Source of the DNA: Hesseltinella vesiculosa
Taxonomy: Eukaryota > Mucoromycota > Mucoromycetes > Mucorales > Cunninghamellaceae
Reading direction: 5' to 3'
Length of the DNA stretch: 64,000 nucleotides
Assembly (NCBI GenBank): GCA_002104935.1
Contig: MCGT01000004.1
Span: forward strand, 558,001-622,000
Each line of letters starts with the position of its first letter. The stretch's first letter is position 1. The position numbers and the translations under genes are program-made. Shown one piece after another: positions 1 to 64,000 of this stretch. The notes under the pieces were generated by a model. That model was not told the DNA's origin. It was given only the letters and a program-made list of their open reading frames with translations, and searched no databases.

Positions 1-378
1 CGTCAGCCTCTTTGTACCGAATGCTTTTTGCAGTTGAAGCGCAAGTCCAACAACCCTATGCTGGGCTTCCCATGCCCTTTTTGTGTGCAGCCTCATTTGG
101 GGGTGATCCGGACCCCACCGCCTTGGACGATGCACTACCTGCGCTTCAAGCAAGACCGCACTGACGACGCTGAGCATCGACTGACGATCCGTGATCCTGA
201 CGTGGTCCTGGTTGATCATGTCCGACCCAACTGGCAGCACGATCATCGCTTGAGCCATTCACTTAACCCCGTCGCCACCACACGACGAGTCGTTGTCAGA
301 CCCTCGGCGCCTCGCTGTCCTCGGTATCGGCCACATGTGCATCCACATCTTGATGAGCAGGATAAGCGCACCCTCTAA
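1..378 (+). CDS. Sip5-like protein, C-terminal part (5' end outside window)
   Basis: The frame is open from base 1 to a TAA at 376-378, so only about 125 C-terminal residues are present. It begins inside a RING-like Cys cluster: a C-T-E-C-F segment, then CPFCVQPHLGV, then a PPPW motif. Further on, DPDVVLVDHVRPNW matches the conserved tail of fungal Sip5 proteins, first found as partners of the Snf1 kinase in yeast. Family membership is recognised from these motifs. The role (Snf1/glucose signalling partner, possibly ubiquitin-related) is inferred from the yeast name only. The N-terminal part and the true start lie left of the window. The last 25 residues are His/Pro/Arg-rich and less conserved. 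Confidence 0.75.
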   Translation, partial: RQPLCTECFLQLKRKSNNPMLGFPCPFCVQPHLGVIRTPPPWTMHYLRFKQDRTDDAEHRLTIRDPDVVLVDHVRPNWQHDHRLSHSLNPVATTRRVVVRPSAPRCPRYRPHVHPHLDEQDKRTL

Positions 379-469
379 AGCAACACAATCTCTTGTATTT
401 TTTTTTCATCTTCTGTATCAGTATCCCGTCTTATTTTGTAATAAATAATCTTCCTTTCATCGCCAGTGG

Positions 470-1496
470 CTATGATTTTTTATTCTTGAGGTACTGGCGC
501 TGGACGACCTCAGACAGGTAGGCATACCGGTCATCTTTGTGGTCACGCAGTCGTAAAGGAAGCTGGGACTCCAAGGATCGTACGGTTTCTTCGACCTTCT
601 CTGTATTTTCCATGGCTTGCTGAAGGGTATCTGGATTCAGTTGTATGTCTGGCAAGAGAGAAAATGTGTCAGGGTCATGATTGGACGCTCTTGGAATTCA
701 TTGTGCCTCCTTACCGCTCTCTTTTTCAATGTCGTCAAGTTGGAGGGCATCCTTGTGCAACTGTATTTCATTCAAGAGTTGCTCCAGCCGGTCCTTTTCT
801 TGCAAAAGTTTATGTTGAAATGCTTTTTGCTAAGGCGAAAAATGAGGAGTGAGCGGCTCTTCATCATAGATGACCCTTCTTTTTTCCCTAGGTGTGAGTG
901 GTGCATCTCTGTCTTTCTTACCGAGAGGACTTGGTTCCTAGCTAATTCTAATTCTTGATCGAGCAATTCCAAATGACTATCGGAAATGGTGAGGTCCAAG
1001 CCCTGAGGGAAAAAGAAAAGAATGGTGAGGTTTTCGCTGGGGTCTCTTCATTTCATCTCTTCATTTCACTTACCTTGTAATGCTCCAATGTGATGGCTTT
1101 GTTTTCTGGTAAATGAATGATATGATCCAGAAAATACTGTGTGAAGAGGCTAAATTGCTTGTCAATGGCCTTTTCCATGTGCTTTTCCAATCGGGGAAAT
1201 GCCTGCCCAAAAAAAAAAAGGGTCAGTAAAGTGAGGAGATTGCCATGGTTAACTGTGTGATCCAGTCGCACCTTTTCTAGAGATGCTTTCTGTTTGTTAT
1301 TGGTGTGTTCATCCAAATAATCTCGTAGCAAAGAGAGGGATTTGTACAAGGCAATGTTGGTGACATTATAAAAGTCATCCAAAAAGTCAATGGGTAAGAA
1401 GCCAAGATGTTCGGCTACAAGCTCGGTTTGCTCATAAACACGAGTGTGCGATTCACTGTCGCTTGTTGAGCTAGAAGGATTGGATCGGGAAGCCAT
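470..1496 (-). CDS. mis12: Mis12/Mtw1 kinetochore protein
   Basis: Five exons (1496-1272, 1202-1074, 1002-922, 829-715, 648-470) join in frame from ATG to TAG. The N-terminal half has the Mis12 signature EHLGFLPIDFLDDFYNV followed by a helical segment, and the rest is predicted coiled coil ending in basic KNKKS. Mis12 is a subunit of the four-protein MIND/Mis12 complex that links inner centromere proteins to Ndc80 and Knl1. The total of about 190 residues is slightly shorter than typical fungal Mtw1. Intron 1 (1271-1203) is 69 bp and has no stop, so it reads through as an open frame. I removed it because it has clean GT-AG borders and a T tract. Next to a divergent BTB gene; the shared upstream region is about 480 bp. 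Confidence 0.85.
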
Positions 1497-1965
1497 GATA
1501 AAGAAACAAGCGAAAAGAAAAAAAAATAAAAAGAACAGGCGCGTGTCAGTTGCAAGGCGGTCGGAGCTGCAAAAACGGAAGACAACGAAAAAAAAAAAAA
1601 AAAACAGTGTTCTTGACCTGCGTTTCTTTCTTTTTCATTTTTTACATTTCGTAGTTGTCACCTTTATACATTCGCCAATCGTTGTCGATATATTGTTTCT
1701 TTGTCTTCCTTTGTGTACATATTCTTTTTTTTTTCTTGTTGGTTGATTGAAAAGAAAACAGGTACCTTGATATCCCAACAAAAAAAAAAACAAATCTGAT
1801 CTTGACTCTCATTTGTTAATCCTCATCTAGGGCTATTCCTTTTTTTATTGCTTCGTTTATTTTCTTTGTATTATAGTTTATTATTGTTTTACCTCTTTGT
1901 TCGCCTTGAACAGCCATTGCCCTCTATTAGCTAATCTCAACCACTCTCATCCGACTTCTCGATTT
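1497..1965. promoter_or_regulatory. divergent promoter region, mis12 / BTB gene
   Basis: This stretch lies between two divergent starts. It is A/T-rich with long homopolymer runs (for example A at 1589-1604). No CDS is supported; the 100-aa open frame crossing it is Lys/Phe homopolymer translation. I see no recognisable factor site. Confidence 0.5.
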
Positions 1966-1980
1966 ATGTGTCTTCGATAA
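1966..1980 (+). promoter_or_regulatory. four-codon uORF overlapping the BTB start (TAATG)
   Basis: An ATG at 1966 opens a four-codon frame (M-C-L-R) whose TAA at 1978-1980 shares its last A with the ATG at 1980, the first ATG of the BTB frame. A stop-start overlap of this kind can let ribosomes reinitiate. It is seen directly in sequence; whether it lies in the mature 5' leader is unknown. Confidence 0.5.
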
Positions 1981-3298
1981 TGGCCACAAGCAACTACAAC
2001 ACAATGTCCCCCTCCTTTACGCATGGATCACCCTACTATCATCACCATCCGTCACCATCCATGCCACAGCAACAACTCCCTCCTCCCCATACACAACCCA
2101 TGCCCATGACTTTACCCATGATGGCCATGCCCCCCAACCCTCCTCATCCTCCTTCACACACACCCAATGCCAATTCGCCAGCCATGCCACATCACCTTCC
2201 CGCCAACAGTCCTCATCAGTCCAATCCCCCTACCAGTCCTGCCATGCATGCCACATTTATGGATGTTTCTTACCAAACGTACTGTAACTATTTGTATCAT
2301 GTTGGCTTCTTGCAAGGTAAGAAAAAAGCAGTTTGCAAAAAAAAAAGAAAAAGGAATTTATTTTCTTCTACCTCGCTCCAGGCAACTTTTCTGATATCAC
2401 CTTATCGATCCCAAGTATCGGCAAACAATTTGCTTTGCATTCCCTGATCATGTCCCGCTCGCCCACTCTGTACCGCCAATTGCTGGCCCAGACGCCTAGC
2501 CAGGAACCGATGGTCATGACCCTGGAACACAAGGGTATTGGCGAAGAAGCTTTCCAGGTGGTGCTGACCCATCTGTATCGACCTCTAACACATCCGGAAC
2601 TGTTATATCTAGTTACCGAACGAGCATCGCTAGCCTTGGAGATGATGCGTTTGTCGGACGAATGGGAGTTGCCACTCAAAGACATGTTACTCCACACCCT
2701 TCTATCGCACGGTCAGTCCGAAGCATCTGCCCGGGAATGGGCCCGCTTGTTGGCACCTCACCTGGAAAACCAAACGCGCGATGCCAAACCCTTACTGTCC
2801 TGGCTACGCCCCCTTGACGATCAGCTGGTCCAATTCTTGATCCGTGGCTTGCCCGCCAAGCTCGAAGCCTTTTCAACGTCGGTACGAATGAGCGGGGGCC
2901 TGCTCATCGGTAAGCACCAAGCCAACGGCTACATGGCGTCCAAAACACCTGCCTTGCGCGGTATCAACGACCTGGCCAATGTTTATGCTACTCTTCCCTG
3001 GATTTATCTCAAACACTGCTTGGAACACCCTGATTTGCCTGTACAAGACACCATCCAACGCTACTGGCTGGCCGGCAAGGTGCTGGACCGCCGTGTCCAG
3101 CTGTTTGGCCCCCAGCCGCCTCTCATGCGTATTTTGCAATTCCATGATACCGACAAGAATAATGAAGACGCCGACATCATGTCCCTGACCCTGGCCTGTG
3201 CCTCCCGACAACGACAAGCCGGCAAATGGGACCCTTCTCTCTATGACCCAGTGCTTGAAGATGACGATGACTATGAATATGTGACCGACGATGAATAA
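1980..3298 (+). CDS. BTB/POZ domain protein
   Basis: Two exons, 1980-2316 and 2382-3298, with one 65-bp GT-AG intron, encode about 417 residues. The first 90 residues are Pro/His/Met-rich and low in complexity. A conserved block then runs across the intron: YQTYCNYLYHVGFLQG, then FSDITLSIPSIG..FALHSLIMSRSP, the entry of a BTB/POZ fold. The middle is helical (BACK-like), and the C-terminal tail is very acidic (EDDDDYEYVTDDE). BTB proteins of this kind act as dimers or as Cullin-3 adaptors; no MATH, Kelch or zinc-finger partner domain is visible, so the target is unknown. I chose ATG 1980 because the upstream in-frame GTG at 1968 is not a normal start and the ATG at 1966 is the uORF. Confidence 0.8.
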
Positions 3299-3553
3299 TC
3301 CCTGCCCTCCATCTTCTATTTAGATATGATTCCTTGTGTTCCTCTCTTTTCTTTCCAGCATGCATTCTCCTCTCTTCTACCTGGCCGCCCCCTTCTTCTC
3401 ATTGCATTCCCCTCTCTTTCTCTAGTTCACTCCTCTCCAGCATCCCAAATTCCCCCCTGTGTCTAGTTTGACTCTTTGAATAAACACTTCTTTTTTTATT
3501 GTTTTTCCATCTGGGCTTCTCTTTTTTCTTTACTGGTACATGGCATCGTTCTT

Positions 3554-4815
3554 TCAAGGGTAACGTTCGATGCTTCGTTTGTATTCATTGACGCATTCTC
3601 TTAGTCGGGCATAGTCAGGGCCAACCAGCATATCTACAAAAAAAAAAAAAAAAAAAGAGGTAAGTAGCTCATACTTGACGATGGCATTTTTCTTTTCTCT
3701 TCCACCTACCTTCGGAATACGCTCTTCCTTCCAAACCATAAGTGTCAACCAAAAAGGTCCAGAGGCGCTCACTGATGATGTCAGCATGGGTTTCGGGGGC
3801 AGGGCGGTACTTGTCATAGGGCACGCGAAGCTCAGGGTCGAGTTGGCCATTGTTCTTGGCCAGTCTATAGTTTGCAATGGGACCGGGAGGTGGGGTGCCT
3901 TCGCCTAAAGATAAAAAAAGAAATCAGTCAAGTCTCATGGCGAAAAGGAGAGGGGGTCTTACGAGTGCGGAACATCATCCAGTTACGGCTCCAATTCTTT
4001 TCCACCAAATAATGCTTGATGGCCATGTCTTCCAAACGGAGTTCTTGGATATAACGAATATGTTCGGCTTTTCGTCGTTGGACATCTTGGGGGTCGTCGG
4101 TAGGTGCAGCCTTGGTCGTAGGCTTGGGCAAAGGCGAGTTGGCCAGGCCATTGGTCGGGGGTTGCAACTGGTCCAGCAACTGTTTGGCCTTTTCTCGTTC
4201 ATTCATGTCGCTGTTCTCTTTGCCGACCGCCCTCGAGCATTCAAAACAATACAAGTTCTGGCCATCCATATTATACATGACCGAGCAAGTACCTTGTAGC
4301 TGTTGGTTGTCCTTCAATTTGCTGACACACGCTTGACACACTAGAGGGGGGAGGGGAAGGAAAAAAAAAACAGTGGCTGTGAATACACGATGGTCTTTTT
4401 TTTTTTTTGAGACGTTCATCCGTCATTTTCGTCGGTGGTTACTTTGCTTGTCCAGGCTAGTAAGAGATAAATAGGTGACGGAAGGCTGTTGGCAAAGATC
4501 ACATGTGGCGTGTCGTTGCGGATGCTGTTTGTCTTGAGGAAAGGTCTCTGGTAAGGAGCCCAAATGAGGACAGATGTCCATAGGCGCAAGCTTGTACAGC
4601 GATCGCCAAGTGTTGGTGGCTGCCTTGTAGGTCAGTTGGTAATCGCGCTCCACCAATCGTCGAAACAAATGTTCATCATTCACCAAGGTCGACAGGCGTT
4701 TGCAAGTCATCGACAGCTGCAGAATGGATTTGATGTCCAAGTACTGGGCAATGTGTAATAACAGATCAGGGGTAAGCTGGTCTAGTGTGAGATTGGAATA
4801 TGCTAAATGTGACAT
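3554..4815 (-). CDS. F-box protein with Cys cluster and DUSP-like domain
   Basis: Four exons (4815-4443, 4340-3963, 3904-3710, 3633-3554) give 341 residues. Near residues 8-50 is an F-box: LTPDLLLHIAQYLDIKSILQLSMTCKRL. Next comes a set of Cys/His residues (CPHLG, HATCDLC, MCQACV, CFEC) resembling a UBP-type zinc finger. After a Pro-rich linker, the C-terminal 75 residues (PGPIANYRLAKNNGQL, RPYDKYR-like, ISERLWTFLVDTYG) look like a DUSP domain, normally found in ubiquitin proteases. No protease Cys/His boxes are present, so it is not a deubiquitinase. The likely role is an SCF ubiquitin-ligase substrate adaptor that also binds ubiquitin or a substrate through the zinc/DUSP module (inference). 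Starting ATG is the first in the frame. Confidence 0.8.
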
Positions 4816-4987
4816 GGATGCAAGAATAATAAAACAAAGCAAACAAACGAAACGATTCGGGTGCCCTAGGAAAAAGAAAGAGAAAGAAAAAAAAAATACT
4901 CGTCTTCCAGTCGGGAAGGTCAAGAAAAAAAAAATCAAACTCAACACGTCTTTTTTATTTTTGTTCAAGGGTGACGGAGGACAAAGC

Positions 4988-7548
4988 CTAATGGGGATAG
5001 TTATCCTTGACAGCAAGACGGAGTCGATCCAAATACTGAGCCATTTGATTACAATCCTTGGTGAGAATAAAAGAGATGAGCATTTTTTTTTTTTTTTTTT
5101 CACTGTTCTTGTCTTACCTGCGCCAAACGTTCATTTTTCTTGACGAAGATTTCACGTTCTTGGAGTTTGGATTTTGCGTCATCGGCCTTTTTACGGATTT
5201 CCATGGTTCGGTTGAGGGCAACGCTACAGTCACGTCGTACTTTACGTAAGATGCGCCGAGCATTCATCAGCTCATTGTGCTGATTCACTTGAGCTTCCAG
5301 TCGTTTGACGATCACCTTGCTGAATTCGTCCACAACCGTGCGACTGGTTGGGTCTCTGGCATTGTCACGGCTAGTGTAAATTGGAAAGCGTGTCAGAATG
5401 TATATATATATATTCTATTATTTCTTACCTGAATTCACGGATGGCTTTGTTGATCCCGGTGGCCACAGCCCCAACTTCATCCAGAGAGGCGCGGTCCGGC
5501 TGAGTGGAGCCGATGAGCCATTTGGATCGGAGGTGGTCCATGATGACGGAGTAATCAACATCGGAAGGATCGAAAGGATTAGAGGGCGAGGAGGGAAGCA
5601 TTGATACCAGATCAAAACCGAGGGCCCTGCAGACCTCAGCCTCCGCTTGCGAGATGGCTTTTTGTTCTTCCTCAGTCCAAGTCGCCGAGTCAAGCTGCTC
5701 CCATTGGCCATGATCGTCCGACGATGAGTTGACGCCTGTGTCATCCGGAGACGTAGGGCTAGCAAAGGACGCGACCGAGCCATCGTCCATATCATCGTCC
5801 ATCGGCATCATGACATCGTCCTCGTCCATGTTCATATCCACATTGTCCATGCTGGATGTGTGTTGTGCGGAAGGCGACAGCATAGGTTCGCCGGGTGACT
5901 GTGGAGGGATCGTTTGGGGTGAAGCTGTGGTCATCGCGCGTTCCTGACGCTGAGCATCTTCTTTTTCCTGTTCGTCCACGAGGTGCATTAGGTCGTCCAT
6001 GTAGTCATAATTGTCGTCTGTGGATTGCTGAAGGGCGGGGACCGCGGCCTCCGAGGCAGGGCCTGCCTGCTGTAGCATTTGTTGCGGGGGCGAGGGTGGT
6101 TGATCAGAAGGTGTTCGAGGCTGGGCTACCGTGGCAGGAGGTAACATCGTTTCATTATCAGCGTGGCTGTCGGCCATGTCAATGAAGGGGGAATGGCTGT
6201 GGACTGCAGAAGACGGTGATGGGATGGCGGTCGGCGTTGGCGATTTGGTAAGTGTGTGCAAGTCAGCTGAAGTGATGGGAGGGGAGCCCACAGGAGGGAA
6301 AAGATCCACAGGCGCAGACTCAACAATAGGCAACTCGTCTGCCATGACCATGGGCGACTGTGACTTGGCTGTAGTGACAGGTGATGGGGCCATGGGTTCA
6401 GCGACGGGCGATGGCGCCTTGGGTTCAGCAGCAGGGGGCAATGCCTTGGGTTCAGAGACAGGCGAAGGCGATTTGGAGGGCGCGGGAGACTTGGGGGGTA
6501 AAGGCGGTTGGGTGGTCGTAGGCGATTTGGCGGCGAAGACGTCTGGCAAGGGTGCAGGGCTGAAGGCATCCGTCCCCGGCGATGGTGACTTAATCGAAGC
6601 AAGAGGAGAGGGCGACTTCGCAGCAACGGGAGAGACTGGCTCACAAGAGATGGTGGGCTGGTGTTGCGTAGGCGATAGAGGCGCTTCAGAGGGTTCGGTG
6701 GAGATCGGCTGGGGTTGAGCGGTGGGTGGAGGAGATGGGAAGGTCAACAGTCGGTAAGACAGCGTAGGAGAGCTGTGGAGGAGCCGGGTAGAGAGAAGAG
6801 TAGATGGCACAGGCGAAGGTGTGACTTGGGTATCGTGAGGGTAAAACAGGGGAGAGCAGGAGGGCGACACAGACGAAGCTGGCAGAGGGAACGCCATTGC
6901 CAGGCCTTGCTGTGACGTGTCGTGGGCCAGGCTGCTGCCACCAGGGTCCTTGGCATCGTCTGGTGGCATCGGCACTGGATCTTGATGTGCAGGCTCTGCT
7001 ACAAGTTCTGTTTCGGCCTTCAAAACAACATCTTGAAAAGACGGATCAAAGTAGGCATCGATGGCAGAGTTGTCGATTGGTTGGTGGATGGGGACAGACG
7101 GGAAGGATGCGGCTGGTAATGGGACGGGCGTTGGTTTGGACATTGGCTCTTTGGTAGGCGTGGTGTTGTCTTGGCTTGCACTTGTCAATCCTGGCTGCGA
7201 CGATGACGATGTTTCTGGCTGCGTATCGGGACTGCTTACACTGGCTGGCCATTGCGGTGAAACGTTTGTGAGTGGCCGTTGCCGCTTATGCTGGCTAGAT
7301 TCTGCGCATTCATAATAAACGGAGAGGTTAGATGACTTTGCAAATAGATCCAACTATGTCACAGGCTTACCATTCTCAGGAAGAGGTTTGAATGAGACGA
7401 CAGTGGAATCAAGGATTTCCAAGATCTTTCTGGTTAGTTGGAAATGTAAAAAGATCACGATAAGCGAATGGCTGTTTCATAGTCAAGTGAGTTACCCATG
7501 GCCACGTTTGCGAGAATCGAATCGCTTTTGATAGTACTCCGTTAGCAT
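4988..7548 (-). CDS. Ser/Pro-rich coiled-coil protein, 768 aa, unknown
   Basis: Five exons (7548-7496, 7429-7371, 7301-5429, 5370-5118, 5056-4988) join in frame. I do not recognise the family. The first 36 residues, spread over two small exons, look conserved: a basic YYQKRFDSRKRGHG segment followed by ILEILDSTVVSFKPLPE. Residues of about 40-560 are a disordered Ser/Pro/Thr/Ala tract with repeated KSPSP/AKSPS and EPKAPSPV units, many of them Ser-Pro sites a CDK or MAPK could phosphorylate. An acidic DEDDVMMPMDDDMDDG patch follows. The C-terminal 200 residues are more ordered, ending in a coiled coil (ARRILRKVRRD ... KLQEREIFVKKNERL) and LDRLRLAVKDNYPH. The layout suggests a nuclear or chromosome scaffold, but that is a guess. 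Confidence 0.7.
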
Positions 7549-7650
7549 TTCAAATTAATGAAAAAAAAAGAAAGAATCAGGCGAAAACAAGGAGAAAGAA
7601 ATTCACAAACGCGACCCTTTCTTTTTTTTATATTTTTATTTAAATATTAT

Positions 7651-9351
7651 TTAACAAGCAAGGCAAACGAACAACTGTTCGTTGGGTTCGATTGTCTTTG
7701 AAGTCCAACAGATGACCTGATGAGGGACTGCACCGCGAAGGAATAAGACATTGGCCAAAGATGGTCGGTCAACATGGGTAATAAAGTGGATTGGACAGAA
7801 GTTGGGGTCGGATGAGTTGGTATAGAGTTGGCCTTCGCCAACGGTCCCATCCAAGATCGTGTCATCGAACAACAAGGCATAGTGTTTGCTGTGATCTGAA
7901 GGTCGAGAGAGATCGTACTCGCGTCTGGAAGTCGGCACACCTAAAAAGAAGCCCAACGGGAAGTTGGCGGGAAGACGACGGCGAGCAAACACACGGTGGC
8001 GACCTTTGTCAAGCTGGAGATCGACTTGCAGTAGATCCTGCCAGCAGGTAGGAGGAGAACCGCTGGTGAGAGAGGACGAAGAAAGGGGCTGGCGCAAGGA
8101 CTCGGAGATGCCTAGATTGAGCGGCCAGGAGGTGAACGGTACAACGTCGTCTGTGGCAGGCCGATCCACACCAGCTTTCAAGCGAGGCTTCCGGGGCAAT
8201 TGGACGATGAGTTTGAGCCGTGGGGTATTGAATTCGCAGAGCCGTTTGGCCAGATAGTCGTCGAATTCGGTGGGGTAAGGGGGGGTAGGCAAAGCGGGCA
8301 TAAACGTACAAGGCGATGGTGATGGCTGCTGTGGCACTGGCACGTCGTCCTTTAATACATGTTGATAGGGTAAAGGCGATGGCAGAGGGTTGGATGTATT
8401 CATTTTTTTTGAGCTTGGCTCGGGAATCAACGGGCTAGAAACAAAGAAAGAAAAAGGGCGTTAATAGTAGTCCTCTTAGGCTTGGTGGCGGTACCCTGGG
8501 CGTTGGAACGATGGCTTCTTGGGGGAATTTGGGAGGGAACAGGAGTCGAGTGAGGGCGAAAAGGATGGAGGAGAATGGGGGTCGGAGGTCGGGCAGGTGG
8601 TATTTGGCTGGGTAGGAGGAGAAGGAAGAGCGGGAGGTTGGCGGGTAGGCTTAGTAGGCGCGGTAAAAAAAGCAGGCCAGTCAATGTCGATGAGGGCTTT
8701 CATCCATGCTTGGTAGTGCTTTATGGCGGTTGAGTAGCAGCTGAGGTCAAAGGCAAACTCATAGTGGAACGATTTTTTGTCAGAACCTAACCGAATGGCC
8801 CGAAAATGACGTCCTCTGTTGTTGGTCAAGATGGATGAGGCTGAATTTCGCGGTGTCTGGGCAAGAGGGAACAAATGAGGTGAGGTCACTTTTTCACATT
8901 AACCAAGGCTGCTTACCTTGCCGCTGAATACCAATGGGGTTTTGTGCTGCCGACTGTACATCATGTCTTGGTCGATGGCATTGCTAATAAGGTCGGAGCG
9001 AGAAAGGCGATGGTTGTGCTGCTGCTTCAATGCAACAAAGATAAAATAGGTCTGGTTACGAGTGCCATCGGTAAAGGGGAGGGGATCATTGTCCCATCGA
9101 AATTGATTCAAAGCACGCACCTGAGGCGGCAATGACGCGATGTTGGTGAGACTGGATGGAGAGGCAGGCGTGGCGACCAAGGGTTGGAAGTGGTCAGAAG
9201 GTGATCGCTGGTTGGGATCCACAGAGCAGACTAGAGCTAGATCGTGTGCCTTGTGTCGTTTGTGAGGGCTGACGGAAGTATGAGATGCAGCAGACATGGA
9301 GCGTTTCTCGGATTCGTTGGCTGTCAATGGATTCTGTATTTGGACGCTCAT
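7651..9351 (-). CDS. HARE-HTH-like plus SET-like regulator
   Basis: Three exons (9351-8917, 8856-8495, 8434-7651) encode 526 residues. After a 75-residue Ser/Pro/Thr leader there is an ordered region, [20 protein letters not shown] then [15 protein letters not shown] (the two halves flank intron 1), then a basic [18 protein letters not shown]. Its KTP..S.S.IL pattern resembles HARE-HTH or other winged-helix DNA-binding modules. A Pro/Ser linker follows. The C-terminal 130 residues look like a SET-fold: [51 protein letters not shown]. The usual NHSC motif reads S-S-D-P-N-F-C, so methyltransferase activity is doubtful. Intron 2 uses a less usual GTACCG donor, needed to keep the frame. Likely a nuclear protein; product name is inference. 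Confidence 0.65.
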
Positions 9352-9558
9352 GAACAGAAAGAAAACGGAATGGATGGATCAGAAGGATCAAACAATAAAA
9401 AAAATAAATAAAAAATAAATATGAAAACGAAGCGAGAGGTGAGACGAGAGGCTGAAAAAGTGGGTAGTCCTTTTTATTTTTCAATTGTGTGTTTTTTTTT
9501 TCAGGATGCAATTTTTTGATTGGCTCACAGTGGAAACAGTAAAAAAAGAAACGTGTTT

Positions 9559-10225
9559 TTACTTTGTGCGCTTGACGACCGCCACCACCAATGCAGCTGC
9601 TACGGCAACGACACCGCTGACAATAGCCAAACCAATAGCACCCTCTAATAACAGTAATAATAAATAACAGCGAGACTCTGAAACACAAAGCTCTCCATGG
9701 TTGCTTACCGGTGGACACCTTGTCGTCAATGCGTTTGGCCAGCGCCAAGGCTTGGGCGTTTCGAGGTTCCAATTTCAGCAATTCTCGGTTATAGTTTCTT
9801 GCTTCAGCATAGTTTGAGATCTTGTAATGAGCCAAGGCTAAATAGTAAAGACATTCGCGACGACGCTCGGGAGCCGAGGTGTAGATTTCTGCAAAAAAAA
9901 AGAAAGAAGGTGGGCTCCTTGTCTGGGTCATGCTGGTGCTTTTCATGCGCTACCTATGAAAAGTTGGATGCCTTGCTTAATTTGATCAAGATGCGTAGAC
10001 CGAATCAAGCCCCACGCATAGTTGAATTTGGTTTGGATATTGACATACTCTCCTTCTTTGAGAAACTGACGACGCAGTACCTAGGAGCATGAAGAACAAG
10101 AAAAAAAAAAAAGTCTATGGCATTTACTTTTTTTTAGTCCAAGAATCTCTTCCAATTACCTCGAGTTCAGCACTTGTCAATGGTCGTTCGGCTTCATCGA
10201 CACTAGGGGTTTCTTCACGTTTCAT
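9559..10225 (-). CDS. fis1: mitochondrial fission protein Fis1
   Basis: Four exons (10225-10160, 10080-9954, 9888-9709, 9644-9559) give 152 residues, the family's usual size. The N-terminal arm carries [15 protein letters not shown], and the core has [19 protein letters not shown], then [23 protein letters not shown] and [16 protein letters not shown], the TPR-like repeats of Fis1. The last 25 residues are one hydrophobic span ([21 protein letters not shown]) with a short basic tail, KRTK. That makes it a tail-anchored outer mitochondrial and peroxisomal membrane protein that recruits the dynamin Dnm1 through adaptors. All four exons fit known yeast and human Fis1 in order, so identity is firm. 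Confidence 0.95.
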
Positions 10226-10581
10226 GATGATAAAAAAGCAATGGGAGCCAAGGAAAAGGGAAAAAAAAAAAGGGACGAAAAAAAAAAAAAAAAAAAAAAA
10301 AAGCAGGGCGGGAATTGCCCGCAGTGTCTTTTTTTGCTTCCAACCGCGGATCATGTGACGCCCATCGAGCAAGAGAGACCAACAGCCCATTGAAAAAAGA
10401 TGGTCATGACCAAATCATTCCTTGATGACCACACTGCACTACCAAGACTGTTTTTTTTATTGGGTGATGCGGGTGATGCAAACCTGGCGGTTGAACAAAA
10501 AAAAAAAAAACCGAAAAGCAGGACACGCTCTAGTTTCATTCGCTCTTCTTTTTTTCAACGTTTTTTTTTTTTTTTACAACA
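10226..10581. promoter_or_regulatory. divergent promoter region, fis1 / RING gene
   Basis: Contains a long A tract at about 10279-10302 and other A/T homopolymers, plus a GGGTGATGCGGGTGATGC near-tandem repeat at 10463-10480. No gene is supported. Confidence 0.45.
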
Positions 10582-12288
10582 ATGCGAGGTGAATGTATGT
10601 TTTTTTGTTACCAATGTCAGAAAAAAGTTGGTACCATTGCTACTTCAGGTGCTGATACGCGTTGCAGTGAATGTCTGTCTGTGAACATTGATAGGGCAAG
10701 TTCGTGAATTAATGAGGGAGAGAGTGGGAGAAAACGAGGCAGGAACAGATGCCAACAGCTTGGACGCTTCCACACATCTCATATACTATTTCTTGACACT
10801 AGATTGGTGAACATAGTGATTGGTTTTATGATGAGTCCAGCCAGGAAGACAATGACCGTGACGACTACAATGACGAGGAATGCGAATCGGCCAACGAGCA
10901 GGATGCCGCCTACAATGACCTCTCGCATCTGATGAGCACTGTGTCTGTTAGTAGTGATCCAGGCACTGATCTTGACCACCAGGAAAACGACTCTCCAGAT
11001 GAAGACGATGACGAACCTGTTAGCGACGATAATGATGATCAATGGCAAGACATGGACGAAGATGACAATCTGGATTCAGACGAAGAAGACGAGGCGGCCT
11101 CCCCTTTCCACCTATGCCCCACCCATGCCTCCATGTTTGCTGCAGCTTTCAGCCAAGCTGCTCAGACGGCTACCTTTCACACTTCTGACCCTCGCCTCCG
11201 GCTGGCGGATTTTATGCACCGGCTGTACAGTCTGGATGATGACGACGATTACTTTGAAGATTCTGACTATGACGACGATGACGATGAAGACGACGACGAC
11301 GAGGAGGAGGAGGACGACGACGACGACATCTTTGCTGATGAAGACGGTGTGAGCGATTATAGCAACGCCTGGGATCAAAACTCAAACGGCGACTCCCATG
11401 AAGACATTGAAGAATTAGACAGCCTTGATGACGACTATGGCGAGATGGGAAATCTGGGTGGCTTCGATGTCGATACTGACCTTTTGGACCTCCTGAACAA
11501 TGAAGATACTGATGACATGGCATGGGACGAATTGGCACCTAGTTATGAAGTGCTCGGCACGACACTAATGGCCGACCGCTCCGATCAAGATGATGGCTAC
11601 CTGGGATCCGTTCTGGAAGTAGTGCACCGAGAATATGAACCTGGTCCTTTTGAAGAACACCCCGACTTTCTCAATGGTTCTATCTACTATGAAGAAGAAG
11701 TCGTCACGCGACGCCATCAGTCCCGCTTTTTGCGTTTGCGCCTGCGGTGAGGGCGATAAAAAACAGCGGGTGCATCTCCAATGTATGACACTGACTTTTT
11801 TTTTTTATCAACAGGCATATCTACTCCACAATGGAAACCAACTCCGAAGCGTAAGTCGAGGAGGAGAAAAAAAAAAAAAAGACGTCAAGCTTGACGGATG
11901 CTTTTTTTTTTTTTTTGCAGGGAGCAACCACGACACATCCCTTTTGAAAATCTCAGCTCACGAACGTTGCATGATCAAGATCATTGTAAGTACCCAAGAT
12001 GTGCAGTAAGAGGCTCATCTTTTTATTTTTAATAGTGGTCACGGCCAGTGTCGATTGTATTATTTGTCAAGAGACCTATCAAACCGGCAAACTCATCACA
12101 AAGATGCCCTGTGGTCACGAGTACCATGATGAGTGTATCCGCCACTGGCTGAATCACAATATCACCTGTCCTGTTTGGTAATCCAATGTGACGCCTTGAC
12201 AAAGGTCAGGTCACTCATATCTCTCATTTTTTTTTTCACCATGGTTAGCCGTCGATCACTGCAAGAAGTGGACTCTGTCGTGTCCTAG
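10582..12288 (+). CDS. acidic RING-H2 ubiquitin ligase, RNF115/126-like
   Basis: Six exons (10582-10680, 10803-11746, 11815-11850, 11921-11985, 12036-12177, 12249-12288) give 441 residues. Exon 1 encodes a small zinc ribbon (FCYQCQKK ... TRCSECLS), in the place of the BCA2-type zinc finger of RNF115/RNF126. The large second exon is strongly acidic, with long Asp/Glu runs around residues 140-190. The C-terminus has a C3H2C3 RING: CIICQE, then PCGHEYHDECI, HWLNHN and CPVCRR. The likely activity is E2-dependent ubiquitin transfer; the N-terminal ribbon may bind ubiquitin, as in RNF126. The exon 1 donor (GTGAAC at 10681) is weak. I chose it because it is the only one that keeps the frame into the ATTGGTGAA exon. 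The other introns are clean. Confidence 0.8.
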
Positions 12289-13351
12289 GTTTGCTGGTTT
12301 GAGCTTCCTCCACTCTGTGCCTCCCTTTCCCCATTTTTTTTTTAAATAACCCATCGGATACCATTCTTGATTGCACATATTTCATTCAAAGCCCCCTCAC
12401 ATCTGAATAACATACCCCCCCCCCTCCCGAAAATTACTACACGCGTATTAAATTCTGGTTTTTCAGTCATTCACTATGCTTTCAAGGCATCTTTTAAGAG
12501 TCCATTGTTTTCTGGATCTCTTTTGTCAAGAAAAAAATGTTGGATGCTGCCCCAAAGCTGGGTTGGAACGCCGAGGCCAACATCCAAATGGAGAAATGTT
12601 TCCGCTTGTTTAAAGGTATTTTTTGAACCCTGCACAATGAGTATAATTACCCCATGCCCCACGTTGTTGACCCAATATTTTCCCGCGGTTTTCAACCCAT
12701 TTCCTTCATCTCGTGGACAGAAACCGTCCCTCGGACGGTCCCCCCGATCTGCGACAAAAAATGAAGCAAATCGACCTTCCTTTCCTCTTTTGGGTGAGCG
12801 GTCTGTTGCCATGGCAGCCATGGCACCCAACAGAGGAAGAAGGAAAAGACAAGATGGCCTCCTAGATGGTCTCCAAGATGGCGTCATACTGGGTTGAAGA
12901 CTGCTGGTATGGATGGGACGGACCGGAGGTCAAAACAATTAGTAATGGCTGGGTACAAGACGATGATTGGATAGTGGCCTTGCAGTAAAAACATGAGATC
13001 TGGGCAATGTTCCGAGCGATGGGGAACAAGAAAGACAAAGGGAAGTGTGTTTGCTTTTTACGATCGAGGGCAGTTTTTTTATGAAACAAAACCTGACACA
13101 GAAAAAATGTCAGTGATAAGCGTTTGACAGCAAGCGCTATGAGTCATGCAGAAAGAAGCGAGTAAAAAAGAAGGATCGCCAAAGCAGTGAGCCAGAATGG
13201 GCGTGGGGCCCCCGAAAGCGGTTAAACTGGGGGATGACCTGATTGGCTGTCACCTGCAACCGAGCTTATTTTTTGGGGGTATTAAAAAAAAAGAGTTTCT
13301 TTTTTTCCACACTTTTTCTTTTTTTCTTTACCCTCCTTTCATATTGTGACA
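12289..13351. other. intergenic region, RING gene to malic enzyme
   Basis: No gene is supported. It holds a C run at 12415-12424, the perfect hairpin ACCGTCC-CTC-GGACGGT at 12723-12739, CCATGGCAGCCATGG at 12809-12823 and a 12-bp unit repeated three times at 12851-12886. A CCAAT box in reverse (TGATTGGCTG) lies near 13240, about 110 bp before the malic enzyme start, followed by T tracts typical of these promoters. Confidence 0.5.
12851..12886 (+). repeat. 12-bp tandem repeat, three units
   Basis: Units begin AAGATGGCCTCC, TAGATGGTCTCC and AAGATGGCGTCA with exact 12-bp spacing. The shared core is AGATGG. Read directly from the sequence; function unknown. Confidence 0.7.
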
Positions 13352-15376
13352 ATGGCTCCTACTATAGATTCCTCCTCCACTACTCCTTCCAGCAACCCAA
13401 AGTCTACCCGTGAGCAAATCGCCCATTCCGGTTATGACAATGAAGGTAATGACACTTTTTTTTTTTTACGTTCTTGGAACTCACGTTTTATTCGCATATA
13501 GGCACTGCCATGACAACTGAGAAACGCCAAGCGTTGAATCTGAACGGTTTGGGACCTGTTGCTGTAGAAACATTGGACAAGCAGAAGCGTCGAGCTATGC
13601 GTCTTTTGCGCTCCAAGCAAAGCATGCTGGAAAAATATATCTTTTTGGCTCAGCTGCGTACCACCAACATCCGCCTATTTTACCGCATTGTGATGGATGA
13701 ATTGCCTGAAATTGCCCCCATCATCTACACGCCTACTGTCGGCACTGCCTGCATGGAATACTCCAATATCTACCCCTACTTGGCCGCCCCAGGCGTCCCT
13801 GACGGCTTGTTCTTGACCGACGATTCCTTTGACAATTTGGTGGCCACCATCAAAAACTACCAACCCGTCGCCGGCGAAGATTTCCAGCCTGACATTGCCG
13901 TCATCACCGACGGCTCTCGTATCCTTGGTTTGGGTGATTTGGGTGTGAACGGTATCGGTATTCCAATCGGCAAGCTGCAATTATACGTTGCTGGTGCTGG
14001 TATTGATCCTCGCAAGGTAAAAAAAGGTTTTAGTCAGCGTGAATGGTGCCTCATTTTTTATTTCTTTTTTCGACGCTAGACCTTGCCCATTGTCTTGGAT
14101 CTGGGCACGAACAATGACAAGTTCCGTCAAGATGAATTCTACCTTGGCTTGCGCCAGCCCCGTCCTGCTGACGATCAGGTAAAATTTTGGGTTTGTCCAA
14201 GCTGGCTTCTTACTGATCGAAACCCGTTTTCTCCCTTGTGACACTCTCAGTTTTACCCCGTCGTTGACAAAGTGTTGTCTGCTTTGCACACTGTGTACCC
14301 TCAAATGGTCATTCAATTTGAAGATTGGTCATCCGAACATGCCTTTGGTCTCCTGGAAAAGTATCAAAACAAGATCGTCTGCTTCAACGATGACATCCAA
14401 GGCACTGGCGCTGTGATCTTGTCTGGCATCATCAATGCTATCCGCAAAGTTGAAAAAGATGATGGCGTTTCTCCTAAGGATCACCGTGTGGTAAGTGCAG
14501 AGAAAAACGAAAATAATGGGGCACAGGCTCATAGCGTTTTCTTTTTTGGGCCGATTGTTTTAGGTATTTTATGGAGCCGGTTCTGCCGGTATTGGTGTGG
14601 CTCATCAAATCCAAGAATATTTCCAAATCGAACTCGGCTTGAGCGAAGATGAGGCAAAACGCCTGTTCTGGATCGTCGACAGCAAAGGTCTTGTGACTTT
14701 GGATCGTGGTGACAAACTGGCCAAGCATAAGGTCTACTATGCTCGCGATGATAACCACGGCCAGCAAACCAAAGAGCTCCTGGACATCCTGGACTATGTC
14801 AAGCCCACCATGTTGATCGGCCTGTCCTCTCAGCCCGGCGCCTTCAATGCCCAAATCTTACGACGCATGGGCGAATTGAACAAGAGCCCTGTTGTGTTCC
14901 CTCTCTCCAACCCTGCCACCCAAGCCGAATGCTCCTTTGAACAAGCCATGATCAACACTGACAACCGCGTTATCTTTGCCTCGGGCACCGCATTCCCCAA
15001 CTTCAAGATCCCCGGCACCAATGAAGTCAAGGTCCCTGGCCAAGGCAACAACATGTACATTTTCCCTGGCGTCGGTCTGGGTTCGCGTGTTGCCCGCCCA
15101 ACTTCCATCTCAGGCGGCATGATCTATGCCTCGGCCGTTGCTCTCGCCGATAGCCTCACTGCCGACGAGTTGGCTCAAGGCTGGCTGTATCCTTCCTTGA
15201 CTCGCATCCGAGAAGTCTCCGCCATTGTTGCCACTGCCGTTGTCGAGAAAGCTATAGAAGAAGGCATTGCCCAGGCTGCTGAAGTCAAGGGCAAATCCCA
15301 TGATGAACTGCTCGCTGCTGTGAATGAACATATGTGGTCTCCTGAATCCGACACTTTTGGCGTGAGCCATATTTAA
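13352..15376 (+). CDS. NADP-dependent malic enzyme
   Basis: Five exons (13352-13445, 13502-14016, 14080-14178, 14251-14490, 14564-15376) give 586 residues, normal for the family. It catalyses malate + NADP+ to pyruvate + CO2 + NADPH; in oleaginous Mucoromycota this NADPH is thought to feed fatty-acid synthesis. Seen: YTPTVGTACMEYSNIYP (catalytic Tyr region), VITDGSRILGLGDLG, EDW at about 260-262 and CFNDDIQGTG with metal-binding Asp near 284, and a dinucleotide-binding YGAGSAGIG starting at about 319. The C-terminal block AVALADSL..GWLYP is complete. No clear mitochondrial presequence: the first 25 residues are Ser/Thr/Pro-rich with few basic residues, so a cytosolic form is likely. NADP over NAD preference is inferred from similarity. 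Confidence 0.93.
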
Positions 15377-17055
15377 TTTTCCTCTATTAAAAATTACCCC
15401 CCCCCCCCAACTTGTAGTATATCACTTTTGTCATAATAAATGCTTTACGCTTTTTTTTTTTTTTTTGAGGGAGGGATAGGCGATACCTTGTTCATCGTCA
15501 GCAAGACTTTCTTTTATCAAGCCCAGCAACATCACGGATGAAAACAGCCGTCCGCTAGACTACTCCCCTTTAGCTTACTTGATGAGAGTGCTTCAATCAT
15601 GAGCTCCTCATCAACCACGTCTGTCGTAGGCCGTCGGACATTGCTTCTGCTTTTACGCGCCGGGGAATACAGCTGGAAGCGGAGGAGGTAAGCTTCTAAA
15701 CTACACTGGCTGGACTCTCAGCCAACTTCATTTTTTCCGAAAATTTCACACCGATCCATTGGGCCAAAAATGCGAATGTCGGATTCTATGCCTTTCTGGA
15801 ACACATGAGGGCGGTGACCCAATCGGACAAACCACTGAAATTTTCAAGATGTGCGAAATCATTCTAGTGCATCTTTGCCAGCCCAGTCGTTCTTCCCTGC
15901 GCTGCCTGAGAAAGTTACAATTTTAATAAACGTCATTTCTCACCATTTTTTACAAGCATGGAAAATTTGGGATAATTTTATTAAGATCAATTTTGCGCTA
16001 TGACTATTGATCAGATGGTCTGGGGGGTTCCCTGAAGAAAATGATCACTTATTTCATTTTTTTAGCGGGTGGATCGGAGAAGTCAAAACGGAAGTGATCA
16101 AAAGTTGGCTGAGCGATCTTCTTCAATCGACGTGGATTTTTCAGGAACATCATCATTCATTGGTTTGGGTACTTTTGCATAATGGCACATTGATCTGATC
16201 GCCCAAAAGTGCTGTGCAGTGATTGTTTTTTTTTTTTTTTTTTTTTTTTTTACGAAACGAGAGATTGCCATTTCAATTTCCGCGCAATTACTTTCGTTTT
16301 TTATTCTGGATCTTGTCTTTTTTCCATGGGTACCTAATCTACTGCTTTTTGTCTTTGTCATCCAACCACCAGTGAATTCCAACGTTGTGGAAAGGTGCTT
16401 GAAATGCCTCACTTACGAGTCATATCTTATTACTTTCACAAAGCCGCAAGGACACCATCGTAAAACGCAAGGATGAAGCCCAACTTTGGCTAAAGGCTGG
16501 TGTCGACTTTAGGCATAACTGCGTCGCCGTTGGCAAGTCATGGCCTAACCTCCTATTCTCCATCACATAGAAAACAGAGTATTGAGACTATGCTTACAAT
16601 TCCAACCTTAAGCCTACCTTATTTCAACCAGCATGTTGCTTCAAGGATTCTTGATGGACTCATGCTAGTTTATTAAAGCCCTATTTTCAAATATCAATAT
16701 GGCATCAGCTCTTGAATTCCTGCCGAATGCACTTGGAGCGACACCTTGGAGACCAATGTTGCAAAAATTGCGAGGCAGGCGTTTTCTTCGCGGGCCGCTT
16801 AACTGAGACTTGACTGGTGGCCAACTAGAATTGCACCGTAAAAATAGCGACGTTTTGTTCAAGGAGAGCTATTTTTTTTTTTTTTTTTGCAGGCGGCAGC
16901 CTGATTTTCAAGAAGGATTGAATTACAATTTCAGGGTTCACCCAAGACGAAAGGAATCGTGGAGAGATATGAAGGGATTTTTTCTCGACTGATTTAAGAT
17001 CTGGGATTGGCTGAAAAATGGGTTGAAGGTGCTGCCATTGACATAGCAAATGTGT
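15377..17055. other. intergenic region with one dispersed repeat copy
   Basis: Begins with the malic enzyme 3' region (C run at 15398-15408, AATAAA near 15435, T17 run). No gene is supported across 1.7 kb; short open frames are T-tract translations. A member of the dispersed repeat family sits at 16019-16225 and is followed by a T run of about 27. Confidence 0.5.
16019..16225 (+). repeat. dispersed repeat family, copy A
   Basis: Matches the left arm of the inverted-repeat element at 45044-45705 along its length. In order: GGTTCCCTG near the start, TTTTTTTAGC, AAAACGGAAGTG, AAAGTTGGCTGAGCGA, ATTTTTCAGG, CATCATTCATTGGTTT and GTGCAGTGATTG at the end. It is more diverged than the two arms are from each other. 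No inverted partner is visible nearby. Confidence 0.7.
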
Positions 17056-17696
17056 TTATTGCAATGGAGTGGTGTCCTTCATGCAAGAATCAAAGACCTG
17101 CTGAACGATGTTAGCGGCTTGTTCGCCACAATGCGCTTTGGTGGACAGCACAGCGTCGCGCCAAATGCATTGCCGACGCTTGTGCTCAGGCTGGATATCG
17201 CGGCACTGGCCCAGGGTGCTTGCGCGCACTTCGCCACAAGCGATCAAATGACAAATACTGGTGAACTTGCCAGATCTCGCCGCATCAAACGCATGCACCA
17301 GTTCGTGGAGTAGCGTATCTTCTAGATCTTCACGGGACCGGATATTATCACAGCACAGCACAATCCTATGGCATATGTCCATGCAAAAGAAGGGCCACGT
17401 AAGAAAAGACGCCTCGACAGTTTCGTTCTTGGATACCTCTGATAGGACCCGTCATAATAGCCCATGCGATCGACTTGCATGGTGCCATGACATGGCCTAC
17501 ATGTAATTCCTCGACGAAGGACCTGTCTGTTGAGTGTTTGAATGGCTCCTAGGAGGGTCTTGGCCTGCTCATTGGTCGTCAGCACTTGGGCGAGCTCAGC
17601 TGTGCATTTGTCTTCAGTCCATCTAGCAGAAAGAATAGAATCGATCGTGTGAGTATAGTGACCCTGCACAGGTGGAGACTGGTGAGAAAATGACAT
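17056..17696 (-). CDS. atp23: Atp23-family mitochondrial metalloprotease
   Basis: Two exons (17696-17437 and 17365-17056) give 189 residues. Exon 1 carries the conserved CRPCHGTM Cys pair region. Exon 2 opens with RIVLCCDNI, then LLHELVHAFDAAR with the zinc-protease HExxH at about residues 107-111. Later blocks, GEVRAS (for the family EIRAA) and RRQCIWRDAVLS, and several Cys match the family. Atp23 works in the mitochondrial intermembrane space: in yeast it trims the Atp6 precursor and helps F1Fo assembly. The Cys-rich, presequence-free protein fits import by the Mia40 disulfide route. It is divergent from the NELF-C/D gene, with about 260 bp between starts. Confidence 0.9.
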
Positions 17697-17956
17697 CCAG
17701 AGAATGAATTACACAGGTCGAAATGGAGGCTCATACAGTCGCATCGAGGTGGAAAAAAAGAAAAAGAAAAAAAAAAAAAAAGCCGGGCTTTAATCCTTTC
17801 TTTTCACTTTCTTCCACTTTGCCACTCGTTTTTAATTTTTTTTTATTGTTTTTTTTAAGCTTGTCATGGTGAGCGCTGCTTGATGCCTTCATTATCAGGA
17901 TCTATGGGTCCTTGCAATGCAGAATTCTAATCTTTATCTTATGGTTAATTTAGTCT

Positions 17957-20307
17957 ATGCAAGATAAATTGAACGATTACAAAAACGCACTTTCACAAAA
18001 AGGTAAATGATCTTTGCATGGCATGCATGCACGTCTCTAACACCTGAAGTAGATGCCATCTTGGAGCACGGTATATACACCAACGTCCTTGCAGACTACC
18101 TACAGCAAGGAGGAGCACCTTTGGATGCCGTGACCTTGCTAGCAGAATCCTACATCGGCCTACCGTCCATGTGCAACGTGTTGTCCAGCACCACAAGATC
18201 CATTGGTATCGATGGTGATCTAGTGTTTCGAAACGCGATCAAAGACAAACTGAAGGAACGATTTGATCCTAAACGGTGCGATCCTTTGGTCAAAGACATG
18301 AATGTAAGAAAAAAAAAAAAGGAATATACTGCCTGATCGCCAGTCGCTGTTTTACGTAGAGCGGTGACATTCCTGACTGGTTATTGGAGCTTATCCAAGA
18401 CCCTTACTGGCGTCAAACCATTTATGAACTACTTCAGGAACACCCCGGATCTGAATTTTTGAATTTCGTCGTTTTGGTAAGAGAGTCATGGCATCAAAAG
18501 TCTAGCGCTGACAGTGTGTCATCTTGCGTTTGGATAGAAAATAAGCGAATCGGGTCACAAAGACGAAGTGGCGCAACTCAAGACGGCATCCACATATTTG
18601 GAGGTATATACCACGATTTTGGATGCTTGGGTAGCGAAGCTGGTGCCATTGGACGACTTGGAAGTCGATCATCAACTTCCCGACTTCCTCGTAAGTTGAA
18701 AGAAAGAAAATCGGACGATCCCAGCCAACGACTCCTGCTCTTTTTTTTAGCGCGTGTGCTGTGAACGGGAAGAAACCTATTTTTACGCCCAGGTGCTCCT
18801 ACAGAAATTGCTCAACAACGAAGGCTACCAGCCATTCATCCGGATATCCAAAGAACTCGAAAAGACTGCCATGGACCGTGGCCAGTAAGTAGTCTCTTCA
18901 CGATGGTTCTTGCCTGCTCACCTCTCTTTCGCATCCCCACTAGCCATGCATTTGTTGACGTTGTCAAGTCATACACTTCGGATGCGCCTACGCAAGTAGC
19001 TGGTTCTATCAAAGCCATTCGATCCAACCCAACGCCCGGTGATGTCATGACGGTAATTGTCGTTCTCAAGCTTCCCTCCATCCTACTCACGCTACTCTCC
19101 CCGCTGTTTTCTTCTTCTTTTAGCTCTACAAGCTGTACACAGGCTCCAATCCACCTGCTGTTCATCACTTGTGTGATTTTGATTTCATCAGTAGGCTCCG
19201 TTTAAAAAAACCAGTCGGCCAGGACTCATCCTTTTCTTGCTGTAGAAACAATTGTGCATGCCACTTTTGTTCCCAAAGCCGGCGTCGTTTTAAAACAAGA
19301 TATCAATGACAAACTCCTCTATCTCCTTGCCTATGCAACCACCAGAAACGATACCAAACCGACCCAAGTAAGCATACATAGGTTTCCTGGCTGTGGAATG
19401 ATCCATCCGCTCACGTCTTTTTTTTTTTTGTGCAGGAGCAACAAAGTGATATCACCAGAGCCCATCTGACGCTCAAAGAGCTCTGGTCAAGGCTAAAAGA
19501 GGCACGAGGGGAGGATCTGACGGGAGCAATTCAAACCATTCTAAATGCTATCAAGTAAGTACACTGTTCTAATTGCTTGGAAGAGCAAGATGACCAACCC
19601 TCTTTTTGTTTTTTCGTACCCCTAGGCTACCGATTGGTGCCTTTTGTGTGCTGCAGTGGATTGAATATACCTCAACCCAGACACCTTACTTTGTCACGTA
19701 TTTCCGATCAACAGAGGTGCCTGTGTTACATTTACTCTTGGACGAGATTGCCTGTCAGCATCCCTTGCAACGAGGTTTTGTGTTTGATGTGATCAAGACA
19801 TGTCTGCTGACGCCCGGCGATGACAGTTTTGTACCAGAAATCTTGGTAAGAGAACAACCTTGCTTTGTCATAAGTTTGCCTTCTCATTTTTTTATTTTTT
19901 TTTTTGGGTAGATGCGCCTGCAAAAATCGTGGATCGATCGCCTGGTGTATCTGGTTCAGCTGCAATACAGTTTACCTGTGCTACAATTCATGAAGCAAGT
20001 GGAGCGCGATGTGGATGACAGCTTGACCGTGCATTTTGTGCAAAAGGTGTTACGAATGGCGCACGGCCCCTACACATTGGCCTTTGTGGAACACATGGTG
20101 GATTTGCTCTTCCCCATCAAGGAAACGCTGGGTTTGATGACCACCGTGCAATTGACGGTGGTGCAATTCTTGAGTAAGTCATTACTTCCTTCCAAAAATA
20201 GACGCTCACCCTTATTTATTATATTAGCTGAAGCCCAAAGACAAACCAATATCGATATTAGTGCGCCTTTGAAAGAAAAAATCGAGAACATATGCCAAAA
20301 GAGATAA
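17957..20307 (+). CDS. NELF-C/D (TH1) homologue
   Basis: Twelve exons (17957-18002, 18050-18303, 18360-18476, 18538-18690, 18751-18884, 18944-19052, 19124-19190, 19246-19367, 19436-19554, 19626-19845, 19912-20173, 20228-20307) join in frame to 560 residues; human NELF-C/D has 590. Matching blocks in order: YLQQGGAPLDAVTLLAESY, KERFDPKRCDPL, GDIPDWLLELIQDPYWR, GHKDEV, CCEREETYFYAQVLLQKL, NPTPGDVMTLYKLYTGSNPP, KLLYLLAYA, CVLQWIEYTSTQTPYF and PVLHLLLDEIACQHPLQ. In animals this subunit joins NELF-A to NELF-B/E and pauses RNA polymerase II. Ascomycete yeasts lack NELF. An alternative start exists: an ATG just before a GTGAGC at about 17867 could splice to 17954 and add two residues. Confidence 0.85.
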
Positions 20308-20603
20308 TCAAATAAATGATTTCTTTTTCGAAATCATTAGAAGCTGACTTTTTGTGTGTGCACAAAAACATCTCACCACACAACTGCTTGAACCTTTTTT
20401 TTGTTCCGAAAAAAGGGCTTCAGCCTTTTTTTTTCTCTCTTCTTTTATTTTTTATTTTTTGCATAGGTTTTCAACCTCGTCATTCCCCCCTCCTCATTGC
20501 TCACCTATTTGTGACAGGACTCCTTATTTAAAAAATCCTTCCTTTTTTCCTTTGTATCTTAGTATCTCTTTTCGCCAAGCGCTCCGTCTTTTTTTTTTAA
20601 AGC

Positions 20604-22944
20604 ATGCTACAAGAAGACGAAGATCCTTTATCGGGCTCTATTTTTGCCACTACGCAGTCCAGTGCCTTTTTAGATGGTCGATCGGTGCAACAATCCATGT
20701 ATACAAGCTATGAAGATGATCCTTGGGGCAGTGCCTATGATTCTGTCCGCCAAGACATCGGCCGGTCGTTCACTTCTCCGAATCTTCAAGACTTTGCATC
20801 GTCTGATCACCTGACTTCATCCATCAGCCCCACCTATACCAGTCAAACCATGGCTTCCCGTTCTCAAACCTCTACCATGGCCCCAAGAACTGCCGCCATG
20901 GTCTTGGGTAAGTGTGAGCCCTCTTGACGCGACCGTCCATCCTTACAGACCATTGGTTTTCATAGCTGGTATCACCTTGCCTGACGCCTACGGATCATTG
21001 TTTATTGACGTCCAGCGATCCGGCCGAGTGTCTCTGACAGCTCTTTACAGGCTATTGGAACAGGCACATTTATCTGCCATGGATATTGACAAGGTAAGCC
21101 AAGTCACCTGCCATCGATCTCTTGGCCCACCCACATTCTATTTAGATCACTCAAATCGTGGTTCCCAATGGCACGTCTTATGTGACTCGTTCAGAATTCA
21201 ATACAGCCTTGGCTCTGATTTATTGTGCTCAAAATGGCATTGGTAAATGACGTTTTGTTAGCAAAAAAAAAAAAAAAAAAACAGAGTGGGCGCACAAAAG
21301 ACCTCACGCTTTTTTTTTTTTTTTTTTTTTTTTACGACTCGGTAGATATCTCACTGAACGCCTTATACCATCATCGAGAATGTAAGTCAAACGAAGATGC
21401 TTGTTATAAGGAGAGAATGGAATGGCCTTTGTTTGTTTGTTTGTTTTGACGATTTTTTTATGTTTAGCCCTTGGCGTACCGAATTTGACAAGTGTGACCC
21501 CCACGTCTCGTATACCCAATCCATTGCATTCCGACATTGACGACTCGTTGACGACAAATGCAAGCTCACCTCTTGTGTCACCTACCGGCTCCTCATCTAC
21601 CGCCACCATGCTGACATCCAACACCAGCCATGATACCAACACCGCTAAACCCAAGTTGGACACACGTACCTGGTTCAAGAATGTCGAGGAAATCAAGGTC
21701 ACCATTGCCCCCGAGCGCGAAGGCTTCATTTTTAAACACGTCAACTACATCATCGAAAGCCAGAAGCGATCGTCCATTGTGCTTCGCCGCTTCAGCGATT
21801 TCTGGTGGCTCATGGAAGTCCTCAATCGACGCTATCCCTTCCGAATGCTGCCCAACCTGCCTCCCAAAAAGCTCGGCGGTCGCGACTCGGCCTTTTTGGA
21901 AAAGCGACGCAAAGGCCTCTCACGCTTCATCAATGCTGTTGTGCGCCACCCTATTCTGAGATCGGATGCCGTTGTCACCAAGTTTTTGACCGAGCCTACG
22001 GAACTGGCCCCATGGCGCAAACAGCACCCACCATCCTTGGACGAAGAATTCCAACGCAAGCAGTACAACATGGACGACATCCGAGCCATGCTCCCCAATG
22101 ATCTGCATGACCAGATTGAAAAAACCGGCACAGGCGTTGCTGCCGCCATTACTCACTACATCAACCTCTGCTACATCATGGAACGCACCATCCGTCGAAT
22201 GCATGGCCAAGCAACGGACTATGTTCGCTACAGCATTGCTCTAAAGTAAAATGCCACAGAGTAGAAAAATCGTCAGCTCACACCTTCTTTTCCCTTCCTT
22301 TTCTCCTTCCTACTAGCTCATTGGCCGAATCGGAACATCGATACCATGCCTCTGAATGCCGGCAATGTCAGTTGGTTGTCCAAGGCTATGAAAAGGTGGC
22401 CAAACATATGCAAAAAGAAAGCTCGATTTTGGATCAGCAAGTTGGCCTTTCAACGGATGGCGTGCTGGAGAATCTCAAACGTGTGCGGGACCTGCTTGTG
22501 TCTTTCCGAGAACTGATGATGCGCAAGGAACGCCTCTCTTCAAACGATTCCTCCGACAACCTGACCAAACGCATTGCGGCTACCAAGGCAAAACTGAATC
22601 AGAACAAGGGTGTGCCTGGCATGGAGGCCGAAGTCGATAAGCTGACAACCTCCTTGCAATCTGTAAGATCATAAAACCAAGGGGCCACATTTGCTCTTAC
22701 ACTTTTTTTTTATGTAACACAGGACGAACAGGAACTCAAAGATCACACCCATCGCCAGATGTTTATTCATTACTGTATTTGGAGCGAAATGACCTATCTC
22801 CATAAGCAGCAGACCCATGTGTCGACTCTCTATCGCCAATATGTCAAGGAGATGGTTGCCTTTTCGAAAAAACGCTATGAGAATTGGCATGAACTGGAAG
22901 CGCCTGTGTTTGACATGCCTGTGGAAATGGACGCTTTTGAATGA
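20604..22944 (+). CDS. mvp1: sorting nexin Mvp1/SNX8-like (PX-BAR)
   Basis: Seven exons (20604-20907, 20966-21093, 21146-21242, 21346-21381, 21468-22245, 22317-22662, 22723-22944) give 636 residues. The N-terminal 100 are Ser/Thr-rich. Residues of about 103-170 (LPDAYGSLFIDVQRSGRVSLTALYRLLEQAHL) look like the EF/EH-like module of Mvp1. A PX domain follows at about 257-370: FKHVNYIIESQKRSSIVLRR, FRMLPNLPPKK and FLEKRRKGLSRFI, with the RRF and Pro-rich loop that bind PI3P. The rest is helical, as in a BAR domain, with SECRQCQ and LYRQYVKEMVAFSKKR. Mvp1 tubulates endosomes and returns cargo to the Golgi. Exon 4 is only 36 nt. Confidence 0.88.
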
Positions 22945-24540
22945 AGCTAGATCAGCATACGTTTTTTTTTATGCCTTTCTTTTCCTCAAGTGTCAATGGC
23001 TCTCTCTCTCTTTTTTTTTTTTTGCCCCACGCTCATCTCCATTGACAGTACCGTACAATAAAACAATGAAAGACGTGTCCGTCGAAAGAGTGCTACAACA
23101 AGCTGCAACCGTTCAAATTGCGCACGTCCGTCTGCTTTGACATCGTGCTGGACGTCAGGTTCATTGCCCGAACTGATGGCGATGCACAAACCGTGTTTGA
23201 TTCAGAAAGTTGTCTCTTTCCCATCGTCATCTACTACCCAAAATTTAAAAAAAAAAAAAAAAAAAGAGCGCGACTACTTGATTTTTTTTCTTTTCAGGGC
23301 TAACGTTTCCAGTGGCATGGTGGGTGCCAGTGACGTGCAAAGTAAAAAATTGCTAGATAAAGAGGAGTGGCTCTTTTTTTTTTACTTACATAATCATTGA
23401 GCACGTCCATTGAATAAACAAATGCTTTGACGAACTTTCAAAATGGGGGGGGGTCATGCTTGTGTTCATCTTTGTCCGTCATGAATGACCGCCATTCGTG
23501 GTGGCCAGAAGCCGCGATCTGCCCAAAAACGGGCAAACAGCCCCATTCCCAGATTTTCCACGGTCGCACCTCTGCAACACGTCGGAGGCAGTGTGGTGCC
23601 ATTCAAGTGACACCCTGATTGTTTTTTCACCCACTGTTGCAACCCTGAGACGTTGCGCAGGCGACGCCAACCACAAGAAATGGCCGCCCAGCCATTTTGG
23701 TTGGAAACCGCATATCTATTGCTTGCTATTGTTCTGGACTATCTTATCCGGAAGCATTGCGGTGTTTTCTCACCATGAGTTCTCATCGCCTGGTGCTCTT
23801 TGGAAAGTTGGCATCCGTAGGACATGGCCATGGGCTATGGATGGTCTGAGTTGGCGGAGATAGAATACTCACTGGTCATTTTTTTTCAGTAACTTACGAG
23901 AGGATTAGCTTCGTTGGCTGGGCTGTCATCACTCATTTTTTTTGTCAGCATGGTTACGTTTCAGTAGCCGTAAAAAACTTGAGGTTGATCGAGTATGATC
24001 AAGCGTACACTTCAAAATCGACCCTAAATTTTGGCTACGGCAGGCTGAGATAAGTACGGTGGTGATTTAAAGGATGGATCTCTTCACTGTGGCGTAGACC
24101 GAGAGCAGCACACACATGGTCTTCTCAGGCTTTGGCAAAGGCAAAAAAACGAAGCAGCTGGCAATGTATCTGGCAAATGCTGTCAAAATAGATCAAGCCA
24201 TAGGCGCTGGAAACTGATTGGAGCGGTGTATCACCTGGGTGAGTCTGATTTAGAGAAAAATAAAAAAGGGGGTGGAGGACCCGACTCTTGAAGAACAAGA
24301 AGCCGTTAAGATGGATGGGCGAGTTTCAATGAACAGGTGGATTTGTCACAAGCTGACAAGAGATGAGTGTGGGGGGAGAGGGGAAAGAAATTTCCCGAAT
24401 GGGGTGGCTGTTGTTTACTTCATTGTTTGGAAGCCAAGCAACACTTTTTATAAAAAAAAAAGAGATGACTCTTCTCTACTTGTTTTTCTTGAAAAGGTTA
24501 AGCAGCTTGTTTTTTTTTTCCTGGGTGTTTAGAAAAAGGC
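22945..24540. other. intergenic region, no supported gene
   Basis: About 1.6 kb with A/T tracts. Around 23066-23250 there are coding-like fragments in two different frames (QQAATVQIAHVRLL, and PFKLRTSVCFDIVLDVRFIARTD), but no splice solution joins them to a start and a stop. A hydrophobic 32-codon frame (WLETAYLLLAIVLDYLI) starts near 23680 with no supporting context. The rest shows nothing recognisable. Confidence 0.4.
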
Positions 24541-24954
24541 ATGCAGCCGATGAACGTGTTTCTTCAAGTCCCGGCTCCGACGGCGTCGATCTCCTCTCCA
24601 ACAAAGCAGCGACACAGCGGCTCAGCATCATGGGCGGCTCTGGTCAGTCCATTGCCAGAAGATGACACGAGCTACCCATCGACCCCAACCAAGAAGAAGA
24701 AAAATGTCCGCCCGGGGTCCCCCCAAGAAGGTGGGCATTGTCACCGGTGCTGTCAATTGCAACGTGAAAAGGAAACCTGGCTGCAACAGTACCATCAACA
24801 AAAGGAAATCAGTCTGCGTGCCGAGCACGCCATGCACAAGATGCAACTGGAATTAGAAGAATTGTCAGCCAGCTTGTTTGCGGCTGCCAATCAAATGGTG
24901 GCCAGTGAGAGACGAGCTCGGTTGGCGATGGAAAAAGAAATGGAGCAGCTTTGA
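24541..24954 (+). CDS. small Sec2-like coiled-coil protein
   Basis: Single exon of 137 residues. The first 65 are Ser/Thr/Pro/Lys-rich. Next come HCHRCCQLQREKETW and a coiled coil running to the end, with ELEELSASLFAAANQMVAS and ERRARLAMEKEMEQL. The LEELSASLF..AN.MV..ER pattern is the hallmark of the Sec2/Rabin8 Rab-GEF helix that activates Sec4/Rab8 in secretion. The protein is far shorter than Sec2 and holds only one such helix, so it could be a truncated paralogue or a regulator. The ATG at 24541 is the first in frame. A TTTAG acceptor just upstream leaves room for an unseen 5' exon. Confidence 0.6.
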   Translation: MQPMNVFLQVPAPTASISSPTKQRHSGSASWAALVSPLPEDDTSYPSTPTKKKKNVRPGSPQEGGHCHRCCQLQREKETWLQQYHQQKEISLRAEHAMHKMQLELEELSASLFAAANQMVASERRARLAMEKEMEQL

Positions 24955-25363
24955 ACTCCTCCATTTTTTTTTTTATTTATATGATGCGTTGAGCTAAAAA
25001 TAAAAATACCCATGCAGTCCGACTTTCTTTAGAAGAGGTTAGAATGGATCCTTTTGGTGGAACGTTGCACGACTGCCTTGGATTATTGTCAAGGTGACCC
25101 ATTTGGCAAGTCGTGATGTGGTGACCAAGGTCTTGCAGTTTGGAAATTAAAAAAAAAAAAAAAAAATCTCCGCCCAAGAAAAGAGGATGGGTCACCTCTT
25201 TTTTTTTGAAATGGGTTTCAGTCAAGGAAGGAGGGGTAAGGGAAGAAGGCAAGTAAAATGATGGGATGAGAGGCAGGATGGGCTAGCTGAAAGATGGACG
25301 ATTTTGTTTTTCTTTTGCTACCATCTTTTTTGATTTTCTCCTGTTACGCTTGAAATTTAAGCC
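24955..25363. other. intergenic, 3' and 5' flanks
   Basis: AATAAA-like A/T at 24998-25008, then an A run at 25148-25166 and the short T-rich leader of the next gene. No gene seen. Confidence 0.4.
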
Positions 25364-25681
25364 ATGGTGTCCTTTGCAACGGTGGGTTGCCTTTTTACGT
25401 TACTTATACCGGCGGTGGTGGGCTACAATGGCGACCCTTATAGCGGCATTGTGCTGTATGCTGAAAAAACCGGCATTCGATCAGGTGTGCTTAGTGCAGA
25501 TCATCGATGTCAGTCGTATCCCGTTCAATTTCCTACTCATGAAATCGCCAATGCCGGCCGCGGAGGCTGTTCCCTTTGGACGGAGGAAGACTGCCAAGGG
25601 TCATTGTATGTGGTGCCATCTCATTATGCCATCCAGCCACCCAATGGCGTCACCTTTAAATCCGTTATATGTTCAAAATAA
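25364..25681 (+). CDS. small secreted Cys-containing protein, crystallin-like
   Basis: Single exon, 105 residues. Residues 1-20 (MVSFATVGCLFTLLIPAVVG) form a signal peptide with likely cleavage before YNGDP. The mature part has four Cys: HRCQSY, GGCSLW, EEDCQGS and VICSK. The spacing and the WTEEDCQGSLYVV and FKSVIC blocks recall beta/gamma-crystallin-like folds of small fungal and bacterial secreted proteins, but the match is weak. Exported and probably disulfide-linked. It sits between two unrelated genes with its own short leader. Not claimed as an effector or toxin. Confidence 0.65.
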   Translation: MVSFATVGCLFTLLIPAVVGYNGDPYSGIVLYAEKTGIRSGVLSADHRCQSYPVQFPTHEIANAGRGGCSLWTEEDCQGSLYVVPSHYAIQPPNGVTFKSVICSK

Positions 25682-25827
25682 AGAGCCTCGGTTTGGTGGG
25701 CAAGACCGTCGGACGGGTGCAGATGGATAGCCGTCGATCCCCGACAAGCTTATTGGCAATATTGTTTTGCATCTACGCAGATTTTAATATTACACACAAT
25801 GGAATGGATTGGGGGAGTGATGTGACA

Positions 25828-27348
25828 CTAATGCTCAGAGGGTTTTTTTGTCATGATTCTTCCTAATGAAGCACAACGTTGGACAAAAGAGGAAGAGGGG
25901 GTGGGGATGGGGTCGCTCAGGAGCGAGGAGTCGGTGCTGGCGATGGAGGCATTGCTGTGGGAGGAGGGTCGGCGGTGCTGGAGGGTGTAGGTGATGCGGG
26001 TGAGGGCGGATTTGGAGCGTTTGGGGGGTGAGGGAGGAGCGAGGGAAGTGGCGATGTCGTTGAGAGAGAGGCTCATTCGTTCTTGGTTGATATGCAGGGG
26101 ATCTTGATCTTCTTGAGGGGGGGACAAGGACCAAGAAGGGTATGGCTTGCTTTGTTGGGAGGTGTTGGAGGAGCAAGTGGTGGAGGAGGAAGAACGGCGG
26201 ATGAGGGCGCCGGGGTGGCCAGGGTCATGAGGGGTTTGGGGTAAAGGTTTGTTTGGAGGCTGGGTATGCAGTTTTTGATCACCAGAGACCAAGGCAGCCA
26301 AGCGACGGATGGATTTTTTTTTGCCTAGGCTACCGAGGAGCGGTTTCTTCTTGTGAGGTTTTGGCGGTTGCAGCAAAAAGGCAGGAGGAGCCGTGGGGGG
26401 TGGCGGTGGAAAGGAGATGTGGTGGGTGGATGGGTCAGCCAGGCCCTCTTCGAGCGTAAAGGCTTCAAAGGCGGGAATGAGATTCATAAAGGAATCGGAC
26501 GAATAGCGTTGCGAAGCCCGTTTCCGGCTATTCGTGGGCAACCGTCGTTTGAAAGGAAGCTCGGGCAGAGTGGGGGCGGTGTTGAGGTCGAGCGTGGTGT
26601 CGACTTGGAAGTCCATATTGAACATGGTCATGAGTTCCGAGGCCCAGGCTTGCGAACCCTGCGCAGGTAGGCCGACGTCGCTTGTCCAGCTCAGACGTTT
26701 GCTCCGGATGGTGATGCGAGAAGCCCGCTTTTTCTTCTTCCGCTGGTGATCCTCGATGGGAGATGGGGAGGGAGGGAGAGGTTTGTCAACGTTGGCGAGC
26801 CAGTCCACCGACGCTGAAGCATTGGTTTGTGAATACAGAAGAGAATGCTGCATCACAATGGGTGTGGATTGGTCGTTGGGGGTCAGGATTTCGTCTTCTT
26901 GCCACAGGTCATCGTCTTCTTCATCTTCATCCAAGTGGATAGGCTGAAAGGCTTCCATGGTTTGAATGTATTGAGCAAAAATATCCTCCAAATCATCTTG
27001 CGTCATCTGACCAAGGGACCTGCAGGGAAAAAAAAAAAAGAGTTAAGAAGGCGGCTGCTCAAAATAAAAACTTTCTTACTCTGGAGTAAAAAACGACCAG
27101 CGTCGCATTTGATCCAACCATTCAGGAGGGGTATCGGTATAAATGGCATCGGCCATGTTCTTGATGAGGGCCGTTTTACGCAAGGTATCGATTGTTGGGG
27201 GAGAAAAGGTCAACTGAGCAAGTTTGTAGTTTGAAATGGCGGCTAGTTGGATAGGGTTGTCTCGTTCCAGCAGAGTGGACAAGAGCACCTGTGAGGCGGT
27301 TTTTGGATAAGGAACATGGCCTGTTCCGCACAAAGAAGTCACTGCCAT
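25828..27348 (-). CDS. Ser/Pro-rich protein, 486 aa, unknown
   Basis: Two exons (27348-27080 and 27019-25828) join in frame. I do not recognise it. The first 110 residues look ordered: NPIQLAAISNYKLAQLTF, PPEWLDQMRRWSFFTPE and DLEDIFAQYIQTMEAFQPI. They are followed by an acidic DEDEEDDDLW stretch. The remaining 350 residues are disordered and Ser/Pro/Lys-rich, with basic patches (RKKKKRASRITIRSKR, PHKKKPLLGSLGKKKSIRR) that could be nuclear signals or membrane-binding segments. Several S-x-x-L and PxxP motifs occur. The start at 27348 is the first ATG of the frame. Confidence 0.7.
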
Positions 27349-28132
27349 AATATGATATACATATACAGAAAAAAAGACAAAAAGATTATAATGAACGGAA
27401 TGAGTGTGATGGTTTTATAAAAATTGCTAGTAAAAAAGAGGAGAAGGGAACGAAAAAAAAGGGGTTGGAAAAAAATTGGATTTTGTTTGTTTTCACAGCT
27501 CGTGGTGACACAAGAACCTTTTTTGCTGGGCTCAATACCCTTTTGCAGCTCCCCCCATACAAAAATCCGTCCCTTGCATTCTAGACCCCAGCTGCAACCT
27601 TTCCTTTTGTCAAAAAACAGGAAGATTTATGAAACATCATGTCTGCACCATCTCATCCTTAGCAAAGAGTGATATAAAAAGTGTTGTGATTCCCAAAATA
27701 AGGCGAGAGAGCATTTTTTATTCTTTGTGCCACCGCATTCAAAAAAGTTTCATCGTCTTTTGCAAAAAAAAAGAATATTAAAAAAAATGGATTGCCGCTT
27801 GAAGTGATGCAGACTCAAGCGCCGCTGATTGGCCATACCCAGCCAATCAACATGGAATCGATGAGTGGAATAAAGTAAAGTAGCACTACCAGTCAGAAAG
27901 ATGAGGATGCCCTGAGGTGTCGTCGACTACAGTAGGCCTGCTAAAATTTCGCCCAGTTCATTCCAATGACACTGGTGCGTCGCCGTCCATACAGCATTTT
28001 GCCTCGAAGAAGAGGTTTCCTTTTTTGATAGGTGGCGCATTCACGATGATCAGGCCAGTAAAAAACTCGAGCTCATTCTTTTTTTTTGCCCATGGATGAT
28101 GCCTGTTGACTTCCTTTTTATAGACCGGTCCA
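27349..28132. promoter_or_regulatory. upstream region with a CCAAT dyad
   Basis: No gene is supported. It contains TGATTGGC at 27826-27833 and its exact reverse complement GCCAATCA at 27842-27849, separated by 8 bp: two CCAAT boxes in opposite orientation. These lie about 480 bp upstream of the minus-strand gene at 27348. The rest is A/T-rich. Confidence 0.5.
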
Positions 28133-28831
28133 ATGACAACGACACGAGTGAGCCACAGTGTCACCAAGGACCTGCCCTCCCAGGGCGGTGTGCCTGCGAG
28201 CATGTTTCGCCACAAATGCAGGAAGATGGCTGTCCCGTTGAAGAATCATTTACTTCAGCAACCTCGAACAACGGCAAAACCAAGGACACTTGTTGATGGT
28301 ATTTTCCGGCCAACATCTTCACTGGCTCTGTTTCCCCACCGACCTATGGCGCTGCTGTCTTGGGTAGGATCAAGCCTGTTTCTTTGGGTGAAAACAACCA
28401 TGCCTCGAGTAGATCCTTTGACAATAGCCTCTAGACGCGTATGGGACAGTGTGCCTGGGGATGCTCTCGGCGGCGAATGTCCAGAAACACTGCCATTATC
28501 GGGTCACGCACGACCAAGTCGACACGGCAGCACCAGTGTGCTGCTGGGTCCGTTTCATGCAGTGACAAGAAACAGCATCTCTGTCCCATTTGATGCAAGA
28601 ACGCAGGTCCAGAGATTGACTGAACGTTAGGCAGGTGTAAAGGGATTGGGACCATCCTGGTGTAGTTTGTGGCAACTGCGGACAGAGCGCGATTCTAACG
28701 CAGCTCAAAATACGGTAATTTATTCACTGAACAAGCTGGAAGCCCAAGGCCTTCAAATGATCCCTGACCAAGATGGCTCGGCCATCCCCTACCCACCCCC
28801 AATTGTACAATATGAAAAAGCACGAGCGTAG
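28133..28831 (+). CDS. possible hypothetical gene (uncertain)
   Basis: An open frame runs from ATG 28133 to a TAG at 28628. If an intron is taken from 28625 (GTTAGG) to 28702 (TTCTAACGCAG), it continues as PQNTVIYSLNKLEAQGL, then PDQDGSAIPYPPPIV, and stops at 28831; AATAAA follows at 28901. The N-terminal part is basic (MFRHKCRKMAVPLKNHLL). No family is recognised. Other frames in the same stretch also look coding-like (for example PANIFTGSVSPPTYGAAVL), so this may be a decayed gene. Treat the model as tentative. Confidence 0.3.
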
Positions 28832-29085
28832 AGCGTGCCATGTGTGCATTTTTCTTTTTTGATTGGCTTTTGCTTGCCTTTTTCCCTTCCGAAAAAAAAA
28901 ATAAACGGACTTTTTCTTATTTTTTTTTTTGGAGCAATTTGTCTGGATTAACAACACTTCGCACCTGGACCATCATCTATCGTCAGCTTACTAATCATTC
29001 TCACTGTCATCATTGCATTTACTTGTCATTGCCTACATCTGTTCCCTTTCATTCGTTAACATAGAGTGTATTGTATAAAACGATC

Positions 29086-32000
29086 ATGAACCATTCTCTT
29101 GCATCTAACAAGGAATCACGAACGTTGACCAACATCGTCAAGGCTCAAATGGTTTTGCTGCTATCCAAGTTAAACAAGAACAATTATGAACAAACAGTCA
29201 AAGAGATGCAATCAGTAAATCATACGAGAAAGGGAGTGCAGGAAAAAAAAAAAAAAAAAAAAAAGGGAGTCGGGCCTACGTGACTTGGGCGGTCTGAGCT
29301 TGCGTGTGTTTGTGATGTTTCTCCTTTGGTGCTTAATTTTTTTTTTCTTTGCTCTCTTTATTTTTTTTAGGTTGTTGATACTTACGGTGAAGATATACGA
29401 CAACATCTTATCCGGTTCCTCCTTTTAGAACTCTATCCAGCAACCCATCCACATCAACGTGCTTCACACCCTTTGGATTTATATCATCAGCTTTTGAAAG
29501 ATATTTCCCCATCCAATTCGGTCACCAGTTTTACGGAAGCTTTCCTCCTATTTATAACATCTTCATCTGTTTCGATTGATCTTGCCTCACTTTTTCAATC
29601 CACTCACTTTTGCCTCGTTGACAAGCTCTGCATTTGTGCTCGACTCGTTCAACTCGCTCCTCAACCTTCCCTCGTTCAGCAAGGTAAAAAAAAAATTATA
29701 ATAAACAATCAAAACAAAAAGCAAAAAGCTCACTCTTTTTTTTTCTTTTCATTGCTAGCGTCATCCTTCGTTGACGATCACTTTGCTGAAGCTCTCACCG
29801 TCCTTGCATCTCAACTTGCTCAAGTCACACCTACTGCCCTAGTTTGGTTGTTTACATTGATCGATTCCAAGTCGCCTGTTCTCGCCCATCAAGACACCGC
29901 TTCCTTTTGCTCCATTGTCCAGCAATACTATCAACATCAACCCATTCCCCCTCCTCTTGAACCTTTTGTCATGTCATCGTAAGTTTCAATGACACACCAT
30001 CATGGCCGCTCACCTCTTTTTAACCCCGGCTTAGGTCCAATGGTGATACTGAAGAAGGATTGTTGAGCAAGTTACTTTTAGAAGCCGGCTATGAATGTTG
30101 TGCTTCCACCGCATCTGTCAAGGATCTGTTCGATAAGGTCAACAAGAAAATCGAAGAAAAGGATATCGCTGAATGCTTGGGATGCATGGCTCGCACATAT
30201 ACCAACATGACCGGCGTCGGTGGCTCCCTCTCCAGCTCCAACTGGGGCGTCGAAAACTTTGTCACTGTCGTCAAACAAGTCGCTCCCGATCTAGATTGGC
30301 ACAACGTTATTCAGCACTTGGACTATGAACATTTCTTCATCTATGACGCCAAAGGTCTCGACACTCTCATCCGTGCTTGGAAAGAATGTCCCATCGTACG
30401 ACCTCTCTTTTATTTTTTAAAAAAAATCACTCACCCATCCTCTCTCATTGATAGGAGGACCCATTCCCTGCCAACAAATTCTTTGGTCAATGGAAAAACC
30501 TCAAAGGTCAATTGAGCGCCCTGTACCAAATGGCCAATGTCTCACCCGATGTCCTCAGCCTCATGGCCTGCTCAAAACGCACAGTCATTGATGTCGACGA
30601 CTTCAAAAACTCCAACCAAAGCTTCCGTGCCATGGCCACCCAGCTCGTTATCTCCCAACTCAATTCTTTAGACCTGATCGAGTGTGTTGTTCACCTTGCC
30701 GAAACCGCCGTTGCCGATGATGTTGCCGTGTTTTTGGAAAAAATCACGCACAAGTCTCCCGAACTCGTCTTCATGGCCTTGATTCAAATCCAGGTAAGAA
30801 ACAAAAAAAAAAAAAATACCTCACTGCCTCTGGCTCGGTCGCTGACTCCCTTTTTTCTCCTGTAGCCGATCCAATCGAATGTGCACAAAGAATTACTGCG
30901 CCGTTTGCTCATGGTGTACTTGAATGGCAATGCCGGCAGCGCCTTTGTTCTAACCAAACTGTTCCAAGTCAATCCTGATTTATTGGCAAAGAGCCTTTTG
31001 GAGCTCTACAATAATGATGCCACCTCATTGACCCGCATCTTGGATACCACACAGGAACTCAAGGTAAAAGGTCGTTACAGTAGAGGTAGCAGAAAAGAAA
31101 GGGTGTTCACCCCTCCTTCTTTTTAGATCTTGTCTCAAATGTTGGATGCCCAGCCAGTGTATTTTGCTATTGACCTCGCTGCCTTGGCCTCACGTCGTGA
31201 ATACCTCAACTTGGAAAAATGGCTACAAGACAAGATCTCAGAATTCAAAGACGCCTTTATCCGCTCCTGTTTGGAATTCTTGGCCCAAAAGATCTCGGCC
31301 GAAATGTCTCGTCAAGAAACCAATGCCCCACCCACTACCATTCCTTTATCCCTTGAAAGCATGGCCACCTTTCTCAAAGTGCTGTCTGAAAGGTAAAGAA
31401 AGCAGAAAAGACGCAAATAGACGACGCCGGTGTTCACATCCCTTTTAAAATGACAATAGTACCACGACGCAGGATAACATGGAAATGCTCAAAGAGGTGC
31501 AAAGTGTCTGCTTGCAAACGTATCCCAAGCTGATGAATTTACGTATGCAAGCCGAACCTGGGTCAACTGGGGGCGAAGTGTCCTTCAAACAAGACGTCGA
31601 AGACGAAGCCAATTCCTACTATGAACGTGTATACAGCGGCAACATGTCGGTGGACGAGATGATCGAACGCCTCAAGGTCTTTAGCAAGTCCAAGAACTCT
31701 CACGAGCAAGACGTGTTCGCCTGCATGATCCACAACCTGTTTGACGAGTACCACTTTTTCTCAAAGTACCCCGACCGTGAACTCGCCATCACCAGCTTCT
31801 TATTTGGCGCTCTGATCCAACACCAGCTTGTGTCGTACGTGCCCCTGGGCATTGCTCTCCGCTGTGTGCTCGATGCACTGCGCAACCCTCCTGGCACCAA
31901 GATGTACAACTTTGGCACCCAAGCCCTCGCCCAGTTCCAATCCCGTCTGCCCGAATGGCCCCAGTACTGCGCTCACCTGCTACAAATCCCCCACCTGCAA

Positions 32001-35000
32001 CACTCCAATCCCGATCTCGTACGCATGATCAACGCCAGCATGCAATCCAGCCAAGTGCCTTCTGGCCAAGACGACGGCACCATGATGCCCAACGCTGCCG
32101 CCATTGCCTTGCCGCTCACCGGCACTGCCACACCTTCAACCAACCTCCCTGGTCTCACCGCCGGTCTCATGGCTGCCGACGGCCCCAGCCTTGCTGCTCA
32201 GAGCCCAGCTGGGGCTTCGACCCCTCAGCAATCGCTCCGACCCGTTGTCTTCACCTCTGTTCATGTGCCTACCTTACCTCAGGAGAAAGTCGACGGCGCC
32301 GTCGTCGAAGTCGACTATGAACCGCCCTCCGAAGCCACCCAGGACAAGATCCTCTTCACCATCAACAATCTCGCCCGCAACAACATGGATACCAAGCTGA
32401 TCGAGCTCAAGGAAAATCTCGATAAGCATGCCTACCAATGGTTCTCCAACTACCTGGTCGTCAAACGCGCCAGCATCGAGCCCAACTACCACGATCTGTA
32501 CCTGCTCCTCCTTGACGCCATCGACAGCCGCCTCTTGCGTGAACACGTCTTCCGCGAAACCATCGCCAATATCCAAATCCTTCTTAACTCTGAAAAAACC
32601 GTCTCCTCCTCCTCGGAACGCAGCCTCCTCAAGAACCTCGGTTCCTGGCTCGGTGGCATGACCCTTGCCCGCAACAAACCTATCCGCCACAAGAACATCG
32701 CCTTCAAGGTATCATCAACTTCAGTCGTCGTCATGCCATCGTGGAAAAGTGCTTACTTTTTTTTTTCTATAGGAATTGCTCTTGGAAGGGTACGATAATA
32801 ACCGATTGATCGTGGTTATTCCTTTTGTGTGCAAGGTTCTGGAACAATGCAGCAACAGCAAGGTATTCAAGCCACCCAACCCCTGGTTGATGGCCATTCT
32901 CAAGCTGCTGGTGGAACTGTACGAATTTGCCGACCTCAAATTGAATCTCAAATTCGAAATCGAAGTCCTATGCAAGAGTCTGTCGTTGGAATTAAAGGGT
33001 AAAAAAAAAAAAAAAGAATGGCCGACAGAATGATAAATCGCTCATACTCCCTTTTTTTTGACATAAGATATCGAGGCAACGAATGTACTGAAGAACCGAC
33101 GAGCTCGTGAAGCCGCTGCGGCTGCCCAACGCAACCCAGTGATTGACGCTCTAGCTAAAGGCGATGTGTCCCTTCTACGTGGCCCTGCACAATCGCCACT
33201 CCACACCGCTCTTGTAGGCAACATCGAACCCAGTGACATGGAGGATGGCCAGATCGCCCTACCCAACCTGGCCCCCTACCTTACATTCAACCCCCAAGTC
33301 ATCTTATACTCTGCTCAACCTGCCACCAAACGTCTTGTTTTGCAAGCCATCAACCGCTCCATTCGCGAGGTTCGCACCTGAAAAATGACAGTGATCTCTC
33401 TCTGACACTCATTTATATCTCTGTAGATCATCGAACCTGTGGTGGAACGCTCGGTGGCCATTGCCGCGGTGTCGACCCGTGAATTGGTCGCCAAAGACTT
33501 TGCAATGGAATCTGACGAAAATAAGATGCGCAAGGCTGCTCATCTGATGGCTCAAAACTTGGCCGGAAGTCTGGCCATGGTCACCTGCAAAGAACCTCTA
33601 CGCTTGACACTGATGACCAACTTGCGCAACATTCTCCTGTCCAATGGTTTGGCAGATGTAATCAGACCTCCCTTTTTCTGCATGAAACTCAATTTTTTCC
33701 ATTTTCTAGAACTTGGTGGAACAAGCTGTGCATTTAACAGTGTCAGACAATTTGGATTTGGTATGCGCGGTGATTGAAAAGGCTGCCATGGAAAAGGTGA
33801 CGCTCGAAGTGGATGAATGCTTGCTGGCAGCCTACACCAACCGCAAGAAACACCGTGAACAGCGCCCTGGTCAGCCTTTTTACGACCTGGATGTTTTGTC
33901 CGCCTCTCGTTTCCCTGGCTCGCTCCCAGAACCCCTGCGCACCAAACCTGACGGATTACAAGCTGGTCAGCTGCGCGTGTATGAAGACTTTGCTCGCATC
34001 TCCCGTGTCGCTCCTCCACCTGCTGGAACAGCAACCGGTGCGACCGGCTCTGCCGGCGGACCTCCTTTGATGAACCCGGTGGCCAACTATCCTAATGCAG
34101 CTGCTGGTTATGCCGGGGCTGTGGTGGGTGGCATGATGCCCGACACCAATGCCGCTGCTTTGGATTTCGAAAATGCCTCTGGTATGCAACCCTCGGCCAT
34201 GGCTGCCATGTACCATCAACATCAGCAGCAGCAGCAACAGCAGCAACAACAACAACAACAAGTCAGTGTGCATCAAATTCTCGACCGGTTTGGCCAATGC
34301 ATGATTGAGCTCGAAGCCCTGGTGTCGTCACCACAAATGGCCCAGTACACCAACTTCCAGTCCTTGCCACCTATGCACGACATCCTGACCATCCTGCGCC
34401 AGATCCCGATGCTTGCCCACGCCAGCTTCGACAAGACCGAGGCTGCCCGTACCTTTGCCCAGAAGGTTGTCCAAGTCCTGTACAAGGCTGAAACGCAGTT
34501 GGCCCGTGAAATGTACGTGGTGCTTTTGGAGCAGCTGTGCGATGTGTCGCCTAACGTTGGCACGCTGGTGACGCAGTGGTTGACCCATGCTGATGACGAA
34601 CGCAAGTACAACGTGCCGGTGACAGTGGCATTGATCAAGGCCGGCCTGATCAATCTCCCTGAACAAGATCAAGAACTGGCCCTGCTGATTGACAGCGGCC
34701 GTAACAGTGCCATTGACTTTACTGCGCGCTTGATTTATGCCTGCCTGTTCACCGACGACAATGCCCCACTGATTGCCCGCCAAGACTTTGCCGCCTCACT
34801 TGACGCCTTTTCCCGTCTACGCGGCAATATGCCTGAGGGCGTGTTGATGCTCCTGGAAGAAATGCGACGAAAGGCCGCTGCCCTATCCCAAGCGCAGCAA
34901 CCTCAGCAGCAACAACAACAACCTCAGCCCCTGCCCATGCCTTTACCCCAACCACCCTTGCTCCCTCAGCAACAACAGCAGCAACAACAGCCTCCTCCTC

Positions 35001-36841
35001 CCTTGCCATCCGTTGCCGCTCTGGCGTCGATGAACAAGGATATGGATGAGAGTGAGCAAATGAAGATGCTCTTTGTGGAATGGGTTCACCTCCTGCAGCA
35101 CCCCAACGCCAACGAATTGACCCAGCAAACCTTCCTGGCCCAACTGGCCCAGCAGCAACGCATTTTCCAAAACGAAGATGCCCTGTCGTTGTTCTTCCGT
35201 GTCTGTCTAGAAGCCTCAGTTCAACATGCCATCAAATACAAGCAAATTCCCTCGGCTGCCAGCAACCAGATGGCCCTGTCCAGTGTCGCTTATCAGCCCA
35301 TGGATGCATTGTCAAAACTGATGGTCGGCCTGTTGCTGTTACGACCTTCCGACCTGTCGTCCAACACCTCGTCTCCCAGCGGCACCACAACGCCCTCGCT
35401 CGACAACAACAGCAACCCAGGTAGCAGCGTCAGCTCGCCCACCGCCCAGTCCGCCAGCACCAAACTGGCCCAGTTCTCGAAATTCCTGTCCGTCGTCGTG
35501 TTGATCGTGTCCCAGCACCATGAACAACGCCGTGAACATTTCGACCAACGCCCCTTTTTGCGCTTGTTCACCACCCTGATGGCCGACTTGCACCAGGCCG
35601 AGCAATCGCTGCAAGGCGTTTATATCCCATTGCTGATCACCGTTGCCAGCACCCTGCACACCCTTCAACCTCTCTACTTCCCTGGCTTCACCTTTGCCTG
35701 GCTCCAATTGATCTCCCACCGCCTCTTCATGCCCAAGCTGCTCTTGGCCGAACAGCAAAAGGTAAATTCTTCAAAAAAAAAAAAAAACAAAATCAGGCAC
35801 TCATTGGGATTCTCTCCATTTGCTAGGGCTGGCCAGCCTTTGAGCGGCTATTGATCGATCTGTTCCAATTCTTGATGCCCTACTTGCGCCATGTGGAACT
35901 CAAGGAAACAACCCGTTGGCTGTACCGAGGCACGTTGCGTGTGCTTTTGGTATTACTGCACGACTTCCCTGAATTCCTTTGCGACTACCACTACAGCTTC
36001 TGCGATGTGATTCCTTCCTCTTGTATCCAACTGCGCAACCTCATTCTCAGCGCCTTCCCTCGCAACATGCGATTGCCCGATCCCTTTACCCCCAACCTCA
36101 AAGTGGATCTGCTGCCTGAGATTAAGCAGGCACCTCGGGTGCTGTCGGATTACGAAACCCCTCTGGAACCCATCAAAAAGGATCTGGACAGGTACCTGCT
36201 GGAACAACAGGACAAGACCTTCGTGGCCTCCCTCCTGCACAAGCTCAAGCTGGACGGTCAAGATCCCGCCTACAATGTGCCGCTGATCAATGCCTTGGTT
36301 CTGTACGTCGGTGTCACCAGTATCACCCAAAACATTCCTGGCAACCAAGGAGCCGCCATCGACATCTTCCAACATCTTTTGAACGAATTGGACCCTGAAG
36401 GTAAGCCATTTCTGGGCTGTCGTGAGAGGCAAAAGACGATCAACTGACTCTCGAAAAAAAAAATATAGGCCGCTACTTGTTCCTGAGTGCGATTGCCAAC
36501 CAGTTGCGATATCCCAACAGCCATACCCATTACTTCAGTTGTGTGTTATTGTATCTGTTTGCCGAAAGCAACAAGGATATCATCAAGGAACAAATCACTC
36601 GTGTGTTGTTGGAACGCTTGATCGTCAACCGGCCCCATCCTTGGGGATTGTTGATTACCTTTATCGAACTGATCAAGAATCCAAGCTACAACTTCTGGAA
36701 CCATTCCTTTACCCGCTGTGCAGCCGACATTGAACGCTTGTTTGAAAGTGTCTCCAAGTAAGTCTTTATTTTTCTCCTCGACGTTGCTGCGAAACTGATC
36801 CAGCGCTATTACTTTTTGATTTTATTAGATTTGCGACATAG
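29086..36841 (+). CDS. not1: CCR4-NOT complex scaffold Not1 (CNOT1)
   Basis: Fifteen exons (29086-29214, 29371-29683, 29759-29978, 30035-30395, 30455-30793, 30866-31063, 31127-31392, 31460-32708, 32773-32998, 33068-33369, 33427-33657, 33710-35761, 35827-36400, 36469-36757, 36829-36841) give 2253 residues. Not1 holds the deadenylases Caf1/Ccr4 and Not2/3 together for mRNA deadenylation and decay. Seen: N-terminal HEAT-like helices; the Caf1-binding MIF4G at about 895-1110 ([44 protein letters not shown]); the DUF3819 region ([17 protein letters not shown]); a polyQ run near residue 1450 and Gln/Pro tracts near 1680; and the Not1 C-terminal domain ([40 protein letters not shown]). Exon 10 uses a GTTCGC donor. 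Identity is firm; individual borders are by eye. Confidence 0.93.
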
Positions 36842-37984
36842 ATCATGATCGTCTTTCGCCCTCGTCTTTTTTTTTATTCGTCTCTGTTTCCCCCCCCCTC
36901 CTGTGTCTTTTCTTCTTTTTATCATTTTTATTTTACATAGTTTCTCATGTTTTGATGTTTTATTCTCTGACTACCGTGCATCGGCCTTTGTAACATACTT
37001 TTGGAAATAAACCCGTTGGATCTGCTCTTTACTATCGAGAAGGGTCGTTTGGGAAGGAAGCCAAAAATAGGGAACGATGCTTGACGACCGACAGTCATAA
37101 CCTGACATCACATGTGCAGCATCTTGGGTCATTTGGAGCGTATGGATTGGACAGAATATTTTTTTCGCTCCGGCAGGGTAAATATTTTTTGAACGCATTG
37201 CATGACCACTGTAGCATCATGGTGCTTTTGCATGTTGATGGGAAAAAGGAAACAGCTTCTTAGAACAGAGGTGTGAGGCCACGAGATAGGTTCTTTCCTT
37301 CATTCTATGGAGCCCCACTGCAGATCGACAATGTCAATGTGGAGAAAAGGAAACATTTTGTAACAATTTGGAAACAGAAGAGTGATAGTCAAAGAGAGAT
37401 GAAAGGAGAATGACAAAAAGGAGAGAGGAGGCCGCTTAATTTTTTTTTTCTGAATCCAGGAGTTGTGCAAACTCTTTTGTAGGTGATAATTTCTATAAAA
37501 AATGAAGCATGACATAAAAAAACAAGCATGGCAGCATGGACGGCTTCCTAATAGCTGTTTGGACAGGTTTGATCAAAAACGTCCAAACAACTAGACCTCG
37601 GTCGCTTTGCTCGGCTTGTCGTCTGCTTTGGTTGTAATTAAAAAAAAAGGGTGAAGCAAATTTGAACCTTTTGCTTCTTTGCTCTTCGATCTTCCCTTGT
37701 GGAGCTTTCTTTTCGCTCTTCTCTTCTCCCCATCATCTTAGGAGTAAAAATCCAGGTTCTTATTCATATTTTTTTTGGCCCTATATAATCTTTTTGCTGC
37801 CTTTGTCTTTTTTTTTTTACTTCCTTTTCTTCTTCTTGTTCTCAATCCTTGTCTTTGTCCTTGTTGAAATTTTTCTTTTCCTTTACATTCGTTGTCAAGG
37901 TTTTCTTTTTTTTTTTTTCTTTTTTTCCAATCGACGCCCGAAACCCGCCACCTCCATCACCCTATGCGCTATTAAATTACGAGC
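36842..37984. other. intergenic, Not1 to membrane protein gene
   Basis: About 1.1 kb. Not1 3' region with T/C tracts, then a T-rich (CTT/CTTT) leader from 37660 up to the next ATG. No gene is supported; the 108-aa frame at 37662-37988 is a pyrimidine-tract translation. Confidence 0.45.
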
Positions 37985-38896
37985 ATGAATGGTCAAAGTA
38001 ACAACGGCACCGGGGTCATGCAGAGCATCCATGCAAATGAAAGGGTGGCGGCCCTCGACCACTTTAAAGCTTACACACAAAACACTCCCATCATCGGCCT
38101 CGTGCTCTTTGGTTTTTACCTGTTGGTCTACGTCCTACGGTATCTGTATTGGCGACACCGAAGAAAACGTTATCATGTTCGGTTGCTGGAGTATGAAAAA
38201 CTGCGGTGGCTCTGGCATCAGCAAGATGACAAGGAAGAAAAAAAATACCACGAGAGACACCGACACCGACGACCGTCTTCCATGGCCACCCTGACCGAGG
38301 ATCCAAGGGATGCTAGGAAATTCTACCCATCCCTATCATCCACAGACGGAGATGACGACGAAATCAAGGAAGAACGTGATCTAGGTGTGCAGGATCCCTT
38401 TGTCCGGCGGGACAGCAATTTGCTGACCGTCTCCAAGTTCAACTCCGACAAACTCGATTCCTCCACCACCTCCTCCTCCTCAGCCGTCACTCTGGCCTCG
38501 CCTGGGTTTCCTTCGGATCCAGCTTGGTCAGCACACCATCTGTTTGATGAAGAAAAGGCTTTGCCGGGATATGCCACTCCTTCTTCCTCCTCCATGCGCT
38601 CCTTGCATTCACCCGTCTTGTCCTTGCCGGTTCCGGTCACCCGGCCAGGCCATGAAAGCAGACAAAAATTGGGCCGGTCCCCCTCACCTCCGTCTTCCTC
38701 CTCCTCCTCCTCCTCCTCCTCCTTGCCAACCTCTACCTTTGGCCGGCCGCCTCGTTCGGTTGATTCTTGGCAATGGTACGACACAAAGGCCAAGCGGCAG
38801 CGGATGGTTTGGCAATGGAGTGTCGCCATGGGTCGATGCCAGTACGCCCATGCAAGAAATCTCACCGCCGTCATTGAACGCTGGGAAAGAACATGA
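37985..38896 (+). CDS. single-pass membrane protein, 303 aa, unknown
   Basis: Single exon. After about 33 polar residues comes one membrane span, PIIGLVLFGFYLLVYVLRYL, then a basic stop-transfer stretch (YWRHRRKRYHVR), consistent with a long cytoplasmic tail if the N-terminus is outside or lumenal. The tail is Ser/Asp/Pro-rich, with a run of 11 Ser encoded mainly by TCC at about 38695-38725, and ends with a more ordered, basic-aromatic block (SWQWYDTKAKRQRMVWQWS ... AVIERWERT). No signal peptide. No family recognised. It converges on another single-pass protein gene (39252-39839). Confidence 0.7.
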   Translation: MNGQSNNGTGVMQSIHANERVAALDHFKAYTQNTPIIGLVLFGFYLLVYVLRYLYWRHRRKRYHVRLLEYEKLRWLWHQQDDKEEKKYHERHRHRRPSSMATLTEDPRDARKFYPSLSSTDGDDDEIKEERDLGVQDPFVRRDSNLLTVSKFNSDKLDSSTTSSSSAVTLASPGFPSDPAWSAHHLFDEEKALPGYATPSSSSMRSLHSPVLSLPVPVTRPGHESRQKLGRSPSPPSSSSSSSSSSLPTSTFGRPPRSVDSWQWYDTKAKRQRMVWQWSVAMGRCQYAHARNLTAVIERWERT

Positions 38897-39251
38897 TCCC
38901 CTCCCCCTCGCTCTCTCTTTTTATAGTCATTTGTAATTCTCTCCTTGTACACACCATGAAATAAAATAAAATATATATAAATTGTGTCATGTCATTGCTA
39001 GTTTCCTCCAGCCAGCGAGAACGCATGAAAAAAAAAAAACCAACGTCAAATTGGGTTTTGAGGCTAAAAAAAAAAAGACCAATGCAAAAGTCAGGGAGGG
39101 TGATTTTATTTACATAAAAAAAAGAGATGCAGGGAAAAAAAATACACTATACAACAACAGCGAGAAAAGAGGCAGGGGCGAAGTGTCTTGGTTTACACAG
39201 GTGAGAACGGCGCAGTGATAGGATCAATGAAACGTTGGGTATGTTATGAGG
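38897..39251. other. convergent 3' flank region
   Basis: Shared by two convergent genes. AATAAAATAAAATATATATAA at 38961-38981 serves as a likely poly(A) signal for the + gene. Several A runs follow. No further gene seen. Confidence 0.5.
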
Positions 39252-39839
39252 TTACCAAACAGGGTAGGAAGACAGCCATTGTTGATGCAGTTCATCATGT
39301 TGTTGTTTGATATCGGGAGGAGAGAGGGAAGAGGCTGAGGTGAGGAGGGAAGACGAATGCCGAGGGGCATCATGGGGCGAGGTATGTGGGCGAGGCAGAG
39401 TGGAGGCCGAGGAAGATAGGCCCGAGTCTCTCGGGTCGTCCCAGAAGGAGGACATCACGGGATCCTTTCGAGTGGGGTCGAATGTCGTCATGGGCCGGAG
39501 ATGGCTGGGCGGAGGGAGAGGGAGGTCGTCCAAGGTAGTGGAGATGTGCCGATGTTTTTTTCTTGGCGGCTTAATTTTAGCCGAATGATGACGGCAGTAC
39601 TGAAGGAATGGATGAAGCACAGGTTTGTTGGCGGGTAGGACAGGTATAAAGGTGGGTGTGCTTTCGTCAAACATATCGTCGTGTTGGTCATGTACAGAGA
39701 AAGTTTCGATATGTTTTTCGTTGTCGTGGCTGGCTGGCGTTTTTTTCCTTGTGACCCAGATAAAGAGCAGGGCGGCAATGAGGATACAGACAAAAGACAC
39801 AAGAATGCCGATGACAATGAGACTGTTTTTTTCTTCCAT
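39252..39839 (-). CDS. single-pass membrane protein, 195 aa, unknown
   Basis: Single exon. Residues of about 6-29 (SLIVIGILVSFVCILIAALLF) form one membrane span right after the start, followed by basic RKK. The rest is a soluble tail rich in Ser, Pro, His and Asp, with PPRKKHRH and a C-terminal DELHQQWLSSYPVW. The arrangement suits a signal-anchor protein with a cytoplasmic tail. No family recognised. The start is the first ATG of the frame. Confidence 0.65.
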   Translation of the reverse strand: MEEKNSLIVIGILVSFVCILIAALLFIWVTRKKTPASHDNEKHIETFSVHDQHDDMFDESTPTFIPVLPANKPVLHPFLQYCRHHSAKIKPPRKKHRHISTTLDDLPLPPPSHLRPMTTFDPTRKDPVMSSFWDDPRDSGLSSSASTLPRPHTSPHDAPRHSSSLLTSASSLSPPDIKQQHDELHQQWLSSYPVW

Positions 39840-40750
39840 TACATGCTATCTGCGTTTTTAGATAATGATGAAAAAGAAATAGTGTGAAAAAGAAAAACGA
39901 GGAGAACGGGGGACCATTTTCTCGCTCAGCAAAAGATGTGGTCACTCGTACGGCTTTTTTTTTTCGTAACACAAATGTTGATCCAACTTGCATAATTGAA
40001 CTTTTGGCTGTTCAGGACTCAATCACTTTTCGTGGGTTGACGCTCAAATAAGGCATCATGGCGACTGTGTATTTTTAAAGAGAGATTTTCCTTGTTAGCC
40101 GCATTCAAAAGCCAAAAGGTCGGTTTTTAATATTAAAATAGGAGAGTGGGTTTGGCGAAACATCAAACCATGAAACATAAAAATGCTGAAAATAGGGAAA
40201 TTTTGGTATGGCCTGGTTACCCTCACATGACTCGGGCTGGAAAGTGAAAAAAAAAGGTTCAGCCTTCGGGAACGAAGGCTTGGAATCTCATCCATTTTTT
40301 TTTTTTTGCCCAGTGTTTTTCGTTCCCTCCCTTTTTCTCTGTTTCGGTTTCCCGTGGCGTTACTAGTAAAAATAAAAACCATTTGACATTGACAGATGGA
40401 AAGTTTCCAAATGAAGAGTTGTGTAGGACACAAAGATGCCACATGCGATTTCCGCGCCGGCTGCCAAATTTGGAAACGGAGTGCAAACTTGCCAAAAAAA
40501 ACAGCGTGTTTTGCACAAGATGACACCAGGGGTGGGGATCGACCAACATTCACAAATAAAGAAAACGACAGGTTTTATTTTAGCTTTTTGTAAGCAACAT
40601 AAAAAATCATAAGGACATCGTTGCTCGAATGCGAGGGGTATCGATGGTGAATTAAAAAGGGAGAATCCAGAATAGCTTGAAGTGACTGGACAAGTTTGAA
40701 GCCAGTAAAGTGTTTGAAGCCGCAAGGGGCTGATCCGAGGGATTGTGATC
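39840..40750. other. intergenic region
   Basis: No gene is supported in these 900 bp. Open frames here are short and low in complexity. AATAAA at 40556-40561 and an A/T-rich composition are all that stands out. Confidence 0.4.
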
Positions 40751-40892
40751 TCACTTAGGACGCTTGACAGGTTTAGGATATAGACGAATTGTTGAGGGCT
40801 TTTGAGGACTAGAGCAAAAAAAAAAAAAGTAGTTAGAGACGGGAATCCAAGCTGGACAACAATTTTTTTTTAGCTTACCGATCTGGAGGCAT
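40751..40892 (-). CDS. 23-residue Pro/Arg/Lys microprotein, intron-bearing copy
   Basis: Two exons, 40892-40879 and 40808-40751, joined by a 70-bp GT-AG intron that splits the fifth codon (CG|T, Arg). The 23 residues start MPPDRP, continue QKPSTIR and LYPKP, and end VKRPK before TGA. It is supported by a near-identical product from the intronless frame at 42050-42121, which is exactly the same length (72 nt with stop). The peptide is very basic and Pro-rich with no membrane span or signal. Function unknown; possibilities are a nucleic-acid or SH3-type ligand. Too short for routine gene calling. Confidence 0.6.
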
Positions 40893-42049
40893 AGTAATAG
40901 AATTACTTTTTTGTGTATTGGTAAAGAGAGGGAAAGAAGAACAAGAGGAAAAGCAGTTACGTTTTATTCAAAAAAAAAGTGTTTCGTTTCAATTAAGGTT
41001 TTCGCTCGCCATCACCACTTCATCCATGCTACATGCCGTGGCACAAACTTCTATCTCCGCTTGTCAATGTCAACTTTTGTTTTTGTTGGCGTTTTGGCGT
41101 TTGAAAAAAGGAGGGGTTCAAAAGTAGCATGGTTCATTTCATTTCGTTGGGTTGTTAGTAAAAAAACCTGCCAAATATTCGTCAAAAGACCGAATTTCAT
41201 TTGGCAAAAACGTGCTGTCGAATAGCGCCCAACCATTCTGACTAACAACCTCCGAGCGAAACTGAACTTCCCATCTCTGAGGACGATCCATTGCCATTTC
41301 GAACAATGAACGAACTTGAACGATTGGCGTATTTTTTGTAATCCAGCAGCGCAAACCATGCGTCTCGAAAACTTCCTTTCTGTGCCACCTTTTTTTTTTT
41401 TTTTTTTTGAAACGTGTTCTCAACCAGCTCTAGTAGAAGCGTTGATGGGCAAATAAAGCAAGACATCAAAATGAAACTTTCCAATGATGTTTTATTGAGA
41501 GAGAGGTGGTCTTGGTACCTACATTAAAGAAAACCAGAAGCGAAACAATAAAAAAAAAACCTCGGTCATCGTTCCGAGGCAGGTCACATGGACGTGTTGC
41601 TGCATCCCTGAACTCAGCTGTCACTGTCAAAAAAAAAAAAAAAACCTATATCCGCACATCAACCCACTTTATTTTTACGCCCGTTGGCAACAAATCATTA
41701 GCGTTGGCAAAAAAATAAAATAAAATAAACCAAACTTTAATAGAGAAGTGGTCTTTTACGTTGATCAACGCCTCTGGGCTGTCGAGTGAGCCGTCTTTTT
41801 TTTTGAAACTGAAAAAAAAAGCAGGTGCTCATTTTGTTTTTTTGTTTTTGTTTTTATGTTGTTCAAAAAGACAGCTAGGCTTGTTCATTTCTTGTTTTCA
41901 TTTAAAAATGGATTGACCACAATTTCAAACATAAACAAAAGATTTATTATAAAAGGAGGATGAACTTGGGTGACGATTGAAAAAAAGCAACATCTCTTCA
42001 ACTCTCAAGTTACTCTCAAGTCTCCTTCAAGAACAACCTTACAAGAACA
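40893..42049. other. region between the two microprotein genes
   Basis: About 1.2 kb, the divergent upstream region of both copies. Two GAG(A/G)..GTGGTCTT segments, at 41501-41515 and 41744-41757, resemble each other, and several AATAAA/AATAAAATAAAATAAA signals occur near 41714-41730. No gene is supported. Confidence 0.4.
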
Positions 42050-42121
42050 ATGCCTCCTGACAGACCTGAGAAGCCCGCTACTATTCGTCCTTACCCTGAA
42101 CCCGTCAAAAGACCCAAATAA
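42050..42121 (+). CDS. 23-residue Pro/Arg/Lys microprotein, intronless copy
   Basis: A single 72-nt frame from ATG 42050 to TAA 42119-42121. It starts MPPDRP, continues EKPATIR and PYPEP, and ends VKRPK. It differs from the copy at 40751-40892 at five of 23 residues (Q/E, S/A, L/P, K/E and one synonymous set), with many third-position changes, which suggests selection on the peptide. The lack of an intron in codon 5 points to intron loss or an RNA-mediated copy. The upstream sequence holds direct repeats of CTCTCAAGTTACTCTCAAGT at about 42002-42021. It lies 357 bp ahead of the METTL5 gene on the same strand. Confidence 0.6.
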   Translation: MPPDRPEKPATIRPYPEPVKRPK

Positions 42122-42478
42122 CCATCCTGGCCAACGTCCCCGGTTCAAATCACTCTGGCCCCAATTTTGCTTCTGTTTTTTTTTTCAAAAAGTAACCTCT
42201 CTGGATTGCCATTGCCTGCCATGCTTTGCTATCTTCGCTCTGATCCATACTCATCTTTTATACCCAATAATATCCCTCCTGTTTTTGAAGTAAATGTTAT
42301 GTTGTCAATGTGTTTATGTGTTTGTGGGGGAAATGTCAGCTGTCAAACCATGACAGTTCTTTCCTTTTTCTTCTTTTTCCTGCATCTGGGCCAAACAAAA
42401 AAAAAGGCTTAGTTTGAAATGTGGCGCCATTTCCCCCGTTCACGTTTCCCTTTTTTTTTTTCTTCCGTGGGTGACGCA
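42122..42478. other. intergenic, microprotein gene to METTL5
   Basis: 357 bp of T/C-rich sequence; no gene seen. A TGACGCAAT immediately precedes the METTL5 start. Confidence 0.4.
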
Positions 42479-43462
<984 letters not shown>

Positions 43463-43817
43463 CCCCAGTCCTCGTTTTGGTTACAGCCTCTGTAGATCAT
43501 TTGACCCTGTGTACATAAATACGTCATATACTTCGCTTTGGAACAGTTTATCGGGTTGCACATACTGTCGGAAGCAAAGGACTCATTTTTTGGTGTCTCA
43601 CCCTCGAGGCTTCCGCGCTGATGAGGTTTATTTTTCAAATCTTATTTTCCCGTTGCAACATGAGGCATGTGTGCCGCATTGTTTTTGTTTTGAGCCACAT
43701 TCATGTGCCAAACGAAAATGCACGAGTGTGAAACGTGAAAAAAAAAATGGCGCCCATACCCTTACTGCAAAGTGCGTAAGAAATTGTGCTGGCAAAAAGG
43801 CAACAGCAAAAAAAAAA
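43463..43817. other. convergent 3' region after METTL5
   Basis: No gene is supported. Contains the METTL5 3' end and A runs. The 137-aa frame across it lacks any recognisable composition. Confidence 0.4.
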
Positions 43818-44021
43818 TCAAACAGAGACAGCTTTGAGAAACCCCATGCTGGCGGTGTTTGAAGGTTCATCAGCAACTTTTTTGGCACTTTGCAGCTTTT
43901 CCTGGAAAAGCTTTCTCCATTGCTCTTCGCTCAGCTAAACACGTAGGCACTTCTTGTGTGTTTGTTACTTACTCTTGCCTTACTTATACTCTGCTGTCGA
44001 CAGTTGGTTGCGCTCTGCCAT
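43818..44021 (-). CDS. possible 49-residue protein
   Basis: Two exons, 44021-43984 and 43929-43818, with a 54-bp GT-AG intron (GTAAGG ... TTTAGCTGAG), give MAERNQLSTAEYNEEQW, then RKLFQEKLQSAKKVADE, and a tail ending GFLKAVSV before TGA. The middle looks like an amphipathic helix with natural composition. No family is recognised. The downstream-of-two AG acceptor must be used to keep the frame. A larger gene with exons further upstream cannot be ruled out. Confidence 0.35.
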
Positions 44022-44331
44022 GTCAAATGACTTGAAAAAGGAAGTAAAGTGTTTTTTGACCTGTAGGGCTTTTTTTAAGCTTAGAAGATCGAGACCTGGT
44101 GAGCACTGTAAAAGGTTGCTTGTATAGACCTGACTGGCCTATGCAGGATCGTTTTGAAAATTTGCAGTGGCTAATTTTAAATTTGGCGGGTGGGTGACTT
44201 TTTCCACACCCAGGCATTTTTTGGCCAACAACCGCAGATGACACAAAATGAATCTTAATCCTCATCATTTTGCACTGGTATGGAAAATTCTGAGTGAATT
44301 TACTTGGAGCAACTTTGCACTGTGATTTTTT

Positions 44332-45005
44332 ATCAGAACACGACGAGGTCTACTGCTCACTTGGGTTTATGACTTTTTTATTCGAACGGTTTTTTAAATT
44401 ATTCTGTAATGCATTCTTTTCTTTTCTACTTTTCTTTATCCTTTTTCGTTCAACCGTTTGCACTGGCACATTTCTGTCTTTCTTATGAACAGCATTAATG
44501 ATCAATATGAATTCCTTTTCCATTCCATGCAGGCTCTTTTGGCTGACTTGGCCTCACACATTACAGACCTGCGCATTGACAACATGGGCTCAGGATTGGC
44601 TACTCCAATTGACCGCAAGCCGACCGAGAATTTGCTTATGCCCAATGCCGACCTCTTGGACAAGCTCAAGCTTTCTCGTAGCCTCCAAGAAGCTACCCAG
44701 CCTTCCCGCGACTCTTTCAAACACAATGGGCACCGACCCTCACGCCGTTTCCAGCAACCCCAGCACAACAGAAGCAAGGAGACGGGATTCGACGGCGGTA
44801 ACCACGCGGTCGAAGGATTCAGATTCAGATTGATTATTAATGCTGTTCATAAGAAAGATGGAAATGTGCCAGTGCAAACGTTCGAACGAAAAAGGATAAA
44901 GAAAAGTAGAAAAGAAAAAAATGCGTTACATTTATAGAATAATTTAAAAAGCCGTTCGAATAAAAAGTCGTAAACCCAAGTGAACAGACCTCACCGTGTT
45001 CTGAT
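44332..45005. mobile_element. 674-bp element with about 180-bp terminal inverted repeats
   Basis: The left arm (44332-44512) and right arm (45005-44823, inverted) match over nearly their whole length with small indels. Outer ends read ATCAGAACACG on each strand. Shared internal blocks include CACTTGGGTTTA, TTATTCGAACGG, TTTCTTTATCCTTTTTCGTT and GCACTGGCACATTTC. The 310-bp core looks coding. No clear target-site duplication is visible and no transposase is encoded, so this resembles a non-autonomous hairpin or MITE-type element, possibly with a captured gene piece. Confidence 0.7.
44513..44822 (+). pseudogene. coding-like core, possible captured gene fragment
   Basis: Between the inverted arms an open frame reads SMQALLADLASHITDLRIDN, then GSGLATPIDRKPTENLLMPN and ADLLDKLKLSRSLQEATQ. 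It then appears to shift frame to a low-complexity tail, DPHAVSSNPSTTEARRRD then TRSKDSDSD and a stop. The CAG just before ALLADL could be a fossil splice acceptor. GC content and codon use are gene-like, unlike the A/T-rich arms. I do not recognise the parent gene, and it is not duplicated elsewhere in this window. Confidence 0.5.
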
Positions 45006-45043
45006 GTAGGCCCGATGCCTAAGCGAGGGCACTACTTCTTCAA

Positions 45044-45705
45044 ATCCCCTGGGGGTTGGTTCCCTGGGGAAAAAGGCGGATTTCTCATTTTTTTTAGCTG
45101 AGGAATTGGAGGTGGCAAAACGAAACTGGTCAAAGTTGGCTGGGCGACCTTCATTCATCGTCGTGATTTTTTCAGCGTCACCATCATTCATGGGTTTACA
45201 CATTTACTCATTATCTCACATCGATCGAATCACTCAAAAGTGATGTGCAGCGATTGCTTTTTTTTTTTTTCAAATTGAAAAAATAAATAATGCATAGCCA
45301 TATTCAATCGACGCAATGTGCCTTTTGGTAATTTCGATTCCTGGCCTTGCGATATTGTCAAGGCACTGGCTTTCTTCTTCAAAACAGAATATCGGATTTT
45401 TGGATAGCTCCAGCCAAGAATCGAAGACAACGTTCGGAGATTGAATACAGCTACCCTGATTTTTCACTTCGTTTTTGAAAAATAAAAAAGGATCGCTGCG
45501 CATCACTTTTGAATGATTCAATCGATGTGAGATTTTGAGCAAATGTGCAAACCCATGAATGATGCTGATGCTGAAAAAATCACGACGATGAATGAAGGTC
45601 ACCCAGCCAACTTTGACCAGTTTCGTTTTACCACCTCCAATTCCTCAGCTAAAAAAATTGAGAAATCGGCCTTTTTCCCCAGGGGATCGATCCCCTTTGT
45701 TTTTG
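45044..45705. mobile_element. second inverted-repeat element, about 660 bp
   Basis: The arms at 45056-45258 and 45491-45693 (inverted) are about 90% alike; a core of about 230 bp with no match separates them. Both arms encode the same meaningless peptide in their shadow frames (MCKPMND.DAEKITTMNEG), which is how the match shows up. Key shared DNA blocks: AAAGTTGGCTGGG(C/T)GACC, CATTCATCGTCGTGATTTTT and CATCATTCATGGGTTT. No transposase frame. Arm sequence recurs at 16019, 57164 and 57554. Confidence 0.75.
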
Positions 45706-45817
45706 AAAAAAAAAAGAAAGAGCACTAATTTATATTTGAGCGTACAGGTGAAGGTGAGATTCAGCATGGTAGCAATGTCTAATGGGATACATAGGCACTG
45801 GAAAAATCAAGCTGATT

Positions 45818-45905
45818 GGTGAGGGTAGTCCAGCCAACTTTTCAAAGATCACATCTTGACACCCATAAAAAATACTGAAAATCAGCCAGACGTGGGCAGT
45901 GACTT
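45818..45905 (-). repeat. dispersed repeat family, diverged fragment
   Basis: Holds AGTCCAGCCAACTTTTCAAAGATC, the reverse orientation of the family core GTTGGCTGG, and GGCAGTG/CAGCCAGACGTGG, which is shared with 57512-57525 (GGCCAGATGTGG). Short and diverged. Confidence 0.45.
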
Positions 45906-46705
45906 CGGGTTTTGAAATGGTTGTTGACCGTGATTTTGCCCTGCAGATCTGGCGCTGGAAGCGCCTCGTTTATTTACAGTAAGAAAACAACTTCTTTTTT
46001 TTGAGAAAGAGAGAGGAGTGATACTGAAAAATCGAGCTAGTTGATCACGGTTACACGGTCATCTCGACATCGAAAAATGAGTTGAACATTGGTGCTGTAG
46101 TAGAAAATTTAGTACATTTCCAGTTCCGACCATTCATCAAACTTTGTTATTTTTTTTTTTTTGGTCAAAGCGCAAGCAAGAGCATGTAAGAATTAGAAAC
46201 CAACCAATATAAACGCACAGTAGGAAGTGTTGCACGGTGACCCCCAAACTCACCCTGACCTGCCGGTAGGTAAATCTGAGCTGGTCACCAGCGTTTGGGA
46301 ATGAATGGTTATAGTCAAAAGCAAGTATTGACAGGAACAATTAGCATATGTAATGCAGGACGGATATATGAGGTAACAACATTTGCAGAAAGCTGACGTT
46401 GTAGTGATCATACGGCAACAGAGAGGAACAAGCGAGAGTCCAGCTGCAATTGCAGATGCCTTTTGTGATTATTTCGCACGAGGGCAAGTCATTCTTGGGA
46501 AACAACCCATGTTAATCTGGATCAGCTGAGGGCCGGCTATTCAGTGTAAAAAAAGCAACAAAGGCAATGGGATATTATTGATTTTACTAAGAATCCGTTG
46601 CACAGAGCAGGGTTTTGTGTTTGGGTCCTGATAATCCAGCATTTAGGATTTGGCGGCAAGAAGGCGTCCGATAATGAACGTCATTCATTGGCTCAAATGT
46701 GCTGA

Positions 46706-46722
46706 CGGCTTTTCGGCCACCG
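46706..46722 (+). promoter_or_regulatory. P450 promoter motif, copy 1
   Basis: CGGCTTTTCGGCCACCG, ending 97 bp before the first P450 start. The reverse complement of 54340-54356 matches it at 16 of 17 positions at almost the same distance from the fourth P450 start. A candidate regulator site, perhaps for a zinc-cluster factor (CGG half-sites). Confidence 0.5.
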
Positions 46723-46818
46723 TCGGGGTGCAAAAGTCAAACACTTTCTGGAAATGATAAAGAAAAAAGTAGCGACTTTTACTTTTTTTGCTCCTGATAT
46801 TTTTCAAATTATTTCGAA

Positions 46819-48953
46819 ATGCTCACTCAGTACTTGCAATTCGCAGCCGATCGCCTCGGACAAAAGAAAACACTGGATCAGCTTCAAGCTGTGGTGACTT
46901 CCAAGCAAGGAGTCGTTGGCATCACGACGGCTGTGGCATTGATCGCCTTGGCCAATCACTTTCGATCGCCCAAGGTATGATCCGTTGCAAATAAAAACAG
47001 ACAGAATGCCCAGCCTAATCTTGAGTTCATTGCTTGTAGATTGATCGCGGATGTCCTCAAGTAGAAGGCAAGGGCTGGTTTGGCTATGCAACCGAAGAAT
47101 TCCGCGAAAACCCTGGAAAATTCTTGTCAGAGTGGCACGAAAAGCTCGGACCGGTTTATGGCGTCAAGATCTTTGGCCATGTACGGCTCCTTTTTATTAC
47201 CCCTGTCTGATATCAATGGCTTGCTCACTTTCGATGTCAATTTGTAGTACGCCACGGTTGTATCTGGACCCTATGTACGCGAAGTCTTCTTGGACGATCG
47301 ATTTAGCTTTATTGCTGCCATCACAAAGGTAATTTTTCTTATCTAGGCACCAAAATTGCACGCGGTGCACTGACATGGGTGCTTTTCTTTTTGACTTGAT
47401 AGCTTTTTGACCCCAATTTGATGACGGACAGTGGTCATTCCAGTGAGCAGACCGCCAAGAATGCTGCCGATTCTATCAAACGTTTCCTTAGCCCAAACCT
47501 CAAGCACTACACACCTCGTGTCATTGAACATGTAAGGAGCACAGCAAAAATAGCTAGCAATATTAACAGCCTATCTGTCTCACCCCCGCAGCTTAACCTT
47601 GGCATTGAAGACTGGTGTGGTGAGGTGCCAGCTGAAGGCATCGAAATCGAAAACGCATTCCCTTTTCTTCAGCACCTGGTGGCCCGCGCAAGTGCGTCGG
47701 TGTTCGTAGGCATCGAGCTTGCGAAGAACGAAGAGCTGGTTGACAGCTTCCAAAACATGGTGTCTAATATTTCATCCGGCCTAAAACCAAAGCCTTGGCT
47801 CGAATACTTCCCTTCATTGACCAAGCTTGGCATGTACATGATCGGCAAGACCAATCCTGCTGTCAAGCGTCATCGCACCCAAATGGCCAATGCCCTTCGT
47901 CCTGAAGTTGACCGTCGCCTCAAAGCCATGGCCTCCAACGATACCAACTGGGACCGTCCCGTAAGTCCCTTGGCCCCCCTTTTTTTGAGCTATTTATTAA
48001 TGACTGTTCACTTTCGCTTTTTTTTTTGTCACCAGGATGACATGCTCCAACATATCCTTGAATCATACCCTGCCCCTGAAGGTTTAGACGTCATAACTTA
48101 CTTGATCAATTGGATGACACAGCTCATCTTCGCTGCTTTGCACACAACAAGTGAAAACGGTAAGTTTCTGGCATTGACCAAATGGAATGTGTGCGCTCAT
48201 TTAATTTCTCGTCAACTTTAGGCAACGTACGTTTGACAAAAAAAAGAAAAAAATAACTCTACCTACGTCTGACAAAAAAAAAATACTCACAGGCCCTTTT
48301 TGTAGGTGGTCTTGTACCGATTGTTGCAACACCCTGAAGTGATGGAAGAGCTCTATGCAGAGCAAAATGAAGTGCTGGCAGCTGCGGGCTACGATGAGAG
48401 TGCTGGCCCTGAAGTGTTTGACCGAGAAATGCTCAACAAATTCGTCAAGCTGGACTCGGCCGTGCGTGAGGCTTGCCGCCTCAAGAACGAGTTCGTCGGA
48501 CTTCCTCACGAAAACACCACTGACAAGACTTTGACGCTGTCTAACGGAGCTGTTATCTTGCCTGGCGAGTTTGTTTACATCAATCAATTCGTGAATCACC
48601 GCGACCCTGAGCTGCAAGCCGCTATCGATGATGTACACCAATTCAAGCCCTTCCGTTTCGTTGGCACTGATCACAATGCTGCCAAGGTCAGTGAGGGATT
48701 CGTGTTCTTTGGTATGGGCAGACATGCTTGCCCTGGAAGGTAACCGGAAGCTGTAGAAAAAAAAATCCACACCCCTTCTTACCTTTCACTCCGCAGATGG
48801 TTTGCCATTCAAGAAATCAAAACAATCGTATCGCTGCTGCTGCGCAAGTACAAGGTTGAGCCGATCGATCCCATCGTGTTTTCCAACCAAGAGCGAGATG
48901 CGTTCCCTATTGGCCCCTGCCGTATCCGACTCACCCCGCGCAAGGCCCTGTAA
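46819..48953 (+). CDS. cytochrome P450, tandem paralogue 1
   Basis: Nine exons (46819-46974, 47040-47180, 47248-47328, 47403-47531, 47592-47960, 48036-48159, 48222-48226, 48306-48739, 48797-48953) give 531 residues. Haem-thiolate monooxygenase, substrate unknown. The first exon encodes an amphipathic leader and membrane anchor (GVVGITTAVALIALANHF). Helix I reads FAALHTTSE, with His where most P450s have an acid before Thr. Helix K ExxR is E390-A-C-R393. The haem loop is FFGMGRHACPGR with Cys about 477. Exon 7 is only 5 nt (GCAAC) and supplies the Gly-Asn before VVLYR. Unlike its paralogues it lacks the intron before the GIEIEN block. First of five genes on the same strand. Confidence 0.9.
48222..48226 (+). 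other. 5-nt micro-exon of P450 paralogue 1
   Basis: GCAAC sits between TTTAG and GTACG. It is required to keep frame between the SEN codons and VVLYR, and its position matches the micro-exons of the neighbouring paralogues. Confidence 0.7.
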
Positions 48954-49341
48954 TGTCATGCAAGCCACAACATGATAAAGGCGTATCTTAGCAGCCTGTA
49001 CCACTCTATCTAATAATTAAGAAAACAAATAAATCGAGGCACGTTCAGAGAGCAGTTGGATGACTTTGGCTAACGATAAGCATTTCTCGCATTATGCACC
49101 AGATGTGGTTTCACTCCTGCCCTGTTATTCTGCAAGGAAAACTGTGACTCCTCCCGAAACTACCTCATGAAATCCAACCCCCTCTCCATCAAAAAGAAAC
49201 GATATGTCGTGCGTGATACATGCACAGCAGGAACTTGCCAAATTGGTCATTTTTTTTTTTTTTGGAAGTTCGTTTAAAGAATTTTTTCTTTCTTGATTGG
49301 CATTTTTCTTCCCTTTCACATACGCTTTAGATTCCATCGCC
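48954..49341. promoter_or_regulatory. intergenic, P450-1 to P450-2
   Basis: AATAAATAAA-like signal near 49024-49035 for the upstream gene, then a T run at 49251-49264 and the leader of P450-2. The CGGCC motif seen at paralogues 1 and 4 is not found here. Confidence 0.45.
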
Positions 49342-51535
49342 ATGCTGACGAACTATCTTCAACGCTTAACTGAGAGAGTGGATCACAGAAAATCAATGGA
49401 CCAGCTGGAATCATTTGCCCGCTCGACAGAAGGAGTCATCGGCATCACCGTTGCAGTTGCTTTAGCCGCTGGTGTTATCTACCACAGAGCTAACAAAGTA
49501 AAAAACGAAGACAACTACATCAATGTTGAGAGAAACAGAAATAATGACGTATGAATATTAACTAGATTGACTATGGTGTACCTCAAGTCCCTACCAGTGG
49601 ATTTTTTGGCAGCTCATCGGAATACCGACGCGACCCTCATGCTTTTACTGCCAAGTGGGGGAAAAAACTTGGCCCCGTGTATGGCGCAAAGATCTTTGGT
49701 CAGGTAATTTTAGAGTGTGGCACTATCGCCAGGCTCCTTATAACATTGCGTTTCAAAAAAATAGCATGCTACCATCGTCTCTGGTCCTGCTGTGCGTGAA
49801 GTTTTTCAGAACGATGGTTTTTGCATCCACTCTGGTCTTGAAAGAGTAAGGATCGTCGGTCACACAGGGCGCATCTCATCTGTTTTTGTTGTTGTCAACA
49901 GACGTTCAACATGAACCTTCTTACGAACAATATTCCTGTTGACATTTTACCTTACAGCTTCATCGCTAACACCATCCGCCAATACATCAGCGCTAACTTG
50001 GATAAATACACCTTAAGGCTAGTCGAACACGTAAGGGCGTTTTGTTTACCATTGGCCAGTCGCTAATCGAATCTCTCCATTTTCATAGGTCGAGTTCGGG
50101 TTTAGTGAAATTTATGGTCAAGTCTCAGGTGCAACACAACTCAAAAAAAAAAGGAAGACGTTGCTTATTTGTTTTTTTAGACGAGGGTATCACACTTCCT
50201 GGAGTGTTTCCGTTGGTGCAGCAAGCTATCGCTCGAGCCAATGCATCGGTGTTTGTTGGTGTGGAATTGGCTAAGAATGAACAGTTGATAGACTCGTTCA
50301 AAAATATGGTCCTGCAGATGGGCGCTGAATTCAAACCCATTCCTTGGTTGGAGCCTTTCCCTACGGTTATGCACATCCGTAGCTATCTCTTTGGCAAGAC
50401 TTCGTCAGTTGTGCGCAGACATCGAGCCCAGCTGGCCGACGCTTTGCGCCCTGAAGTGTACAGACGACTCGAAGCAATGAAGTCAAACGACAGCAACTGG
50501 GAACGACCAGTAAGTTCTTGATCTAAAATGGAATCGACCGTTTCGACCGGGACTCACCATTTTGAAAGAACGACGCTCTGCAAGACGTCCTGGAAAACAG
50601 CTTACCTCCAGCCAACATTGACTTGATTAATTACTTGGTTAGCTGGGTCACGATTTTGGTGTTCTCTTCCATGTTCACCACAGCTGAGACAGGTATGGGA
50701 GACTATTGAAAATAGAAAAACGGGGATGATTCATCTTTTTTTCTGAGCATAGCGGCGGTATGCTTAATCATCGGTTCTTTGGTTCATCATTACTAGAACA
50801 TTTTTTATTGTTAGGTCGCAATTTATCGTTTGGTGCAATTTCCCGAAATGGCCGAGGAATTATACCAGGAGCAAGTTGAGGTGTTGGAGGCTGCTGGATT
50901 TGATGCCTCGGCTGGGCCAGAAGTCTTCACTGAAGACATGGTGAAGAAACTCGTCAAGCTGGAATCTGTGATCCGAGAAACTGGGCGCGCGGGTCCTCGC
51001 TGCGTTCGATTACCCCACACCAACATCACCAATGAGACCATTGTATTATCCTGCGGTGCATGCATCCCTCCAGGTGAAAACTGCTTTATCAATGTTTATG
51101 CCAACCACAACGACCCTGACCTGTAAGACGATAACATGCGGTAAAAAAAAAAACCTCGGGGCTCAAGTATTTGCTTTCATTTTTTAGACAGCGCTCTATT
51201 GACGACCTGAGCGAATTCAAGCCATTCCGGTTCGTGGGACTGGAAACAAACAGTGCCGTCATGGCCAGCGACTCATTCTTGGTGTTTGGCCTTGGCAAGC
51301 ATTCTTGCCCAGGCAGGTAAGATGCCGACAGAAGGTACAAGAGAAACCATTGCTGAGACTTGTTATTTTTTTTTCCAGATGGTATGCTGTGCACCAAATG
51401 AAGATAATGCTCTCCATCCTATTACACAAGTTCAAGCTTTCGTCCCCAGACAAGATCACCTTTGTGAACAAAGAGCGAATGCCCTTGCCCCTTAGCCCTT
51501 GTCGCATCCAATTGACCCCCAGGAAAGGCGATTGA
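49342..51535 (+). CDS. cytochrome P450, tandem paralogue 2
   Basis: Eleven exons (49342-49497, 49566-49703, 49765-49845, 49902-50030, 50089-50128, 50181-50509, 50569-50692, 50753-50757, 50815-51122, 51188-51316, 51379-51535) give 531 residues. Anchor segment GITVAVALAAGVIYH in exon 1. Helix I reads FSSMFTTAE, the most unusual of the set (Phe at the acid position). Helix K is E-T-G-R in VIRETGR. The haem loop is VFGLGKHSCPGR (Cys about 477). Micro-exon CGGCG encodes most of Ala-Ala. Exon 5 (VEFGFSEIYGQVS) diverges from the L..GLRE pattern of its neighbours, and the NNIPVDILPYSF segment is also drifting, so its function may differ. Confidence 0.88.
50753..50757 (+). other. 5-nt micro-exon of P450 paralogue 2
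   Basis: CGGCG between GCATAG and GTATGC. Joins AET to VAIYR in frame; same location as in paralogues 1 and 3. Confidence 0.65.
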
Positions 51536-51800
51536 CCCTGCCACTCCTTCACTTTTGAACCAGGCACTCCATAACCCCATAATAAGTAAAGTGGATCTCT
51601 CCAACTTGAACTCTCCATCATGTTGCACCCGTCCTTCGGGTTTGTCGTTTTCTGGTTCGATCGTGTGACCCTGAAAGACCATTGCAAACGTTTCATTGGC
51701 CGCCCCCAAATCTGGGCATTCGGCCGCCAACTTTCTTTCCGCCATCATTTTTATTTTGGACCTTTCTTTTTTTTGTACTCTTTTTCAACATCATAACGCC

Positions 51801-54041
51801 ATGCTCAACGAATACCTACATCGCTTTGCAGAAAAGTTTGATCCTCGGAAAACAATGGACCAGATACAAGCATGCGCCCAATCAAAGGAAGGTGCCATCG
51901 GCATCACAGCTGCATTGGCATTGATTGCTGGCGCCGCCATTTACAGAGCAAAGAAGGTAAGAGACGATGGCAAGGTGACGAATGGAAGAGCAAAGAAATC
52001 ATGCTTGTCTTATTGTTTTAGATCGATTATGGCGTGCCTCAGGTACCAGCAAGTGGATTATTTGGCAGCTCGACCGACGAATACCGGCGAGATCCTCGCG
52101 CATTTATTACAAAGTGGGAAAAAAAACTTGGCGCAGTGTACGGTGCCCAGCTGTTTGGTCAGGTAATTGCTGGTGACTTGCTTTTAATCCTATGACTGAT
52201 TCATGTTTTATTTTGTGCTGAATTCAGCATGCCACTGTAGTGTCTGGACCAGCTGTGCGAGAAGTATTCTTGAATGAAGGCTTTAGTTTTACCACGGGTA
52301 TCATGCGGGTAATTTCACGACAAACCATGTTATACTTTTTCTCACCGTTCTTTTTTAACCAGGCTTTCAATGTGACATTGTTGACGAACAATCTACCTGA
52401 GACAGTCCTAGGCACAGACGAAATCGCAGATGCCATCAAAAAATACCTTAGTCCCAACTTGAAGTCATACACGCCAAGAGTGATCGATCATGTAAGAAAA
52501 ACTCACTGGGAGCGTCGGAGACTGATTCACTCACTGCGCCTCCTGCCTTCAATTTGCTCATAGCTTGAACAAGGTCTCCGTGAAACCTGTGGCCAAGTGA
52601 CAGGTAATTTGCTAAAAAAAAAGTCACGAGGCTGCGACTAACCATTGTTTTAGACGAAGGGATCACGCTACCGCACTTCTTCCCACTCGTTCAAGATGCC
52701 GTTGCAAGAGCCAGTGCGTCAGTGTTCGTTGGGCTGGAGCTAGCAAAGAATGAAGCACTGATCGACTCATTCAAGAACATGGTGATACAGATCGGCTCCG
52801 AGGTCAAGCCCATTCCCTGGCTGGAGCCTTTCCCTACTCTCATGCGTCTCCGCTTCTACATCATTGGTAAGATGTCACCTGTGGTACAGCGTCATCGTGA
52901 TCAGTTGGCCGACGCCTTGCGGCCCGAAGTCGACCGTCGTCTGAAAGCACTGGAAAGTGGTGATACCAACTGGGAACGTCCTGTACGTGTGCTTTCGAGG
53001 GGGAAAAAACAAATGGTATTCATCCCCATCTCCCTTTTAGGATGATGTGCTGCAAGATCTACTTGAAAATGTGACACCGCCTGCAGGGATCGACATGATT
53101 GACTATTTGGTTAGCTGGCTGACGGTCTTGGTGTTTGCAAGCATCCATACCACGTCGGAAAATGGTGAGATGTTATATTGGATTGAGGCTCAAGGCTTGA
53201 CTTTTTTTTTTTTTTTTTTCGTCCCTAGGCACGGTACGATTGATTTGGCGCCTTTGCCTATGACATGCATGGAGTGAGATAAAATGCTCATCGTTTTCTT
53301 TGTTTTTCCTTTTAGGTGGTGCTGTATCGTTTGCTGCAACATCCTGAGCTGTTGGACGAGCTGTACCAGGAGCAAAACCAAGTACTGGAAGAGGCTGGCT
53401 ATGACGCATCGGTTGGCCCCGAGGTGTTTACACGCGAACTGCTGAACAAATTTACCAAATTGGACTCGGTGATTCGTGAAACAGCCCGTGTTCGGGCAAA
53501 CTATATCACCTTGCCTCACACGAACATCACCAACCATCCCATTGTGCTATCGTGCGGCGCGCGTATCTTGCCTGGCGAAAACTGCTTTATCAACGTCTAC
53601 TCCAACCACAACGACCCATCTTTGTAAGTCAGAGATCAGGAAAAAAAGCAAAGACGCAGCTCACGCTTAATCTAATCCATAGGCAGCTTGCTATTGACGA
53701 TCTGAACGAGTTCAAACCCCTCCGGTTTGCTGGCCAAGAAACAAATGCCACTAAGATTGGAGACTCATACTTGTTCTTTGGCATGGGGAAACATGCCTGC
53801 CCTGGAAGGTAAGTGGCATGAAATATGCAATCCGGAAGCACAGAGCTGTCATGACTGACTCAGTTTTCTGCTATTGCATAGATGGTTTGCGGTGCAAGAA
53901 ATGAAGACGATTGTGTCGCTTTTGTTGCGCAAATACAGACTGGAATCCCCAGATACCATAACATTTGTGCAGCAAGAGCGAGTCTTCTTCCCTCTCAATC
54001 CTTGCCGAGTCAAGTTGGTGCCTCGTTCACCTCAAGCTTAA
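51801..54041 (+). CDS. cytochrome P450, tandem paralogue 3
   Basis: Eleven exons (51801-51956, 52022-52162, 52228-52308, 52363-52491, 52564-52603, 52654-52982, 53041-53164, 53229-53233, 53316-53623, 53683-53808, 53882-54041) give 532 residues. Anchor GITAALALIAGAAIY. Closest to paralogue 2 in exon layout and in blocks such as DYGVPQVP.SG.FGSS and HTNITN. Helix I reads FASIHTTSE; helix K E-T-A-R; haem loop FFGMGKHACPGR (Cys about 477). Micro-exon GCACG gives Gly-Thr. Upstream at 51719-51728 is TTCGGCCGCC, one base off the motif of paralogues 1 and 4. Substrate unknown. Confidence 0.9.
53229..53233 (+). other. 5-nt micro-exon of P450 paralogue 3
   Basis: GCACG between CCCTAG and GTACGA, joining SEN to VVLYRLLQHP in frame. 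Confidence 0.7.
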
Positions 54042-54458
54042 ATATAAAGATAAATTCGATACTCCTTATGTTTAGCACTAAGAATGAAGAACTTAAATTC
54101 GTCTTGGTTTTTATATAATTTAGCTGAAGACTTGCTCCTTGATATTTACAGAAAAAATGGATGGGCCGAAAAAAGATCGTGCTGAGTGTTATTCATGTTT
54201 GTTTATTGCCCTGGCTGACCAGCGGTCATAATGACCGAAAGGAGTAGGCCCCTTGGGCCGCAAAAGAATGCCTTGCATTGATTGGTTAATGGTAAGCGGC
54301 TCCCATTTGCCGTTGACCACTCTGTGAAGGGTCTCGGAGCGGTGGCCGAAAGGCCGTGGCTGTCAAAAAAAAAAAAAAAAAAAGGTAATATAAAAAACTC
54401 AGGTCGGGTTGATCTTTTTTTTTTTATTTCTCTTCGTTTTCCCCTTGTTTGATAATCC
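54042..54458. promoter_or_regulatory. P450-4 promoter with several dyads
   Basis: Contains CGGTCAT-A-ATGACCG (54223-54237), GGCCC-CTT-GGGCC (54247-54259) and the 17-bp motif CGGTGGCCGAAAGGCCG (54340-54356), which is the reverse of the P450-1 motif. An A run at 54365-54383 follows. The richest promoter of the cluster in palindromes; candidate inducible control region. Confidence 0.5.
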
Positions 54459-56831
54459 ATGCTTTTTCAATACATTCATCACCTTGCCGAACGTTTCGAC
54501 CACAAGAAAACGCTCGATCAACTACAGACTTTTGCCAGCACACCTGAAGGTGCTGTTGGCATTACAGCCGCTGTTGCTTTGGTAGCCGGTGCTTCTTACC
54601 TCAAGAACAAGAATGTAACGAAAATCACTGTTGCCGATAAAAAAAAAGAGAGGAGGCAGCTGACCTTTTACATTATTGATGCAGAATGACCGTGGCTGCC
54701 CTAAAGTGCCTGGAAGTAGTGTCTGGGGCACTTCTACTGAAGAATACCGTGCTGACCCCAAGGCTTTTATTGTCAAGTGGCAAAATGAACTTGGCCCTGT
54801 CTATCATGCTGAACTCTTTGGCCATGTAAGTCATGTTAGCGCCCTCCATAGCTATTTCTAACCTTTCTATTTTTCATGTAGACTGCTACTGTGGTGTCCG
54901 GAAGTTACGTTCGTGAAATTTTCTTGAATGATAAATTTGATTTTATGGCTGGCCTTCATCGAGTAAGAATTCACTTTCCTCTTTTAGCTACGCTGGCCTG
55001 ACCTTTTTTTCTTTTCGTTTTTTTTTTTTTTCTAGACCTTTGATAACATGCTCCTGACCAACTGCGGCCCTTATGAAGATCTCTCTGCTGCTCACACTTC
55101 TGAGGTTGTGAAGAAATTCCTTAGCCCTCATCTCAAGCACTTCACCCCTCGTGTCATTGAGCATGTAAGCAACTCAGCCTTGAAAATTAACAATAAATGT
55201 CTCACCTCGATCTTTAACGTAGCTCCAGCAAGGCTTAAAAGCCCAAACTGGTGAAATTTCTGGTAAGGGACTAGGCCAGCTAAGCACCAATTTAGGCATC
55301 ATCTCACTTTTTTTTTTTTTTTGTTCGTGCTTGTTATCATCTAGCTGAAGGCAAACGTATGTCCCAGACACTTTGCATTGTGCTGTGAATGAAAAATGGT
55401 CTTAACTTTTTTTCCCGCTTCAATTTTTTTCCGCTCCCTAGAATTCCCTCACGTGTATGGTCTTGTTCAACATCCCGTTGCTCTTGCCAGTGCCTCCGTC
55501 TTTGTTGGCCCTGAACTGTCCAAGAACGAGCTGCTGATCGACTCCTTCAAAAACATGGTTATTGATGTCGGTAGCGAATTGCTCCCCAACCCCTGGCTCG
55601 AACCTTTCCCTCGCTTGAACCGTCTTCGTATGTGGTGGGTCGGCAAAACCTCCAGCACAGTCAAGCGCCACCGTGGCCAATTGGCCACTGCCCTGAAGCC
55701 AGAGCTGGACCGCCGTCTCAAGGCCATGGCCAGCAACGACAGCAACTGGGAACGTCCTGTAAGTAAACTCCGCCTCGCTTCCCATTTTGGCTCTCTCTCT
55801 TTCGTGCATCGGATCTCATGGATTGTTCTCTTTTCAGGATGACATTTTACAAAACCTACTGGAACACTACACCCCTCCCAAGGGCATGGATACTCTCAAC
55901 TACATGGTTAATTGGATGACCCAGCTGACCTTTGCTGCCATTCACACTACCAGCGAGGTAACCTTTTTTTGAAAGAAAAAATCAATGGCGTCTGGGGCAC
56001 ATCTCTCATTTTTTATTTTCCGTCAAACGTAGGGCAGCACAGTAAGTCTGACATCTGGGACCGCAGCAGAGCTGAGTGCAAAAAAAAGGCTAATTCTCCT
56101 TTTTTTATTTTTAGTGGGTGCTTTATCGCCTGTTGCAAACCCCTGGCCTCTGGGAAGAGCTCTACCAAGAACAAAATGAAGTGCTGGAAGCTTCGGGCAT
56201 TGATTCCTCGGCCGGTGCTGAAGTTTTTACCCGCGAAATCCTCAACAAATTCGTAAAGATGGACAGTGTGATCCGTGAAACTATGCGCGCACGTACCGCC
56301 TATATCACCCTTCCTCACATCAACAAATCTAACGAGGTTGTCACATTGTCTAATGGTGCCAAGGTAAGTTGAAGGATGATCGAGGGCCGCAAGATACTCA
56401 CTTTTTTTTTTCTTGGTTGTAGATCTACCCTGGTGAAAGCGCCTATATCAACGTTTGGTCCAATCACAATGACCCTTCCCTGCAAAATTCCATGAAAGAT
56501 CTGCAACAATTCAAACCTCTCAGATTCCTGGATGCCGAAAAGAACTCTACAAAGATCGGCGAAGACTTCTTGTTCTTTGGCATGGGCAAGCATGCCTGTC
56601 CTGGCCGGTATGTGTTGCATAACCCCTCTTTCTTACCTGAAAGCATCACTGATGTTTTCTCCTGTTCGTTTCTTTAGCTGGTTTGCCGTGCAAGAAATCA
56701 AGACCATCGTTGCTCTGTTGCTTCGTGAATACAAGCTGGAGGCTGTGGGCGATTTGTTCTTCCCTGAAGTCGAAAGCATCCCCTTCCCCATGGGTGAATT
56801 CAAGATCTACCCCCGCAAACAAGTTGCTTAA
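54459..56831 (+). CDS. cytochrome P450, tandem paralogue 4
   Basis: Twelve exons (54459-54614, 54685-54825, 54882-54962, 55036-55164, 55223-55262, 55345-55356, 55442-55758, 55838-55957, 56033-56041, 56115-56363, 56423-56607, 56678-56831) give 530 residues. Two micro-exons: 12 nt (CTGAAGGCAAAC) before QFPHVYGLVQHP and 9 nt (GGCAGCACA, Gly-Ser-Thr) before WVLYR. Anchor GITAAVALVAGASYL. Helix I FAAIHTTSE; helix K E-T-M-R; haem loop FFGMGKHACPGR (Cys about 477). An intron after SNGAK, shared in place with paralogue 5, is absent in 1-3, so 4 and 5 form a subgroup. Codon use is C-ending and regular, as in a well-expressed gene. Confidence 0.9.
55345..55356 (+). other. 12-nt micro-exon of P450 paralogue 4
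   Basis: CTGAAGGCAAAC between CATCTAG and GTATGT. Supplies the A-E-G-K that other paralogues encode within the next exon as DEG(I/V). Confidence 0.6.
56033..56041 (+). other. 9-nt micro-exon of P450 paralogue 4
   Basis: GGCAGCACA between ACGTAG and GTAAGT. Encodes Gly-Ser-Thr where paralogues 1-3 have a 5-nt micro-exon. Confidence 0.65.
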
Positions 56832-57163
56832 AGAAGTTTCTTTCTGTATTTTTAATTATCCCATAGACCCCCTCATTTTCACCTTCATAACCTTATCAAT
56901 AAAATCTTCTAGGCGTTGTGCCTCGCCTCTCTCTGTTTTTGGGCAAGTGTATCATGCTCTCGCGTCAAGCCCTCAGGCGGTTTGCTCGTTTGCCTATGTT
57001 TTGGACCAATTGTGTCAGCGTCTTTACATTTAGGAAGAGGGTGTCTTCAGGCACGTTCTGTGTCAGGCTGGTTTTCACCACTGCTCTTTCAAATCAACAG
57101 TTGATTGTGGTGCAATATTTTGAGCTTTTCCATATTTAGTTTCAGTTTTTTTCTGGAATGGCA

Positions 57164-57360
57164 TGGGGATCCCTCCAGGGAAGAGGTTGGAAAATTGGCA
57201 GGAAATCGGAAATCACGATGACAGCCTCTGAAAATGTTCGCTGGGCGACCTTCACCGGTCAACTTTATTTTTTTTAGCATCATCCTATTCATGATTTGTG
57301 TACCAATGTAAACTATCACATCGATCTAGTCATTGTAAAATTGCCGTGGAACATCGACCT
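57164..57360 (+). repeat. dispersed repeat family, copy D
   Basis: Same order of blocks as the arms at 45056-45258: GGATCCCTCCAGGG, then CGCTGGGCGACCTTCA, CATCATCCTATTCATGATTT and CACATCGATCTAGTCA. Diverged. Confidence 0.6.
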
Positions 57361-57553
57361 TTTTTTTTTTTTTTTCAAGACAAAAAAAAACCGTCATGCA
57401 AAACCAAGCTGGGTCACGCCAGTATGCCATTTAACTCGACCGCACGCCATTTGAGAGGCATATGTAATCCATTCTAATAATATTGAACTCTTATTCAAAA
57501 TCTGGAGTCGGCCAGATGTGGTTGCATTTTGACGATCTCTTGGTAGCCTGGGG

Positions 57554-57580
57554 AAAATATCCCCTGGGAAAAATGGACCT

Positions 57581-57614
<34 letters not shown>

Positions 57615-57650
57615 GCTTGGGAATGGGAGATGTCAAAACGAAGCATGGAG
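57554..57650 (+). repeat. dispersed repeat family, partial copy E
   Basis: Left end only: ATCCCCTGGGAAAAATGGAC, a long T run, TTGGCTTGGGAATGGGAG, then TGTCAAAACGAAGC. The core after CAAAACGAA is missing. Confidence 0.5.
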
Positions 57651-58332
57651 TTTTCTGACTGCGGCATGCACCGATCTACTTTAAGTTACATCTGGAAGTG
57701 CATATCCAATGTAGTGGCGCAGAACAAGAGGGGTTAAAAAAATTGCATCCACCAAGGGGTTGGCATCTTACTAGCCTAGGCTCAGAGTAACGGGCAGAAT
57801 TGAATCCCGACTTCCTTCGGCTGACCTCCACATGAGGTTGCTAAGCTGAGAGTGACCTAGCGTTGCCCCTCTTATTTACATGGTCGTGAATGTTGCCATC
57901 AGTCGGATGGGAACGACAATAAGCAACTGGGTTGGAAGCATGGTTATTGTGGATGGCAAAGAATAGAATGGGGAGGGGATGCACATCTTGGAGCTGAGCA
58001 CTGTGACGTAAAGAAATGCAGAAAAAAAAAAAGAAATTGGCAATGACATGGCTACGCTTAACATTTTTTGATATTAGCAACATGTAAACAGGATGCAGTA
58101 TCAAGGATTTCCATTGGACCACCAGGCTCGGGTGTCATGTTTACCCTTTTTTAATGCATAAACAGCAATAAAAAAAAGGGCCGAATTGCCAGTTAAACAA
58201 ACACGTCCTCCTTTATATTTCACTGTCTTTTTTTTTATTTTTTCTTCTTTTTCATTTTCATAGCCACAATTCATAGGGCTTAAACATATTAACACCTAGG
58301 CCTTTCTACATCAAGTGAAGATTCTTTTGGAA

Positions 58333-60553
58333 ATGTTAACTCAATACGTCCAGTATGCAGCTGACCGATTTGACAGGCGCACATTCGATCACCTTCAAGG
58401 TGTGATTGTTTCCAGAGAAGGAGTTGTTGGTATTACCGCAGCTCTCGTTCTTGTGACTGGTGTGATACTTCTGAACCGAACCCAAGTAAAAAAAAAAGTG
58501 GGTGTTGTTATCCATGCTGATCATATGTATCTCGTAGATCGACCGTGGCTGCCCCCAAGTGCCTCCAAGCAGTATTTGGGGTGACTCATCCAAAGAGTAC
58601 CGCAAGGACGCAAAGGCCTTTATTACAAAATGGCAAGAAAAACTCGGCCCTGTCTATGGTGCTCATTTGTTTGGCCAGGTAAGTTAAAAAATGCTTGCCA
58701 TATTCAGATCTAACGACATTTTTTCTTATTTTTTATTAATAGTATGTCACAGTGGTATCTGGCTCTTGTGTCCGTGAGGTGTTTTTTGACTCCCGCTTCA
58801 GCTTTGTTGATGGATTCACGCGAGTAAGCAGATAAGAATAAAAAAAAAAAGCCATCTGACCCTCTTCAGTTTTTTGACCCACGGTTGCTGACAGACAGTG
58901 GCCGGAAAGGAGACCTGGAGCTTGATGAAGTGGCCAGTGCCATCAAAAAGTACCTGAGCCCCAATCTCCAGCGATATACTGGGCGTGTGATCGAGCATGT
59001 AAGTTGGCAGGAATGAGGCTTGAATAGTCTTGGCAAACACGTTTCAAACTCTCCTTTTTTTTATTAGCTGAAACTTGGTCTGCGTGAAAAACTTGGAGTT
59101 GTTCCAGGTGAAGAATGACCCTGGTTGCTTGGGCACCAACGTGACCAAAATAATAACTGACAAATTTTTATTTCTGGATTTGTAGATGAAGGAGTGGAGT
59201 TGGACCATGTGTACCCGCTTGTGCAGCATGCCGTTGCAAGGGCGAGTGCATGTGTGTTTGTAGGACCAGACCTTGCCAAAGATGATGGGCTGATTGACTC
59301 ATTCAAGAACATGGTCATTGAAGTCGCTTCTGAGTTGATACCAAAAGCCTACTTGGAACCTTACCCCTTGATCATGAAGTTGCGTATGTGGTGGATCGGC
59401 AAGTCCTCGCGTAACGTCCGTCGCTTTCGCACCCAGTTGTCCAACGCTCTGAAACCTGAAATTGACAAACGCCTTCAAGCCATGGCCGCCAGTGATTCCA
59501 ATTGGGATCGACCCGTAAGTGAAAAAAAAAAAAACCAGCTCCCCCTGTTCTCTTACCGGTATATCCTGGTGTCTGACGTCCCCTTGTGCAGGATGACATG
59601 CTTCAATGTATACTGGAAGAATATAAGCCCCCTGCTGACGTAGATATAGTCACTTACATGGTCAACTGGCTAACTATACTGATCTTTGCTGCTATCCAGA
59701 CAAGCAGTGAACATGCATCAGTAAGCTCAAAATTTTTAATCCCAGCGTCAAAGCTCCTGTCTCATCGGCTGACGTTTCTATCACAGGTTGTGCTTTACCG
59801 GATTTTGGAGCATCCTCAGCTTTGGGAAGATCTTTACCAAGAACAAAATTCTATTTTGAACGAGGCTGGTTATAATGATTCGGTGGGTGCAGAAGTTTTC
59901 ACTCGTGAGCTCCTCAACAAGTTTGTCAAGATGGTAAACTCCGCTGCGGCCTGTCCCTTTTTGTCAGCCTCCTCATACATTCTCTTCCTTTCTCAGGACT
60001 CGGTGATCAGAGAAGCAGGTCGAGCTCGAAATGTGTACCTCAATCTACCACACACCAACGTATCCAAACGGCCTTTGGTTTTGTCCGGTGGCGCAGGTAC
60101 GTGAAAAAAAGGAGAATCTGCACAAATTTAATCTCACCTGTTATTTCAAGTGGTCTTGCCTGGCGAAAACGTTTATGTGAATATGTATTGGAACCATAAT
60201 GACGCAGATATGAGCAAAGCCTTGGAAGATGCTCAGCAATTCAAGCCTTATCGGTACGTCAATGAGGACAAAAGTTCGACAAAAGTGAGCGAAGAATTCC
60301 TGGTTTTTGGCCTCGGCAAGCGCGCTTGTCCCGGCCGGTAAGTTAAATTTCCCTCCAACCGTAATTTTTTTTTATTAACTCTTTTTTAATTTCATTCAGC
60401 TGGTTCGCTATTCAAGAAATCAAGACCATTGTGGCGCTGCTTCTTCGTGAATACACCCTTCAGGCTCTAGACAAGATCGAGTTCCCTGAAGCCGTCGATA
60501 CAGTGCCGTTTCCTTCTGGTCGAGTCAAGTTGATTCCTCGTCGTAAGATCTAG
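58333..60553 (+). CDS. cytochrome P450, tandem paralogue 5
   Basis: Eleven exons (58333-58485, 58538-58678, 58743-58823, 58870-58998, 59068-59107, 59186-59514, 59592-59720, 59787-59933, 59997-60096, 60151-60337, 60400-60553) give 529 residues. Anchor GITAALVLVTGVILL. Helix I reads FAAIQTSSE (Gln at the acid position). Helix K E-A-G-R; haem loop VFGLGKRACPGR (Cys about 476). No micro-exon: the HAS codons are fused to the previous exon, so this gene has lost the intron upstream of it. It also has a private intron after NKFVKM. The GTG 18 bases upstream is not a normal start; ATG 58333 aligns with the other four starts. Confidence 0.9.
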
Positions 60554-60804
60554 CGTCGTCCAAACCGCAGCCATATGTTTTTTTTATAAACTATCTGCCA
60601 TTGTGAGCTTGTATTTTATTTCTTTTTTCTTCTGTCCATGTGATACTGCTCTGTAAGAGAAGGGGAAAGGAAAGGAATCAAGGGGAAAGAGGTTAGCATA
60701 CGGGGAATTTACAAAGAGAGAGAGAGAGAGAGGAAGAGTGGGTAGGGGCTAGGGGAACTTTTGCAGTTTTTTTTTTTTAGTGCCAATGGTATGTTTCTTC
60801 GAGG

Positions 60805-61720
60805 CTAGATCCAAGTGACATGAGCCAAGGTATCAAAGGGGTCGTAGGTTTCCATATGCCAATTGCCTGTAGGTAGAGGGATGTCGATTTGGTAGGCATG
60901 GAGCATCATGCGCTGACAACTCTCGGTGAATGGACTTTCGTAATTGTAGTCACCCAAAATTGGATGGCCAATGGACTGTAAATGGACCCGCAGCTGGTGG
61001 CGTCTGCCTGTTTCCAAAAAAAAAAAAGGAGTAAGAGCTCTGATTGAAGATCGATTTCGAGCCAGCTTACCTGATTTTGGATAGAGGAACACCTTTGTTA
61101 TGGGGATCTTGGTGTCATTATCAGGATCATGGTAATAACCACATTGGATCGTCTGCACAGTGGTGTGGGCAGCGCGGCCTGAGTCATGGATGCGCATACG
61201 GAAAGCGTTGCCGGGATCATCAGCAATGGGTTGATCGATCACAAAAGCTTTGGTGGCAGAACCAGTCTCTTGGCTGTTGTCAGATGAAGGGCTGGAAACG
61301 TGACCGCGCACAATGGCCAGATACACTTTGTTGATTGCTCTTCTTTCAAACAGGCGTTGGACCTTGGAGGCAGCTTTTCGGTTGGTGGCAAGAATGTAAA
61401 TTCCAGAGGTAGCAAAGTCGATCTGATGGAGGTTCTTCATTCTTGGTAAGGAGGGGAACTGTCTTCGGATCATGCTTTCCACTACAATGCAAATAGGAAA
61501 CACCAAAGGGCCATTGCCATTATCATTGAGTAAAAGGCTGGAGGCAAGGAATCGCGTAATTCTTTTTTTCCATGTTTTATTCGTTACCTGACGGCTCATT
61601 GAAATCTCGGGAATCTTGGATTGCACAGTCAAAAGGCTTGTTGACCACCAAGTAATCACCATCTTTGAATATGACTTCCAAAGGCTGGTCAAGTCGATCG
61701 GGATCGTAGCCTCTTCGCAT
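60805..61720 (-). CDS. RluA-family pseudouridine synthase, RPUSD1-like
   Basis: Three exons (61720-61588, 61481-61071, 61007-60805) give 248 residues. RluA enzymes convert uridine to pseudouridine in RNA. Seen: IFKDGDYLVVNKPFDCAIQD at the N-terminus; the catalytic motif HQIDFATSG, with the Asp at about residue 66, in place of the more common HRLD; then KVYLAIVRGH, and GRRHQLRVHLQSIGHPILGD near the end, which holds the RNA-binding Arg. The HQ(L/I)DF.TSG form is the one found in RPUSD1, which supports that subgroup. No presequence or RNA-binding S4 domain is seen. It faces the P450 cluster tail to tail. Confidence 0.88.
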
Positions 61721-63416
61721 GACCTCGTTTTAAAATATGCAGGTTTGAAAAGAAAAAGGTGTGTGGAAGTCTTCCGCGGTGACCAATTTTATTGCCAATT
61801 TTATTCACGTTTGCCAACAAGCAAACCTGTGACTTGCAAGAAAAAAAAACACAGGTCTGTGGCACGCATGCATAGTTGGTTCTTCCTTGTGGATATTCGT
61901 ATATGGTTGCCCAGGGCTGGGGAAGAAAAGAGTGGAGCAGTGGAGGCAGTTGGGCGTTGAGACTAATGCAAGGCCGTCAATGAAACGCAGCACGTGACGC
62001 GCGTTCTTCTTGTGCGAGCCTCTGAGTTCCTAAAAGAAAAAAAATGTGGCAGGAAAAAAAAGCCATGGTCCTCATGCTTGTACGAAGCCTGTTTTTTTTT
62101 TTTTGGCCACTCCCATACTTGTCTGTGGCTAGCTTTTTTACTGCTCATTCATATCAGATGTTGAGTTTCAAAAGGAAAAAATAATAATATTGAGTACACT
62201 TGCGATATCCAAGAGGTTAGTGCCAGCCATCTTCATGCCTGGTACTGCAGACATCCTTGGAAAATTGGCATTTTTTTTTGCTGCTAGCAAAGAGGTTATG
62301 GCCTTGTTTTTCATTCCATGTCTCGTGACGTTGGCCAAACTGGGTACACTTGAACCTCGATGAAATTGTGGATCTTTCCACCTTGGGACGCGATGATAGA
62401 ATTGCACTGGACTAAATGAGGCATGGATCCATTGTCGCAAGGTCAAACGCCCTCAACCTTGTTTTTTTGTGGCTTTCAGCACGTTCCAGTCGGAGTGATT
62501 TCTGCATGAACCCTAAATTAATGCGAAACACGAGCTCGTAACCTTGGAAAGGGCAGAATTCAATTTCTTTCGAAATGCAGCTATATTCCCGTTGTTCTAG
62601 GCTATTCGCATAATCTTGAATGAAAAAAAAAATCGGAAGATCAAGAAATACTAGGATTATTTTGAATATCAACGATTAGGGGCTGTGAGCATGATAAATA
62701 TGAAAACCACTTCTTCGGGTTCCATTCGTGTCACCGCCAGCTCAGTAACCATTTAAAGGAAAAAAGCGGTTTACCAGGTGAACAATCTAGGTCACAAGCA
62801 ACAGTAAAAAAAAAAAAAAATAGATGGTTCCGGGTATTTCATTCTTTTTTATCTAGGAACGGTTCAAATAGATTGAGGCAAGGGATGTGAGTTTACCATG
62901 AAGGTGGAAAAAGATAACCATGCTCTGCAACGCGGCAAAGGCGGCCACGCGATTCAAAAAAAAAAAAAAAAGGTGGCGGTGATGGTAATGCGTATATATT
63001 CCATGTGGAAAAGGCGAGGATGCAGGTACGGTAATAAACACTCCAGCACTTTCTGAGATTACACAACAGTGGCCAAACACAGTCGACCGTCAAGCAGCAT
63101 TTCAGCATCAACAGGTATGTCATAGGCAAATGAGATGGTCTTGGCCTCAATCTCAGAGGGTTGCTGATGAGCTTCAGCCCCACCTCTTTTTTTCTCCTCC
63201 ATTAAAATCTATGAAAGCAGAGCTGGCAAGGCATAACTTTCTAAAGTCAGTGAGGGCTATATTGTAAAGATGCTGGCTCTGATATCCATGCTTTCAGCAA
63301 AAGGAAAAAACGGGGGGTGGTCAAGCTGGGTACGTTTTTTTTCGGGCATTGAGATTTCTCCAGGTAACATGCCACCTGAAAAAAATGAGTGTTTATTAAT
63401 TGAGGGAGCAAGCTGC
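61721..63416. other. intergenic region
   Basis: 1.7 kb with no supported gene. Short frames on both strands lack coding character. A and T runs at 62807-62820 and 62957-62971 are the only notable features. Confidence 0.4.
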
Positions 63417-64000
63417 TTAGTGCTTGACACCAACGCAGTAGGCCTTGCCGGTATCCAAGTTGTCACACAAGTGAGCACCAGCGTGGTGCAAGCCAGTGTT
63501 CCATTGGTAAAGTTCTGTAACGTGACCGAGGGTGGAAGGAGAAAGAAAGAGGAAAGGTTAGCCATGGGGGAAAAAGCTAGATGTGTGGGAGTGCCGATGG
63601 ACGAAAACTTACGAGATTCTTGGATGTTGTTGCGCTTGGAGAAGGAAGTGCAGTCAGCATCGCTGGGCAAGACAGTAGCCCACTTGTTGCAGTTGGGAGC
63701 TTGGTGGCGAGCAGCGTTGGGGGGAGCATGGGCGGAGGTGCCACCGGAGGACTTGGGCTTGGGAGACTTGTGGCCCTTGGAAGACTTGTGGCCCTTGGAA
63801 GGCTTCTTGTGGGACTTGTGAGACTTGTGGGAAGCGCTCTTGTTGTCACCACCCTTCTTGTGGAGGCAACGCTTGGCGTGGGTCTTGGAAGCCTGAGGGA
63901 AAAAATGAGATAAGGAAAAAAAAAGAAAAAAAAGCGAGTGGCACTTACTTCGACGCAGACGTTAGTCTGACCGACTTCACCGACGAGGGGGAAACGGTGG
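63417..64000 (-). CDS. LysM-domain secreted protein, 3' part (5' end outside window)
   Basis: Three exons are visible: 64000-63949 (partial), 63893-63613 and 63514-63417. The upstream piece reads FPLVGEVGQTNVCVE. A His/Ser/Lys-rich linker follows with repeats of SHKSHKS, PSKGHKSSKGHKSPK. Next comes a LysM: NCNKWATVLPSDADCTSFSK, then LYQWNTGLHHAGAHLCDNL and a final KAYCVGVKH with TAA. LysM binds chitin or its fragments, and the Cys pairs suit an extracellular protein. Ser, His and Lys codons are almost all C- or G-ending, as in highly expressed genes. The signal peptide would lie right of the window. Confidence 0.82.

Follow-up and report, generated by a model that had tools for sequence, protein, structure and literature searches.

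Two open reading frames of 23 codons each, on opposite strands of a 64,000-nucleotide stretch of the Hesseltinella vesiculosa genome (the window), encode closely similar proline-rich, basic peptides. Comparison of the copies gives good support to the view that both frames are coding and stem from an old duplication, with the peptide held by purifying selection. A sequence-only reading of the window had proposed such a pair, ~1.2 kb apart, with an intron in the minus copy and none in the plus copy. The pair was recovered with coordinates exact to the base, and the plus copy indeed forms one uninterrupted frame. The parts are as follows:

42050 to 42121, plus strand: plus copy, intronless coding sequence of 23 codons and a TAA stop (translation and six-frame search of the genome).
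40879 to 40892, minus strand: exon 1 of the minus copy, encoding MPPD and the first two bases of codon 5.
40809 to 40878, minus strand: candidate intron of 70 nt with a GTAAGC 5' end, a CTAAC branch-point-like site, a T tract and a CTCTAG 3' end (sequence signals).
40751 to 40808, minus strand: exon 2 of the minus copy, with a TGA stop (translation and six-frame search of the genome).

The plus copy translates as MPPDRPEKPATIRPYPEPVKRPK. When 40892-40879 is joined to 40808-40751, the minus copy likewise yields 23 residues, MPPDRPQKPSTIRLYPKPVKRPK. The peptides are identical at 19 of 23 positions, differing only at residues 7, 10, 14 and 17, and the conserved residues form the common core MPPDRPxKPxTIRxYPxPVKRPK. 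The copies diverge, with a gap of 1157 nt between their outward-facing ATGs, each of which has an A at position -3.

The sequence-only reading had also noted that the base differences favour third codon positions with the peptide kept, and had taken this as a sign of selection. Quantitative comparison upheld this claim. Of the 72 bases in each coding sequence, 20 differ between the copies, distributed as 5, 2 and 13 over codon positions 1, 2 and 3 (19 differences, or 5, 1 and 13, when the stop codon is left out). When 19 changes were placed at random in codons 2-23, none of 200,000 placements resulted in four or fewer residue changes. NG86 analysis of the two copies gave a dN of 0.125 and a dS that was not finite, lying beyond the range of the method. 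Arginines 5 and 21 are retained across AGA and CGT, a two-base difference, and the start, length and stop position are retained although the stop codons differ (TAA and TGA).

The similarity is confined to the coding sequences. Compared as DNA by BLASTN, these aligned with 76% identity over 59 bases (E = 1.6e-10). The intron and the flanks, taken as ~560-600 nt either side, gave nothing below E 0.30 once low-complexity sequence was masked; without masking, the matches were chiefly A/T runs, with one match of 30 nt surrounding an A run (80% identity, E = 0.002). A BLAST search of the genome with 41900-42480 returned the self-match alone. Since the coding sequences are alike and the flanks are not, the retained unit is the peptide, from ATG to stop. 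Codon usage was more gene-like than random synonymous choices in both copies (P = 0.043 and 0.014), the reference being eleven stretches of genes in the window that were chosen by hand. Note that the raw coding score of the plus copy ranked 14th among the window's 461 ATG frames with 18-30 codons, a length at which coding scores cannot identify frames.

To place the pair in its genomic context, the peptides were compared with the whole genome (27.05 Mb, 85 contigs) in six frames. The plus peptide matched itself (E = 1.6e-8) and the second exon of the minus copy alone (E = 0.00138), and the minus peptide matched the same two places at E = 2.9e-6 and 4.5e-6, the latter being the plus copy. Neither search returned any further place; this copy number of two is a lower bound, as very short, low-complexity or intron-split genes may escape a six-frame search, and the yeast eL41 peptide, meant as a positive control, found no match in the genome. 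The reversed peptide, used as a control query of the genome, gave no match at E ≤ 10. A start-codon pattern occurred at nine places in the genome, with the peptide continuing in just these two. Within the window, the spliced minus peptide was searched against 2174 stop-to-stop fragments of at least 18 residues. It matched the plus frame at E = 1.7e-16, and the best match outside the pair had an E-value of 0.43. A CNOT1 query taken from the window matched 154 proteins; among the 120 listed, identity reached 64% at most, and the rows with names came from the fungi Choanephora, Cetraspora and Diversispora, from a plant and from algae, which fits a fungus of the Mucoromycota or a related group.

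The 70-bp GT-AG intron proposed for codon 5 of the minus copy is present as sequence at 40878-40809, where its signals back it as a candidate. It would split codon 5 after the second base, and its branch-point-like sequence is TCTCTAAC. A strict pattern, GTAAG..CTAAC..YAG, which was picked after this intron had been inspected, occurs four times on the two strands of the 64 kb, the minus-copy intron being one of the four. The match at 7370 on the minus strand overlaps the start of a 642-codon frame on the same strand, and those at 54826 and 58679 on the plus strand lie ~400-500 nt upstream of same-strand frames; all three are candidate introns as well. A looser pattern matched 53 times on the plus and 17 times on the minus strand of the window, so frequently that intron-like strings are not rare there.

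The earlier suggestion that the peptides belong to no described family agrees with the empty results of searches in Pfam, the PDB, a large protein set and the literature, which fall short of proving that such a family is absent. Neither peptide matched a PDB sequence at E 10, and no Pfam family was matched at the same cut-off. A set of 5.8 billion proteins contained no candidate sharing three words with the queries, which had been extended to 40 residues by adjoining frame sequence. Searches of viral contigs with one pattern and of prokaryote contigs with two revealed no relative; a single match in a Bacteroidota record was dismissed as chance, since it has an in-frame stop inside. Among the papers searched, none was found with MPPDRP, a Mucoromycota micropeptide or Mucorales microproteins, and none of the titles listed by broader searches, or by one on eL41, dealt with this peptide. 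Many gene callers drop frames of fewer than 30 codons, and 23-residue frames seldom enter protein databases. The protein-database negatives are therefore weak, the more so because the queries had to be lengthened, and the searches outside the genome, which covered proteins and viral and prokaryote contigs, are weak as negatives for fungal relatives.

The pair displays a short frame under purifying selection, here between two copies of one genome, and on this sequence evidence may be classed with smORF microproteins without an established family. Like the Drosophila tarsal-less peptides, the frames would be independent coding genes so small that annotation overlooks them; unlike these, they are fungal and have no known pathway, and the likeness is one of description. 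With somewhat better than even confidence, we regard them as the first members to be recognised of a fungal family, so far undescribed, of 23-residue, proline-rich, basic microproteins of the cytosol or nucleus, free-standing and arranged as a divergent pair with one member intron-split. Recognition came from two diverged copies lying side by side in one genome. If expressed, each would lie close to the lower size limit of eukaryotic protein genes, and intron-split microprotein genes of ~70 coding bases would exist below fungal annotation cut-offs. The common core provides a query usable in fungal genomes, transcriptomes and proteomes.

What might such peptides do? The plus and minus peptides contain 8 and 7 prolines, 6 and 7 Lys/Arg residues, and 3 and 1 Asp/Glu residues, respectively, corresponding to 30-35% proline and net charges of +3 and +6. 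No hydrophobic stretch was seen by eye in either, which makes a membrane span or a classical signal peptide unlikely. The high proline content combined with the net positive charge makes an extended, disordered linear motif the most likely form. The shared sequence includes PDRPxK, which we take to be a class II SH3-like motif, and KRPK, presumably a basic patch. However, among 20,000 joint shuffles of the two peptides, a common PxxPx[KR] arose in 7951 and a common KRPK-like patch in 5507; shared short motifs are thus often expected from composition, and these motifs identify no partner.

On balance, we favour the interpretation that the locus holds two head-to-head, independently transcribed genes, each for a soluble 23-residue microprotein with a partner-binding role; expression, splicing and mode of action are the steps that we infer. 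Each gene would be transcribed on its own and produce a soluble, disordered, proline-rich basic microprotein, nearly the whole of which would serve as a single binding motif for a cytosolic or nuclear partner. A proline-recognising domain or an RNA or ribosome surface would be a candidate partner, and the basic tail VKRPK may help binding or nuclear entry. The four variable positions are spaced 3-4-3 and fall within an 80-degree arc of a helical wheel, as do 570 of 20,000 random sets. Such apparent clustering on one face is not predicted by an extended motif and is noted here without weight.

Binding to ribonucleoprotein or the ribosome would be the main alternative to partner binding through a linear motif. 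The peptides would then be basic structural microproteins associated with RNA or the ribosome, similar to eL41 in role and not in sequence, a reading that we consider unlikely while ranking it ahead of those that follow. The net charges of +3 and +6, the tiny free-standing genes and the constraint along nearly the whole length fit this reading. Indeed, eL41 (25 residues) falls in a similar size class and is likewise basic and encoded by a free-standing eukaryotic gene. However, eL41 is an Arg/Lys helix, whereas the peptides of the pair are proline-rich and not helical, and the plus copy carries acidic residues. The plus peptide gave no BLASTP alignment with yeast eL41 at E ≤ 100, and neither peptide had a PDB match at E 10, bearing in mind that comparisons of 23 residues are weak.

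Whether the copies act as genes of their own or as parts of larger transcripts bears on their surroundings, in which the following were marked:

41947 to 41952, plus strand: TTATAA, a TATA-like element of putative function; the plus ATG follows 98 nt further on.
40962 to 40968, minus strand: AATAAAA, a TATA-like element of putative function; the minus ATG follows 70-76 nt further on.
42266 to 42271, plus strand: AATAAT, which may serve the plus copy as poly(A) signal.
40574 to 40579, minus strand: AATAAA, which may serve the minus copy as poly(A) signal.
42479 to 43182, plus strand: first part of a METTL5-like rRNA m6A methyltransferase gene, a neighbour outside the pair (PDB, Pfam).
41850 to 41929, plus strand: 80 bp lying shortly ahead of the TATA-like element of the plus copy, with five matches of 94% identity on other contigs (genome comparison).

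Upstream of the plus frame, no ATG occurs within 41975-42049. The ATG at 41960, which opens a six-codon frame between the TATA-like element and the plus frame, sits closer to TTATAA than the usual transcription start. Upstream of the minus copy, the 119 nt leading up to its start are free of ATGs, as is the interval from AATAAAA down to 40892.

A regulatory uORF, whose translation within the leader of a larger gene would control that gene by ribosome stalling, is an improbable explanation. The size of the frames fits fungal regulatory uORFs; the arg-2 attenuator peptide has 24 residues, and proline-rich nascent chains slow ribosomes. In addition, the plus copy stops 357 nt before the ATG of the METTL5-like frame at 42479, which is assigned by a PDB match to METTL5 (E = 8.9e-16) and by Pfam MTS (E = 5.7e-7). 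In contrast, eight other ATGs intervene between the plus frame and this one (the ATG at 42419 being in frame with the METTL5-like sequence), and 19 lie between the stop of the minus copy and the next frame downstream of it, at 39839, which has a membrane-like N-terminus. The METTL5-like frame and the frame at 39839 gave no BLASTP alignment at E ≤ 100, and since the two downstream frames are unrelated, a shared uORF role is unlikely. A uORF of METTL5 in particular was rejected in view of the eight intervening ATGs and the unrelated frame after the minus copy. The pair thus resembles the arg-2/CPA1 arginine attenuator peptide in length range and in being fungal, but differs from uORFs of that type in that its copies do not precede the same kind of downstream gene and are followed by many intervening ATGs.

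About equally doubtful is a proline-rich antimicrobial or competition peptide, similar to apidaecin or oncocin and acting on the ribosome or another target of bacteria. The length, the content of proline and Arg/Lys, and the YPxP and KRP elements may recall these insect peptides, by analogy in length and Pro/Arg content. However, both frames begin with MPPDRP and, read by eye, neither contains a hydrophobic secretion signal or lies in a precursor; the PDB search at E 10 returned no match for either copy.

That the two frames are alike by chance, or are left over from a larger duplicated gene and do not work as genes, is very improbable: short frames are abundant, as the 461 ATG frames mentioned above illustrate, and no relative was found beyond the host genome, but the E-values and the codon-position bias argue against it, as does conservation that starts at the ATG and stops at the stop codon. 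An RNA gene was rejected, as a search of the window at the Rfam gathering thresholds came back empty and the pattern of base differences is that of codons.

Returning to two independent microprotein genes, we propose that both would have arisen by an old local duplication, after which the intron would have been lost by one copy or gained by the other; because synonymous sites are saturated, loss and gain are not distinguishable from the sequence. The inverted, adjacent layout suggests local duplication of DNA and not the chance insertion of a retrocopy at this site. The shared 80-bp stretch at 41850-41929 probably reflects a later exchange of upstream sequence, given that synonymous sites between the microgenes are saturated. 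Its five other places are near-identical to one another in aligned stretches of 500 nt and lie inside multicopy sequence with repeated gene-like units (MISKDLFTN...). Four frames around one of these copies had no Pfam match above cut-off, with one below threshold (E = 0.051).

Elsewhere in the window, fragment 47403-48218 of a series of tandem frames gave no Pfam match. The series, at 47400-60100 on the plus strand, comprises several similar tandem frames, some with ends of the FGMGRHACPGR type, which we take to be the cytochrome P450 heme signature, and by eye it resembles a P450 cluster.
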